Source: Candidatus Aminicenantota bacterium (lineage in GTDB: Bacteria; Acidobacteriota; Aminicenantia; Aminicenantales; Aminicenantaceae). Taken from it: a DNA stretch of 54,004 nucleotides. Below are positions 1 through 54,004 of the stretch, in pieces. The notes beneath the pieces were generated by a model, which did no database searches, was not told the DNA's origin, and worked only from the letters and a program-made list of their open reading frames with translations. Positions within the stretch are counted from its first letter, which is position 1. Each line of letters opens with the position of its first letter. The stretch is taken from assembly GCA_021162615.1 (NCBI GenBank), contig JAGGYH010000015.1, positions 1-54,004 on the forward strand. Reading direction: 5' to 3'. A program made the translations under genes and the position numbers.

Positions 1-240
1 AAAAATGGCGATGTTCATTTTCTGTTTTGTTCTCTAGGATATACATGTTTTTTACAGCTAGATATAACTAAAAGGTTATTGTTTGTTGTTAATTTAATAA
101 TAATCGCCATTTTTTTACCTTACAGGCAAGCCGATCTTACTGCATCTGCTTTGTTACAGGGTACTCGCGGTGAAGGACCACAGCTTCGCACCCTGTGCCT
201 CGCATCTGCCGCAACCTCGACTTGGGAATAATCCAGGTTA
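1..240 (+). repeat. MITE-like dispersed element, right module type alpha (left end outside window)
   Basis: Begins with AAAAATGGCGATG and carries the matching ATCGCCATTTTTTT arm near 108-120, so the left module can fold into a long AT-rich hairpin. It continues with the family hallmark CAGGCAAGCCGATCT and a right module containing ACAGGGT...ACCCTGT (another stem) and two GCATCTGC direct repeats. It ends in the terminal repeat GGGAATAATCCAGGTTA. No reading frame is conserved between copies, so it is non-coding. The left terminal repeat would lie just before base 1. Confidence 0.8.
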
Positions 241-266
241 AGTAAAGTTCATAAAAGATTAACGGC

Positions 267-309
267 TTGACATGTAATCTAATTAGTTGTATATTGTAAT
301 TGCATTACA
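267..309 (+). promoter_or_regulatory. sigma70 promoter with candidate autoregulatory operators
   Basis: TTGACA (267-272), exactly 17 bases, then TATATT (290-295). TGTAAT occurs at 273-278 (inside the spacer) and again at 295-300 (overlapping the -10), 22 bp or about two helical turns apart, and the second is mirrored by ATTACA at 304-309 to give the dyad TGTAATTGCATTACA. The gene downstream encodes a ribbon-helix-helix-like protein, so autorepression is a reasonable inference. Confidence 0.6.
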
Positions 310-325
310 TGCAAAGGAGATACTA

Positions 326-724
326 ATGACTAAAACAAAGGATCCGGACACCAAGCAAAATGCGGAGGAGGAGGAAAAGAAAAAAAAGGGCACTCTGGAA
401 GATTTCGGAAATCAAGTGGAGAAATTTGCGAGCATAACAGCTGAATCAATAAAAAAGGCTATTGACAGAGCGCTTTCCTCCAGAAATACGGTGCTGACTA
501 TCAGAGTCAATGATGATTCGAATGAAAAGATAAACAGGCTGGTCGAGTCAGGACTTTTTAAAACAAGGTCAGAAAGCACTGCTTTTTTGATCATGCAGGG
601 AATCAAATCTCAAAAGGCTCTCTTTGATAAAATAGAGGGAAAAATCAAGAAGATGGAAAAAATAAAAGAGGAATTAAAATCTATAGTTAGTGAAGAAATC
701 GATGAGGAGACTCTTCAAAAGTAG
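326..724 (+). CDS. ribbon-helix-helix-like DNA-binding protein with charged N-terminus and coiled-coil C-terminus
   Basis: The ORF track starts at 287, but AAGGAGA at 314-320 places the start at ATG 326 (132 aa), and 287 would lie inside the promoter. Residues 1-22 are a Lys/Glu-rich tail; residues about 55-95 contain a beta strand (TVLTIRVNDD) followed by two helices (NEKINRLVESGLF, SESTAFLIMQGI), the layout of an RHH fold as in CopG/MetJ-type regulators. The last 35 residues are charged and helical, likely coiled coil. It stands alone just after a repeat element, with a consensus promoter and TGTAAT boxes that could be its own operator. Not a recognised named family; DNA binding is inferred from fold pattern only. 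Confidence 0.7.
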   Translation: MTKTKDPDTKQNAEEEEKKKKGTLEDFGNQVEKFASITAESIKKAIDRALSSRNTVLTIRVNDDSNEKINRLVESGLFKTRSESTAFLIMQGIKSQKALFDKIEGKIKKMEKIKEELKSIVSEEIDEETLQK

Positions 725-772
725 GAAGTCTCTTTGGAGTTAAAAAAGTAAGGTCTAAGGAAGGATTCTTTC

Positions 773-1003
773 TTATTCTGCTTTTTCTTCCTCCTCCACC
801 TCTTCTTCAAGCTTTTTTGTCCTGGCTGCATCTTTTATGCTGCTGATACCAGCCACTAAGGCGATGAGTCCCCCGAAGAATAAAATAGGAGGAATGCAGC
901 CAAACAGGAGATCCAGAAATTCTTGAGTCCAAACCAGAATGACAAGTACGATACCGCCTGCCATAGCAATAAGTCCTAACAGGATTGCAAAAAACTTACC
1001 CAT
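773..1003 (-). CDS. small two-helix membrane protein
   Basis: 76 aa. Two hydrophobic segments (about residues 5-25 and 33-53) are followed by a highly acidic C-terminal tail rich in Glu and Lys. AGGGAGG lies a good distance before the ATG on the minus strand. It converges with the preceding RHH gene and diverges from the HAD gene, so it appears to be transcribed alone. No catalytic motif and no recognised family; a membrane location is the only safe statement. Confidence 0.65.
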   Translation of the reverse strand: MGKFFAILLGLIAMAGGIVLVILVWTQEFLDLLFGCIPPILFFGGLIALVAGISSIKDAARTKKLEEEVEEEEKAE

Positions 1004-1134
1004 AAGTAAGCCTCCCTTTATTTATCTTTTTTCTGAATGATTATATCAGAAAGTTTTTAAAAACTCAAAAAAAACATTTCTCTTTATTCTATATGATATG
1101 ATTTATAATTACAGATGGAATAAGGAATGAGTGT

Positions 1135-1731
1135 GTGATGAGTGAGACATCAAAAATCAAATGCGCTATTTTTGATATGGACGGGACAATAGTGGACGTT
1201 CCCTATAACTGGGACCAAATCAAAAGGGAGCTGGATACGCAGGGGAGGCCCATTCTTGATTACCTGGAGGGACTGAAGGAACCTGAAAGGTCCGAGAAGA
1301 TGAACATATTGATAAAGTATGAGAGCGAAGCGACTCGAAAAGCTGAACTAAAAAAGGGAATGGCCGGTTTTATTCGATTTATCAAGGGGAAGGGGGTACT
1401 TGTTTCTCTCGTCACAAATAATTCAAGAAAAAACGTTTTCTATTTGCTGAAAAAGTTTAATCTGGAATTCGATCTGGTGATAACCAGGGAGAGCGGTCTC
1501 TGGAAGCCCTCTGCTGAACCTTTATTGGAGGTTTTTGATAGACTTTCTCTTACGAAAGAGGAATGTTGTATGATAGGCGATTCCCGTTTTGATATTATAG
1601 CTGCCAGAGAGGCAGGAATGAAAACAATATTTATCATAAATAAAGATGTCAAGAAATTTAAAGATGAAGGCATCGAAGTGTATGCTTCGGTCAGAGAACT
1701 CAAAAACAGAATGATTCGAATGATAGCTTGA
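1135..1731 (+). CDS. HAD-superfamily hydrolase (phosphoglycolate-phosphatase-like)
   Basis: 198 aa. All four HAD motifs are visible: motif I DMDGTIVD (nucleophile Asp plus acid/base Asp) near residue 15, motif II SLVTNNS, motif III Lys in GLWKPSAEP, and motif IV GDSRFD. The small helical cap inserted after motif I marks subfamily IA, which covers phosphoglycolate phosphatases, pyrophosphatase PpaX and sugar phosphatases. Substrate cannot be read from sequence. AAGGA at 1122-1126 serves either GTG 1135 or ATG 1138; the GTG is the track start and the difference is one residue. Soluble cytoplasmic enzyme; no operon partner. Confidence 0.85.
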   Translation: MMSETSKIKCAIFDMDGTIVDVPYNWDQIKRELDTQGRPILDYLEGLKEPERSEKMNILIKYESEATRKAELKKGMAGFIRFIKGKGVLVSLVTNNSRKNVFYLLKKFNLEFDLVITRESGLWKPSAEPLLEVFDRLSLTKEECCMIGDSRFDIIAAREAGMKTIFIINKDVKKFKDEGIEVYASVRELKNRMIRMIA

Positions 1732-1745
1732 AAAGTCGGCTGTAT

Positions 1746-1773
1746 TTGACAATTTCCTGAATTCGTACATAAT
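1746..1773 (+). promoter_or_regulatory. sigma70 promoter for the sulfatase-fold lipoprotein
   Basis: TTGACA (1746-1751), 16-base spacer, CATAAT (1768-1773). It gives a leader of about 110 nt before the ATG at 1889; the leader has no recognised riboswitch. Confidence 0.5.
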
Positions 1774-1888
1774 AAATAATCAATCTGGTCTGTTCCTAAA
1801 AAGCCGGAAATGATACTTTTTCCTAGGCACGGCCCAGATGATGGAGCCTTGACGCGTAAAGAGTCCTGATTTAGAAAGATGTTTAAAG

Positions 1889-3511
1889 ATGCGAGAGAAT
1901 AAGATAGATAAGATTCTTGGTTTTTGTCTGTTTGTCCTGCTTTTTTTTATGTTTTTCCTCTTACCAGGATGCAAAGGCAGAAGCAAAAGAGGAAACTATA
2001 TCCTTGTCACACTGGACACACAGAGAGCGGACCATTTGAGCTGTTATGATCCGGAGAATGCACAGACGCCCCATTTCGATTTTCTGGCAAGCGAAGGCAT
2101 ATTATATGAAAATTGTTTTTCTGTGACCCCCATCACCCTGCCTTCCCATGCTTCTCTTTTTTTCTCCCAGCCACCCCATCAATTAAGGGTATACAACAAC
2201 GGACATGTTGTAAAGGAAAAGAGAAACAGGCCTTCTTTCGTAAATATATTCAAGAAGAAGGGCTATTCCACGGCAGCCTTTGTCTCTTTGGGTGTTTTAG
2301 AATCAAGATTTGGATTGAATGAAGGATTTGACTTATACGATGATCAGTTCTCAAAAGGAAGATGGTATTTGACTGCTGAAGAGGTCAATCAGAAAGTTTT
2401 TCCATGGCTGGAAGAAAACAGCCGTAAAGACTTTTTTCTGTGGATTCATTACTCTGACCCGCATGAACCTTATTACCCGCCGGATTCTCCTCCGGACCTC
2501 CGGATAATTCTGAACGGCCAGCCTGTAGGTGAATATAATTTGAACAAGACCACATATCTGGTAGAACTGGACTTGGAAAAAGGAAAAAACAAATTGGAGT
2601 TTGAATTAGAAGATAATTTTATAAATAACAGATCCCTTTTAAGAGCAAGGTTTGAAAGCCTGACTCTTGCGGAATTAGAGGATGAAAAGGACATTGATTT
2701 CGAATTCGGAGAAGGCTGGATATTCAAAAAAGGGAATGGTGCTGTATTTATGGAACCCGAGGCTGCTGCGGATATAACGAGTCTTACTGAGCCCAAAAAA
2801 GCGGCTTTTTCTTTTAATGGGAATATACTTCTCCCTTTCGAGGTACAGAGAGAGAATTATAGAAAAGATGTGGAATATATGGATAAACAGTTCGGGGAAC
2901 TCTTAAATAAGCTCAAAAAACTCGGCCTTATGAAAAACACACATATACTTGTAGTGGGCGACCACGGGGAGAGTCTCGGGGATTTTATTAATTATGATGG
3001 AGAACCCCATTTTGGACATATATTTTTTCTTTATGATATTTACATGAGGGTTCCCCTTATTATCTACAATCCTTTTTCTAAAAAAAAGGGGATTCGGATC
3101 TCAGAGCCCGTATCTCTTCTGGACATAGCTCCTACCATAATGGATACCATGGGTTTTAATGGGCTTCCTCACTTCAAAGGGAAAAGCATGAACAGCCCAA
3201 GAGAAGAAAGGGAGCATTTTATTTTCCAGGAGACATATAAACCTCAGGCTATAAGGAACAAGTTTGCTTTACTTCATTATCCTTTTCATCTGATTTATAC
3301 TCCTGTCTCAGGAAAATACGAACTGTATGATTTGGAAAGCGACCCTTGGGAAAGGAATAATGTGTATGATGAGAAAAGTGAAGAGGATCAGATAACCCCT
3401 ATGAAAAGAATACTTGATGACACCGTACGCAGGGTCATAAGAGATAAGATAGAGGTCCAGGTCGATACAGATACAGAGAGGATGCTGAAATCACTTGGTT
3501 ATATCAAATAA
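1889..3511 (+). CDS. sulfatase-fold lipoprotein (alkaline phosphatase superfamily)
   Basis: 540 aa. The N-terminus is a lipoprotein signal: basic start, hydrophobic stretch, then LLPGC with the lipobox Cys, so it is exported and lipid-anchored. The metal-binding start of the sulfatase fold is clear (ILVTLDTQRADHLSCY) and so is the C-terminal VVGDHGESLGD. At the catalytic position there is T83-L-P-S-H instead of C/S-x-P-x-R, so it cannot form formylglycine; Thr is the nucleophile in phosphoethanolamine and phosphoglycerol transferases of the same superfamily. About 100 residues (roughly 195-310) between the core halves look like an inserted beta-sandwich. Function could be phosphodiesterase, phosphotransferase or a degenerate sulfatase. 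The ribosome binding site is weak. A repeat element begins immediately after the stop codon. Confidence 0.85.
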   Translation: MRENKIDKILGFCLFVLLFFMFFLLPGCKGRSKRGNYILVTLDTQRADHLSCYDPENAQTPHFDFLASEGILYENCFSVTPITLPSHASLFFSQPPHQLRVYNNGHVVKEKRNRPSFVNIFKKKGYSTAAFVSLGVLESRFGLNEGFDLYDDQFSKGRWYLTAEEVNQKVFPWLEENSRKDFFLWIHYSDPHEPYYPPDSPPDLRIILNGQPVGEYNLNKTTYLVELDLEKGKNKLEFELEDNFINNRSLLRARFESLTLAELEDEKDIDFEFGEGWIFKKGNGAVFMEPEAAADITSLTEPKKAAFSFNGNILLPFEVQRENYRKDVEYMDKQFGELLNKLKKLGLMKNTHILVVGDHGESLGDFINYDGEPHFGHIFFLYDIYMRVPLIIYNPFSKKKGIRISEPVSLLDIAPTIMDTMGFNGLPHFKGKSMNSPREEREHFIFQETYKPQAIRNKFALLHYPFHLIYTPVSGKYELYDLESDPWERNNVYDEKSEEDQITPMKRILDDTVRRVIRDKIEVQVDTDTERMLKSLGYIK

Positions 3512-3803
3512 TCCTGACCTATTCATAAAAAGATGGCGATGAAGATTTTTTTACCATATAGGCAAGCCGATGTGAAATTCAGATATGGCTTGTGCTCCCT
3601 TCAGATTTTTAACGCCATTCTTCGTACTGTGTTCTCGGCTGCTGCGCAACTCCCCCCTCCGTGGGTCAGACATGCTCACAGCTCGGCTTTGCCGAGTTCC
3701 CTCAAACACAGCACTCCAAAGGCTAAATCTTCAATGTCGCCACGTCCACACCTGAATTTCAGTAAGTTTTCTTCAACCTCGAATTGTGAATAAATCAGGA
3801 TAG
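3512..3803 (+). repeat. MITE-like dispersed element, right module type beta, left hairpin mostly deleted
   Basis: Starts with the terminal repeat CCTGACCTATTCATAAAA directly after the sulfatase stop codon. The left hairpin is reduced to ATGGCGATGAAG before ACCATATAGGCAAGCCGAT. The right module matches the 19.1-19.5 kb copy, including CTCGGCTTTGCCGAG (a perfect 6-bp stem) and GAAATTCAG...CTGAATTTC. It ends in GTGAATAAATCAGGATA. The ORF at 3533-3793 is an artefact of this repeat. Confidence 0.8.
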
Positions 3804-3849
3804 TATTGGTATGATAAGAAGAGAATATTAAAATATATAAGGAGAAGAG

Positions 3850-4995
3850 ATGGAAGAAGAGAAGTTATTACTGATTCCTGGTCCGACTCCTGTCCATCCC
3901 CGAATAATAAACAGGCTTTCCTTGCCCACTGTTTCTCATGTAAGTCCTGTATTTGTCAGAGAATTTAAGGAAGCGCTTTCCAATGTAAAGAAAATCGTGT
4001 TTTGCGAGCGGGGCAAGTCTTTTCTTGTGTCAGGGGCCGGGACTCTTGCCATGGAAATGACCCTTGTCAATCTGTTAGGTGAGGGAGAGAAAGTATTGGT
4101 TGTGTCTCAAGGTTATTTTGGGCAGAGAATGGGGGATATAGCTGAGATATTTGGATTTGAATATGATGTGATAGAGAGTCCGTGGGGGAGTGCTGTGCAG
4201 CCTGAGCAGCTGAGAGACCAGCTGGATAAGAAGGATTATTCCCTTGTTGTTTCTACGCATGTTGATACAGCGACGGGTTCCTGCTCTCCTGTCAGGGAGT
4301 ACGCTCAAGCCGTTAGAGAGAAAGAGGCTTTGTTTGCGGTAGACGGAGTGTGCGCTACAGGAGGTATTGAGGAGAGGATGACGGACTGGGGAGTGGATGT
4401 GATACTCACAGCAGCTCAGAAATGCTTCGGCGTCCCTCCAGGATTAGCTGTGCTCGTTTTCTCCGAGAGGGCCATGGATAAGAGAAAAAGCTTAGGGTCT
4501 GTTCGTGCTTACTACGGGGATATTTTAAAATGGCTCCCTGTGATGAAAGACCCATCCCGATACTTTTCCACCCCCTGCGTGAATGAGATAAGAGCCTTTT
4601 GTGAAGGAACCCGAGTCATACTTGATGAAGGAATGGACGTGAGGTTCAAACGTCATCATAAGACAGCCCGCGCTCTCAGGGCAGGATTAGAGAGCCTCGG
4701 ATTTTCTTTTTTTACAGGGGATGAGTTTTTTGCAGATACCCTTTCACTGCCTGTCTATCCCCGCGGAGTGGAAGACCGTGCCTTTCGAGAGAGACTTGCG
4801 GAGAAAAAAGTCATTGTGGCCGGAGGGCTCGGGAGACTGAAAGGTAAGGTTTTCAGGATAGGGCACATGGGGAATATTTCTTATTCTCAGATAGAATTTG
4901 CCGTTGATGCTGTTGAGCAGACTCTTTCAGAACTTGGATACGCTTTTCACCCGGGCTCGGGAGTAGAGGCCGTAAAAGAAGCCCTTCAGAGATAA
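3850..4995 (+). CDS. class V PLP-dependent aminotransferase (alanine-glyoxylate / serine-pyruvate type)
   Basis: 381 aa, normal family length. It opens with LLIPGPTPVHP, the usual start of the alanine-glyoxylate/serine-glyoxylate aminotransferase family, has the cofactor-anchoring region VSGAGTLAMEMTL, the Asp in FAVDGVCATGG, and the Schiff-base Lys at about residue 191 in AAQKCFGVPPG. AAGGAGAAG precedes the ATG. The DUF362 ferredoxin gene follows after 20 bases on the same strand, so the two are probably one transcript. Substrate is not determinable; phosphonate- and serine-pathway relatives share this fold. Confidence 0.9.
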   Translation: MEEEKLLLIPGPTPVHPRIINRLSLPTVSHVSPVFVREFKEALSNVKKIVFCERGKSFLVSGAGTLAMEMTLVNLLGEGEKVLVVSQGYFGQRMGDIAEIFGFEYDVIESPWGSAVQPEQLRDQLDKKDYSLVVSTHVDTATGSCSPVREYAQAVREKEALFAVDGVCATGGIEERMTDWGVDVILTAAQKCFGVPPGLAVLVFSERAMDKRKSLGSVRAYYGDILKWLPVMKDPSRYFSTPCVNEIRAFCEGTRVILDEGMDVRFKRHHKTARALRAGLESLGFSFFTGDEFFADTLSLPVYPRGVEDRAFRERLAEKKVIVAGGLGRLKGKVFRIGHMGNISYSQIEFAVDAVEQTLSELGYAFHPGSGVEAVKEALQR

Positions 4996-5015
4996 ATGAA
5001 AAAGAGGAAGGAACA

Positions 5016-6086
5016 GTGACCTCCAGTAATGTTTTTTTGATTCCAGCCCGTGAGGATGAAGGCACGCAAAGACTTTCAGAAAAAACGAAAAAAATTTTCC
5101 AGAGGCTGAATTTCACGGAACATATTGAAAAAAATTCATTTGTGGCTCTCAAAATCCATTTCGGAGAAAAAGGGAACAAAGGGCATATCAAACCATTATG
5201 GCTTTTAGATACCATAAATGTTATCAAGAGTCGTTCCAATCGTGTTTTTTTAACGGATACAAATACTCTCTATGTTGGACACAGGTCAAATGCTGTGGAT
5301 CATACGATGCTGGCTCACGGACATGGTTTTGATGCAAGAAAATTAGGGATCCCTGTGGTCATAGCCGACGGGCTTATTGGAAGAAACAGTGATGAGCTGT
5401 CCATAAACAAACAGAGAATCAAAGCAGCCAGAATAGCCAGCCTTTTCTTTGATTCGGATGTTCTGTTGTGTCTCAGCCATTTTACAGGGCACATGCTGAC
5501 TGGATTTGGAGCTGCTATCAAAAATCTTGGAATGGGATGCGCCTCCAGGGCAGGAAAGCTTGACCAGCATTCTGATGTACACCCAAAGGTCAATCCAAAA
5601 TACTGTAATTTATGCCAAACGTGTTTTGATTTTTGTCCGGAACAGGCCATAAAAGAAAAAGAAGGCAGCGCTTTTATTGAAAGTGAGAAATGCATTGGCT
5701 GCGGTGAATGCCTGGTGGTATGTCCAAATGGAGCGGTGAAGATGACCTGGGACAGCGATAAAATCCGTATCCAGGAGAAAATGGCAGAGTATGCCTATGC
5801 TGTGAGCCGGATTTTCGGCCAAAAAATGGCTTGTATCAACTTCCTCATCCATATAACCAAGGACTGTGACTGTATGTGCAAGGGAGCGTCTCCTTTTATG
5901 GATGATATAGGAATTTTGGCCTCATTAGATCCGGTTGCGCTGGATCAGGCTTCTGTAGATATAGTGAACGAGCGAAACGGAAAGGATATCATCACTGAGA
6001 AGACCGGTGTTGATTGGTCTGTGCAGCTTGAACATGGAGAGAAAATAGGACTGGGGAGGAGAGAGTATCGTTTAATAGAGATATAG
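5016..6086 (+). CDS. DUF362 protein with two 4Fe-4S ferredoxin clusters
   Basis: 356 aa, GTG start chosen because GAGGAAGGA lies just upstream. The first 170 residues are a DUF362 domain; residues about 187-245 carry two CxxCxxCxxxCP motifs (CNLCQTCFDFCPEQ and CIGCGECLVVCPN), enough for two 4Fe-4S clusters; the DUF362 fold resumes in the C-terminal part with several more Cys (DCDCMC). Related proteins are widespread in anaerobes and usually annotated as Fe-S cluster proteins of unknown reaction. Co-transcription with the aminotransferase suggests a joint role, but no reaction can be named. Confidence 0.85.
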   Translation: MTSSNVFLIPAREDEGTQRLSEKTKKIFQRLNFTEHIEKNSFVALKIHFGEKGNKGHIKPLWLLDTINVIKSRSNRVFLTDTNTLYVGHRSNAVDHTMLAHGHGFDARKLGIPVVIADGLIGRNSDELSINKQRIKAARIASLFFDSDVLLCLSHFTGHMLTGFGAAIKNLGMGCASRAGKLDQHSDVHPKVNPKYCNLCQTCFDFCPEQAIKEKEGSAFIESEKCIGCGECLVVCPNGAVKMTWDSDKIRIQEKMAEYAYAVSRIFGQKMACINFLIHITKDCDCMCKGASPFMDDIGILASLDPVALDQASVDIVNERNGKDIITEKTGVDWSVQLEHGEKIGLGRREYRLIEI

Positions 6087-6090
6087 ATAA

Positions 6091-6164
6091 TCGGGGCGGT
6101 GGGATTCGAACCCACGACCCCAGCGTCCCGAACGCTGTGCGCTACCAAACTGCGCTACGCCCCG
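6091..6164 (-). tRNA. tRNA-Pro (CGG)
   Basis: On the minus strand the acceptor stem is CGGGGCG/CGCCCCG, the T-arm reads GTGGGTTCGAATCCCAC and the anticodon arm CAGCG-TTCGGGA-CGCTG gives anticodon CGG (codon CCG). Discriminator base A; the 3' CCA is not encoded. It lies just after the convergent DUF362 gene. Confidence 0.95.
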
Positions 6165-6401
6165 ATTTTTTCACCGAGCCCGAATAATTATTAAGGCTCA
6201 TTATATAGCTAAAAAATCATCGAGTAAAGAAGATTGAGATTCTCAGAGGCATGTAAAATAATGAAATAATATGAAATAATACGACATAATACGACATTTC
6301 CTCCTGTTTCCTTGACAAGAGAACGCTACGGTTTTATGTTTTGAGTGTAAAGAACAAAAAGATGGGGAAAAATGATGTCAACAAAAGGGGGGGTGTCCCC
6401 T

Positions 6402-7391
6402 CTATATATGAAGCTCAATAACATCTCCGTCTTGTAATTTATATTCTTTGTTTACTTTTTGCCCTCCATATTTTTTCTTTCCCCAAATTCGTGCATATTT
6501 GAGGTTTTTAGCAAAATCCTTATGAACGGCTTTAGCCATATCCATGAGAGAGCTTCCATATTCAAATATAAACGGATCCTCGTAGGAAGGTTTTTTCCCG
6601 GGTATCTTGCTGTAAACCCTCAATACATTAAGGCTTTTGAATATTTTTTTTCTGAGCAGGTCTAAGTTACTATTTTGAACAGCCGAACAGGCAAAGGGAG
6701 TGAATTCAGGTTCAACGAATTCTTTTATTTGTTTTTCGATGACTGAGATGTTCATCATTTCGACCTTATTGAGGACGATCATACATTTTTTCATAAATTG
6801 ATTTTTTCCCTGATCTGTTTTGTCGTTTTCAGGAACCAAACTGATTTTTTTCTCCCGGAGGACTTCCTGGATTGTCATTATATCTTCAACGGGATCCCGG
6901 CTCGTACTGTCTATGATGAGAAGCACGGTATCTGCGTTTTTTATGATCTCGGTGTGCCAGGCTTCCATATAATCTCTTGTAATCGGAGGTGTGTCTATGA
7001 GCTGAACCTGGACATTTTCATATTTCATCATAGCGGGATATGGCTTGTGTGTTGTGAAAGGGTAATCCGCGACTTCCGGTTCTGCATTGGTGAGACTTTT
7101 TATAAGCATTGATTTTCCCGAGTTTGGAGGTCCTATAAGAACGACCTGGCCTGCACCGGATTTTTCTATATGGTGCAAAGATTCATGTCTGGCAGTGGCT
7201 GTTTTTTTCTGGGACCGGGCTTTAAGTTTTGAGATCTTGCTTTTGTAAAGGGCTTGAAGTTTTTCTGTCCCTTTATGCTTCGGAATAATGGAAAGAAGCT
7301 CCTCCATTATTTTGATTTTTTCTTCTGGATTATTGGTGTTTTTTAGCTTTTTTTCAACTTCAAAATACTGTGGTGGTAAGTTTGCCGGCAT
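6402..7391 (-). CDS. DRG/OBG-like GTPase with C-terminal TGS domain
   Basis: 329 aa. G1 P-loop GPPNSGKS near residue 83, TT of the switch region in ADYPFTTHKP, G3 DTPP, G4 NKVE, and CSAVQ as a G5-type element. The last 75 residues form a TGS domain (GDVIELHI ending), and the first about 70 are a charged helical region. The layout GTPase plus TGS resembles the DRG (developmentally regulated GTP-binding) proteins typical of archaea and eukaryotes, and more distantly bacterial OBG/HflX/YchF. These factors act on ribosomes or translation. It is alone on the minus strand, divergent from gyrB. Confidence 0.85.
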   Translation of the reverse strand: MPANLPPQYFEVEKKLKNTNNPEEKIKIMEELLSIIPKHKGTEKLQALYKSKISKLKARSQKKTATARHESLHHIEKSGAGQVVLIGPPNSGKSMLIKSLTNAEPEVADYPFTTHKPYPAMMKYENVQVQLIDTPPITRDYMEAWHTEIIKNADTVLLIIDSTSRDPVEDIMTIQEVLREKKISLVPENDKTDQGKNQFMKKCMIVLNKVEMMNISVIEKQIKEFVEPEFTPFACSAVQNSNLDLLRKKIFKSLNVLRVYSKIPGKKPSYEDPFIFEYGSSLMDMAKAVHKDFAKNLKYARIWGKKKYGGQKVNKEYKLQDGDVIELHI

Positions 7392-7497
7392 ATCGATTCC
7401 ATTATATCCGATTTAATTTGGATTATCAATAATTCCACCCCTGATAAAAGGCCTTTTTTTATTGAAAGTAAATCAGCTGTTGAAATTGGGATTTTTA

Positions 7498-7526
7498 TTG
7501 AAAAAAAGCCTTAAATATTGTATAAT
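7498..7526 (+). promoter_or_regulatory. sigma70 promoter of gyrB-gyrA
   Basis: TTGAAA (7498-7503), 17-base spacer, perfect TATAAT (7521-7526), about 80 bases before the gyrB start. This is the only good promoter ahead of the gyrase pair. Confidence 0.65.
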
Positions 7527-7583
7527 TCATAACAGTATTATGCCTGTTAGGTTATGTGAAATTCCTTCCTCCATAGCCTTTGA

Positions 7584-9989
<2,406 letters not shown>

Positions 9990-10023
9990 CAAACATTCTG
10001 TTTGATGAGAGAAAGGAGATATC

Positions 10024-12444
10024 ATGGCTGTCAAGCTATCTGAAGTCAGCATTGAAAAGGAGATGAAGCGCTCCTACCTGGACTATGCAATGAGTGTCAT
10101 TATCGGCCGTGCTATCCCTGATATAAAAGACGGGTTGAAGCCGGTACACAGAAGAGCTCTTTATGCTATGCATGAGCTCGGATTAAAGTGGAATAAACCG
10201 TACAAGAAATCCGCACGAATCGTCGGAGACATCATAGGCAAATATCATCCCCATGGAGATGCGGCGGCTTATGACACAGTGGTGAGAATGGCTCAGGACT
10301 TTGCGCTTCGGTACCCTCTGGTAGACGGGCAGGGCAATTTTGGTTCGGTGGATGGAGACCCGGCTGCGGCTATGAGGTATACGGAAGTCCGGATGAAAAA
10401 GATAACAGAGGAGCTTCTTGCTGACATTGATAAGGATACAGTTAATTTTATTCCGAATTATGACGAAAGCCTTACCATGCCTGAAGTGCTTCCGGCAAAA
10501 TTTCCCAATCTTCTTGTTAATGGAGGTTCGGGGATTGCCGTGGGCATGGCGACGAATATCCCTCCCCATAATATAGGAGAAGTCATTGACGGAGTTATCC
10601 ATCTCATCCGGAACCCGAAGGCCAGTCTCAAGGATATAATGAAATTTATACCCGGTCCTGATTTTCCGACCGGTGGGTTCATTTTTGGCAAAGAGGGAAT
10701 CAAAAGTGCCTATGAAACCGGGAAAGGTGTGATTTACATAAGGGCAAAAGCTGTTATTGAATCCGGCGGCACAGGTGAAAGGGCTCGTATAGTCATCACG
10801 GAAATCCCTTTTCAGGTGAATAAAGCCAACCTTTTAGAGAAAATGGCTCATCTGGTTAATGAAAAAAAAATTGAGGGGGTTGCTGATATTAGAGATGAGT
10901 CGAACAGGGAAGGAATAAGGGTTGTGATTGAAGTAAAAAGGGGGGAAACTCCTGAGATCGTTTTAAACAACCTCTACAAGCATACATCTCTTCAGACATT
11001 TTATGGAATCATACTCTTAGCTATAGTTGACAGGCAGCCCAAGCAGCTCGGCCTGCTTGATGTGATGCGCTATTTCATTTCACACAGGCGTGATGTGGTG
11101 AGGCGGCGCACCCGGTTTGAATTGAAAAAAGCAAAACTCAGAGCTCACATTTTGGAGGGACTGACTATAGCCCTTGATAATCTGGATGAAGTGATCGCTC
11201 TCATAAGAGGTTCCAGTAATGTGGATGAGGCAAGAAATGGATTGATCACTAAGTATCATATGACAAAAACACAGGCCCAGGCCATTCTTGACCTGCAGCT
11301 GCAAAAATTGACTCAGCTGGAAAGAGAAAAAATCCAGCAAGAGTACGAAGATCTGCTTAAATTGATAAAAAAGCTCAAACGCATTCTTGGCAGTGAAGAG
11401 CTTATTCTCAATATAATCGTGGAGGAGCTGGAAAAGATAAAGCATGAATACAGTGATGAGAGAAAGACCGAGATCGTTGACGATGAAATCGTTAATCTAA
11501 AACCAGAAGACTTGATAAAAGAGGAAGATGTTGCCATAACTTTCACGGCTTCTGGTTACATCAAAAGGACACCTCTCAGCAACTACCATTTTCAATTACG
11601 GGGGGGAAAAGGCAAAAGAGGCATCAGCATGAAAGCGGAAGATATCGTTGAGAATCTTTTCATATGCTCCACGCATGATTATTTGCTCGTTTTTACCAAT
11701 AAAGGCCATATGTACTGGCTGAAAGCCTTGGATATTCCTGACCTTCCCGCTTATTCCAAGGGAAAATCCATTAATAATTTGCTCGATTTTGCCTCGGGTG
11801 AAAGGGTGAGCTCTCTGGTGGCTGTCAATGATTTTTCTGAAGATCGGTTTGTTATCATGCTTTCATCCAATGGGATTATAAAAAAGACACGCTTGAGCCT
11901 GTTCAGACATATACGTAAAGGCGGCATAAAAGCGGTTTCTTTGAAAAAAAATTCCGAGCTGCTCATGGCAAGGCTGACTGACGGAAAAAGGGACATCATC
12001 ATAGGCACTGATTCAGGAAAGGCTATCAAGTTCAATGAGCTTGAAATCCGGCCCATGGGCCGCCTGGCAGCAGGAGTCAAAGGCATAAGTCTCTCTCCGA
12101 AAGACAGGATCATAGGAATGGTCGTTGTCACGGAAAATGACAAATTCATATTCACGGCGAGTGAAAAAGGCTATGGAAAAAAGACCGAGGTGGCTTTTTA
12201 TCCGAGAAGGCACAGAGGCGGCAAAGGCGTCATAAATCTCAGAACAAACAAAAAAATAGGCAAGGCTGTCGGGATCATAGGAGTTTCTGATGAAGAGGCT
12301 CTTTTAATCACCAGGCTTGGTAAAACCATAAGGGTCAAGACGGAAGATTTCAGGCCCATAGGAAGAGCCACTCAAGGAGTGAAGCTGATCGATCTTGGGG
12401 AAGAGGATAGTGCTGTTTCTGTGGCTAAAGTGTGCGAATCTTAG
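10024..12444 (+). CDS. gyrA: DNA gyrase subunit A
   Basis: 806 aa. The breakage-reunion domain has [13 protein letters not shown] and the catalytic Tyr at residue 119 in [11 protein letters not shown]. The C-terminal beta-pinwheel has GyrA-box-like sequence RRHRGGKG and a second LRGGKGKRG, supporting gyrase rather than ParC. In the quinolone-determining region [10 protein letters not shown] the residue matching E. coli Ser83 is Ala80, while the Asp87 equivalent is kept. GAAAGGAGA precedes the ATG. The TAG stop lies inside the terminal repeat of the following mobile repeat (TTAGTTATTCAT), so the extreme C-terminus may have been set by that insertion. Confidence 0.98.
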
Positions 12445-12700
12445 TTATTCATAAAATCAGCCTGCACATCCCTTCCACATATCACAATCTATTGTCTTTT
12501 AATGTTAATACGTATACAAACAAAGCTTATATCTTTATTTCTGTTTCATATTTAAAGTTAATGCAGGCTGATTTTACCTTATAGGCGAGCCGATCTCGCT
12601 GCATCTGCTTCGTTACAGGGCATTCGCGGTGAAGGACCACAGCTTCATACCCTGTGCCTCACATCTGCAGCAAGCTCGACTCGTGAATAACTAAAATTAC
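12438..12700 (+). repeat. MITE-like element, alternative hairpin, first tandem copy
   Basis: Terminal inverted repeats TTAGTTATTCA (12441) and GTGAATAACTAA (12683-12694). The left hairpin differs from other copies: AAAATCAGCCTGCA pairs with TGCAGGCTGATTTT about 90 bases later. The shared CTTATAGGCGAGCCGATCT then leads into the type alpha right module (ACAGGGCATTCGCGGTG). The unit including ten flanking bases recurs immediately downstream with a 263-bp period. Confidence 0.8.
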
Positions 12701-12874
12701 ATCTTAGTTATTCATAAAATCAGCCTGCACATCCCTTCCACATATCACAATCTATTGTCTTTTAATGTTAATATGTATACAAACAAAGCTTATATCTTTA
12801 TTTCTGTTTCATATTTAAAGTTAATGCAGGCTGATTTTACCTTATAGGCGAGCCGATCTCGCTGCATCTGCTTC
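12701..12874 (+). repeat. MITE-like element, second tandem copy, truncated
   Basis: 174 bases identical to 12438-12611 apart from one base (AATACGTATAC versus AATATGTATAC), offset exactly 263. It stops within GCATCTGCTTC, where the acyl-CoA ligase promoter region begins. Near identity implies a recent tandem duplication followed by deletion of the right module. Confidence 0.85.
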
Positions 12875-12887
12875 ATGATATTATTTC

Positions 12888-12917
12888 TTGACTTTTTTGT
12901 GCAATAATAAATAGAAT
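12888..12917 (+). promoter_or_regulatory. promoter of the acyl-CoA ligase
   Basis: TTGACT (12888-12893), 18-base spacer, TAGAAT (12912-12917), starting 14 bases after the truncated repeat ends. Confidence 0.5.
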
Positions 12918-12943
12918 TGAGCCATCGTTTGAAGGAGGAGAAT

Positions 12944-14722
12944 ATGGTTAATACACTGGCTCAATTGTTTTTTCATACCATAAAGTCATTTCCCAAAGCT
13001 GATTTAATGCTTTATAAGGAAGCCGGGGAATATAAGCCCATATCAACGGAAGAATTCGGAGACTGGGTTATCTGTCTTTCCTTGGGGCTCAGAGAACTCG
13101 GCTTGAATAAAGGAGACAAACTAGCGCTTCTTGCTGAGAACAGCCCTGAATGGGTTATGACTGATCTCGCTAGTTTGTGTCTCGGAAGTATCACCGTCCC
13201 CATATACACCTCTCTTGTCCCAGAGCAGATCAAGTACATAGTCAATGACTCAGATACAAAAATTGTTGTTTGTTCAGACCTTTCCCTTTGGGAAAAAGTG
13301 AAATCCGTTAAAGACAAGATGAAAAATGTCGAATATTTTTTAATAATGGGCGATGAGGCTCCGGAGGGAACTGTACTTTTATCTGAGGTCATTGAGAAAG
13401 GAAAGAAAGTAAAGGAGAAAGATCCCGGGCTTTTTGAAAAATCCGCGTTAGAGATCAAGCCTGATGATACGGCTTCCATTATTTATACTTCCGGTACAAC
13501 AGGGACACCAAAAGGAGTGATACTCTCTCATTCCAATTTCATAAGCAACAGCAAGGCCACATCAGATATCATTAAGTTCACTTCAGATGATTATGTTCTT
13601 TCTTTCCTTCCTTTATCCCATGTTCTGGAGCGCATGGTCACTTTTACTTATTTATACAAAGGTTGTTCTATTGCCTACGCAGAGAGTGTTGAAACAGTGG
13701 CTGAAAATCTTTTAGAGATAAGACCGCATATCATGGTCAGTGTTCCAAGAGTCTTTGAGAAGATTTATGCAAAGGTCATGGATACGGTTCTGGAAGGTTC
13801 GGCGTTAAAGAAAAAGATATTTTTCTGGGGCGTTAAGGTAGGAAAGGAATTTTCTCAGAAAAAATTAGATAAGAAAAAAATTTCAAAATGGCTGGAATTG
13901 AAAAGAAAAACAGCCCATAAAATTGTTTTTTCGAAAATCATCAGCAAGACAGGCGGAAGAGTCAGGTTTTTTGTTTCCGGAGGAGCTCCTCTTTCAAAAG
14001 ATATCGCTGAATTCTTCTATGGCATAGGGCTTGTTATCCTGGAGGGGTATGGATTAACAGAGACCTCCCCTGTTATCGCTGTGAATACTTTTGAGGAGCT
14101 GAGATTTGGATCCGTAGGAAAACCTATTCCCGGGGTCGAAGTGAAGATAGCTGATGATGGTGAGATTTTAACGAGGGGCCCTAATTTAATGAAGGGATAT
14201 TATAAGAAAGAAGAAGAGACCAATGAAGCCATAAAGCAGGGTTGGTTTTATACCGGAGATATCGGGCACCTGGATGAAGACAATTTTCTTTACATAACAG
14301 ACAGGAAAAAGGATATCATCGTTACAGCCGGAGGAAAAAATGTTGCTCCGCAGATAATAGAGAATCAATTAAAAACAAATCCTTTCATATCAAACGCTGT
14401 GGTTATCGGAGACAGAAAAAAATTCGTTTCCGCTCTCGTAGTACCTGAGTTTGAAAAACTGGAGGGGTACGCAAAAGCCAGTAACATTGAATACACATCC
14501 AGGAAAGACCTGATTGAAAATGAAAAAATCAATAATTTCATGATGTCGGAAATCGATAGGTATTCAGCAAATTTCGCTTCTTATGAGAGAGTCAAAAGGA
14601 TAGTCCTGCTTGATAGAGATTTTGAAATAGAAAAAGGAGAGCTGACTCCTTCGTTAAAAGTGAGAAGGAATATTGTTGAGGACAAATACAAAGACGTCAT
14701 AGATAAGCTGTATCAAGATTGA
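12944..14722 (+). CDS. long-chain fatty-acid-CoA ligase (AMP-forming)
   Basis: The track begins at 12917 but GAAGGAGGAG at 12931-12940 sets the start at ATG 12944 (592 aa). Adenylation motifs are intact: IIYTSGTTGTPKGV (P-loop), YGLTETSP, and GWFYTGDIGHLDEDNFLYI followed by DRKKDIIVTAGGKN with the hinge. The catalytic Lys of the last motif falls in the LTPSLKVRRN C-terminal segment. The length and linker resemble FadD15/ACSL-type long-chain ligases, which activate fatty acids to acyl-CoA for degradation or lipid synthesis at the inner membrane. It converges with the zinc-ribbon gene, overlapping 10 bases at the 3' ends. Confidence 0.93.
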   Translation: MVNTLAQLFFHTIKSFPKADLMLYKEAGEYKPISTEEFGDWVICLSLGLRELGLNKGDKLALLAENSPEWVMTDLASLCLGSITVPIYTSLVPEQIKYIVNDSDTKIVVCSDLSLWEKVKSVKDKMKNVEYFLIMGDEAPEGTVLLSEVIEKGKKVKEKDPGLFEKSALEIKPDDTASIIYTSGTTGTPKGVILSHSNFISNSKATSDIIKFTSDDYVLSFLPLSHVLERMVTFTYLYKGCSIAYAESVETVAENLLEIRPHIMVSVPRVFEKIYAKVMDTVLEGSALKKKIFFWGVKVGKEFSQKKLDKKKISKWLELKRKTAHKIVFSKIISKTGGRVRFFVSGGAPLSKDIAEFFYGIGLVILEGYGLTETSPVIAVNTFEELRFGSVGKPIPGVEVKIADDGEILTRGPNLMKGYYKKEEETNEAIKQGWFYTGDIGHLDEDNFLYITDRKKDIIVTAGGKNVAPQIIENQLKTNPFISNAVVIGDRKKFVSALVVPEFEKLEGYAKASNIEYTSRKDLIENEKINNFMMSEIDRYSANFASYERVKRIVLLDRDFEIEKGELTPSLKVRRNIVEDKYKDVIDKLYQD

Positions 14723-15423
14723 TCTTTCCAGTAGAGTATTCTGCCGCAGTTTTCACACAATATGATTTTTTTTGCTTCTTTCAATTCATTAAGGACCTGG
14801 GGGCGGATGCGTATTTGGCATATGGAACAAAAATCATCCGTAACAGGTGAAAGAGCTATACCGCTGTTGCCATTATATATATTTTGATAGAGATTTAACA
14901 GATCATCCGGTATCTCAGGTTCCACCTCAGCCTTTTCTTTGATGAGATTCTGTTTTTCTTCGTTCATTTCATTGCTTTTTTTTATAAGTTTTTCTTTTTC
15001 CTTTGAGAAACTTTGTTTGTCTTTTTTCGCTTTTAATTCCGCGGTCTTGATTTCTGATTCAATATCGTCTGAGGCAAGCATCTCACTTATGATTTCCTCT
15101 TCCAGATCTCCCACCTTAGTTTTTGCGTCTTCGATTTCTTTAAGAAGATAACTGTATTCTTTATTGGTCTTGACGTCATTAAGCTGACGTTGCAACTTGG
15201 CTATGTTTGTTTTTATGTCCTCTACCTCAGAGTCGAGTTCTCTCCGTTTTTTTTGGTTCTGGGAGAGCTTTTCTTTATGGCTTTGAACCACAGAGAAGCT
15301 CTCTTCGATCTTACTGTCGATTTCGTCTAATTTGGAAGGAGTTTTTTCAAGGAAAAGAGTGATATCCTTTATTTTTGCATCGATGTCCTGAAGTTTGATC
15401 AAGTATTTAAAATTATTATCCAC
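14713..15423 (-). CDS. coiled-coil protein with C-terminal C4 zinc ribbon (zf-RING_7 type)
   Basis: 236 aa. Residues 1-170 are charged heptad-like helices, a long antiparallel coiled coil, and the C-terminus carries two CxxC pairs (CSICQIRI and CENCGRILY) that form a zinc ribbon. This layout matches the bacterial C4-type zinc ribbon family (PF02591, CT398-like), which has been linked to secretion and envelope assembly in some bacteria but has no settled role. GAGGAAAAG precedes the start. A tRNA gene lies 20 bases upstream on the same strand and could share its transcript. Confidence 0.85.
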   Translation of the reverse strand: MDNNFKYLIKLQDIDAKIKDITLFLEKTPSKLDEIDSKIEESFSVVQSHKEKLSQNQKKRRELDSEVEDIKTNIAKLQRQLNDVKTNKEYSYLLKEIEDAKTKVGDLEEEIISEMLASDDIESEIKTAELKAKKDKQSFSKEKEKLIKKSNEMNEEKQNLIKEKAEVEPEIPDDLLNLYQNIYNGNSGIALSPVTDDFCSICQIRIRPQVLNELKEAKKIILCENCGRILYWKDQS

Positions 15424-15443
15424 ATCTTTTCCTCTTGAGGAAA

Positions 15444-15516
15444 TGGGCCTACCAGGATTCGAACCTGGGACCGACCGGTTATGAGCCGGTGGCTCTGGCC
15501 GCTGAGCTATAGGCCC
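15444..15516 (-). tRNA. tRNA with CAT anticodon (elongator Met or Ile2)
   Basis: Minus-strand acceptor GGGCCTA/TAGGCCC, T-arm CCAGGTTCGAATCCTGG, anticodon arm ACCGG-CTCATAA-CCGGT. It lacks the three G-C pairs (GGG/CCC next to the loop) and unpaired first base of initiator tRNA-Met. Whether it is elongator Met or a lysidine-modified Ile2 cannot be settled by eye. 3' CCA not encoded. Confidence 0.92.
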
Positions 15517-15555
15517 TTCGCTTATTTATAACAAATCCTTTAAATCAAGTCAATG

Positions 15556-15661
15556 AACCTGACCTCTTCATGAAAAAATGGCGATGTCCATTATTTTGTT
15601 TTGCTTTCAAGGATATACATGCTTTTGACAAAAATGATAACTGAAATGTTTTTGCTTGTTG
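15556..15661 (+). repeat. MITE-like element, left module only
   Basis: AACCTGACCTCTTCATG terminal repeat, then AAAAAATGGCGATG and the conserved interior AGGATATACATGCTTTTGACA; it breaks off at GCTTGTTGG, where the copies at 1 and 19091 continue to the second hairpin arm. It ends seven bases before the rpoD stop codon. Confidence 0.75.
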
Positions 15662-15667
15662 GAAGGG

Positions 15668-17290
15668 CTATTCATGTTTTTCTTCGATGAAAGACTGCAG
15701 TTTCTTACTGCGTGTGGGATGTTTGAGTTTTCTCAAGGCTTTTGCTTCGATTTGCCTGATTCTTTCACGTGTGACTTTAAACTGCTGGCCCACTTCTTCA
15801 AGAGTGTGTTCATTTCCATCGCCCAGGCCGAATCTCATTTTTAAAACTTTGGCTTCTCTTTGGGTGAGGGTTTTGAGAGCCTCATCTATTTGTTCTCTCA
15901 GGTTTATACTGATGACCTTATCAGGAGGGGACTGCATTATTTTATCTTCGATAAAATCGCCAAGGTGGCTATCCTCTTCTTCTCCGATAGGTGTCTCTAG
16001 AGAAATGGGCTCCTGAGCTATTTTTATGATTTTTCTGACCTTATTGATGGGCATATCCATTCTTTCCGAGATTTCCTGGGAGGAAGGCTCTCTTCCTATT
16101 TCCTGGACAAGGTCTCTGGATATTCTTATAAGCTTGTTTATGGTTTCAATCATGTGAACGGGGATTCTTATGGTCCGAGCCTGGTCAGCAATGGCTCTGG
16201 TGATGGCTTGACGTATCCACCATGTGGCATAAGTGGAGAATTTATATCCGCGTCTGTATTCGAACTTATCTACTGCCTTCATCAATCCCATGTTCCCTTC
16301 CTGTATCAGATCCAAAAACTGAAGCCCCCGGTTGCTGTATTTCTTTGCAATGGATACGACGAGTCTGAGATTGGCGGCGACCAGTTCTTTTTTCGCTTGA
16401 TCGCTTATCTTTTCTCCGGCAGTGATAGAACGAAGTGTTTTTCTCAATCCTTGAGAGTCAAATCCGACTTCTTTGTGTATTTTTTTTATCTGGAGATCGA
16501 CTTCTTTGATTTTTTTGTCAATTTCCTTTCTTTTTTTATTGCTTCTCGTTCTTTTATAGGATACTTTTAATTCTTCTTTATATTCTTCCAGGTTGTTTAT
16601 TTTCTCCAGCTTTTCTCGAAGCATATTAATGAGTGTTTCTTCGAACTCAGGTTTGATGAACTCATTGATGATACTGCCTATTTCAACGATGATACGGCCT
16701 CTGGCAAAATTATATTTTTTGGCTTTTGCTATCTTGCTTAATTTCTTGTCCAAGATTCTTATTTTTTTGATATTTTCTCTTATGGTCCTTTTCTGCTCTT
16801 CGATCTTTTTTGCATCCAGATATTCTTCCCTGTAATCAAACATGATCTGGGCAAACTCTGTGTCTTTTTGAAGATGCTCTTCCAATTCATATATTTTGGT
16901 CAGCACAAGCCGGGTTTTTGAAAGGGCTTTGAATACTATCTTCTCTCCTCTTTCAATTTGTTTGGCTATGGCGACCTCCCCTTCTCTAGTCAGAAGAGAG
17001 ATGTTTCCCATTTCTCTCAAATAAAGTTTAACCGGATCGGTTGTTCCTTCGAGGTCTTCTATGGACAGGATTTCGCTTTTTTTTCTTTTAGGCGGTTTTT
17101 TTCTGCGTTTTTCGAGAATTTTTACACCGAATCCATCCAGGGAATTAACAAATTCGTTGAATTTTTTATTTGCTCTTGATTTGTCTTGGAAAACGTCATC
17201 GATTTCTTCAAAAAGAAGATACCCTTTTTCCCTTCCTTTTGAGATCAGCTCTGTGATTTCATCCTTATATTCCTTTTTGTTATCAGTCAA
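15668..17290 (-). CDS. rpoD: RNA polymerase primary sigma factor (sigma70)
   Basis: 540 aa. Region 1.1 is at the N-terminus, region 1.2 in [21 protein letters not shown], region 2 in [20 protein letters not shown] through [15 protein letters not shown], region 3 in [14 protein letters not shown] and region 4 in [20 protein letters not shown]. The non-conserved region between 1.2 and 2 is medium length and very Lys/Glu/Ile-rich. The start is TTG, supported by AGGAGAAC directly upstream. It lies 25 bases after dnaG on the same strand, the classic dnaG-rpoD arrangement of the macromolecular synthesis operon without rpsU. Many promoters in this window fit its TTGACA/TATAAT specificity. Confidence 0.98.
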
Positions 17291-17315
17291 TTTGTTCTCC
17301 TGTCACGGTATACTG

Positions 17316-19058
17316 TCACGTTTTTTCATTGTTGAGTGAAAGTGCGCATATTCTTTTTTGTAAATTATCTATCTCCTTGACAATAGTATCTTTATTTTCC
17401 CTTTTTTCCATCTTTTTAAGCCTGTATTGGAGTTCTTTGACACGCATTGAAAGAACGACCTGTCTTAAGGTCGAGAGGCAGTCCTCAGCTTCCGCAAGGC
17501 TGGGGGAGGGGGCTTCCTCTACCAGGATTTCTGTGAGCGCGCTGAAAAGAGATGGATCGATCTTTTCTTTTAGTTCATTGATTTTAGAGCTGGTAGGGGA
17601 TTGTCCTTTTTTGAAAAATTCAGAAAGTATCTGGAATATGGGTTCGCTTTTCAGGCCTTTATAATCTTCTTCCTCTATATTTTCAAATAATTTTATGGCA
17701 ATCTCTCCGTTATTGAATAGGATCTGGAGAAGTCTTTTTTCAGCGTTAAGGATTCTGATTATTTGACTCTTGCCGGTGTCCGCATATTTTTCCTTTATAA
17801 TTTTCCTCAACTCCTGTTCGTCTATGGATAGATATTCGCTTGTTTTTTTTATGTATTCACTCAGAACAAGGGAATCAGGTATGTTTTTTATGTTTTCCCA
17901 TATGTGCCGGACGACTTCTGCTTTGTTTTCAGGATTGTCAAGGTTTTTATCTTTTGTGTAGTCCTTGATAAGGAATTGAAGGCCGGAAGGACTTTTCCTA
18001 AAGAGGGATTTGAATTTTTCAGAACCGTTTTTTGTTATGTAATTATCAGGATCCTGGCCTTTGGGAAAACACATGACTTGCGTTCTTATCCCCTGAGCAA
18101 AACAGAGAGAAACAGCCCTGCATGCGGCTTTTTTCCCGGCATCGTCAGGGTCATAGGCTATGGCTATATTCCGTGTAAACCGGGATGCCAAAGCAGCCTG
18201 GTTTTCGGTCAGGCTCGTTCCTAAAGAAGCGGCAACATTGGTGACCCCTCTTTGATACAAGGAGAGAAAATCCGTATAACCTTCAACGAGAATCATCTGT
18301 TTGCTCTCTCTTATGGATTCCTTGGAAAAATTCAAACCATAGAGGACCTGTCCCTTTGTGTATATAGGGGAATCAGGGGAGTTCAGATATTTTGGTTTAT
18401 CATTAAAAAGTGTACGCCCGCCGAATGCAACAGCCTTCCCTGAAACGTCCAGTATGGGGAACATGATTCTTCCCCTGAATCTGTCATAAAAACTCTGCCC
18501 GTCTTTTCTGCGCATCACCAATCCTGTTTTTTCCACAAGTTTTATGTCCGTGTTTTTTTGTTGAAAGTATTTCACTAAAGAATCCCATGAGTTTTGAGCA
18601 TAACCTATTTTAAATTTATCGATGGTATCTTTGGAGATCTTTCTTTTTTCTAAGTATTCGAGAGCTCTTTTACCTTCCCTTGTGTTGAATAGGTTCTTTT
18701 TATAAAAGGCCAGGGCATCGCCTGTGATTTTCAGGAGCTTTTCCTTGATGCTTTGAGCTTTAGGTGACAGTCTTTTTTGTTTGGGAAGTTCTATATTATA
18801 TTTTTCGGCGAGATAGCGGACAGATTCCGAAAAACTGAGGCTTTCTTTTTCCATGATAAGAGTGAATATGTCTCCGCCGGCACCGCAGCCAAAGCAGTGG
18901 TAAAGCTGTTTGTCTTCGTCGACCGTAAAAGACGGAGTTTTTTCTGAATGGAACGGACAGAGACCTATAAACCGGCTTCCTCTCTTTTTTAAGCTCGTAT
19001 ACTGAGAAGCTATTTCAACTATACTGGCTCTTTGTTTTATTTGTTCAACCGCGTCCAT
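17316..19058 (-). CDS. dnaG: DNA primase
   Basis: 580 aa. The N-terminal CHC2 zinc ribbon is intact (CPFHSEKTPSF...YHCFGCGAGGD), followed by the catalytic core with the Toprim motifs VEGYTDFLSLYQRG and YDPDDAGKKA, and a C-terminal helical helicase-interaction region of average length. It makes RNA primers at the replication fork. ATG start; no strong ribosome binding site. A full-size repeat element lies 33 bases upstream, so its promoter must be inside or beyond that repeat, or in the short gap. rpoD is the downstream partner. Confidence 0.97.
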   Translation of the reverse strand: MDAVEQIKQRASIVEIASQYTSLKKRGSRFIGLCPFHSEKTPSFTVDEDKQLYHCFGCGAGGDIFTLIMEKESLSFSESVRYLAEKYNIELPKQKRLSPKAQSIKEKLLKITGDALAFYKKNLFNTREGKRALEYLEKRKISKDTIDKFKIGYAQNSWDSLVKYFQQKNTDIKLVEKTGLVMRRKDGQSFYDRFRGRIMFPILDVSGKAVAFGGRTLFNDKPKYLNSPDSPIYTKGQVLYGLNFSKESIRESKQMILVEGYTDFLSLYQRGVTNVAASLGTSLTENQAALASRFTRNIAIAYDPDDAGKKAACRAVSLCFAQGIRTQVMCFPKGQDPDNYITKNGSEKFKSLFRKSPSGLQFLIKDYTKDKNLDNPENKAEVVRHIWENIKNIPDSLVLSEYIKKTSEYLSIDEQELRKIIKEKYADTGKSQIIRILNAEKRLLQILFNNGEIAIKLFENIEEEDYKGLKSEPIFQILSEFFKKGQSPTSSKINELKEKIDPSLFSALTEILVEEAPSPSLAEAEDCLSTLRQVVLSMRVKELQYRLKKMEKRENKDTIVKEIDNLQKRICALSLNNEKT

Positions 19059-19090
19059 TTATATACAGATTTTTTCCCTTCTCAATTGTC

Positions 19091-19470
19091 TAACCTGACT
19101 TATTCATAAAAAAATGGCGATGAGCATTTTTTCTTTTTGCTATCAAGGATATACATGCTTTTTATAAAGATGGCAACTGAAATGTTTTTGTTTGTTTTTT
19201 TCTTTAATTTTAATCGCCATTTTTTACCTTTCAGGCAAGCCGATCTGAAATTCAGATATGGCTTGTGCTCGCTAAAGATTATTAACACCATTCTTCGCAC
19301 TGTGTTCTCGGCTGCTGCGCAACTCCACCCGTCCGTGGGTCAGATATGCTCGCAGCTCGGCTTTGCCGAGTTCACTCAAAAACAGTACTCCGAAGGCTAA
19401 ATCTTCAATGTCGCCACGTCCACACCTGAATTTCATTAAGCTCTCTTTAACCTTGACTTGTTCACCATAC
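19091..19470 (+). repeat. MITE-like element, full length, right module type beta
   Basis: The most complete copy. TAACCTGACTTATTCAT terminal repeat, left hairpin AAAAAAATGGCGATG...TAATCGCCATTTTTT, junction CAGGCAAGCCGATCTG, then a right module of about 230 bases that is largely self-complementary: GAAATTCAG with CTGAATTTC, AAGATT with AATCTT, and the hairpin CTCGGCTTTGCCGAG. The right end is CCTTGACTTGTTCACCATA. It fills the dnaG-lpxC gap, which has no gene. Confidence 0.82.
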
Positions 19471-19546
19471 AAGTCTAATAAAATATAGGTTTGGTTGTCT
19501 GTAATGTCAAGGTTCATAAGATAGATTATCAGATGATATCACTGTA

Positions 19547-20380
19547 TTATGCGATTTCACAGAATTCTTTGTTTTCCGTAAGGAAACGGACGGCTTTTAA
19601 ATGAAGGCTGTGGCCTGCTTTTTCTGCTTTGAAATAACCGGATAATCTGCCATCCAAAAGAGAGAGGTCGCCAATGAAATCGAGTATTTTGTGCCTTACG
19701 AATTCGTCTTGAAATCTTAAAGGTCCGTTTACGATCTTTTCGTCGTCAAGAACGATAGTATTGTCCAAAGAGCTTCCTAAAGCCAGTTTCTTTTCTCTAA
19801 GCTTTTCCGCATCTTTTAAGAATCCAAAAGTCCTGGCCGGAGCGATCTCTTTTCGGAATGTATCCCGGTTTATTTTTAAGCTTAGTTCCTGCCTTCCTAT
19901 ACAGGGGTGGTCATATTCTATGATATAGGTTATTTTAAAACCATCGCCGGGTGTGCCGTGGATAGAGGCGTTGTCTTCTTTGATCAGAAATGGTTTTTTT
20001 ATGGATATTGATTTCTTTTCCATACTGAGTGTTCTGGCCCCTGCTCTCTCTAAGGCATCACAAAAAGCCAAAGCGCTTCCGTCAAAAAAAGGCAGTTCCT
20101 CTTCATCTAGTTTTATAAGGACGCTGTTGATTCCAAATACAAACAAGACGGCCATGAGATGTTCGATGGTCCTTATTTTCATATCTCCGCATATGAGAGA
20201 TGAACTGTGCATAGCCTGTATTTTTTCGATATCAAGCCCCACAGAAGCATCCCCTCTGTCTTTTCTTTGAAAGAGGATTTTCCCTGATTCTGAAGGGCAG
20301 ATCCAGAGGTTGACATCCTTGCCTGAATGCACTCCTGTGCCGTTTAGATGGACTTGTTTGCGAATCGTTTTCTTGAACAT
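19547..20380 (-). CDS. lpxC: UDP-3-O-acyl-N-acetylglucosamine deacetylase
   Basis: 277 aa, about 25 shorter than E. coli LpxC but with both domains. It starts QVHLNGTGVHSGK as the family does; the zinc ligands are His in RTIEHLMAVLF and His/Asp in VRHKILDFIGD; GHSLHLKAV near the end supplies the catalytic His. It performs the committed step of lipid A synthesis, so the organism makes an LPS-type outer leaflet. It stands alone, divergent from larB. A 14-base match to the mobile-repeat terminus covers its first codon. Confidence 0.96.
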   Translation of the reverse strand: MFKKTIRKQVHLNGTGVHSGKDVNLWICPSESGKILFQRKDRGDASVGLDIEKIQAMHSSSLICGDMKIRTIEHLMAVLFVFGINSVLIKLDEEELPFFDGSALAFCDALERAGARTLSMEKKSISIKKPFLIKEDNASIHGTPGDGFKITYIIEYDHPCIGRQELSLKINRDTFRKEIAPARTFGFLKDAEKLREKKLALGSSLDNTIVLDDEKIVNGPLRFQDEFVRHKILDFIGDLSLLDGRLSGYFKAEKAGHSLHLKAVRFLTENKEFCEIA

Positions 20381-20392
20381 AATCCAGGTTAA
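20379..20392 (-). repeat. solo terminal repeat of the MITE-like family
   Basis: ATAATCCAGGTTAA is identical to the right terminus at 227-240. It overlaps the lpxC start codon and has no element body attached. It may be an excision remnant or chance. Confidence 0.4.
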
Positions 20393-20474
20393 TCATTCTA
20401 ATACACACCGGATTTAAAATCCATAATGAATATTCATATAAATTCATCCGGTTTTATGTTAAAATCAGAAAAAA

Positions 20475-21221
20475 ATGAAGTCATATTTGAAGCAAATACT
20501 GGGAAAAGTGGCAAAAGGAAGCCTCACCACAGAGGCGGCTTTGGAGAAGCTCAAGGATTATCCGTATCAGGACCTTGCTTTTGCAAAGGTAGACCATCAC
20601 AGGGAGCTGAGAAAAGGGGCACCAGAGGTGGTTTTGGGGATAGGGAAAAGCGCAAGCCAGATAAGGGATATTTCAAAACAGATCATAAAAAAAGGAAGCA
20701 GCCTTCTGGTCACTAAAGTCGGTAAAGAGACATATAAAAGTGTAAAAAAGGAAATACCGGAGTTGAAGTATCATCCCTCCGCAGGCCTTATGTACGTCAA
20801 AGCTGAGGGCGCTGTCCCGGGGAATGGGAAGATCGCTGTTGTCACGGCCGGCACGTCAGATATTCCCATTGCAGAGGAAGCAGCTGTTACCTGTGAAGTC
20901 CTGGGGAATGAAGTGTATAGAATATATGATGTTGGAGTCGCAGGGATTCACCGGTTGTTCGGTGAATACCATAAAATAAAGGATGCCCGGGTCATTATCG
21001 TTGTTGCGGGAATGGAAGGGGCTTTGCCCAGTGTGATAGCGGGCATGACATGCAGACCCATTATTGCCGTTCCCACAAGTGTGGGGTACGGAGCCAGCCT
21101 GAAAGGAATAGCAGCGCTTCTTGCTATGCTGAATTCTTGTCCGGGAGGGGTTGCTGTTGTCAACATAGACAACGGTTTTGGTGCTGGATACACAGCAAGC
21201 TTGATAAACCATCTGCCTTAA
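20475..21221 (+). CDS. larB: LarB-type pyridinium-3,5-biscarboxylate mononucleotide synthase
   Basis: 248 aa, full length. The C-terminal two thirds are a PurE-like fold: VVTAGTSDIPIAEEA, VVAGMEGALPSVIAG, VPTSVGYGASLKG, and the LarB-specific Cys in LNSCPGGVAVVNIDNGFGAG. LarB carboxylates and hydrolyses nicotinic acid adenine dinucleotide in the first step of nickel-pincer cofactor synthesis, used by lactate racemase and relatives. No larC or larE is in the window. The ribosome binding site is poor. Confidence 0.92.
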   Translation: MKSYLKQILGKVAKGSLTTEAALEKLKDYPYQDLAFAKVDHHRELRKGAPEVVLGIGKSASQIRDISKQIIKKGSSLLVTKVGKETYKSVKKEIPELKYHPSAGLMYVKAEGAVPGNGKIAVVTAGTSDIPIAEEAAVTCEVLGNEVYRIYDVGVAGIHRLFGEYHKIKDARVIIVVAGMEGALPSVIAGMTCRPIIAVPTSVGYGASLKGIAALLAMLNSCPGGVAVVNIDNGFGAGYTASLINHLP

Positions 21222-21300
21222 CCCTTACTCACTTGTAAAATATGAGTTCATGAGATAAAATGTTTAAAATCAAAGTTTAACTTCAAAATGGAGTCAAAAA

Positions 21301-21810
21301 TTGAATACGGAGAAAAAACAAACTTCCAAGAATGATTACGAAAAGGCTTTGTCATCTTTCGGCAGTGCGATGAAATACTTTCATAAGGATGATCTTGATA
21401 AAGCCAAACAGTCCCTTAAAGATTTCGTCAAGAGTCACAGCGAAGAAAAAGAACTGTTAGACAGGGCAAAAATCTACCTGGAGATTATCAAGCAGAGAGA
21501 GACAAAGGACTCGATACCTCTTAAATCCTTTGAAGATTATTACCAGCAAGGAATATTTCGTTTGAATCAGGGGCGGTATGAAGAAGCCATAGATTTTTTT
21601 CAGAAAGCCAATAAAAAAAAACCCAACCAGGGAAAGATTTATTATGGCATTGCCAATGCCTTTTGTCTTATGGGAGAAAAGGAAAAATGTATGGCAAACT
21701 TGAGAAAGGCTGTCAGCCTGGATAAATTCTATGCTATCTTGGCCCAAAATGAAGCTGATTTCAGCGAATTTATGGAAGATGAGGAATTTAGCAGTATATT
21801 TGATGAATAA
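21301..21810 (+). CDS. TPR-repeat protein
   Basis: 169 aa with a TTG start (GGAG seven bases before it). Residues about 80-150 hold two tetratricopeptide units: YYQQGIFRLNQGRYEEAIDF and IYYGIANAFCLMGEKEKC. An earlier imperfect helical pair covers residues 10-60. It ends in an acidic tail. TPR proteins are protein-protein adaptors; no enzyme motif is seen. glmU starts five bases after its stop, so it belongs to the same transcript as glmU-glmS. Confidence 0.8.
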   Translation: MNTEKKQTSKNDYEKALSSFGSAMKYFHKDDLDKAKQSLKDFVKSHSEEKELLDRAKIYLEIIKQRETKDSIPLKSFEDYYQQGIFRLNQGRYEEAIDFFQKANKKKPNQGKIYYGIANAFCLMGEKEKCMANLRKAVSLDKFYAILAQNEADFSEFMEDEEFSSIFDE

Positions 21811-21815
21811 AGGTC

Positions 21816-23192
21816 ATGGATTCTCTGTGCATATTGGTCCTTGCAGCCGGCAAAGGGACCAGGTTTAAGTCCCATCGTGTCAAAGTGCTCCACGAGTTGA
21901 TGGGGAAGCCTATGCTGAGTTGGATTTTAGAGTCTGTTTCCGGATTGGACCCGGAGAAGGTCTATGTGGTTGTGGGCTGTCAAAAAGAAGAGGTAAAAAG
22001 AGAGATCAATCGGAAAGATGTGGCGTTTGTCCATCAAGCCGAGCAGTTGGGAACCGCGAACGCCGTCCTCGCGGCAAAAGACGCTATAAAAACCGATTTG
22101 GATAAAGATATCCTTATCATTAATGGTGACCTTCCTCTTCTAAGGGCCGAGACGTTGAAGGCTTTGGTGGGAAAGCATAAAAGAGAGAAAAATGATTTGA
22201 CGTTTATGTCAGCGGAGATGGAAAACCCTACCGGTTTCGGAAGGCTCATCTTCGATAAAGAAGGCAAGGTCAAAATCGTTGAGGAGAGAGAAGCCACCCC
22301 GGAGCAGAAAAAAATAAAAGAGGCCAATGTGGGGATTTATGTTTTCAACGCAGGGGCCTTGCTCAAGACACTGCCGGCAATTTCAAATGATAATAAAAAA
22401 GGAGAGTACTACCTGACAGATGCGGTGGAGATCCTCTCACAAAAAGGAAGCAGGGTAGGAGTTTTTCAAACCGAAAGTCCGGAAGAGATCGTGGGGGTTA
22501 ATGACCGATTTGAATTGGCCTCTGCCGCAAGGAAACTCCGTTTAAGGAAGATAAAGATGCTGGCTGAGGAAGGGATTACTTTTTATGACCCGGAATCCAC
22601 ATGGATAGGCGAAGATGTGAAGATCGGCATGGATTCGGTGGTTTATCCGTCCGTTGTGATCGAAGGGAAGACAGTCATCGGAAAAGAATGCGTTCTTTCC
22701 CCTTCGGTTCATATCATGGACTCGCACATAGGTGACGGGGTGAAAATATTGAGTTCCACTGTGATCCAAGAAAGCCTCATAGAAGACCATGTCAAAGTAG
22801 GGCCCTTTGCACACCTGAGGCCTGAGACAGTCCTCAAAAAAGGTTCGAAAGTGGGAAATTTCGTGGAGATGAAAAAAACCGTGTTCGGGGAAAAATCCAA
22901 AGCAGGACATCTCTCTTATTTGGGAGATTCTATTGTGGGAAAAGAGGTTAATATCGGTGCAGGGACCATTACATGTAATTATGATGGGAAGAAAAAACAC
23001 AGGACTGTGATAGAAGACGGGGCGTTTATAGGATCCGGAGTGGAATTGGTAGCTCCGGTCAAAATCGGGAAAAACGCTTATATCGGAGCCGGCTCGACCA
23101 TAACCAAAGATGTGCCGCCTTATTCCTTGGCTGTTTCAAGGAGCCCTCAAAAACAGAGAAAAGATTGGGGCAGAAAAAGAAGGAAAGACTAG
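21816..23192 (+). CDS. glmU: bifunctional UDP-GlcNAc pyrophosphorylase / glucosamine-1-phosphate acetyltransferase
   Basis: 458 aa, standard for GlmU. N-terminal uridylyltransferase: LVLAAGKGTRFKS...KVLHELMGKPM signature, INGDLPLL metal site. C-terminal left-handed beta helix with hexapeptide repeats, LGDSIVGKEVNIGAGTIT and IGKNAYIGAGSTITKDVP. It makes UDP-GlcNAc for peptidoglycan and lipid A. Its stop codon shares one base with the GTG start of glmS, placing the synthesis of glucosamine-6-P and of UDP-GlcNAc in one transcript. Confidence 0.97.
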   Translation: MDSLCILVLAAGKGTRFKSHRVKVLHELMGKPMLSWILESVSGLDPEKVYVVVGCQKEEVKREINRKDVAFVHQAEQLGTANAVLAAKDAIKTDLDKDILIINGDLPLLRAETLKALVGKHKREKNDLTFMSAEMENPTGFGRLIFDKEGKVKIVEEREATPEQKKIKEANVGIYVFNAGALLKTLPAISNDNKKGEYYLTDAVEILSQKGSRVGVFQTESPEEIVGVNDRFELASAARKLRLRKIKMLAEEGITFYDPESTWIGEDVKIGMDSVVYPSVVIEGKTVIGKECVLSPSVHIMDSHIGDGVKILSSTVIQESLIEDHVKVGPFAHLRPETVLKKGSKVGNFVEMKKTVFGEKSKAGHLSYLGDSIVGKEVNIGAGTITCNYDGKKKHRTVIEDGAFIGSGVELVAPVKIGKNAYIGAGSTITKDVPPYSLAVSRSPQKQRKDWGRKRRKD

Positions 23193-25021
23193 TGTGCGGA
23201 ATCATCGGATATATAGGAAATAAAGACACGGTTTCCGTGCTTTTGGACGGGCTCAAAAAGCTGGAATACAGGGGTTATGATTCAGCAGGGATGGCCATTG
23301 TCAGGGGAGACCGTATCATAAGAAAGAGGGTAAAGGGGAAAATAACCTTTTTGGAAAAGGAACTCAAATCGTCTCCTATCAAAGGAGATTACGGAGTCGG
23401 CCATACCCGCTGGGCGACACATGGGAGACCTTCAGAGGAAAACGCACACCCCCATCAGGACTGCCATGGAGATATCGTGGTGGTTCACAATGGAATAATT
23501 GAAAATTATGTCAGTCTGAAGGAAAAGCTGGCCAACCAGGGCCATACCTTCAAGACCGAGACAGATACAGAGGTCATCCCCCATTTGATCGAGCAGCATT
23601 TTAAAGGGAATCTGGAAGAGGCGGTAAGGCAGGCTGTACGTGAGATGGAAGGTGCTTTTGCGGTGGCTGCAGTTTCAGCCAAGGACAGGGGAAAAATCGT
23701 TGTGGCGAGACAAGGCCCTCCGGCTGTCATTGGAATCGGCAGAGATGAATATTTCATTTCTTCGGATATCAATCCTCTGCTCAGTTATACGAGGGATGTT
23801 GTTTTTCTTCAGGACAGGGAAATCGCTGTTGTGCGGCCGGATGGAGTCACGTTCAAAACATTTTCAGGAAGGTCTGTAAAGAAAGAAATCGAGCATGTTG
23901 CATGGAATCCGGTTATGATCGAAAAAGGCGGTTATAAGCATTTCATGCTCAAAGAGATTTTTGAGCAGCCCCAGGTTATTAGGGATACGTTCAAGGGAAG
24001 GATGTCGCTTGATACGGGAAGCATATATTTGGATGAAATGGGGATCGCTGAAAATGATATAAAAAGAATCTCCCGGGCCGTCATCATTGCGTGCGGCACA
24101 TCTTTTCATTCGGGCCTGGTCGGTAAGTATTTTATCGAGACTTTAGCCCGGATACCGGTTGATGTCGAGTATGCCTCCGAGTACAGATACAGGGATTTCA
24201 TACCGGACGAGAAGGCGCTTTATATTTTTATTTCCCAGAGCGGAGAAACAGCCGACACACTGGCCGCTTTAAAGGCGGTCAAAAAGAAGGATTTACTGAC
24301 TCTGGCCTTATGCAATGCGGACAGCTCTTCTCTGACAAGAGAGTCCAAAGGAGTTCTGTTGACCCATGCCGGACCTGAAATCGGAGTGGCTGCCACAAAG
24401 ACCTTTTCCGCCCAGATGTCTGTGCTGGCCCTTTTCGCTCTTTATACAGCTCAAATTAAAGGGGTGCTTAGTAGGGAAAAAAGCATAGCCTATATAAAGG
24501 AACTCCAGCGAGTCCCTCATAAATTGGAGATCATTTTAAACGCAGCTGAAGCAGTGGAGCTTCTTGCTCTGGATTTTTTGTCTTATTCCCACTTCCTTTA
24601 TCTGGGGCGATGGGTGAGCTATCCCATTGCTCTGGAGGGAGCTTTGAAGTTAAAAGAGATTTCCTATGTCCATGCCGAAGGGTATCCGGGCGGCGAGATG
24701 AAGCACGGCCCTATTGCCCTTATTGATGAAAAGATGCCGACTATGGTGATCGCGCCCAAAGACAGGGTCTTTGACAAGGTGTTGAGCAATGTGTTCGAAG
24801 TAAAAGCCAGGCTGGGCACGGTTACTGCAGTGGCTTTCAGAAGCGACAAAGAGATAGCGAAAAGTGTGGATAAGGTTATACGCATTCCTGATATTCACGA
24901 GCTTTTCTCTCCCTTTCTTACGGCTGTTCCGATGCAGCTTTTTGCCTATTATATTGCCGCAGCAAGGGGCGCTGATGTGGACCAGCCCCGGAACCTGGCA
25001 AAAAGCGTAACCGTCGAATAA
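23192..25021 (+). CDS. glmS: glutamine-fructose-6-phosphate aminotransferase (isomerizing)
   Basis: 609 aa. The track starts at 23165, but the N-terminal nucleophile must be Cys right after Met, so GTG 23192 is the start (MCGIIGYIG), with AGGAAAG 23181-23187 as its ribosome binding site. The glutaminase domain runs to about residue 240; two SIS domains follow (ACGTSFHSG, SQSGETADTL), ending in the diagnostic DQPRNLAKSVTVE. It converts fructose-6-P and Gln to glucosamine-6-P. No glmS ribozyme is possible upstream because glmU abuts it. Confidence 0.97.
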   Translation: MCGIIGYIGNKDTVSVLLDGLKKLEYRGYDSAGMAIVRGDRIIRKRVKGKITFLEKELKSSPIKGDYGVGHTRWATHGRPSEENAHPHQDCHGDIVVVHNGIIENYVSLKEKLANQGHTFKTETDTEVIPHLIEQHFKGNLEEAVRQAVREMEGAFAVAAVSAKDRGKIVVARQGPPAVIGIGRDEYFISSDINPLLSYTRDVVFLQDREIAVVRPDGVTFKTFSGRSVKKEIEHVAWNPVMIEKGGYKHFMLKEIFEQPQVIRDTFKGRMSLDTGSIYLDEMGIAENDIKRISRAVIIACGTSFHSGLVGKYFIETLARIPVDVEYASEYRYRDFIPDEKALYIFISQSGETADTLAALKAVKKKDLLTLALCNADSSSLTRESKGVLLTHAGPEIGVAATKTFSAQMSVLALFALYTAQIKGVLSREKSIAYIKELQRVPHKLEIILNAAEAVELLALDFLSYSHFLYLGRWVSYPIALEGALKLKEISYVHAEGYPGGEMKHGPIALIDEKMPTMVIAPKDRVFDKVLSNVFEVKARLGTVTAVAFRSDKEIAKSVDKVIRIPDIHELFSPFLTAVPMQLFAYYIAAARGADVDQPRNLAKSVTVE

Positions 25022-25073
25022 GCGGCGGTTGTTGCATTCCAATACTTTCTTTTCCCGGGTGAAAATACTTGTC

Positions 25074-25102
25074 TTGTTGAGGAATTTTTGTTGTGATATA
25101 AT
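25074..25102 (+). promoter_or_regulatory. promoter of tRNA-Leu
   Basis: Perfect TATAAT at 25097-25102 with a weak TTGTTG -35 at 25074-25079 (17-base spacer), 15 bases before the tRNA. Confidence 0.5.
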
Positions 25103-25117
25103 CGATTTCACTAAACT

Positions 25118-25202
25118 GCCGGGGTGGCGGAATTGGTAGACGCAAGGGACTTAAAATCCCTCGGAGGTTTCCTCTGTGCGGGTTCGAGTCCCGCCCCCGG
25201 CA
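25118..25202 (+). tRNA. tRNA-Leu (TAA)
   Basis: Acceptor GCCGGGG/CCCCGGC, anticodon loop TTAAAAT gives TAA, and the long variable arm (CTCGGAGGTTTCCTCTGTG) is typical of class II tRNA-Leu. T-arm GCGGGTTCGAGTCCCGC. 3' CCA not encoded. Confidence 0.95.
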
Positions 25203-25226
25203 TTCTTTTTGTCCTTAATTCCCCTG

Positions 25227-25282
25227 GAATGAAGCACAGGCCATACCTGAATTTCACATCAGCTCGCCTCTATGGTAAAAAA
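25227..25282 (-). repeat. fragment of the MITE-like element (reverse orientation)
   Basis: Read on the minus strand, ACCATAGAGGCGAGCTGATG followed by TGAAATTCAGGTATGGCC matches the left/right module junction of the 3.5-kb copy (ACCATATAGGCAAGCCGATG). No terminal repeats remain. Confidence 0.6.
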
Positions 25283-25461
25283 GCAGCCTTTCTGCCATTT
25301 GAGAGCGAGCCGAATTATGAGTACAGGCAAACAGGACAGATTTCTTTTCAGGTCGAGAAGATCGACTTCGCTGTCACCGACGCGAATGATTTTAAGATTT
25401 GTTGGGATGTTGGAGCACTGGCAGCCTATCACATTTACCCTTTCACTGTGGATCTTATAAC

Positions 25462-25701
25462 TCACATCTCTTTCTGTATCCACTTTTTGATTTCTTCCGG
25501 AGAGGGTATGCGGCCGGATGCTTTGATTTTTCCGTTGATGACCAACCCGGGAGTAGCGAAAATCTTGTACTCGGAAATTTTTTTGATGTCAGTGACTTTC
25601 TGAACGTCGGCGCCGACATTAAGTTCGGCAAGGGCGTTGATCGTTCTTTTTTCCACTTCTCTGCACCTCGGACAACCCGGTCCTAAAATCCTTATTTCCA
25701 T
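25462..25701 (-). CDS. small thioredoxin-fold redox protein (redox-active disulfide protein type)
   Basis: 79 aa. The track starts at a GTG (25710) that overlaps the ribosome binding site; GGAGG sits eight bases before ATG 25701, which is preferred. It begins MEIRILGPGCPRCREVEK with a CxxC (CPRC) redox centre, then the cis-Pro region ATPGLVINGK. This mini-thioredoxin family (thioredoxin_3 / TIGR00412) is often beside ArsP/DUF318 permeases. It follows the permease by 76 bases on the same strand, so it may reduce the metalloid substrate or a regulator disulfide. Confidence 0.88.
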   Translation of the reverse strand: MEIRILGPGCPRCREVEKRTINALAELNVGADVQKVTDIKKISEYKIFATPGLVINGKIKASGRIPSPEEIKKWIQKEM

Positions 25702-25777
25702 ATTTTTCACCTCCGAAATAAAAGTTAATATAGTTTCTTTAGTTTATTTGGTTTATGAGGAATTAAATTTAATATTT

Positions 25778-26947
25778 TCATGAAAAAAAATGTCCATAAA
25801 TCATTCCCGTTATAGTCGCCATAATGACCACAAGCGTAATATAGGCAAGCGTCTTTTTTGTCCCGATAATACTTCTTATGACAAGCATGTTGGGAAGTGA
25901 TAAAGCAGGACCGGCGAGAAGAAGAGCCAGGGCCGGCCCCTGCCCCATACCCGCCCCTAAAAGTCCTTGAAGAATGGGCACTTCTGTTAAAGTAGCAAAG
26001 TACATCAAGGCTCCTGCCACAGAGGCAAAAAGATTCGCCCCCAGGCTGTTTCCGCCCACAAGCTGAGCCACCCAATTACTGGGGATTATGCCTTCATGAC
26101 CCGGCCTTCCCAGTAAAAAGCCGGAGGCTAAGACGCCGGCAAACAAAAGGGGAAAGATCTGTTTGGCAAAAACCCAGGTGGAAAAGGTCCATTCTTTTAG
26201 TTCTTCTTTCCTGAACCATCTGATAATCATCCAGGCAAGAACAGCCAGAAGCACTGCACCGATATACCATTTTGCTTGATAGATAAGGTGCCAGACTTTG
26301 AGCTCCGGGCTTGATTTTCCCCAGTTTATGAACACCAGAATTCCCACCATCACCGCAAAATAAAGAATTGTTTTCCAAAAAGGCCGGGTTTCTTTTTCTT
26401 CTTCTTCCATAAATTCTGATTGTTCTCTGTTCTTTTCTTCCTCTTTGCTGAATAAAAGATGCATAAGGAGTCCGATCACAACCGCAAACACAACCGCACC
26501 TATCGCCCGGGCTAATCCTAGTTTGTATCCCAGGACTTTGGCAGTAAGGATTATGGCTAATACATTGATAGCCGGTCCTGAATACAGAAAAGCAGTTGCC
26601 GGGCCTATGCCCGCTCCTCTGGAGTAAATTCCTGCAAAAAGGGGAAGAACCGTGCAGGAGCAGACGGCCAGAATGGTTCCGGAGACAGAAGCTATAGAGT
26701 AAGAAACGATTTTTTTGGCTTTAGCTCCAAAGTATTTGATAACAGAGGCTTTGCTGACAAAAACTGAAATGGCGCCTGCTATAAAAAATGCTGGGATCAG
26801 ACACAGCAGAACATGTTCCCGGGCATATTCCTGAAGCAGCAAGAAAGCCTCGCTGATTGCATTCTGAACAGTGGGCTGCTGAAAGGGGATGAAGTAAGAG
26901 GCCAGAAAAGCGATGAGAAAAATGAGGAAAATCCATCTGTCTTTCAT
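25778..26947 (-). CDS. ArsP/DUF318-family permease
   Basis: 389 aa with about ten hydrophobic segments in two similar halves separated by a Glu/Lys-rich cytoplasmic loop (about residues 165-190). The signature AVCSCTVLPLFAGIYSRGAG lies in the first half, and a related stretch (MYFATLTEVPILQGLLGAG) in the second. In characterised ArsP, conserved Cys residues bind trivalent organoarsenicals for export. Promoter and ArsR-type operator lie in the divergent gap toward the arsR-like gene. The substrate could be an organoarsenical, another soft metal(loid), or unknown. Confidence 0.88.
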   Translation of the reverse strand: MKDRWIFLIFLIAFLASYFIPFQQPTVQNAISEAFLLLQEYAREHVLLCLIPAFFIAGAISVFVSKASVIKYFGAKAKKIVSYSIASVSGTILAVCSCTVLPLFAGIYSRGAGIGPATAFLYSGPAINVLAIILTAKVLGYKLGLARAIGAVVFAVVIGLLMHLLFSKEEEKNREQSEFMEEEEKETRPFWKTILYFAVMVGILVFINWGKSSPELKVWHLIYQAKWYIGAVLLAVLAWMIIRWFRKEELKEWTFSTWVFAKQIFPLLFAGVLASGFLLGRPGHEGIIPSNWVAQLVGGNSLGANLFASVAGALMYFATLTEVPILQGLLGAGMGQGPALALLLAGPALSLPNMLVIRSIIGTKKTLAYITLVVIMATITGMIYGHFFS

Positions 26948-26993
26948 GGCTACATATCTCCGTAAATTCTTAGGCCTCTAATCCCATAATTAA

Positions 26994-27035
26994 ATATGAA
27001 CATATATTCATATCATCGAAAGTCATTCTTGTCAA
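26994..27035 (-). promoter_or_regulatory. permease promoter with overlapping ArsR-type operator
   Basis: Minus-strand TTGACA (27030-27035), 17-base spacer, TATGAA -10. The -10 lies within the dyad ATATGAA-CATATA-TTCATAT (26994-27013), seven-base perfect arms. A bound ArsR dimer would block polymerase here. Confidence 0.65.
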
Positions 27036-27074
27036 GTTTATTTGGTTCTTACAGAACAAGTCCTGTTAAAAGAA

Positions 27075-27103
27075 TTGACGAATGAGTGGAGAAATTTTAG
27101 AAT
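27075..27103 (+). promoter_or_regulatory. promoter of the arsR-like gene
   Basis: TTGACG (27075-27080), 17-base spacer, TAGAAT (27098-27103). It lies inside the upstream extension of the track ORF, which supports the later ATG at 27129. Confidence 0.5.
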
Positions 27104-27128
27104 AAATAAATACTGTAAAGTGGTTATT

Positions 27129-27476
27129 ATGAGGAACGACATAAAAATTTTCAAAGCCCTTTCAGATCCGACCAGACTCCGTATTCTCCATCTCCTTTTA
27201 AAAAGAAAATTATGCGTATGCGAGCTCGTCTTTATCCTGAAAATGGAACAGTCCCGCATCTCCCATCAGCTCCGGGTCCTGCGAGAAGCGGGTCTGGTGG
27301 AGGATAAACGGGATGGCAAATGGATCAATTATCAGATTCCCAAAAAAACAAAAGAAATTTTCAAAAAAATATTAGACCAAATATCAAAGGAAAATTTTTT
27401 TGATTCAGCGGAATTTGAGGAAGACAGAAAAAACCTGGAAATTTGTCTCAAAGAGAATTTTCGCATGAAAAAATAA
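27129..27476 (+). CDS. ArsR-family metal(loid)-responsive repressor
   Basis: Start moved from 27042 to ATG 27129 (115 aa) because a promoter lies between them and the ArsR fold begins with NDIKIFKALSDPTRLRILHLL. The winged helix contains RKLCVCELVFIL, a CxC metal-binding pair in the place used by arsenic/cadmium-type ArsR sensors, then the recognition helix MEQSRISHQLRVLREAGLV. It is divergent from the ArsP-like permease and its likely operator sits on the permease promoter, so metal binding should release permease transcription. Its C-terminal 30 residues are charged. Confidence 0.9.
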   Translation: MRNDIKIFKALSDPTRLRILHLLLKRKLCVCELVFILKMEQSRISHQLRVLREAGLVEDKRDGKWINYQIPKKTKEIFKKILDQISKENFFDSAEFEEDRKNLEICLKENFRMKK

Positions 27477-27479
27477 AGT

Positions 27480-27495
27480 TAACCTGGATTATTCA
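27480..27495 (+). repeat. solo terminal repeat of the MITE-like family
   Basis: TAACCTGGATTATTCA, the inverted form of the terminus at 224-240, placed three bases after the arsR stop codon with no element body. Confidence 0.45.
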
Positions 27496-27499
27496 AAAA

Positions 27500-27820
27500 T
27501 TAAGAAGCTGATGCAGGGGTTGCTGTAATCTGCAGTCCAAGGATCCGGACGCCCTTTTGGGTTTGCATGGACAGAGTGGCCGGTTCAGTAATAAGGCAGT
27601 GCATCTCTTTAAAATCCTTTTTTTCTGAGTTCACCTCAATTGTCGCTTCTCCCTCCAAAACAATGAAAACAACATATTCTGACATCTTGCAGGGAGGCAT
27701 TTTCCCCCCGGGAGGCAGTTCAATTATTCGGGTTTTGAATTCTTCTGTTTGGAATAAAACATTCTTTTCCCTTTTTTCGTATGGAAAAGCTTTTATTTGA
27801 GAGAGATCGAATGCTTTCAT
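27500..27820 (-). CDS. small cupin-domain protein
   Basis: 106 aa. Beta-rich with the cupin-like run IELPPGGKMPPCKMSEYVVF and VLEGEATIEVNSEKKDF, then a second strand set LITEPATLSMQTQKGVRIL. The usual metal-binding His residues of motif 1 are not obvious (Cys, Ser and Tyr take their place), so it may bind a soft metal through Cys or be non-catalytic. It is the last gene of the PadR operon, 13 bases after the second half-permease, with AAGGAG overlapping the preceding stop. Confidence 0.75.
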   Translation of the reverse strand: MKAFDLSQIKAFPYEKREKNVLFQTEEFKTRIIELPPGGKMPPCKMSEYVVFIVLEGEATIEVNSEKKDFKEMHCLITEPATLSMQTQKGVRILGLQITATPASAS

Positions 27821-27833
27821 TTTTCATTTCTCC

Positions 27834-28400
27834 TTATCGGGTGTGAACCTGTTTTTGTTTTTTTTGAAACGCTAATTGCTCTATAAGCAGCCCCATGAGA
27901 ATAACAAAGAAAATAGTTAAAAGAAGCCTCGTGCCCATAAATTTGAATCCAAGGAACTGAAGCTCCACCAGCTCCTGAGGGATTTTAATGCAGGCCCAGG
28001 CAGAAATAAAAACAACCACATTAGAAATTCGGGCTCCTTTTTTAATAAGTGCGGAAGCCAGAGGAAAAGCAATGTAAAGAGGACCTGTGGGCAGAGCCCC
28101 GAAGAATATGGCTAAAAGCGGCCCTTTAACTCCGGAGGCTTTCCCCAAATACTTGACCACCTGCTCTTTGGAGATGAATACGCTGAAGAGCCCCATAATG
28201 ATCATTACAGCTGGAAGGACAGCCATCATTTCCCTCATATAACTCCAGGCGGTTGTGACGGCTGCTTCTTTTTTATCAGGAAATATTAAGAGAAGGACAC
28301 CGCCGGCAGCTAGAGCTGCCCCAAAAATCAGGTAGTCTCTAAAGATTTTTATTGAGGAAGAATTTTGTTTTCTGGTTTTTTCCATATTCTGAATATTCAT
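27834..28400 (-). CDS. half-size permease B (ArsP/DUF318-like)
   Basis: The track ORF reaches 28661 only because of an out-of-frame extension through the preceding gene. The real start is ATG 28400, which overlaps the previous stop as ATGA (188 aa). It has four or five hydrophobic segments, with FFGALPTGPLYIAFPLASAL and GLFSVFISKEQVVKYLGK. The ISKEQVVKYLGK part resembles the SVFVSKASVIKYFGAK part of the 25.8-kb ArsP-like permease. With the preceding gene it would make up one full transporter from two chains. Confidence 0.82.
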   Translation of the reverse strand: MNIQNMEKTRKQNSSSIKIFRDYLIFGAALAAGGVLLLIFPDKKEAAVTTAWSYMREMMAVLPAVMIIMGLFSVFISKEQVVKYLGKASGVKGPLLAIFFGALPTGPLYIAFPLASALIKKGARISNVVVFISAWACIKIPQELVELQFLGFKFMGTRLLLTIFFVILMGLLIEQLAFQKKQKQVHTR

Positions 28401-28879
28401 AGAATCATCCCCATGATGAGAGCGATGGTAACAGCTAGAATGAAGCTGAGGCTGTTTCGAAGAATCGTGAGTTTGATCCCGAGTTCTTTTATTTCCAGGG
28501 GCAGTGTGATTATGCCTACCATGGTCAAAGTGGTGATAAAGGCAGCCACTGGGGCGATGGTGGCTCCGCTCTGAAGAAGAGCGGCGGCTAAGGGATAAGA
28601 AACCAGGGCCGGGATATGGAGTACTGCGCCAAGAGCTGCAATAGCCAGAATGCCTGACCATCCAGCTTGCGCTCCGATGAACTTCATGATCTCAGAGGGA
28701 GGAATGAAAGAGGAGAAAAGTCCGACAATAACGATTATCATGAGAACAAGAGGAAGGATTCTCAGGAAAGACCGGGCAGCAACAATGATTGACCTGCGGG
28801 TTTTTTCTCTATCTTTGAAGAAGGCAAAAACCAAAAACACTACAGCGAGGGCATTGATCAAAATAACAGCTGATTTCAT
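28397..28879 (-). CDS. half-size permease A (ArsP/DUF318-like)
   Basis: 160 aa, about four hydrophobic segments. FSSFIPPSEIMKFIGAQAGW corresponds to the same loop as in half B and in the full-size permease, and GAVLHIPALVSYPLAAALLQ corresponds to its pore region. Starts and stops overlap by four bases both upstream (small Cys-rich protein) and downstream (half B), so equal production by coupled translation is likely. Family relation is by eye. Confidence 0.82.
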   Translation of the reverse strand: MKSAVILINALAVVFLVFAFFKDREKTRRSIIVAARSFLRILPLVLMIIVIVGLFSSFIPPSEIMKFIGAQAGWSGILAIAALGAVLHIPALVSYPLAAALLQSGATIAPVAAFITTLTMVGIITLPLEIKELGIKLTILRNSLSFILAVTIALIMGMIL

Positions 28880-29094
28880 TGTGTTTTTATTGTTTGCTTG
28901 CCGGACTTTATCCTGTCGAGATGCTCTTCAACGGCCGTGGCTTCCGCCTGAAGGTCTTTGAGGTATTCCTCGAGCCGGGCGATTCGCTCTTGACGGGTTG
29001 AAAAACGCCTCTGGAACAAGCCTTTTTGGGACCTGCCGGGTTGACAACAACAGCGGCCGGAACCTTGATGATGAAATTCGTGATTCATACACAT
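28876..29094 (-). CDS. small Cys/His-rich coiled-coil protein (DUF5320-like)
   Basis: 72 aa. The N-terminal 20 residues contain three consecutive Cys and three His (NHEFHHQGSGRCCCQPGR), and the last 40 form an amphipathic charged helix (RLEEYLKDLQAEATAVEEHL). This head-and-coil layout is seen in DUF5320-type small proteins that accompany metal-linked genes; metal binding is inferred. It lies 16 bases after padR and overlaps half-permease A by four bases. Confidence 0.7.
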   Translation of the reverse strand: MCMNHEFHHQGSGRCCCQPGRSQKGLFQRRFSTRQERIARLEEYLKDLQAEATAVEEHLDRIKSGKQTIKTQ

Positions 29095-29110
29095 TTTTAT
29101 CTTCTTCTAA

Positions 29111-29503
29111 TTAAGTTTCATGCGGTTTAAAACGGGAGGAGTAAGCTTTTAGAAAGCGTCCCAGCCGTTTCCGGGTATTCTGGATGTGCTCAGCCCAGGC
29201 ATGCAGGAATTCAACGCCGTCTGGGGTGATTTCATAAATCCGCCGGGCCGGGCCGGATCCCTCTGTATCCCAGGAAGACTTGACCAGCCCATCCTCTTCG
29301 AACTGCCGCAGCGTCCGGTAAAGAAATCCCGGGTCTATGCCTTTAGTGTCTTCATTTCGGTTGAGTTTGTCAGTCAACTGGTATCCATGAGCTGCTTCTT
29401 CTGACAGAAGCAGCAGAAGCCAGGGCTGAATAAAACCCCGTATTCGGCCAGAGGGAGGACTGCAGCAGTTATGGTTTGAATCATGAGAGTCATGATGACA
29501 CAT
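29111..29503 (-). CDS. PadR-family transcriptional regulator with Cys/His-rich N-terminal tail
   Basis: 130 aa. A winged helix of PadR type: IQPWLLLLLSEEAAHGYQL, GFLYRTLRQFEEDGLVKSSW and RRIYEITPDGVEFLHAW, with a C-terminal dimer helix. The first 19 residues are unusual, MCHHDSHDSNHNCC, with three Cys and four His, and could be a metal sensor; most PadR proteins lack this. GGAGG lies six bases before the ATG. It is the first gene of a five-gene operon and has a consensus promoter and dyad in front, so it probably represses its own operon. Confidence 0.88.
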   Translation of the reverse strand: MCHHDSHDSNHNCCSPPSGRIRGFIQPWLLLLLSEEAAHGYQLTDKLNRNEDTKGIDPGFLYRTLRQFEEDGLVKSSWDTEGSGPARRIYEITPDGVEFLHAWAEHIQNTRKRLGRFLKAYSSRFKPHET

Positions 29504-29541
29504 CTATTACCTCCAGTAAATTCGATAAATCTATTGTCATC

Positions 29542-29586
29542 TATATGAATAAAACATATAATAGACATAAACATTCATTATGTCAA
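29542..29586 (-). promoter_or_regulatory. promoter and candidate operator of the padR operon
   Basis: Minus strand TTGACA (29581-29586), 17-base spacer, TATTAT (29558-29563). The dyad TATATG-AATAAAA-CATATA (29542-29560) overlaps the -10 and start region, a fitting site for PadR. Confidence 0.6.
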
Positions 29587-29700
29587 GAGGCAATATTATC
29601 AAAAACGAGAAGTCCCATTCTTTGACAGATACTGAGTTCAGACATGACTCGATATACATTGGATTTGATAGAAAAAAATCAAGCTCTGATAAAAAATCGT

Positions 29701-29862
29701 TTGACACAACATTCAATATATGGTATTAAAAAAATCAAAGCCCCATATATCGTGGTTATATAACGGGCCCTTTTTCTCTTTTTCTGAATGATTTATAGAG
29801 GAGGGCCCCATGAGAGGAATCCTCGTTGAGATTCTTTGAAATGCCTTGGTAAGGCCCTCCTC
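29701..29862 (+). other. possible regulatory RNA or leader-peptide element with exclusive hairpins
   Basis: A promoter-like TTGACA (29701-29706) and TATTAA (29724-29729), 17 bases apart, precede a segment where GAGGAGGGCC (29798-29807) pairs perfectly with GGCCCTCCTC (29853-29862). The first arm is also a ribosome binding site for a nine-codon ORF, MRGILVEIL (29810-29839), lying in the loop. An earlier GGGCCC (29765-29770), followed by a T-rich run, could pair with GGGCCC at 29803-29808 instead. No gene follows before tRNA-Glu, so a target is unknown. A decayed insertion with inverted ends is the alternative. Confidence 0.35.
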
Positions 29863-30001
29863 AATGGTCGGGAATAATTATGAGTTGCCACTATGATGTC
29901 ATGAGTGAAGCTCTGCGTCAATCATCTTATTAGAGGATTTAAAGGGTGAAATTGGAAGTCATAATCTCACCCCTCTCGATGATAAAACAAGCACTCCCTC
30001 A
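29863..30001. other. intergenic stretch without a recognised gene
   Basis: No ORF with a ribosome binding site. One weak stem, GGGTGA (29945-29950) with TCACCC about 17 bases later, is all that stands out. Confidence 0.5.
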
Positions 30002-30030
30002 TTGACATAGACGGATAAATCTGCTATTTT
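30002..30030 (+). promoter_or_regulatory. promoter of tRNA-Glu
   Basis: TTGACA (30002-30007), 17-base spacer, TATTTT (30025-30030), ending 15 bases before the tRNA. Confidence 0.5.
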
Positions 30031-30045
30031 TCTGTTCCTGTTTGT

Positions 30046-30121
30046 GGCGCTATCGTCTAGGGGACTAGGACGGGTGGTTCTCAGCCATCAAACCGGGGTT
30101 CGAATCCCCGTAGCGCTACCA
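30046..30121 (+). tRNA. tRNA-Glu (CTC)
   Basis: Acceptor GGCGCTA/TAGCGCT (first pair G-T), anticodon loop TTCTCAG gives CTC, T-arm CCGGGGTTCGAATCCCCG region intact. Unlike the other three tRNAs here, the 3' CCA is encoded (30119-30121). Confidence 0.93.
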
Positions 30122-30191
30122 TCCCCTTCGGAACAAAGTAAAATATAGAGATCACATGTGCAGATAATAGAGGATCGGTTAAAACAGCCTG

Positions 30192-31142
30192 TTAAAATTC
30201 TTTGATGTGAATACTGCCGCCTGAAGTATGGAGATAGAGAAGGGGGCCGCCTCCATTGATTTTGGCATTGAGTTTCCTCGGATTGATTTTTCCTCTGATA
30301 GTAACAGGAAAATCCGTATAGACGCTGCCGCCGCTAGTGCTTGCATCCAGATCTACAGAGATGTCGCGTTCCAGATAAACGGTTATGCTTCCTCCGGAAG
30401 TGGTCAGCCGGCAGTCGGAATCCGGCTGCCGGGATATATGGGCTTTAACCGAACCGCCTGATGTGTGCGCGTTAATTGTCCCCATGACTTCCTCTACGGT
30501 AATTCCTCCCCCGGAAGTATGGGCTTTTACCGTTCCCAGGGCACGAATGATTTTTATCGAACCTCCGGAAGTGTCCACATCCACATCTCCGTCCACGTTT
30601 CCGACACGAATACCGCCGCCCGAGGTTTTGCCCCAAACCGGTCCGGTTATGTCATCCAGTATAAGGCTTCCTCCGGATGTTCTCACATTGACTTCTCCTT
30701 CCAGGACTTCAACAGATATGCTGCCTCCGCTTGTTCTGAGTTCGACATTGTATATTTCAGGCACATGGATGATATATTTAAGGGACAGACGGTTCCACAG
30801 GCTATCCCACAAATTGTCTTTTCTTTTTCTTTCTCCTGTAATGTAGACATCGTTTCCTCTTTTTTCAAAGTCAATTTGAAAGTTATCCAGGATTTCCTGG
30901 GCTTTTTTCTTGTTATCTGTTCTGACCTTTCTGAGCACTTCGATCTCTACAGTGCGTCCGCTGGCCCCCCGCACTTCAATAGATCCGGTGTCCGTATCAA
31001 CATTCAAAGTTCCGCCTTGTTCAACTGTAAATGATTTTTGGATAGAGTCGTCAATACTGGCAAAAGCGAATCCAGCTGTCATTAAAGCAGCAACAGCAAT
31101 GGATAAAACGGCTGCACGCATTATACGTGAAATAATGGACAT
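30192..31142 (-). CDS. exported DUF4097-family beta-helix protein with TSGGS repeats
   Basis: 316 aa. It has a signal peptide (hydrophobic run ending AGFAFA-S). From about residue 135 the motif TSGG(S/G) recurs nine times roughly every 18-24 residues (RTSGGSISVEV, DTSGGSIKII, HTSGGGITVEE), which would build the turns of a right-handed beta-solenoid as in DUF4097 'putative adhesin' proteins. The N-terminal 110 residues form a separate beta domain. AGGAGG precedes the ATG. No anchor is seen, so periplasmic or secreted. Such proteins are sometimes under ECF or envelope-stress control; that is not visible here. Confidence 0.88.
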   Translation of the reverse strand: MSIISRIMRAAVLSIAVAALMTAGFAFASIDDSIQKSFTVEQGGTLNVDTDTGSIEVRGASGRTVEIEVLRKVRTDNKKKAQEILDNFQIDFEKRGNDVYITGERKRKDNLWDSLWNRLSLKYIIHVPEIYNVELRTSGGSISVEVLEGEVNVRTSGGSLILDDITGPVWGKTSGGGIRVGNVDGDVDVDTSGGSIKIIRALGTVKAHTSGGGITVEEVMGTINAHTSGGSVKAHISRQPDSDCRLTTSGGSITVYLERDISVDLDASTSGGSVYTDFPVTIRGKINPRKLNAKINGGGPLLYLHTSGGSIHIKEF

Positions 31143-31266
31143 TTTTTCCTCCTGATAGACATTTTTGTATAAAGCATAGAAATGTCACTTTATATTTAAT
31201 AACGCAATGAAGGATCAAAAGGTTCGTTTTTAATTTTCAGGATTCCGGGGATTTTTCAATTCCGGT

Positions 31267-31294
31267 TTGATTTTCATCCTTAAGAGTATATAAT
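31267..31294 (+). promoter_or_regulatory. promoter of the class I/II aminotransferase
   Basis: TTGATT (31267-31272), 16-base spacer, perfect TATAAT (31289-31294); leader of about 65 nt to the ATG. Confidence 0.5.
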
Positions 31295-31365
31295 TTTCAT
31301 GTGTTGGTTCTGAATACAAAGACGATTATATTCCGGACTAAGTTATTTTAAAAAAAGGAGTTATC

Positions 31366-32532
31366 ATGTCCATAGAGAATTTTATATCGAAGAAAGTGGC
31401 ATCCATTCCCAAATCAGCCATACATGAAATGACCGCATTATCTAAAAAGATAGAGGATGTTGCTTTTTTATCCTGGGCCAAGCCCACATCAGGCACTCCC
31501 GACCATATAAACCGCGCCGCCTCGGAAGCCATCCTCAGGGGATTGACAGGCGGTTATTCCGAGACAGCGGGATTTGAGGAACTGCGTGTGGAAATAACCC
31601 GCAAGCTCCAGCGGGATAATCATATTTCAGCAGATCCTTCTGAGATCCTCGTTACGGTCGGAGCAATCGAAGGATTGTCTGCAGCGGTCATGACCGCGGT
31701 GGATCCGGGGGATGAGGTCATTATTCCTGTGCCCGGATATTCCACTCATATACGGCAGGTTGAACTGGCTTCCGGGAAACCGGTTCTCATTCCCACGATC
31801 GAAGACCAGGGCTTCAAGCTGGACCTTGACCAACTCCAGGATGCTGTAACGACTAAGACCAAGGCCATAGTTTTCAGCTCGCCCAATAATCCGACCGGGG
31901 CTGTATATAGTGAGGAGGAGCTGCGCTCCATAGCAGACATTGCAGAGAGAAACAACTTGATTATTATCACTGACGAAGCTTATGAATATTTCACATTCGA
32001 TGGAATAAAGCACTTCAGCATTGGTTCTATCGAGGGCATTAAAGACCGTGTGATCAGTACGTTTACGTTCACAAAAACTTATGCCATGACAGGATGGCGT
32101 GTGGGCTATTTACATGCTTCCAGAGATTGGATAGCCCAGATAAAAAAAGCACACATTCCGCTGTGCATCTGTGCTCCTGTGGTGTCCCAGTATGCTGCGC
32201 TTGAGGCTCTGCGCGGACCCCAGGACTGTATTGACCGGTTTCACTCTCATTATCTGAAAACCAGAAATCTCATGTGTTCCCGGCTGGACCAGCTGGAGCA
32301 TGTGTTCACCTATCAGAAACCCAGAGGATCTTATCTTATGTTTCCCAGAATGATCCGCCCGCAGGATCAGGATTCCCGCACGTTTGCCATTGATCTGCTG
32401 CAGAAAGCCCGTGTTTCCACCACGCCCGGTATTGCGTTTAAAGGGGAAGGGCATATAAGAATGTCTTTTTGCGTTCCCGAGGAGGAGATCCATAAAGCCT
32501 TTGACCGGATGGAGGAATATTTTTCTTCCTAG
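31366..32532 (+). CDS. class I/II PLP-dependent aminotransferase
   Basis: 388 aa, full length. Landmarks: SPNNPTGAVYS, the Asp in ITDEAYEYF, the Schiff-base Lys at about residue 237 in FTKTYAMTGWRVGY, and the carboxylate-binding Arg in HIRMSFCV. The layout fits the aspartate/aromatic-type aminotransferase subfamily (I-gamma like), but the amino donor cannot be assigned. AAGGAG before the ATG. The next gene starts 36 bases later on the same strand; it is functionally unrelated as far as visible. Confidence 0.9.
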   Translation: MSIENFISKKVASIPKSAIHEMTALSKKIEDVAFLSWAKPTSGTPDHINRAASEAILRGLTGGYSETAGFEELRVEITRKLQRDNHISADPSEILVTVGAIEGLSAAVMTAVDPGDEVIIPVPGYSTHIRQVELASGKPVLIPTIEDQGFKLDLDQLQDAVTTKTKAIVFSSPNNPTGAVYSEEELRSIADIAERNNLIIITDEAYEYFTFDGIKHFSIGSIEGIKDRVISTFTFTKTYAMTGWRVGYLHASRDWIAQIKKAHIPLCICAPVVSQYAALEALRGPQDCIDRFHSHYLKTRNLMCSRLDQLEHVFTYQKPRGSYLMFPRMIRPQDQDSRTFAIDLLQKARVSTTPGIAFKGEGHIRMSFCVPEEEIHKAFDRMEEYFSS

Positions 32533-32568
32533 AGCAAAAAGCATATAAAATTTTTCAAGGAGTCTGTT

Positions 32569-34923
32569 TTGAATAAGAAGAAAACAAACCTCTGGAAAAA
32601 AATCACAGGATGGATTTTAAGAAACTGGGAAAAAGCCAAACCATCACCGGAAGTAAAAAAAGGTTCTGCCCTGGCCTTGCTGGTGCTGATCATTATTGTG
32701 GCGGTGACAAACGGCTTTTTTATCCGCCCTGGCCTTCCGGGGATATTAAATCCTGCAGGCGGGATTCTTTTTTATTTGATTGCCGCAGCCATCATGGCCT
32801 TGTTGATCGTTCTTTTTCTTAAGTTCCTGTTCGCAGTCCCGCGGTTTATCACCCTTTTAGGAACGGCTTTGCTGATTGTTTTCATCTATTACATAAAGCA
32901 GTTTCCGTTTCAACAGAAACTCCTAATAGGCCTTGTTCTGGGATTTTCGTGGGCTCTTCTGGGAGGGGCTCTGGCCCATATTTTCAAGAAAAAGTTCGGC
33001 CAGCATTCGAGAGTAAAAAAAATCTTCATTCTCACAGCCCTGATTGTATCGGTGGGAATAAATGTCTTAGTCGTTCTCTGGCTTTTTGATTCGGGAAGCA
33101 CGGACCATCTGGTCGAAGCCAGGGCTCCTGATTCTGGAGTCAAACCTCTGGACATGCCGGATCCATCTTTACACGGCCCTTATGAAATCGAATACGTGAC
33201 TTATGGGAGTGGAACAGACAAAAAAAGGCCTGAGTTCGGTGAGAAAGTCGGTATAAAAACCGAATCCGTGGATGCTTCCGCATTTGTCAAAGGAAGCAAA
33301 GGATGGCTGATGAAGCTCAGGCATTGGTTTTGGGGATTTGATTTTGAGAAATTCCCAAGGAACGGACGAGTCTGGTATCCCTCGGGGCAGGGCCCTTTCC
33401 CTCTGGTCCTCTGCGTACACGGAAACCACAATATGGCTGATTATTCAGACCCGGGTTATGCTTATTTGGGTGAGCACCTAGCGAGCAGAGGTTTTATTTT
33501 TGTATCAGTGGATGAGAATTTTTTCAACGGGCATTTCTTCGGTTCTTTAAAGACTGAAAATGACGGAAGAGGCTGGATGCTTCTCCAGCATTTAAAGCTC
33601 TGGCGTGAGTGGAGCCGGAGTGAAGAAAATCCATTTTATTCCCTCGTTGATATGGACAGGATCGGGTTGATCGGTCACTCGCGGGGAGGGGAAGCTGCGG
33701 CCATAGCCGGTTCCTTTAACCGGCTTTCCCATTATCCGGACGATGCCACAATAGCGTTTGACTTTGATTTCAATATAAAAGCCATCATTGCCATTGCTCC
33801 CAGTGACGGCCAGTATAAGCCGGCCGGACAGCCTACTCCTCTGGAAAATGTAAATTATCTGACTGTTCAGGGGGCTCACGATGCGGATGTGTCGTCCTTT
33901 TCCGGGGCCCGTCAGTACAATAGAGTTACTTTTACGGATGATCATTACTGGTTTAAAGCCTATCTCTATTCATACCGTTCCAATCACGGACAGTTCAACA
34001 CGGTCTGGGGAAACAGTGACTGGGGAATGCCCCAAGGATTGATATTGAACCGCAGGGCTTTACTGTCTGGAGAAAAGCAGAGAAAGATAGCTCTTGTTTA
34101 TTTTACGGCGTTCCTCGAAGCCGATTTAATGGATAAAAAAGGGTATCTCCCAATGTTCCGTGATTACCGGTGTGTCAAAGGGTGGCTTCCGGAAGATATT
34201 TATATAAACCGGTTTGAAGACTCTCATTTTAGTCCCATTGCTCATTTTGAAGAGGATGTTGAGGTCACAACCGCTTCCTTAGAAGGCAGCCACATTTCCG
34301 GCCGAAATCTGGCGGTATGGAGGGAAGAGAATCTTGGATTCAGGAGAAGAGGGAATAAAGAGAACAATGTTGTTTTTGTGGGATGGAGAAACACGGAGGA
34401 CCAGCCTGTTTATTCCATTGAGCTGTCCGAAGAAAGTGTTGAAAAATTGAATGTAAGTGATCAGTCCCTTCTGATATTCTCTCTGGCTCCTGCGGATGAA
34501 AAGCCTCCAGAACCCGAGGAGGAAGAAGAAGAAAAAAGCGAAGAAAACCCGGATAAAAAAGAGAAAAAGAAAGAGAAAAAGAACAAGGAAGATGAAAAGG
34601 AAGAAGAACTCCTTGATATGAGTGTGGAGCTTGTGGATTCTCGAGGGAACGCAGCGCGGGTTCAGCTTTCAGAATTCAGAAACATACCGCCCGTTTTAAA
34701 GTCCCGGTTTACGAAAATGAGCAAGGAAAGCAAGATATACGGAAAAGCCTATGAACCAACGCTGCAGGTATTCGAGCTTCCTCTTTCCCGCTTTCCAGAT
34801 GCTTTTCCGGAGTTTGAGCCGGCTCTTTTAAAGAAGATATGCTTTGTTTTTGACCGGAGTGAAGAGGGGGTGATTATTTTAGACCGCATTGGAATCGGAA
34901 CCACCCCTCTTGACATGAGATAG
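32569..34923 (+). CDS. membrane-anchored alpha/beta hydrolase
   Basis: 784 aa with a TTG start after CAAGGAG. Residues about 30-180 hold five hydrophobic helices. The following domain is an alpha/beta hydrolase: oxyanion region LVLCVHGNHN, nucleophile elbow GHSRGGEA with Ser at about 371, and a His in YRSNHGQFN. Residues about 640-685 are a charged low-complexity linker of Glu and Lys. The last about 100 residues are a beta-rich domain. The enzyme would face the periplasm or cytoplasm depending on helix count, which I cannot fix. Esterase, lipase or peptidase activity is possible; PET-hydrolase/dienelactone-hydrolase-like enzymes have a similar elbow. Confidence 0.82.
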   Translation: MNKKKTNLWKKITGWILRNWEKAKPSPEVKKGSALALLVLIIIVAVTNGFFIRPGLPGILNPAGGILFYLIAAAIMALLIVLFLKFLFAVPRFITLLGTALLIVFIYYIKQFPFQQKLLIGLVLGFSWALLGGALAHIFKKKFGQHSRVKKIFILTALIVSVGINVLVVLWLFDSGSTDHLVEARAPDSGVKPLDMPDPSLHGPYEIEYVTYGSGTDKKRPEFGEKVGIKTESVDASAFVKGSKGWLMKLRHWFWGFDFEKFPRNGRVWYPSGQGPFPLVLCVHGNHNMADYSDPGYAYLGEHLASRGFIFVSVDENFFNGHFFGSLKTENDGRGWMLLQHLKLWREWSRSEENPFYSLVDMDRIGLIGHSRGGEAAAIAGSFNRLSHYPDDATIAFDFDFNIKAIIAIAPSDGQYKPAGQPTPLENVNYLTVQGAHDADVSSFSGARQYNRVTFTDDHYWFKAYLYSYRSNHGQFNTVWGNSDWGMPQGLILNRRALLSGEKQRKIALVYFTAFLEADLMDKKGYLPMFRDYRCVKGWLPEDIYINRFEDSHFSPIAHFEEDVEVTTASLEGSHISGRNLAVWREENLGFRRRGNKENNVVFVGWRNTEDQPVYSIELSEESVEKLNVSDQSLLIFSLAPADEKPPEPEEEEEEKSEENPDKKEKKKEKKNKEDEKEEELLDMSVELVDSRGNAARVQLSEFRNIPPVLKSRFTKMSKESKIYGKAYEPTLQVFELPLSRFPDAFPEFEPALLKKICFVFDRSEEGVIILDRIGIGTTPLDMR

Positions 34924-34968
34924 AGTATTGGCTATGTTGATGGAGTTTGTAAAAAAGGAAAGGCTCAT

Positions 34969-34993
34969 TGCCATTTTTTGAATAGGTCAGGTT
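34969..34993 (-). repeat. solo left end of the MITE-like family (reverse)
   Basis: On the minus strand AACCTGACCTATTCAAAAAA then TGGCA, matching the left terminus plus start of the hairpin; nothing else of the element remains. Confidence 0.6.
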
Positions 34994-35022
34994 TGTAATC
35001 CCCTTTTAAAGAGGAGAATGAA

Positions 35023-36852
35023 ATGGAAGAAAAGATCATTGAATGTGTTCCTAATTTTTCGGAAGGGCGGGATACGAAAATCATAAAGGAGATCACAGAC
35101 GAAATCGAAAGGGTAGAAGGCACCAAACTCCTGGATGTGGACCCTGGACCTGACATGAACCGTGTGGTCGTTACTTTTATCGGAGATCCGGAGGCTGTGC
35201 AGGAAGCCGCATTCAACTCCATAAAAAAAGCAGCGGAAGTGATAGATATGTCCACCCACCACGGTTCCCATCCCCGGATGGGAGCTACGGATGTGTGTCC
35301 TTTTGTTCCTGTCAATGGAGTGACTGAAGAAGAATGCGTGGAGATATCACGGAAAGTAGCTCAAAGAGTGGGAGAGGAGCTTCATATCCCGGTCTATCTT
35401 TATGAAAAGTCCGCTACCAGTCCTGAAAGAGAAAACCTCGCCTTCATTAGACAGGGAGAATATGAGGCGCTGCCCGAAAAATTAAAAAAGCCGCAGTGGA
35501 AGCCGGATTTCGGGCCGGCTGAATTTAACGCCAGGGCGGGGGCCACTGTTATTGGAGTGAGGGAGTTTCTCATAGCGTACAACATAAATTTAAATACCAG
35601 GGAAGCCAAATTTGCGACGGACATTGCATTTGAATTAAGGGAAAAGGGCCGGACAGCCAGAAAAGGAAATACAGACCCTGTTTATCTCTGGGGAGAAGAG
35701 ATCCTGAGATACAGAGAAGGCTGTTATCCCTGCGGAAACTGTGATTTTATCGGGAAGACCATGGAAGAGACCATTGAGCACTGTAAGGAGGCTCACAGTT
35801 ACGATTTGGTCGAACTGTTGAAACTCCATGATATCGATCACAGCAAGGCTGAGGGAAGGCCGGTAAAAAAGCCGGGCAAATTCCAACACTGCAAATCTAT
35901 CGGATGGATGGTGCCCAAATATGACAGGGCCCAGATTTCCATCAATTTGACAGATTATAAAGTCACATCCATGCATGATGTGCTGGAGGAAGCAAGGAGG
36001 CTGGCTGTAAAGCGGGGGCTTGTGGTCACGGGAAGTGAGATAGTTGGGATGGTTCCTTATCAAGCTCTTCTTCAAACCGGAAAATATTACTTGGAAAAGC
36101 AGAACCGTTCCAAGGGTGTTCCGGTGAGAGATATTCTTTCTACGGCCGTTCAATCTTTAGGGCTGACAGATGCCGCTGATTTTAATATAGAAGAAAGGGT
36201 TTTGGGGCTTCCTAAAAGTCCTGAGGATGCACTGGTGGAGATGAAAGTGACTGATTTTGCAGATGAGGTATCCCGTGAATCACCGGCGCCTGGAGGAGGT
36301 TCCATCGCCGCTCTGGCTGGTGCTTTGGGAGCCGCTCTTGGCTCTATGGTCAGTAATCTCACAGCCAATAAGCGGGGGACCCAGGATGTGGATAAGATTT
36401 TAAACGAAGCAGCAGAAAAGTGCCAGGAGATTAAAAATCAACTGATCAAAGCCGTGGATGAAGACACACAGGCCTTTAATGCTTTTATGGAAGCACGTCG
36501 TCTTCCATCCAAAACAGAGGAGGAGAAAGAAGTGCGGCAGAAAGCCATGCAGGAGGGGCTTAAAAAAGCCGTATCCGTTCCCCTGAATACATCTGAGCTG
36601 TGCCTGCAGGCGATAGAGGCTGCCGAGATCGTGGCTCAAAACGGAAACCCGAATTCTGTCACAGATGTAGGAGTAGGTGCGGAAGTCGCTTTTGCCGGAG
36701 TTAAAGGCGGAATTTATAATGTACTGATCAATCTCAAGAGTATCAAAGATGCTGACTACTGCGGCCAGATGAGAAAAAAGTGCGAATCCCTGGAAAAAAA
36801 GGCCCGGAAAGCACTGGGATCTGTGACCAAAATCATCCAGTCCAAGCTATAA
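35023..36852 (+). CDS. glutamate formimidoyltransferase / formimidotetrahydrofolate cyclodeaminase fusion with C2H2-like insert
   Basis: 609 aa. The N-terminal transferase begins IIECVPNFSEGRD and has HHGSHPRMGATDVCPF; the C-terminal cyclodeaminase carries SPAPGGGSIAALAGALGAAL. In histidine degradation these domains pass the formimino group of FIGLU to tetrahydrofolate and close it to methenyl-THF. Between strands of the transferase half, residues about 234-258 contain CYPCGNC followed by HCKEAH, giving C-x2-C-x12-H-x4-H, the spacing of a C2H2 zinc finger and not a usual part of this enzyme. AGAGGAG precedes the ATG. No hut genes are nearby. Confidence 0.92.
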   Translation: MEEKIIECVPNFSEGRDTKIIKEITDEIERVEGTKLLDVDPGPDMNRVVVTFIGDPEAVQEAAFNSIKKAAEVIDMSTHHGSHPRMGATDVCPFVPVNGVTEEECVEISRKVAQRVGEELHIPVYLYEKSATSPERENLAFIRQGEYEALPEKLKKPQWKPDFGPAEFNARAGATVIGVREFLIAYNINLNTREAKFATDIAFELREKGRTARKGNTDPVYLWGEEILRYREGCYPCGNCDFIGKTMEETIEHCKEAHSYDLVELLKLHDIDHSKAEGRPVKKPGKFQHCKSIGWMVPKYDRAQISINLTDYKVTSMHDVLEEARRLAVKRGLVVTGSEIVGMVPYQALLQTGKYYLEKQNRSKGVPVRDILSTAVQSLGLTDAADFNIEERVLGLPKSPEDALVEMKVTDFADEVSRESPAPGGGSIAALAGALGAALGSMVSNLTANKRGTQDVDKILNEAAEKCQEIKNQLIKAVDEDTQAFNAFMEARRLPSKTEEEKEVRQKAMQEGLKKAVSVPLNTSELCLQAIEAAEIVAQNGNPNSVTDVGVGAEVAFAGVKGGIYNVLINLKSIKDADYCGQMRKKCESLEKKARKALGSVTKIIQSKL

Positions 36853-36884
36853 AAACCCAACATCTTACATAACAAGAATGAGGG

Positions 36885-37063
36885 TATGGCTTGTGCTCCC
36901 TTCAGATTTTTAACGCCATTCTTCGCACTGTGTTTTCGGTTGCTGCGCAACTCCCCCCGTCCGTGGGTCAAACATACTCGCAACTCGGCTTAGCCGAGTT
37001 CCCTCAAACTCAGCACTCAGAAGGCTAAATCTTCAATGTCGCTTCAGCCATATCCCTAATTTC
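36885..37063 (+). repeat. MITE-like element, right module type beta fragment
   Basis: TATGGCTTGTGCTCCCTTCA through AGGCTAAATCTTCAATGTCG matches the 3.5-kb and 19-kb copies, including a CTCGGCTTAGCCGAG hairpin with one compensated loop change. Left module and both termini are missing. It fills the gap between two convergent genes. Confidence 0.75.
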
Positions 37064-37080
37064 AATGCTCTGATATTTAT

Positions 37081-38442
37081 TTATAGGATTTCTTTTTTCT
37101 TATACTTATCGATTGTTTTTTTCTGGAGCTTCCGGAGTTTTTCGGAGATTTTAACCGGATAAAGGGGGCCTTCTTTGTTGATGGTCTTGTATTTTTCAGG
37201 GAGCCGGGAGAAATTTTCCTTAAAATGATTTCGTATTTCCGAAAGAGGCGGCGAGTCATAAATGATTTTTCCGGCTGTGAGGACAGGCGCTAACAGAGGA
37301 ATTCCTCCATCCGGTTCTTCTTCCCTGCAGGCGATGACATCATGGTCATAGAGCTTTTCAGAGGATAAAAAGCGGAAGACCTGCTTATCCGAGGTCAGGG
37401 ATGTTTTTTCGGGGCTTAATTTGACCACAGATTCACCATTGTACTTCACGATCTTATAAGCCATATCCAGATAAGGGGCATCTGATGAGACGCCCATTTT
37501 TGTGCCCACTCCAAAAGAGTCTATGGCTGCTTTTTGAGAAAGGATTTTTTGAATCTTGTATTCATCAAAGGCACCGCTTGCAAATATCAGGGAATTTTTT
37601 AATCCGTTCCCGTCAAGGATGCGCCTTGCCTTCCGGCTGATCCCGGCCATATCACCACTGTCAAGACGTATGCCTTTAAGATGTTCACCCCGGCCAGCCA
37701 TCTCTTTACCCACCTGGGCGGCTTTCAGAATGCCTGATAGGGAGTCATAGGTGTCCACCAGAAGTATGGAATTTTCCGGGAATGTCTGTGTAAAGGCCCT
37801 GAAGGCATTGATTTCCTTATCAAAACTGGAAACGAACGAATGTGCCATGGTCCCGTATACCGGGATACCTAACTGTTTTCCGGCCAGGACATTACTGGTT
37901 CCGAGAAAACCCGCTATATAGCTGGCTTTAGCCACCTTTATGGAGGCATCGATTCCCTGTGTGCGCCTGAAGGAAAAATCAACGAGGCTCCTCTGTCCCG
38001 CGGCATGAACACATCGGGATGCTTTGGTGGCGATCATGGTCTGGAGATTGATAGAGTTTATTAAAAAGGTCTCAATGACCTGCGCTTCTATAAGAGGAGC
38101 TGTAACTTCCAGGATAGGCTCTTCTTCAAAAAAGACGGTTCCTTCTGGCATGGCATGCATGTCGCCATGGAAACTAAAGTTTTCCAGATAAGAGATAAAC
38201 TCAGGTTTGAAAAAATCCGTACTTTCCAGGTATTCCAGGTCGTCCTTTGTGAATTGGAGCCCGGCCAAATAATCAAGGACCTCTTTCAGTCCGCAGAATA
38301 CGAAATAGCGGCGGTTGGGAGGGTATTGGCGCACAAAAAGGCCGAACACGGCGGTTTCGTTCATTCCGTGTTCTAGATAAGAAGCAGCCATAGTGAGCTC
38401 ATAAAGGTCGGTCAGAAGGGCACTGTTTTTGATCTTATTCAT
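37081..38442 (-). CDS. pncB: nicotinate phosphoribosyltransferase
   Basis: 453 aa. It starts SALLTDLYELTMAASYLEHG as the family does; the active-site region is DFSFRRTQGIDASIKVAKA, with GTMAHSFVSSF and RLDSGDMAGISRKARRILD binding phosphoribosyl pyrophosphate. It makes nicotinate mononucleotide from nicotinate for NAD salvage (Preiss-Handler). It sits 12 bases after a nicotinamidase-type gene on the same strand, so the two form a nicotinamide-to-NaMN pair. Confidence 0.95.
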   Translation of the reverse strand: MNKIKNSALLTDLYELTMAASYLEHGMNETAVFGLFVRQYPPNRRYFVFCGLKEVLDYLAGLQFTKDDLEYLESTDFFKPEFISYLENFSFHGDMHAMPEGTVFFEEEPILEVTAPLIEAQVIETFLINSINLQTMIATKASRCVHAAGQRSLVDFSFRRTQGIDASIKVAKASYIAGFLGTSNVLAGKQLGIPVYGTMAHSFVSSFDKEINAFRAFTQTFPENSILLVDTYDSLSGILKAAQVGKEMAGRGEHLKGIRLDSGDMAGISRKARRILDGNGLKNSLIFASGAFDEYKIQKILSQKAAIDSFGVGTKMGVSSDAPYLDMAYKIVKYNGESVVKLSPEKTSLTSDKQVFRFLSSEKLYDHDVIACREEEPDGGIPLLAPVLTAGKIIYDSPPLSEIRNHFKENFSRLPEKYKTINKEGPLYPVKISEKLRKLQKKTIDKYKKKEIL

Positions 38443-38454
38443 TTGGAACTTCAG

Positions 38455-39078
38455 TTACTTAAAAACCACATCTTCGGTTGATTTCACGACAATTCCAGAG
38501 TAAAGATTTGAGACCTGACTTAGAGTCAATGCCTGGTCGAATTCTGTGAGAGCGGATATTCCGTCTGCCGGGATAATGACTTTGTACCACCTGAGCCCTG
38601 CTGAAGAAGCGGTATGGAGCACACAAATATTGGATACGGTGCCGACGATGACTACGTTTTCGACTTTCCATACGTGGCTTAAAGTGTGTTCGAGTCCTGT
38701 TCCGTAAAACCCATCATAACGCAGTTTAGGGCATATCAGTTCGTCTTGTCTGGGTTTCAGTTCTGGAATCACTTCCCATCCCCAGGTGTTTTCCTTACAG
38801 TGTTCAGGCCATATATCAAATTCAGGGTCATCCTCTTTCATGGTGTCTAGGGTATAGGCGACAGGAACGCCTGCCTTTCTTGCTGAGGAAAGAAGATTTT
38901 TTATTCCTGGAATGGTTTCCCTTGCCGCAGGAACCACCAGTTTCCCTTTTTCTTTGACAAAGTCGTTCTGCATATCCACGATGATGAGAGCTGTGTTCTG
39001 TGAATCCAGCGTGACCCTGTCTTTATAAGCGATCTCAGGGACTTCGACTTTTTTGTTTGGGATGAAGGGGAAACTCAT
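38455..39078 (-). CDS. isochorismatase-family hydrolase, probable nicotinamidase
   Basis: 207 aa from ATG 39078 (AAGGAG seven bases upstream); the track's TTG at 39084 lies too close to that site. Catalytic triad of the isochorismatase fold: Asp in IIVDMQNDF, Lys in PKLRYDGFYGT, Cys in VSNICVLHTA. Nicotinamidase PncA deamidates nicotinamide to nicotinate, and the adjacent pncB uses nicotinate, which is the main reason for this call. The zinc-binding set of PncA is not fully evident, so a related amidohydrolase remains possible. Confidence 0.82.
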   Translation of the reverse strand: MSFPFIPNKKVEVPEIAYKDRVTLDSQNTALIIVDMQNDFVKEKGKLVVPAARETIPGIKNLLSSARKAGVPVAYTLDTMKEDDPEFDIWPEHCKENTWGWEVIPELKPRQDELICPKLRYDGFYGTGLEHTLSHVWKVENVVIVGTVSNICVLHTASSAGLRWYKVIIPADGISALTEFDQALTLSQVSNLYSGIVVKSTEDVVFK

Positions 39079-39117
39079 AATCAATCTCCTTTTAAACTGA
39101 ATTTTTCACAAAATGAA

Positions 39118-39149
39118 CATCGCCATTTTTTTATAAATAGTTCGGGTTA
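39118..39149 (-). repeat. solo left end of the MITE-like family (reverse)
   Basis: Minus strand TAACCCGAACTATTTATAAA followed by AAAATGGCGATG: a terminal repeat plus first hairpin arm, upstream of the nicotinamidase gene. Confidence 0.6.
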
Positions 39150-39223
39150 GATATTATTATATTCCCAATGGCTCTCTGATTCCAGTCTTCATTGATTTGC
39201 GGTCTGTGCCTTTTGCTGTATGG

Positions 39224-41797
39224 TTATTGTTTATTGAGTTCAATGACAATGGTATGCGTGATGAATTCGCCCGGAGAACCATCCGGGATTTTGAATCTCA
39301 ATTGGCCGGACTCCAAGGAAGCTCCTTTTATTTTGTCTATAAATTCAGGATGAAGCGTGTTGAGGCTGTAGTTTTTTCCGCTGATCCCTTCCACTTTCAG
39401 TATTACGGTCTGTTCTTCTGTGTGTGATGATATGATTTTCATTCCAGAGTCCATATCTCCGACTTTGACCTCAGGGGTCACCGGAAGGACTTCAAAACAG
39501 GGTTCGATAGATAATTCTGCCTGCAGAGGTTCGTCATGTACCGTGAATTCTAACTCCACTTGAGTGACCTGGCGGCGATCAAATACATGAAAGGAGGTTT
39601 CCTTTCCATTCACCATCACATGTTTTATTAGAGTCCCTTTTGCCAGACAGGGGGAAAATGTCATGGTGTGTTTTTCTCCCTTTTCAGGGATGACATCCAG
39701 TGTTATTTTGTTTTTCTCTTTTTTGTAGGAAAATGAAAAGGCTGCATCTCCCGCTTTATAATTTTTAATCTCCACCTGATCCCAGTTTCCAGGAAAATGA
39801 GGAGCAAAAGTAAAGGTCCTCATCAGGGCATCAGCTTCCAGACCCAGAAGTCCTCTTATCAGGGGGAGCACGGCTCCGGCTGCTGAAAATCCCTGCTGGG
39901 GAACCGCTTCCTGGGGCCATACATTCCGTATACCGGAAAATACTTCCGTGACACATCCCAGAGCATTGTCAAAAGTGTGGTTTACGGTTGAGAGAAGGAG
40001 AGGATATCCGTTTAAAGGCATATGATGCTTGTACAAAGCTGTGGTGACCCAACTGGTTAAAAAAGGCCATACAGCGCCGTAGTTATAATTGAGAGGCTGG
40101 AAGTATTCGCTGTTGCGGGAAATACTTCTTATCCCCCAGTCAGTGGTCAGCTCGGATGAGCTGAGCCTTTCCAGAGTGAGCCTGCTTTTTTCATATTCTC
40201 CGAGGTCCCACATCAAACCGACCGCATTCCATGGAGAGATCTCTTTGACTTTTTCGCCTTTGTCATTAAAGGCATAGGCATAAAAATGATTTTCCGGGTC
40301 CCAGAATCTGTCATTGAAAGCTTGTTTAGCCTTTTCAAAATTCATGGATGCTTTTTTGCGGAAGGAGTCTTTACTTAGGATTCGGGATATTTCATCCATG
40401 GCATACGCGGCTCTCACCCAAACGGAGGCCAGATATATGTCCGTTTCTATTCCGGTAAGCGCTCCGTATTCCAGAGCCCCCAGGCCTGCAGGACCATTGT
40501 CCATCAGCCCGTCCCTGTTTTTATCCGTACTGAGACACCAATCGTAGGCCTTTGTAAGAGAGGGCCAGCTTTTCTCTATAAAAGCTGTGTCGCCGGAAAG
40601 TCTCATGTAGTCGTACATGGCCGCTATATAATAAGGGGTCGTGTCTCCGTGGATGTATCCGTAAGGATAGTCCTTCCACCAGTCAATATATCCTTCTGCC
40701 TGTGAAAGTTCGTGGGCCATCTTTCCATCATCCCTCTGCCATTTTTGAGTGAAAGCCAGTATTTTCTTAACGGATTCATACGCTCCGTAAGAGAGCAGGC
40801 TCAAAGAATTGATGTAGGCATCCCCTCCAAAAAACCAGCCGAATCCGGGCCGTCCCGATGTTCCGGAAGCACCCAGACCAGCGGTCATTCCTTCGCCAAG
40901 TTCAGGATTATCAACCATAAGGTTGTCGAAAGTGATTTTGGCCCATTCAAAAGCGAGATCGATTTTCGGATCGGGAGTTGTAAGGCGCAGAGTGTTTTGG
41001 CTGAGGTTTTCATAATATTCTTTATTTTTTTTATAGTAGTTTTCAGGATTTTCCAGGAGTTTTTTATACACGGCTATTACCTGGTCACGTTTTCCTTGGC
41101 CCCCTGAAATGCACAGCGGAATAAATCTGTTTCTCGCTTTCTCCGGATCTTTGATCTCGATCTTAAATTCACTCGGGGCATCTGAGAGCATATGCGCAGG
41201 AGTATAGGAAAGGCCCGATGCTGCCGGAGAACCCGCAAGAGCATGATTTTTCCCTGTAGGTTCTGAGATCACATACGCTTTGATCTCATTGTTCCAGTAT
41301 GCGTACTGACCTCCGATCCCGGCTGGCCACATGGGTTGAAGCACGGGTAAAAAACCGCAAACGATGGTCAGGGGAACGGATGAGTCAACATGGAGAAGGA
41401 TAAGAGCGCCGGGCTCAAAAACAGGTGTGATATACGTCGCTTTGACAGTGAAGGATTGATAGGTATAGGTCAGTGTGGTTGCCCAGGGAGATACGGAAAT
41501 GCGGCGGACAATATCCCCTGCGTTTATGGGCCGGGTGGAGGTGCCGGTGAAAAAAGAAAATTGAAAGCTGCGAAGGAGCTTCAACGGATAGGCCCACGCT
41601 TCAAAAGAGCCGCTCTCATCTCCCAGAAGAGCGAACCTTCGTCCGGATTTGTTAAAGGGAGTTCCCGGTTTGGCCGGCCGTTCAAGGCTGATGGCGCTCT
41701 TTTCAATTTTGAAGGCAGGGATGGAATCCTTTTCCTCAGAATACAGAAAATTAAAGGCAAGAAACAGGCTCATCAGAAATATGAATGTTTTTTTCAT
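39224..41797 (-). CDS. exported six-hairpin glycoside hydrolase (glycogen-debranching/GH63-like)
   Basis: 857 aa with a cleavable signal peptide (FIFLMSLFLAFNFLYS). The N-terminal about 250 residues are beta-rich, the middle is an (alpha/alpha)6 barrel with FGWFFGGDAYINSLSLLSYG, WQRDDGKMAHELS, HGDTTPYYIAAMYDYM and NYGAVWPFLTSW, and the C-terminal about 200 residues are beta-sandwich. Asp in GGDAYI and Glu in the later LEYGALTG-type segment are candidate catalytic acids. It resembles amylo-alpha-1,6-glucosidase/GH63-like periplasmic sugar hydrolases; substrate is unknown. A TTGAAA/TATACT promoter precedes it. Confidence 0.85.
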   Translation of the reverse strand: MKKTFIFLMSLFLAFNFLYSEEKDSIPAFKIEKSAISLERPAKPGTPFNKSGRRFALLGDESGSFEAWAYPLKLLRSFQFSFFTGTSTRPINAGDIVRRISVSPWATTLTYTYQSFTVKATYITPVFEPGALILLHVDSSVPLTIVCGFLPVLQPMWPAGIGGQYAYWNNEIKAYVISEPTGKNHALAGSPAASGLSYTPAHMLSDAPSEFKIEIKDPEKARNRFIPLCISGGQGKRDQVIAVYKKLLENPENYYKKNKEYYENLSQNTLRLTTPDPKIDLAFEWAKITFDNLMVDNPELGEGMTAGLGASGTSGRPGFGWFFGGDAYINSLSLLSYGAYESVKKILAFTQKWQRDDGKMAHELSQAEGYIDWWKDYPYGYIHGDTTPYYIAAMYDYMRLSGDTAFIEKSWPSLTKAYDWCLSTDKNRDGLMDNGPAGLGALEYGALTGIETDIYLASVWVRAAYAMDEISRILSKDSFRKKASMNFEKAKQAFNDRFWDPENHFYAYAFNDKGEKVKEISPWNAVGLMWDLGEYEKSRLTLERLSSSELTTDWGIRSISRNSEYFQPLNYNYGAVWPFLTSWVTTALYKHHMPLNGYPLLLSTVNHTFDNALGCVTEVFSGIRNVWPQEAVPQQGFSAAGAVLPLIRGLLGLEADALMRTFTFAPHFPGNWDQVEIKNYKAGDAAFSFSYKKEKNKITLDVIPEKGEKHTMTFSPCLAKGTLIKHVMVNGKETSFHVFDRRQVTQVELEFTVHDEPLQAELSIEPCFEVLPVTPEVKVGDMDSGMKIISSHTEEQTVILKVEGISGKNYSLNTLHPEFIDKIKGASLESGQLRFKIPDGSPGEFITHTIVIELNKQ

Positions 41798-41833
41798 GGT
41801 GTCCTCTTTATAGGATATTTGGATATAGCTTTT

Positions 41834-41861
41834 AGTATAAACACTTCTGATAATCTTTCAA
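41834..41861 (-). promoter_or_regulatory. promoter of the exported glycosidase
   Basis: Minus-strand TTGAAA (41856-41861), 16-base spacer, TATACT (41834-41839); GAGGA ribosome binding site follows. Confidence 0.5.
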
Positions 41862-41930
41862 GAACGGAACCAATCAGGTTGTGAAATACGCTATGCCGAC
41901 CAAATAGAGAGCAGAGTTATTTTTTGTGAA

Positions 41931-42233
41931 TCATTTCTTTTTTGTCTCGTATCCCTTGATGGGCTGAATTTCGAACTGCCGCATTCCTCTCCAGCTTTGG
42001 TCATAGTGGTCCGCCCCGCCAGCAGTGGGAATGATCACCACAAGAGCTTTTGGCCCTCCGGCCAGTTCCATGAATCTCTCTAGAATGGCGGGATCCTGCA
42101 TAGCGCCTCCCACAATAACCAATGCCCCGTTCTCCGGACCAATAACCGATGGATAGAGTTCTGCCGTGAAAACAGCGATGAATAACAGGAAAAAATTGAC
42201 TAAAACTACTATAGTTTTCTGCCTTTGTTTCAT
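41931..42233 (-). pseudogene. truncated cyanophycinase-like (peptidase S51) remnant
   Basis: 100 aa with a hydrophobic signal-like start. Residues 30-80 match the beginning of exported cyanophycinases (GALVIVGGAMQDPAILERFM, VVIIPTAGGADHYDQSW), but the catalytic Ser/His region and about 200 further residues are missing; the reading frame jumps to a short tail, RQFEIQPIKGYE, that looks like a protein C-terminus. An internal deletion is the simplest explanation. It follows the OMP gene by 18 bases. Confidence 0.65.
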
Positions 42234-42251
42234 GATTTGTTAATCTCTTTT

Positions 42252-42779
42252 TTATTTGAGCTTGAAAGAGACGCCGATGATTCCGCCGGCCCCTTCCCAG
42301 TCTCCCATGAACTGGAAATACAGGCGACAAAAAATGGCTGTTTTTCGATTGAAGTAGTAGCGGGCTCCTATAAACGGCTTAAGATATAGCCCTGAAGAGC
42401 CTGAGCCTCCTTTGATATCTCCCGAATGTGAGTCCTTCCATGTGTAGTTGTATAGAGAAAAACCCAGTCCGGCACCGACAAAAAGATCCAGTTTTTTCAC
42501 ATCGAGACCGGTGAAATGGTACGCTCCGTCAAAAGATAGACCGATCAGCGAATTAGCCCAATCCTGGCTTGTCCACCACCAGAGCATGGCGGTCCCCCCG
42601 ATTCCAATGTGTTTAGACAACCCATACTCAAAGTTGGCGCCAACAGGAATTGTCCAAGTATTAAGTCCTACGACGGGAGAGATGATTTGAATGTTCTTAT
42701 AAAATTCCCGTTCTTGAGAAAAAACAAAAGAGCAAGTACTTAATAACAGTAGAATAACAACAGCTGTGATTTTTTTCAT
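42252..42779 (-). CDS. outer-membrane beta-barrel protein
   Basis: 175 aa. Signal peptide ending CSFVFS-Q, then alternating amphipathic strands rich in Gly, Tyr, Trp and Phe (GANFEYGLSKHIGIGGTAML, LFVGAGLGFSLYNYTW, LYLKPFIGARYYF), ending in FKLK, close to the aromatic end recognised by BAM. About eight strands, like the OmpW/OmpX-size barrels. TTGACA/CATAAC promoter upstream. Confidence 0.78.
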   Translation of the reverse strand: MKKITAVVILLLLSTCSFVFSQEREFYKNIQIISPVVGLNTWTIPVGANFEYGLSKHIGIGGTAMLWWWTSQDWANSLIGLSFDGAYHFTGLDVKKLDLFVGAGLGFSLYNYTWKDSHSGDIKGGSGSSGLYLKPFIGARYYFNRKTAIFCRLYFQFMGDWEGAGGIIGVSFKLK

Positions 42780-42852
42780 GTTTCCTCCTTAAAGAGAGCA
42801 GGCTTCGTATGCTTATATAATAATGGATAACTTTCGTCATTGGAAGGGAATG

Positions 42853-42881
42853 GTTATGATATATGTTGAAGATGATGTCAA
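42853..42881 (-). promoter_or_regulatory. promoter of the outer-membrane protein gene
   Basis: Minus-strand TTGACA (42876-42881), 17-base spacer, CATAAC (42853-42858). Confidence 0.4.
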
Positions 42882-42910
42882 CTAAAATCTGTTTCAAAGC
42901 GTTTTGATTA

Positions 42911-43356
42911 ATGAATGGAAAAAGAATGGAGACTCTGGACCTGATACAAAGCGCCCAGCAGGGCGACCGGGAGGCGTTCTCTATGCTGTTTGAGGAAAAC
43001 AAAAAATAGGCATCAGCTGCAGCATTGATTTTCTGAGGGGCAAAAAGAGAATGAAAAAAAACCTTTCAGACTGGGAGCTAATGGACAGCACAACTTCAGA
43101 CGGAAGAGGAGGAGACCCCGAGGAAAATGCGAGCCGGGAAGACCTCAAGAAAAAAATAGAGCTTCTTGTGGATAATATGCCCCCGCGCCAAAAAATGGCT
43201 TTTATTCTCAAACATTTTCAACAGCTCAAGATCAGGGAGATCGCTGAGTATATGGAGTGTTCCGAGGGAAGTGTGAAAAAGCAGCTATTCAGAGGAGTTG
43301 AAAGCATTAAAGGCTCTTTAAAAAAGCTTCTATGGGAGAAAGACTATGAAATGTGA
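42911..43356 (+). pseudogene. ECF sigma factor, internally deleted and frameshifted
   Basis: From ATG 42911 the frame reads METLDLIQSAQQGDREAFSM then LFEENKK and stops at TAG 43007, exactly the start of an ECF region 2. In the -1 frame the sequence resumes as IGISCSIDFLRGKKR (end of region 2) and continues into a complete region 4 (MPPRQKMAFILKHFQQLKIR, IAEYMECSEGSVKKQLFRG). About 45 codons of core region 2 are missing at the AAAAAATAG junction. The track lists only the region 4 part (43051-43356). A sigma lacking region 2 could not open promoters, so the gene is probably dead; the remaining domain could still be translated and bind the anti-sigma. Confidence 0.75.
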
Positions 43357-44047
43357 AAAATTCAGAAGAAATATGATTTTATACCTCTATGGAGAGCTTG
43401 ATAAGAGAAGTGCTGAGGAGCTCAAAGATCACATAGAAAAATGTTCGAGCTGTGCCCGTGAGATGAAATACACAAAAAAGGTCTTTGATTTGGTGGAAGA
43501 GACGAAAACAGAAGACATTCCGGAAGCCGATTGGAGGAAGTGCTGGAGCCGAATTGATGAAAAGGTTTCTGTCCCTGATAGAAAGAGGGAAAAACATTTC
43601 GACTTTATCCCTAAATGGGCTGCTGCTGCCGCAGCCCTTGTCTGCGTTCTCATTGTAGGGTTTGTCATCGGGAGAACAACCCTTATTTACGGTGGAGATA
43701 AGATAGCTGTAGCTGGACAGGATGCTTTTCAGATAAGCCTGCAGGAACATTTTGACAGCTTAAAGCCTTTGCTCATAGAGTATGCCCATTACAGTGAAGA
43801 CAAAGACTCGGGTAAAATCATTCTGGATAAAAAGTATGTGGAAGAGCTTCTTATACAGAATATTCTCCTAAAAAGGCTGGCCGCGGAGAAAAATCCTGAT
43901 ACCCGGCAGCTTCTGGAGGACATAGAATTGATTTTAAGGGAAATAACAAATATGGACAAAAACGGCACATCCGATCCTTTGATGATAAAGGAATACATAA
44001 ACAATCAGGGGATTTTAAATGCCGTGGAAGTCCGTGGAATGATATAG
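43346..44047 (+). CDS. anti-sigma factor with zinc-finger (zf-HC2) domain
   Basis: 233 aa. The N-terminus has the ZAS motif H-x3-C-x2-C (HIEKCSSCAREM) plus an upstream Cys in MKCEKFRRNM; one membrane helix follows at about 90-113 (WAAAAAALVCVLIVGFVIG); the C-terminal 115 residues would be periplasmic. Its start overlaps the sigma remnant by 11 bases, as usual for ECF pairs. With the sigma core gone its original partner is missing, yet this ORF is intact. The two following exported HEAT proteins are probably part of the same transcript. Confidence 0.87.
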   Translation: MKCEKFRRNMILYLYGELDKRSAEELKDHIEKCSSCAREMKYTKKVFDLVEETKTEDIPEADWRKCWSRIDEKVSVPDRKREKHFDFIPKWAAAAAALVCVLIVGFVIGRTTLIYGGDKIAVAGQDAFQISLQEHFDSLKPLLIEYAHYSEDKDSGKIILDKKYVEELLIQNILLKRLAAEKNPDTRQLLEDIELILREITNMDKNGTSDPLMIKEYINNQGILNAVEVRGMI

Positions 44048-44057
44048 GAGGTTTCAA

Positions 44058-45086
44058 ATGAAAAATTTAAAATCAGTAGGAATCATGTTGGTTTTCTGCA
44101 TGACCATGGGAAGTGCTTTGGCGGCTTTGGATTTCACGCAGGATAAGGAAGACGAATCCCTCAAAGCTCTAGAGGCTGCAAAAAAGTATATATATCAGAA
44201 AAATTGGGAAGATGCGGTTTCAAAACTGGAAAAGATGATCAAGAAGTACGAAAAAAGCCGTTATTTGGATGAATCTTTATACTGGTTGGGATACAGCATG
44301 GAGAAGCTCAGCAGGGAATTGGAAAACATGAACAAGCAGGTTCAGTTCAAGGAACAAGCTGTTAAGCATCTTAACAGGTTGATTGAAGAGATGAACCAAA
44401 GTTCCTGGGCGGATGACGCGAAGGTGCTGAGAGTGGAGATTGCGGAAGAACTGGTGAAAAGGGGATATTCGAATTATAAAGAATATATAAACGGCAGCCT
44501 TGGCTTAGGAGTTTTAGGCGGAGTTGAAGGGGTTGTTTTGGGTGGTGTCGAAGGTGGAGTTATAGGCGGAGTTGAAGGTGGAGTTGGTATAGTAACGGAA
44601 AAGGACCCTGAGACTGATCTGAAACTTGTGGCGCTTGATGCTCTTATGAACATGAAAGATGAAAGAGCTTTTTCGATCCTCAAAGAAGTCATTGACAAGA
44701 ACGATGACCCAAGGCTCAGGAAAAAAGCTGTTTTCATAATAAGCCAGGGGCATAGTCCCGATGTTGTGCCGTTATTAGTTAAGGTGGCTAAAACAGACCC
44801 GGATGAAGACGTCCGGAAACAGGCCGTCTTCTGGCTCGGACAGAAAAAGACCAAGGAGAGTCTGGATGCGCTTCTGGAACTTTATGATTCTGTTTCGGAT
44901 GCAGAGTTAAAAAAGGCGCTCATTTTTTCCTTTCAGCAGGCAGGAGACAGCCGGGCCTGGAAAAAGATATTTGATATTGCCCGGAAGGAAAAAGACCCTG
45001 AACTGCAAAAGCAGATCATTTTCTGGCTCGGACAATCCAGAGATGAGGCGGCGATAGAGTATCTCAAAGAGATCATCAACAGATAG
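44058..45086 (+). CDS. exported HEAT-repeat protein with Gly-Val-Glu repeat linker
   Basis: 342 aa. Signal peptide ending GSALA-A. Residues 30-140 are TPR-like helices (AKKYIYQKNWEDAVSKLEKM, YLDESLYWLGYSMEKL). A linker of about 30 residues repeats GGVEG (LGGVEGVVLGGVEGGVIGG). The C-terminal half consists of HEAT-type helix pairs with the recurring phrase AVFWLGQ or IIFWLGQ. ATAGGAGG overlaps the anti-sigma stop. This would be a periplasmic scaffold or sensor. Confidence 0.85.
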   Translation: MKNLKSVGIMLVFCMTMGSALAALDFTQDKEDESLKALEAAKKYIYQKNWEDAVSKLEKMIKKYEKSRYLDESLYWLGYSMEKLSRELENMNKQVQFKEQAVKHLNRLIEEMNQSSWADDAKVLRVEIAEELVKRGYSNYKEYINGSLGLGVLGGVEGVVLGGVEGGVIGGVEGGVGIVTEKDPETDLKLVALDALMNMKDERAFSILKEVIDKNDDPRLRKKAVFIISQGHSPDVVPLLVKVAKTDPDEDVRKQAVFWLGQKKTKESLDALLELYDSVSDAELKKALIFSFQQAGDSRAWKKIFDIARKEKDPELQKQIIFWLGQSRDEAAIEYLKEIINR

Positions 45087-45106
45087 TCCGGAAGGAGAAA
45101 ATAAAA

Positions 45107-45847
45107 ATGAAACTCAAAGAAAAGATGAGAAATCCTAAAATCGTGTTAACTGCAGTGCTAACGGCTGTTTTATTAGTGCCTGTATTAGGAGCAGTTAAGG
45201 AAGAGAATTTAAAGGGAAGCGTCTTTTATTTGGATAAGCAAGGAGTTTCTCTTGTTAAAAAAATGGAGCTTGCCGAAAATAAATTTAAAAAAGAGCAGGA
45301 GGGAGAGGTTTATTTCACAGGCCATATTTTTCAGAGCCGTTACGAGATCAATATGTATGGGGATTATGACCTGGAAAGCCCCTTTGAGGTCAGCAGCCGG
45401 GGCGATGAGATCAAAATACGAAGGGATTCAAAAAGAGAAGGATTCAGTATGGAGTCTCAAAAGGGAAGCAGCGGAGGAGAGCCGATCGGACTGTTGGTCA
45501 TGCACAGAGTCTCAGGGAGAAAAAGCGAAAAAGTCGATATGCATATTTTTGATCTGGATTGCATCTATGAATTCAGTCAGGAACCTGTTTACTGGCTGGG
45601 CAGTGCAGAGACTGAAGAAAGCTTCCGTTTTCTGGAAGATGAGTTTGAGAGCGCTGATTCTGATTTAAAAAAGACCATCACCTTTATGCTGTATTCACAT
45701 GAGACGCCTTTATCTTATGATTTCCTTTTTAAAGCAGGGTCAGGAAGTTACTCACATGAGGTGAGAAAGGATGCAGTGTTCTGGCTGGGACAAAAAGATT
45801 CTGAAGAGGCCTTGAAATTCTTTGAAGAGATACTGTTGAAGAAATAA
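45107..45847 (+). CDS. exported protein with HEAT-like C-terminus
   Basis: 246 aa. Signal peptide (VLTAVLTAVLLVPVLGA). Residues about 60-150 are beta-rich and unrecognised; the C-terminal 100 residues have helix pairs with VYWLGS and AVFWLGQKDS, the same phrase as the preceding gene. GGAAGGAGA precedes the ATG; 20 bases after the first HEAT gene. Likely partner of it in the periplasm. Confidence 0.78.
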   Translation: MKLKEKMRNPKIVLTAVLTAVLLVPVLGAVKEENLKGSVFYLDKQGVSLVKKMELAENKFKKEQEGEVYFTGHIFQSRYEINMYGDYDLESPFEVSSRGDEIKIRRDSKREGFSMESQKGSSGGEPIGLLVMHRVSGRKSEKVDMHIFDLDCIYEFSQEPVYWLGSAETEESFRFLEDEFESADSDLKKTITFMLYSHETPLSYDFLFKAGSGSYSHEVRKDAVFWLGQKDSEEALKFFEEILLKK

Positions 45848-45855
45848 AGCGAGAT

Positions 45856-46584
45856 TCAGGAGCGGAGCTGGGAGGGGACTTCCAGATTGTTCGCTTCTAG
45901 GAGATTTTTATCCCGCAGGATATTTTCAGCCTCGCCTTGCGCCACTATTCGCCCCTTGTTCATCAGGATGACTTGGGTGCAGAGGTCATAAATAGAATCC
46001 ATATCATGAGAAGCAGTGATTTTCGTTTTATTGATTTTTTTAAGTGTGCGGATAAAGGATTTTTTTGAGCCCGGATCCAGATTGGCTGTGGGCTCGTCAA
46101 GTACAATGATTTGAGGCTCAAGAACCAGTACCGTGGCCAGGGAGACTTTTTTCCTCTCTCCCAGGCTCAGATGGGAGGGATTTTTCGCTTCATACCCGGA
46201 GAGCCCCAGTTGTGTAAGAGTGCTTGTGATTTTTTGCTTGATTTTTTCTTTCTCCATGCCCAGATTCAAAGGTCCGAAGGCCACGTCATCAAAAACAGTG
46301 GGCATAAAAAGCTGGTCATTGGGGTCTTGAAACACCAACCCGACTTTTCCTCTGATTTTTTTGATGTTTTGTTTTCCGATGAACTCTCCGAAGATTCTGA
46401 CTGCTCCATCTTTTTTCAACACTCCGTTTAGATGCAGAAGCAGAGTGGATTTGCCTGCTCCATTAGGCCCGATGATTCCCAGGCTTTCTCCTTCTTCTAA
46501 AGAAAAACTGATATTTTCCAGGGCCTTTGTCTCATCCGGATAGGAGAAACTCAGGCCGGTGATTTGAACAGCCGTTTTTTTCAC
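45856..46584 (-). CDS. ECF transporter ATPase (EcfA/CbiO type)
   Basis: The track starts at 46614, but GTG 46584 overlaps the stop of the T component as GTGA and gives a normal N-terminus (KKTAVQITGLSFSYPDE); 242 aa. Walker A GPNGAGKST, signature LSLGERKKVSL, Walker B IIVLDEPTANLDPGS, switch His in ITASHDMDSIYDL. It powers import by energising EcfT and the S component. Only one ATPase gene is present, as in dedicated (group I) ECF systems where it forms a homodimer. Confidence 0.93.
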   Translation of the reverse strand: MKKTAVQITGLSFSYPDETKALENISFSLEEGESLGIIGPNGAGKSTLLLHLNGVLKKDGAVRIFGEFIGKQNIKKIRGKVGLVFQDPNDQLFMPTVFDDVAFGPLNLGMEKEKIKQKITSTLTQLGLSGYEAKNPSHLSLGERKKVSLATVLVLEPQIIVLDEPTANLDPGSKKSFIRTLKKINKTKITASHDMDSIYDLCTQVILMNKGRIVAQGEAENILRDKNLLEANNLEVPSQLRS

Positions 46585-47309
46585 AGCACCACTCCCAAAG
46601 CTATGAGGTAACACAGGAAAACAGAACAGAATATCCAGTCTTTTTTGTTTGTTTTAAAAAGGGTCAGTGTCTGGATTTTTCTGTCAAATCCTCTTGAGAG
46701 CATGGCCGCATATATCTTTTCTGTTCTCTCAAAAGCTCTTGAAAAGAGTTGGGATGTCATAGGGACCAAAGTCCTGATCTTATTTTTGAGGCTCTGTTTT
46801 TTGAATGTTCTTGATTTTTTGGCTAACCTCATCCTTTCCGCTTCCCCGGAAAAGAGGGAAACGTATCTGTAGGCAAATATCAAAACAGAGATCATGATGG
46901 GGGGAGTCTTTAAAAGCTCCAGTCCTTTGATCAAATGGAAGATTCCGGTCCAGAGGACAAGAAAGCCTATGCAGAGGAGAATAAGTATTGATTTAATAGA
47001 GAGGTTCCACAGGATGTCCAATTTTTCCAAGGATGGTTGGTTTCCAAAAACAAAGACCGTTATCCCAAGAAAAATCAAGAGAGAAAAAAGCATCAGAAAT
47101 CTCGGGATGAGCTTTTTCATATTGATTCCGGAACCAATGAAAAAAGCTGTGAGTGTTAAGAAATAAAGAAGGAATTTGAGATAAGCTGAGTGAGAGGTGA
47201 ATCCGATGACCAGGATGAATACGGTCATGGAGATAATTTTAATCCGGGGATCCAGATCCCGTATGGATAAAAAGTCGTGACCGGCTGTTTCGGATTTGAC
47301 AGAATTCAT
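46581..47309 (-). CDS. ECF transporter transmembrane coupling component (EcfT/CbiQ type)
   Basis: 242 aa. About five hydrophobic helices, a coupling region with the hallmark short motifs (KKSRTFKKQS and LSRGFDRKIQ, the A/S-R-G type), and a final helix. The start overlaps the methyltransferase stop by four bases (ATGA), and its stop overlaps the ATPase start. It links ATP hydrolysis to toppling of the S component. Confidence 0.9.
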   Translation of the reverse strand: MNSVKSETAGHDFLSIRDLDPRIKIISMTVFILVIGFTSHSAYLKFLLYFLTLTAFFIGSGINMKKLIPRFLMLFSLLIFLGITVFVFGNQPSLEKLDILWNLSIKSILILLCIGFLVLWTGIFHLIKGLELLKTPPIMISVLIFAYRYVSLFSGEAERMRLAKKSRTFKKQSLKNKIRTLVPMTSQLFSRAFERTEKIYAAMLSRGFDRKIQTLTLFKTNKKDWIFCSVFLCYLIALGVVL

Positions 47310-47899
47310 GCGTCAGCTCTGGCTATATAAAGAGAGGGTTGGTCTGTGATGGAAAGATTTCGAAAGCCTGCATTACAAAACAGCGCTTCCATTTCTTTTT
47401 CATCCGGAAGCAGGTCTTGCGTTACTGGCCCTTTGACTCTTTTATGAAACCCATTGAGTTCCTTACGGCTCATTGTGTGCGCGACAATAAGGGATTTGTT
47501 TGGTTTCAGTATCCTTTTAAACTCTCTTAAGGTCATTTGTTTATCCGGTACGTGAGGAAGAAGGGCAAAACAGATCACAACATCAAATGAATTTTCTTTA
47601 AAGGGGATGAACCGGGCGTCAGATTGAACAAAAAAGATTTCTGAATGCCGGTATTTTTCTTTAGCAATATCCAGCATATTTTTGGCAAAATCCATTTCCA
47701 CGACTCGTCCTGAGCTGCCTGCTGATTTTTTCAGGTAAGGGATGAGCCTTCCGGTACCGCAGCCGGCATCAAGGACTCTGTCTCCGGCATTGACCATAAA
47801 GTGCGGAATCAACCGGTTCAGCTTGTCTTTTTCTTTTTCCTGCCGGTGTTCGATTTCCCAGTTTTGGGCGGCGTTGTTAAAGAAAGTCCTTCGGTCCAT
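47306..47899 (-). CDS. class I SAM-dependent methyltransferase
   Basis: 197 aa. SAM-binding motif I VLDAGCGTGRLIPYL, acidic residue at the end of strand 2 (VVEMDFAKNML), motif DVVICFALLPHV, Methyltransf_11 type. It sits inside the ECF operon between the S and T genes, with an ATGA overlap to EcfT and six bases from the S gene, so its substrate is likely the imported compound or something derived from it. Corrinoid, tetrapyrrole or metallophore methylation are possible, none shown. Confidence 0.85.
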   Translation of the reverse strand: MDRRTFFNNAAQNWEIEHRQEKEKDKLNRLIPHFMVNAGDRVLDAGCGTGRLIPYLKKSAGSSGRVVEMDFAKNMLDIAKEKYRHSEIFFVQSDARFIPFKENSFDVVICFALLPHVPDKQMTLREFKRILKPNKSLIVAHTMSRKELNGFHKRVKGPVTQDLLPDEKEMEALFCNAGFRNLSITDQPSLYIARADA

Positions 47900-47905
47900 G
47901 TCATT

Positions 47906-48427
47906 TCACTCCATGAGAGAGATTATAGCCATGCGTTTTTTCATTTTGTTTATGAGAGGGGGGATAATCAGCATGATGAGGACGATTCCGGGAAGGCCCT
48001 GGATGATAGAGGCCCATCCCAATACATTTTCCGGGAGGTCAAGCCATTTTGATACCACAATAACAGAAGCGAAGAGAACCATCCTGTCAGCAGCCAGAGT
48101 TATGATGAGAGTCAGATATGAATTGAACCTGTATTTCTGGTAAAGGAGGGATGGAATCCCTGCCAGAACAAGCCCTTCTGCCATCATAATGAAAGCAGTG
48201 GGAGGAAAAAAGGGAGGCATGCCTGTTAAAAGAGCTGAGAGGAGAGGGGAGGCTATCCCTACCACCAGCGCTACCGGGGAAGCGATTAAAAAGCCGGCAG
48301 CAATGATAGGAAAAAACATAGGGAGGAAAGCACTTCCCAGTCCAGCGGCATGGAAGAGAATGGGGATCACAAGGGCCAGTGCTAAAAACAGGCCTCCCAT
48401 CACGACATCTCTTCCTTTATAGCTCAT
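47906..48427 (-). CDS. ECF transporter substrate-binding (S) component
   Basis: 173 aa, about six hydrophobic helices. It begins with charged residues then GGLFLALALVIPILFHAAGL; the loop ALLTGMPPFFPPTAFIMMAEG is typical of S components. Its start overlaps the TonB-receptor stop by four bases. The ligand is not readable: no riboswitch is seen, and CbiM-type N-terminal metal-binding His residues are absent, which argues against plain cobalt or nickel ions. Confidence 0.8.
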   Translation of the reverse strand: MSYKGRDVVMGGLFLALALVIPILFHAAGLGSAFLPMFFPIIAAGFLIASPVALVVGIASPLLSALLTGMPPFFPPTAFIMMAEGLVLAGIPSLLYQKYRFNSYLTLIITLAADRMVLFASVIVVSKWLDLPENVLGWASIIQGLPGIVLIMLIIPPLINKMKKRMAIISLME

Positions 48428-50280
48428 GGTGTTATTTTGAATCCGATGTTAAGATTTCTTCCTGGCATGGGATAGATTCCCGATGCGATTCCAGGAAGCT
48501 CAACATAAATATTGTAGTCTTTATTGAACAGATTATTGATGTCCAGGAAAATCTTTGTTTTTTTAGAAACATTGAAGCTTATTCGGGAGTTCAAGAGAAA
48601 GTAGCTGGGAAGGGGTCTTGTCGAGAAATCTCCGGCAAAGTAATCTGTGACATACTGGCCTTGAAGGGAGATGAAATAAGGATATGAGTCCCATCGAAGG
48701 GAAAGGTCAGCTTTTTGTCCGGGCCTTCCTTTGGTTTTTTCTCCTGTGTCCAGATAAGTGTAAAAAAGATGAAATGATAGGTTCTTGTATAAACTGGCCC
48801 TGAGGGATGCTTCGATTCCATTAAAAGCAAATTCTCCTGTGTTTCTGAACTGATAGAAGGGGGGAGGAGAATCATTGAGCTGTGTTTCAATAAAATTTGT
48901 ACCATTCATATGAAAATAACATCCATCAAAAACAAGCCAGGAAGTAATGGATTTTTTAAATCCCAGCTCATAGTTCCAAACGATTTCCGGCTTGAGGTCC
49001 GGATTTGCCGCAGGATACATATAGAGCTCGTTTAACTGGGGAGAACGGAATCCCTTGTTTATGTTTCCTCTGACGGATGTGCTGTCATTGATTTGAAACA
49101 CCACTCCCCATTGGGGAGAGACCTGAAGGCCGTATAAGGAATCTCTGTGCAGCCTGAAGCCGGTGGACAGGATCCATTTATTCCAAAGCACATATTGGTC
49201 ATGAATAAAGACGGCTTGTTCATTTTTCTGCCACTCTCCCTTGGGGAAGTTGTAGCTTTTTCCTCCGAGAAAGCGAAAATCACCGCCTATAGTAAGCTCA
49301 TTGTTGGTTATATGCTTATTGGTGTAATGAAGGATTCCTCCGTTTACATAATCCCTTGAATGCCAACCGTCAGAAAATATGTGATGTCCGAAATTAGTGT
49401 AGAGCTTGAAAACGATTTCGTTATCAGGGTTTCCTTTTCTGATACTGAAGTCAGCAGCCCCTCTTTTGTAATCGTTCCAGAAATCGGATAAGGGATGGTC
49501 AAGGGGACCGGCTTCATATTTTCGGCCTTCGAAATATTTGACCTGAAAACTTGAGCGCAGATCATCAGCCCACTTGTACTGTATTTTTCCGGTCACCGCA
49601 TTTCCTTGATATTCGGAATTCTCTCTGTGGCCGTTGCTGCTTCTTCTGTCAACGGTGAGAAAATAGCTGAGTCGATTGAAATTACCACCGTGCTTCAGAT
49701 TGTACTGCTGGGTATTGAAACTTCCGTATGTCGCTTCAAAGTCGGTTTCGAATTTTTCTTTTGGCATATGGGTGAGTATGTTGACCACTCCTCCTAATGC
49801 CTCAGAGCCATAGAGCACGGAAGAAGGGCCTCTCACGATTTCGATCCGTTCCACATTATCCAAGGGAAATGCATGGGTCACAGTGCAGCCGAATAAACCC
49901 ATTTTTTCAGGGCGTCCGTCCACGAGGACAGCGATCCTGCGGCCTCTCTGGCCTATTCCTCTTATATCCACATCCGCTCTTCCAAAAGCGCTTGTCTGCC
50001 GGATAAAAATCCCGGGCTGGTTATTCAAGAGATTCAGGGCATTGCTGACTCCCGGCAAGGCCAGAATGTCGTTTATGTCTATAACGCTCACTGAGGATGA
50101 GCAGTCTTTGATCATGTGACGGGTCAAGGTGGCTGTGACAAGGACCTTTTCGTGAGGATGGAACGTGGTTTCTTTGTCATCTTTTTTTTTCTCAGAGTTT
50201 TCATTCGGTGCTGCCATCACAGAACCGCATATGAATAAGAGTAAGATGAGTTGTATGAAGGCTTTTTTCCAAGTCCTCAA
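48424..50280 (-). CDS. TonB-dependent outer-membrane receptor (BtuB-like size)
   Basis: 618 aa from a TTG start backed by CAGGAGA. Signal peptide ending GSVMA-A, TonB box near VLVTATLTR, plug domain with FGRADVDIRGIGQRG, VDGRPEK and ERIEIVRGPSSVLYGSEALG, then a beta-barrel of about 450 residues with many Tyr/Phe. Size and plug resemble BtuB/vitamin and metallophore receptors. All five genes of the unit overlap or nearly touch, so outer-membrane uptake and ECF inner-membrane uptake are expressed together. Confidence 0.92.
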   Translation of the reverse strand: MRTWKKAFIQLILLLFICGSVMAAPNENSEKKKDDKETTFHPHEKVLVTATLTRHMIKDCSSSVSVIDINDILALPGVSNALNLLNNQPGIFIRQTSAFGRADVDIRGIGQRGRRIAVLVDGRPEKMGLFGCTVTHAFPLDNVERIEIVRGPSSVLYGSEALGGVVNILTHMPKEKFETDFEATYGSFNTQQYNLKHGGNFNRLSYFLTVDRRSSNGHRENSEYQGNAVTGKIQYKWADDLRSSFQVKYFEGRKYEAGPLDHPLSDFWNDYKRGAADFSIRKGNPDNEIVFKLYTNFGHHIFSDGWHSRDYVNGGILHYTNKHITNNELTIGGDFRFLGGKSYNFPKGEWQKNEQAVFIHDQYVLWNKWILSTGFRLHRDSLYGLQVSPQWGVVFQINDSTSVRGNINKGFRSPQLNELYMYPAANPDLKPEIVWNYELGFKKSITSWLVFDGCYFHMNGTNFIETQLNDSPPPFYQFRNTGEFAFNGIEASLRASLYKNLSFHLFYTYLDTGEKTKGRPGQKADLSLRWDSYPYFISLQGQYVTDYFAGDFSTRPLPSYFLLNSRISFNVSKKTKIFLDINNLFNKDYNIYVELPGIASGIYPMPGRNLNIGFKITP

Positions 50281-50294
50281 TTGGGTCTCCTGGT

Positions 50295-50337
50295 GTTATT
50301 ATTTTAGATATAGTAACATTATGACATTTAAAGTCAA
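50295..50337 (-). promoter_or_regulatory. candidate promoter and operator of the TonB-ECF operon
   Basis: Dyad GTTATTAT-TTTAGAT-ATAGTAAC (50295-50317), 7 of 8 arm pairs matching, just before the ribosome binding site. Minus-strand TTGACT (50332-50337) with TATATC 19 bases on would overlap the dyad. No cobalamin-riboswitch features are visible. Confidence 0.4.
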
Positions 50338-50347
50338 TCTTTTATTT

Positions 50348-50392
50348 GGGGACATCCCATTAGGTACCACCCTATTCAATTTTATATACATT
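50348..50392 (+). repeat. left end of a GGGGACATCCC...GGTACC element
   Basis: GGGGACATCCCATTAGGTACC and the following ACCCTATTCAATTTT are the same as at 53844; similarity ends near 50392. A solo end without the right arm, resembling termini of REP/RAYT-type elements. Confidence 0.6.
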
Positions 50393-50460
50393 ATCCAATA
50401 TAGAGTCGCGAGGTCTTTTTTGCAGAACATGTTCTTGGAATCTCTGACGGTGTTTATCAG

Positions 50461-50489
50461 CCTGACCTATTCATAAAAAAATGGCGATG
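50461..50489 (+). repeat. solo left end of the MITE-like family
   Basis: CCTGACCTATTCATAAAAAA then ATGGCGATG; it cuts into the LuxR remnant, whose last codons read into it. Confidence 0.6.
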
Positions 50490-50590
50490 TTTATCAGCTG
50501 AAGGCGGTTCTGGACATTGAGTTTTTGATAGATATTATTGAGATGGGATTTCACTGTTTTGAGGGAAATATAAAGCTCTTTTTCTATAGG
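50471..50590 (-). pseudogene. LuxR/NarL-type HTH remnant
   Basis: Minus-strand frame reads ELYISLKTVKSHLNNIYQKL then NVQNRLQLINIA, the recognition part of a LuxR-family output domain. The receiver and most of the HTH are gone, and the ORF continues upstream into unrelated sequence. The 3' end runs into a mobile-repeat end. Confidence 0.6.
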
Positions 50591-50653
50591 GATATGAACC
50601 ACCCCTGAAACAATGAGGTCCGCTCTCCCGCTGAGGCTGATAAAACCAGTCAC

Positions 50654-50698
50654 TCACTCATGCCGCAGGGAGTCTGCGGGGTTAGCTTTGACGGCTTC
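50654..50698 (-). pseudogene. C-terminal scrap of an FtsX/MacB-type ABC permease
   Basis: Minus strand EAVKANPADSLRHE followed by TGA, the stereotyped end of MacB-like permeases and very similar to KTAAANPADSLKYE at the end of the 52-kb pseudogene. It abuts the RelE-type toxin stop codon. Confidence 0.6.
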
Positions 50699-50945
50699 AA
50701 TAAGCTTCTTTTCTGTGTTTGATCCGGTAAATGAAGACTTTCTTTTTTTTGTCATCGATTCTATATATGATCCGATAGTTTCCTGACCGGATACGATATC
50801 CTTGTTCTGCTGTGAGCTTGAGACAACCATGAGGTCTGGGATTTTCTTTAAGGGAAGAGATCTTCTTTACTAGAATATCGAATGTTTTTCCTTTAAATTT
50901 ATCAAGGTCTTTTTGAGCCGTAGGAAGCAGGAGTATTTTATACAC
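50697..50945 (-). CDS. RelE/ParE-superfamily toxin
   Basis: 82 aa. KILLLPTAQKDLDKF, ENPRPHGCLKL, GYRIRSGNYRIIYRIDD and KVFIYRIKHRKEAY follow the RelE/ParE order, with the basic residues of the RNA-cleaving RelE group. The start overlaps the antitoxin gene by eight bases, and the antitoxin is first. In this family the toxin cleaves mRNA on the ribosome or poisons gyrase; which of these applies here is not shown. Confidence 0.9.
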   Translation of the reverse strand: MYKILLLPTAQKDLDKFKGKTFDILVKKISSLKENPRPHGCLKLTAEQGYRIRSGNYRIIYRIDDKKKKVFIYRIKHRKEAY

Positions 50946-51165
50946 GCCTTTTTTTGAGATAACCTTCGATAGGAATGGCTTCTTTTTCTAAAGAGCGCAG
51001 AGTTTTTAAATCCAATAAATCTTCTTTCAGTTCCTCTCTCTCGAGCCGCTCTTCAAGGGCTTTTTCTACAAAAAAGCCATACTTTATTCCCCGTTCCCTA
51101 CAGAAATTTTTTACTTTATTTGCGGTTTTGTCATTAACCTTAACAGCAAATGTTGTTTTAGACAT
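50938..51165 (-). CDS. antitoxin of the RelE/ParE-type module
   Basis: 75 aa. A short N-terminal strand (TTFAVKVNDKTANKVKNF) followed by two helices suggests a ribbon-helix-helix DNA-binding part; the C-terminal half is charged (LEREELKEDLLDLKTLRSL) and would wrap the toxin. Overlap with the toxin gene and gene order support a TA pair. No clear ribosome binding site. Confidence 0.82.
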   Translation of the reverse strand: MSKTTFAVKVNDKTANKVKNFCRERGIKYGFFVEKALEERLEREELKEDLLDLKTLRSLEKEAIPIEGYLKKRRV

Positions 51166-51340
51166 AGCAGTAAAAGATTAACACAAAACTGAAACAATAA
51201 CAAACTAAAAATATTAAAAGTTATAAATTGTTAGATTTAGTAACCTGACGAGACTATTTGTTTCGGCAGTGTAAAATAATTTTTGTGAAATAATAAAGGA
51301 GTAGTAAAAAAGGCTCTTGAGCTGGAGGAAAAATAAGATG

Positions 51341-51817
51341 TTATTTGAACCGGTCGTCTGATTTTTTATGAAAAACAGCCCTCCGGGCCTTTTCAAGCCA
51401 TCCTGTTCGAATTTGAGTCTGTTCATCGAATTCCGGAACATAAGGTTTGATGTCAAGAAGGGGAGTTCCGTCAAGAATATCTATGTTTTCCACATGCAGC
51501 ACTCCGTCATTGATTTTATTGAGCTTCACTACAGATAGACCGATCGGATTGGGCCGCGCTGGAGCTCGTGTGGCAAACAATCCTCTGTGCTTGGAATCCA
51601 TAAACGGCATTACCTTCAGTTTGAATCCTTTGGCTTTGTGGAAAGCATAAATCAGGATGATGTGAGAGAAACCATCAAGGTCTTTTAATCCCGGACGGTA
51701 CTTTTCAAACACTTCTACAGTGCCTTTGATACCCGCTGCGCCTGGGGGCTGGATCGGCATCCCCTCTGACTCAGCAAAAGGACTGCGGATGATCCCTATC
51801 GGTTCAAATTCGATCAT
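51341..51817 (-). CDS. trmO: tRNA (N6-threonylcarbamoyladenosine-37-N6)-methyltransferase TrmO-like
   Basis: 158 aa. A beta-barrel SAM enzyme of the TrmO/YaeB (UPF0066) family: PIGIIRSPFAESEGMPIQP at the start, DLDGFSHIILIYAFHKA, and the hallmark RGLFATRAPARPNPIGLSVV. TrmO methylates t6A37 of ANN-decoding tRNA in E. coli; short archaeal and bacterial forms may act on other substrates. It lacks the C-terminal domain of E. coli TrmO (about 235 aa). Confidence 0.88.
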   Translation of the reverse strand: MIEFEPIGIIRSPFAESEGMPIQPPGAAGIKGTVEVFEKYRPGLKDLDGFSHIILIYAFHKAKGFKLKVMPFMDSKHRGLFATRAPARPNPIGLSVVKLNKINDGVLHVENIDILDGTPLLDIKPYVPEFDEQTQIRTGWLEKARRAVFHKKSDDRFK

Positions 51818-51951
51818 GACTTTTTCTTCTCCTCTTAGAACATTCTTTTTGGCCTCAAAAACACCGATTAAGGCTTAGAAAAAACCCTTAAAAACGAATT
51901 AATTGTAATGATATCAATATCATAGCATGGTCTGACCCCAAATTACAACAA

Positions 51952-52960
51952 TTATTCGTATTTGAGGGAGTCCGCAGGATTGGCCGCGGCTGTCTTGATG
52001 GATTGGTAGCTTACTGTTATGAGAGATATCCCCAGGGCGAGCATCCCTGAGAATAAAAATATATCCAATCCCAGATGTGTTTGATAAGCAAAGCTTTGAA
52101 GCCATTTCTGCAATGAAAAATAAGCAATAGGCCAGGCTGTAAGGTTGGAAAGACAGAACCGTATTGACGGTTAAAATCTTCATCGAGGAAGACGTAACTG
52201 AAAACTTCACCCAGTTGGAGTTCATTCCATCTTTTTTCGATAAAAGAGAGAGTATCTTTAAGATTATCTGTTTTTACAGTCAAACTAAGGTATCTAAACA
52301 TATCCGGGCGTGCCTGCATCACAAGCGGTTCTACTCGAGTCTGAAGACCTTTGAAGTGGAAATCCCTTGTCACACCGATTATAGGGGCCACATTCCCGGA
52401 TCCTCCCTCATAGATCTGTTTGCCTATTGCTTCCGCAGCAGATTCAAATCCAAAGGCTTGTGATGCGGTCTCGTTGATTATGAAAGAATCGTAGGTATCC
52501 GTGGTTATTTCCTTTTGAAAAGTTCTTCCTGCCGCCATTTCGATCTTGTATTCAGGAATGAAGTCGTGGTCAGCATAAAGAAAATCCATGCTCTGGGCTT
52601 TTTCCTCCACTAAGGAAAGGAATGGATAAGACGTTGAATATGTCATTCTCAGCGATCATAACCCTGTCTTCGTAAAATTTCTTTTCATCATGCTTTATGA
52701 GGTTTTGCATCCATTCGAATGTCTGGAAACGAACTGCGTGTTCGACTTCCGGTGGAAAAAGATAATTTGGAATAGGAGGCAAGCGCATAGAGCACCTGTC
52801 CCCAGTACCATAATAGGGCCCTGAGCTTCCCTTTTTCCTTTACATGCTCTTTATATTCCTCGCAGCAGTGCCCGGAGATAGAGTGCTCCAGTTCGTAACG
52901 GGCCAGATAGGAAAGGAGCTTCTGGCCAACCTTTGGCGGATTTTGCTTGGATTTGCTCAT
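51952..52960 (-). pseudogene. FtsX/MacB-type ABC transporter permease, several frameshifts and deletions
   Basis: Fragments in successive minus-strand frames build one decayed gene. 52960-52688: N-terminal prefix with SYLARYELEHSISGHCCEEY. 52788-52570: PEVEHAVRFQTFEWMQNLI. 52646-52150: periplasmic core with AAGRTFQKEITTDTYDSFII and GVTRDFHFKGLQ. About 52150-51952 in a third frame: ending in SIKTAAANPADSLKYE and TAA. Intact relatives have about 800 residues; only about 330 codons remain, and most membrane helices are lost. Its ATPase is not in the window. Confidence 0.85.
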
Positions 52961-53067
52961 AGTGAGTGTGCTGGCTCAGGTTTTATGTAAATTACATATA
53001 TATAATACGCATGTGAAGTAAAAAAGGTCGCCGGGCAAAATTTCTCTTGATTTTATTCACAACGCAT

Positions 53068-53119
53068 GTTAACTTGTAAAATTAAGTTAACAAAGGTTAA
53101 TTATTAATTTTAAGTTAAC
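53068..53119 (+). promoter_or_regulatory. two tandem palindromic operators before the HTH-Doc module
   Basis: GTTAACTT-GTAAAATT-AAGTTAAC (53068-53091) is a perfect 8-bp dyad with an 8-base spacer. A second, slightly degenerate copy GTTAATTA-TTAATTTT-AAGTTAAC follows at 53096-53119, exactly 28 bp on. The first gene encodes a DNA-binding protein, so cooperative autorepression is likely. Confidence 0.65.
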
Positions 53120-53160
53120 CAACGTTTATTTCATAATGTCCTTTTTGGAGATCAAAGAAA

Positions 53161-53418
53161 ATGGAGAACAATAAATATATAACCATTCCTCAGATGGCAA
53201 AAATATTAGGATTAAGCCGAATTGCTGTCTATAAAAAAGTAAAGAAAGGTGAAATAGAAGCCATTAGGATCGGAAGGAATTATGCCATCCATAAAAAATC
53301 CGTAGCGAATATTCTTGGAAAAGATTTAAAAGAAAAAGATAAAAATGAAATCGATAAGGCCATAAAAAAGACACTTGAAGAGTATGGAGACGTCTTAAAG
53401 AGGCTTGGAAGAGAATAA
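53161..53418 (+). CDS. excisionase-type HTH antitoxin of Doc module
   Basis: 85 aa. The N-terminal 45 residues are a MerR/excisionase-like HTH_17 domain (YITIPQMAKILGLSRIAVYK, RIGRNYAIHKKSV); the C-terminal 35 are a charged helix (KAIKKTLEEYGDVLKRLGRE) that could block the Fic-fold toxin. It overlaps the Doc gene by one base. Weak GGAG ribosome binding site ten bases before ATG. Confidence 0.85.
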   Translation: MENNKYITIPQMAKILGLSRIAVYKKVKKGEIEAIRIGRNYAIHKKSVANILGKDLKEKDKNEIDKAIKKTLEEYGDVLKRLGRE

Positions 53419-53834
53419 TGAAAACGATCCATGTCAAGGAAGTCGAATATATCGCTTTCAGATTGGCAAAGGAGATGCTTGCGTTCGATGAGCCTATACC
53501 TGATTTTTCCGCCCGGTATCCAAATATTCTGGAGAGTTGTTTGGCCACTCCTTTTCAGAGTTTTTCAAAAAAATCACTTTATCCGGGATTCCTATCTAAA
53601 GCGAGCATTCTTTTTTATCTTTTGATCAAAAACCATCCTTTCCAAAACGGCAACAAACGGATCGCTATGACTGTCCTTTTTGTATTTCTTTATAAAAACA
53701 AAAAATGGATAAAAGTAGATACCCAGGAATTATACAATTTCACGATTTGGGTCGCCCAGAGTCCTCCTAGGGTTAAGGACGAAACGGTAAAAGCCATTGA
53801 AAAATTTCTCAGAGCCTATATGGTTGACCTTTAG
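53418..53834 (+). CDS. Doc/Fic-family toxin (death-on-curing)
   Basis: 138 aa. The Fic motif reads HPFQNGNKR at about residues 75-83, matching HxFx(D/N)(A/G)NKR of Doc rather than the D/E of AMP-transferring Fic proteins. Doc phosphorylates EF-Tu and stops translation. It starts on the last base of the antitoxin stop. Together they form an addiction-type module in the decaying accessory zone. Confidence 0.88.
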   Translation: MKTIHVKEVEYIAFRLAKEMLAFDEPIPDFSARYPNILESCLATPFQSFSKKSLYPGFLSKASILFYLLIKNHPFQNGNKRIAMTVLFVFLYKNKKWIKVDTQELYNFTIWVAQSPPRVKDETVKAIEKFLRAYMVDL

Positions 53835-53843
53835 TTATATTTG

Positions 53844-54002
53844 GGGGACATCCCATTAGGTACCACCCTATTCAATTTTAAATACATTAACTTTCCTCCC
53901 TACTATTATTGACTGAAGGGATGGATTATATTTATCACTTTGAATAAAAAGTTTTTCTTTATGCATTTTCAGTTATAGGGTGGTACCTTATGGAGCGTCC
54001 CC
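53844..54002. mobile_element. MITE/REP-like element with 28-bp inverted ends
   Basis: Left arm GGGGACATCCCATTAGGTACC plus CACCCTAT (53844-53871) and right arm ATAGGGTGGTACCTTATGG plus AGCGTCCCC (53975-54002) match at 24 of 28 positions as inverted repeats. The 100-base interior has no ORF. The left end recurs at 50348. The termini are like those around REP-associated tyrosine transposases, but no transposase is in the window. Confidence 0.65.
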
Positions 54003-54004
54003 AT

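Follow-up and report, generated by a model that had tools for sequence, protein, structure and literature searches.

A conserved pair of half-size ArsP_1 permease genes with a Cys-x-Met cupin and a PadR-type regulator: a candidate antiparallel transporter for soft metal(loid)s in bacteria and archaea

Five genes on the minus strand at 29503-27500 of the window (the whole stretch of 54,004 nucleotides that was analysed) encode, in order, a PadR-type regulator, a 72-aa protein, two half-size permeases, A and B, and a cupin-like protein. They raise the question of whether two short membrane proteins make up one transporter and, if so, what it carries. The initial annotation had described this operon and all five open reading frames are where it placed them; the two half-size permease genes do overlap by ATGA as it claimed (28879-28397 and 28400-27834). 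The features of the operon and its surroundings are as follows.

29558..29586, minus strand: promoter of the operon, TTGACA-17-TATTAT; similar -35/-10 boxes lie upstream of orthologous padR genes
29542..29560, no strand assigned: candidate PadR operator TATATG-N7-CATATA, overlapping the -10 box
29111..29503, minus strand: padR, PadR-family regulator of 130 aa (PF03551, 60.6 bits, cut-off 27)
28876..29094, minus strand: 72-aa Cys/His-rich accessory protein with a helical C-terminus (homologues at L098, L099 and L118)
28397..28879, minus strand: half-permease A, 160 aa (PF03773, 34.2 bits), predicted N-out/C-out
27834..28400, minus strand: half-permease B, 188 aa (PF03773, 45.2 bits), predicted N-in/C-in
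27500..27820, minus strand: cupin-like protein, 106 aa, Cys44-x-Met46 replacing the metal-binding His-x-His
27042..27476, plus strand: ArsR/SmtB regulator, convergent neighbour (NF033788, 96 bits against 55), probable start ATG near 27129
25778..26947, minus strand: full-size ArsP_1 permease with the LAVCSCTVLPLF motif (PF03773, 267 bits), divergent from arsR
25462..25710, minus strand: ArsE/MTH895-type thioredoxin, downstream of the full-size permease (TIGR00412, 96 bits against 62)

The proposal of a two-chain transporter turned on whether the halves belong to one family and whether their order is kept elsewhere. Both halves exceed the gathering score of the Pfam ArsP_1 family (32.3 bits), each of them matches the first repeat of the 294-position model, and A and B are homologous to one another (hhalign E 5e-22). 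Tandem A/B genes were found in some 22 genomes in a search of 198 relatives, and a scan of bacteria and archaea with one genome per species gave 80 further loci, 78 after removal of duplicates. At 76 of these 78 loci outside the phylum set A is followed by B, adjacent and on the same strand, and at the remaining two the contig stops at or just after A. As it recurs in this way, with only the two contig-end cases cut short, the two-gene arrangement is far beyond chance. Outside the phylum set the pair was carried by 43 bacterial and 34 archaeal records; Thermoplasmatota, Methanobacteriota, Actinomycetota, Chloroflexota and Spirochaetota account for most of them, and the environments are mostly anaerobic. 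The exact four-nucleotide overlap of A and B was present in 74 of the 90 pairs measured. Because near relatives are over-represented in the sequence set and short contigs are common, the partner frequencies given below are lower bounds.

Each half has its own pattern of conservation. In A, 25 columns are invariant among 60 sequences, including ITTLTM-x-G, P127, E129, G134, R141 and N142; in B there are 18, including GP 106-107, FP 112-113, KGA 121-123, E146 and R158. Cys137 and Lys139 of B reach at least 90% in the same column count, and over 91 sequences they are found in 74 and 84, respectively; Cys137 is the only common cysteine in the halves. The pair is an old and widespread gene set that is essentially unnamed. 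In Thermococcus peptonophilus and Peptoclostridium acidaminophilum RefSeq gives A and B no name beyond 'permease', and among the open-licence literature no paper was found on paired half-size ArsP_1 proteins, on the Cys cupin or on the linkage to PadR.

The positive-inside rule allows topology to be read from the bias of Lys and Arg, which were counted here in loops defined on a joint alignment. The bias of A was negative in 25 of 25 sequences (mean -8.7, range -11 to -4) and that of B positive in 25 of 25 (mean +12.2, range +7 to +18). For fused ArsP the N-half gave +9.2 and the C-half a mean of -5.0, with at least one exception. Under the rule, the opposite biases predict A to be N-out/C-out and B to be N-in/C-in. 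As the two are homologous yet opposite in positive-charge bias, it is probable that they form an antiparallel heterodimer. The idea of a split DUF318/ArsP protein, put forward in the initial annotation, thus holds as regards the family and needs amending as regards orientation, the halves being predicted to lie in opposite senses.

AlphaFold2 monomer models had a mean pLDDT of 79 for A and 89 for B. Both comprise two long helices, a short surface helix, half-membrane helices and a last long helix; the half-membrane helices are short and set around conserved Gly/Pro breaks. Our reading of these models is that each half may consist of four membrane helices and a re-entrant hairpin. In the model of B, Cys137 and Lys139 sit at the break of a discontinuous helix. 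A Foldseek search of the A and B monomers against the PDB gave no match, and neither by sequence nor by fold did a relative with a solved structure emerge. In fused ArsP the flip between the halves would presumably be supplied by an extra linker helix, for which the full-size permease of the window offers a candidate, e.g. FWKTILYFAVMVGILVFINW.

The relation of the paired genes to other members of the family was examined by tree and profile. In the tree A is monophyletic (98/94), B is monophyletic (99/88), a group of solitary half-size proteins forms one clade, and the half-size and fused proteins are parted by a branch with 100/98 support; the tree was built on only 130 columns and long branches meet. 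In profile comparisons A is nearer the C-half of fused ArsP and B nearer the N-half. On descent of A and B from a split fused ArsP, profile scores and tree disagree, and AU tests rejected neither the grouping of A with fused C-halves (p 0.086) nor that of B with fused N-halves (p 0.084), i.e. p about 0.085. Should paired and fused proteins go back to a single duplication, the A-B order would be the reverse of that in the fused chain.

The solitary half-size ArsP_1 genes encode proteins of 173-207 aa (L027-L033, L057-L062, L087-L089, L091, L094 and L095), which fit the A profile about as well as the B profile and have no partner gene. Their Lys and Arg bias without the tails is about -1 and their N-terminal tails are strongly positive; they are candidates for homodimers or dual topology. 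A related A/B pair at L090 (6612-7960) has its A-half fused to an N-terminal NifX-like Nitro_FeMo-Co domain (PF02579, 59 bits), and similar pairs at L092 and L093 are without this fusion. Apparent natural A-B fusions at L074-L086, L166 and L171 were rejected: the long open frames are only upstream extensions of the frame.

The cupin is the most regular partner of the pair: of the 17 other genomes of the phylum set in which it occurs, 16 have it next to the pair, either following B or preceding A. As the initial annotation had noticed, it has Cys where a His is expected, reading PPCKM. Its match to Cupin_2 (PF07883) is weak, covers the barrel core and lies below the cut-off (18.5 bits, E 0.0017, cut-off 27.2). 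Among close orthologues Cys44 is present in 30 of 30, Met46 in 29 of 30 and Cys75 in 29 of 30. Cys44 is kept in all 41 members of the family, the distant ones retaining Cys44-x-Met46 but not Cys75; in three outgroup cupins His takes the place of Cys44. Cys-x-Met is a typical ligand set for Cu(I) and soft metals, and whether this family binds a metal or metalloid ligand is directly testable.

The regulator upstream of A is either of PadR type or a winged-helix protein of ArsR type. In the window it is clearly a PadR protein, and its N-terminal tail, MCHHDSHDSNHNCC, contains the three Cys and four His that had been reported. Most close PadR orthologues have a Cys-bearing N-terminal tail; over the wider set, at least two Cys in the tail with few elsewhere were found in 21 of 24 ArsR-type and 8 of 15 PadR regulators. 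That two unrelated types of regulator carry Cys tails argues for a thiophilic signal. At L164, L167, L170, L173 and L155 the PadR regulator is without the two-Cys tail and the Cys-x-Met cupin is also absent, and the substrate may differ in that branch.

The promoter, TTGACA-17-TATTAT, scores 11 of 12 matches, although the region has no more promoter-like matches than chance would give (6 against an expected 5.5). It is overlapped by the TATATG-N7-CATATA dyad as first described, and boxes and dyad recur upstream of four orthologous padR genes (L097, L098, L099 and L107). The arms are kept in L098, L099 and L107, one is altered in L097, and the 7-nt spacer varies in sequence; in five padR upstream regions, from this lineage and Dehalococcoidia, the dyad is followed by ATGA. 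It is a candidate PadR operator, and its overlap with the -10 box fits repression. A perfect 7-7-7 dyad, GACATAA/TTATGTC, inside the window promoter was discarded, as it is not conserved in the orthologues.

The 72-aa protein is less regular. It has HH at residues 8-9 and CCC at residues 15-17, near its start as claimed, and all three homologues keep MC..HH..CCC. As these come from only three other loci, it does not belong to the core of the system, contrary to the initial annotation. The suggested likeness to DUF5320 was not borne out either, no DUF5320 match being found at E up to 1; no Pfam family scored over its cut-off for this protein or for its homologue at L098.

The convergent arsR gene belongs with the full-size arsP and thioredoxin genes to a unit separate from the five-gene operon. 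A near-perfect palindrome, ATATGAACATATATTCATAT, lies at 26994-27013 between the divergent arsR (27042, plus strand) and full-size arsP (26947, minus strand), and is likely to be the ArsR/SmtB operator of this divergon. The full-size permease holds CSC, and the closest NCBIfam model to it, below cut-off, is a Cu/Zn efflux protein.

A more general link to arsenic genes was seen among the relatives. An acr3 sequence of any length is present in 17 of the 22 pair-bearing relatives, and 13 of these 17 have a copy no more than about 7 kb from the pair, in some cases as a fragment where a contig ends. The chance of such linkage is about 0.007 per genome (about 1.4 copies per 3 Mb); the linked relatives are not independent, but the linkage is seen in at least six families. 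Full acr3 matches near the pair occur in Methanosarcinales, Bipolaricaulota, Actinomycetota, a Bacillota MAG and WOR-3, and full-size arsP, ArsE-type thioredoxin and occasionally arsC also recur nearby. Against this, no ars gene was seen near most loci outside the phylum, many of the contigs being short. On a plasmid of T. peptonophilus (L177, 1802-5974) the pair directly follows genes for an ArsR/SmtB protein, a heavy-metal P-type ATPase and a helix-turn-helix protein; this cultured archaeon would be a useful experimental host. In Peptoclostridium the pair is near genes for a selenium-dependent molybdenum cofactor and not metal resistance genes. The neighbourhood indicates islands of arsenic or soft-metal genes in place of the unspecified organometal of the original proposal.

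These observations suggest the following mechanism. A and B would pair antiparallel into one transport path, to which each half would contribute a re-entrant or broken-helix hairpin and in which Cys137 and Lys139 of B would lie near the middle. Export of a soft metal(loid) is the most likely function of the pair, the first candidate being trivalent arsenic or an organoarsenical. The cytosolic cupin probably binds the same species at its Cys-x-Met site and passes it on to A and B. PadR would sit on the TATATG-N7-CATATA dyad, across the promoter, and probably let go of the DNA once its Cys/His tail has captured the metal(loid). The Cys-x-Met site, the Cys tails on two types of regulator and the linkage to acr3 favour a soft metal(loid) as substrate, which is somewhat the better supposition; arsenic specifically is a tentative choice that falls a little short of even chances. 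As to direction, the balance tips modestly towards export. Taken as a whole, the reading of the operon as a thiol-sensing, two-subunit, antiparallel secondary transporter for soft metal(loid) export, with an arsenical as first candidate, has about an even chance of being correct.

Could the two genes be something other than two subunits of one transporter? The contig is MAG-derived and full-size ArsP is usually one chain, so a frameshift, gene decay or faulty assembly might be suspected. There is next to no chance of this, and the conservation of the pair rules it out: dozens of independent genomes show the same split, each half is under strong constraint, A and B both align with the first repeat of the Pfam model, and their likeness to the fused protein is in reversed order. 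Separate homodimers of A and of B, or a parallel dimer, would be in line with the solitary half-size genes, which must work without a partner, so that self-assembly is possible. This is nonetheless very unlikely, given that A is never found without B among the 78 loci except at a contig end, that the overlap of the genes is of the translational-coupling kind, that the charge biases of A and B are opposite and fixed, and that each half has private invariant residues. We infer that A and B are, in all likelihood, one two-subunit unit.

The function attributed to that unit has to be weighed against two other readings. The CxC motif of known ArsP proteins is in neither half (PMC4435449), about half of the PadR-type regulators are without the two-Cys tail, several such loci also being without the cupin, and the Peptoclostridium pair has its molybdenum cofactor neighbours; all of these count against export of a soft metal(loid). 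An antiparallel transporter for another soft metal, be it copper, cadmium, mercury or a mixture, with the ars linkage reflecting resistance-gene islands, is rather unlikely. It would suit the Cys-x-Met site, the P-type ATPase and ArsR/SmtB gene beside the T. peptonophilus pair, and the Cu/Zn model closest to the neighbouring full-size permease, but several phyla repeatedly show acr3, full-size arsP, the ArsE-type thioredoxin and at times arsC in the vicinity of the pair. Less probable again is a role in anaerobes as a channel or uptake system for some solute related to sulfur or to cofactors, with cupin and regulator cysteines that would sense thiol or redox state and not a toxic metal. Transport direction is not readable from sequence, a Crp/Fnr regulator and selenium and molybdenum cofactor genes flank the pair in Peptoclostridium, the A-half of L090 carries the NifX-like domain and the records are mostly from anaerobic environments; against this stand the recurrent acr3/arsP/arsR linkage and the Cys tails on regulators of two unrelated families. 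Export of a soft metal(loid) is preferred to both. A bolder version, an undescribed efflux system spanning both domains and built from an obligate antiparallel heterodimer, a Cys-x-Met cupin metallochaperone and independently gained regulator thiol tails, is doubtful as it stands. If true, the solitary, paired and fused proteins would be the singleton, paired and fused stages in the evolution of an inverted-repeat transporter within one family. Should the preferred reading be right, the 'permease, permease' pairs of many anaerobic bacteria and archaea would gain a function, the handling of soft metals or arsenic, and a structure, the antiparallel heterodimer.

Among known systems the closest is ArsP itself (DUF318/UPF0718, PF03773, TC 2.A.119). 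Both halves are over the Pfam cut-off, A and B taken together give its two-repeat design, and arsR, acr3 and arsP are often nearby. ArsP is, however, a single chain of about 344 aa with two repeat units, whereas A and B are two chains of 160 and 188 aa from separate genes and are set apart from the fused proteins in the tree. A C(S/T)C motif in the transmembrane region was present in all surveyed ArsP proteins (PMC4435449), and C.C was found in none of the 91 sequences of A or the 91 of B. The halves are thus not ordinary ArsP proteins, and the chemistry of the transport site must differ from that of ArsP. The initial proposal of a transporter of two chains, accompanied by a Cys cupin and a sensor that carries thiols, is well supported, though the pair is not simply a split ArsP.

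The accessory proteins likewise depart from their nearest models. The regulator has a clear PadR domain, but it scores 81.9 bits against the PhaQ repressor, the nearest NCBIfam model (TIGR02719, cut-off 139.35), and differs from it in its Cys/His N-terminal tail. The pair-linked cupins have Cys-x-Met for the His-x-His of Cupin_2 throughout.

Half-size '4 TMS' members of the ArsP family have been mentioned by the TCDB group as a topology variant only (PMC7176098). A and B resemble them in being single repeat units within the family; in that account no statement was found of a gene pair, opposite orientation, a cupin or regulators. The E. coli YdgE/YdgF proteins, of the SMR family, and the DUF606 pairs offer the closest parallel in design, opposite charge bias having been taken there as the mark of antiparallel heterodimers (PMC3962082). 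There, as here, overlapping or adjacent genes encode small membrane proteins that are homologous to one another and opposite in bias. A and B are nevertheless unrelated to them in sequence, with no SMR or DUF606 Pfam match at E up to 1, and each subunit seems to hold a re-entrant hairpin. In the wider family, as here, singleton, paired and fused forms occur side by side (PMC3962082). If the antiparallel reading is correct, the description of ArsP as a 4+4 direct repeat would need revision to an inverted repeat, and ArsP_1 would be the second clear case, beside DUF606, in which singleton, paired and fused antiparallel forms occur together.
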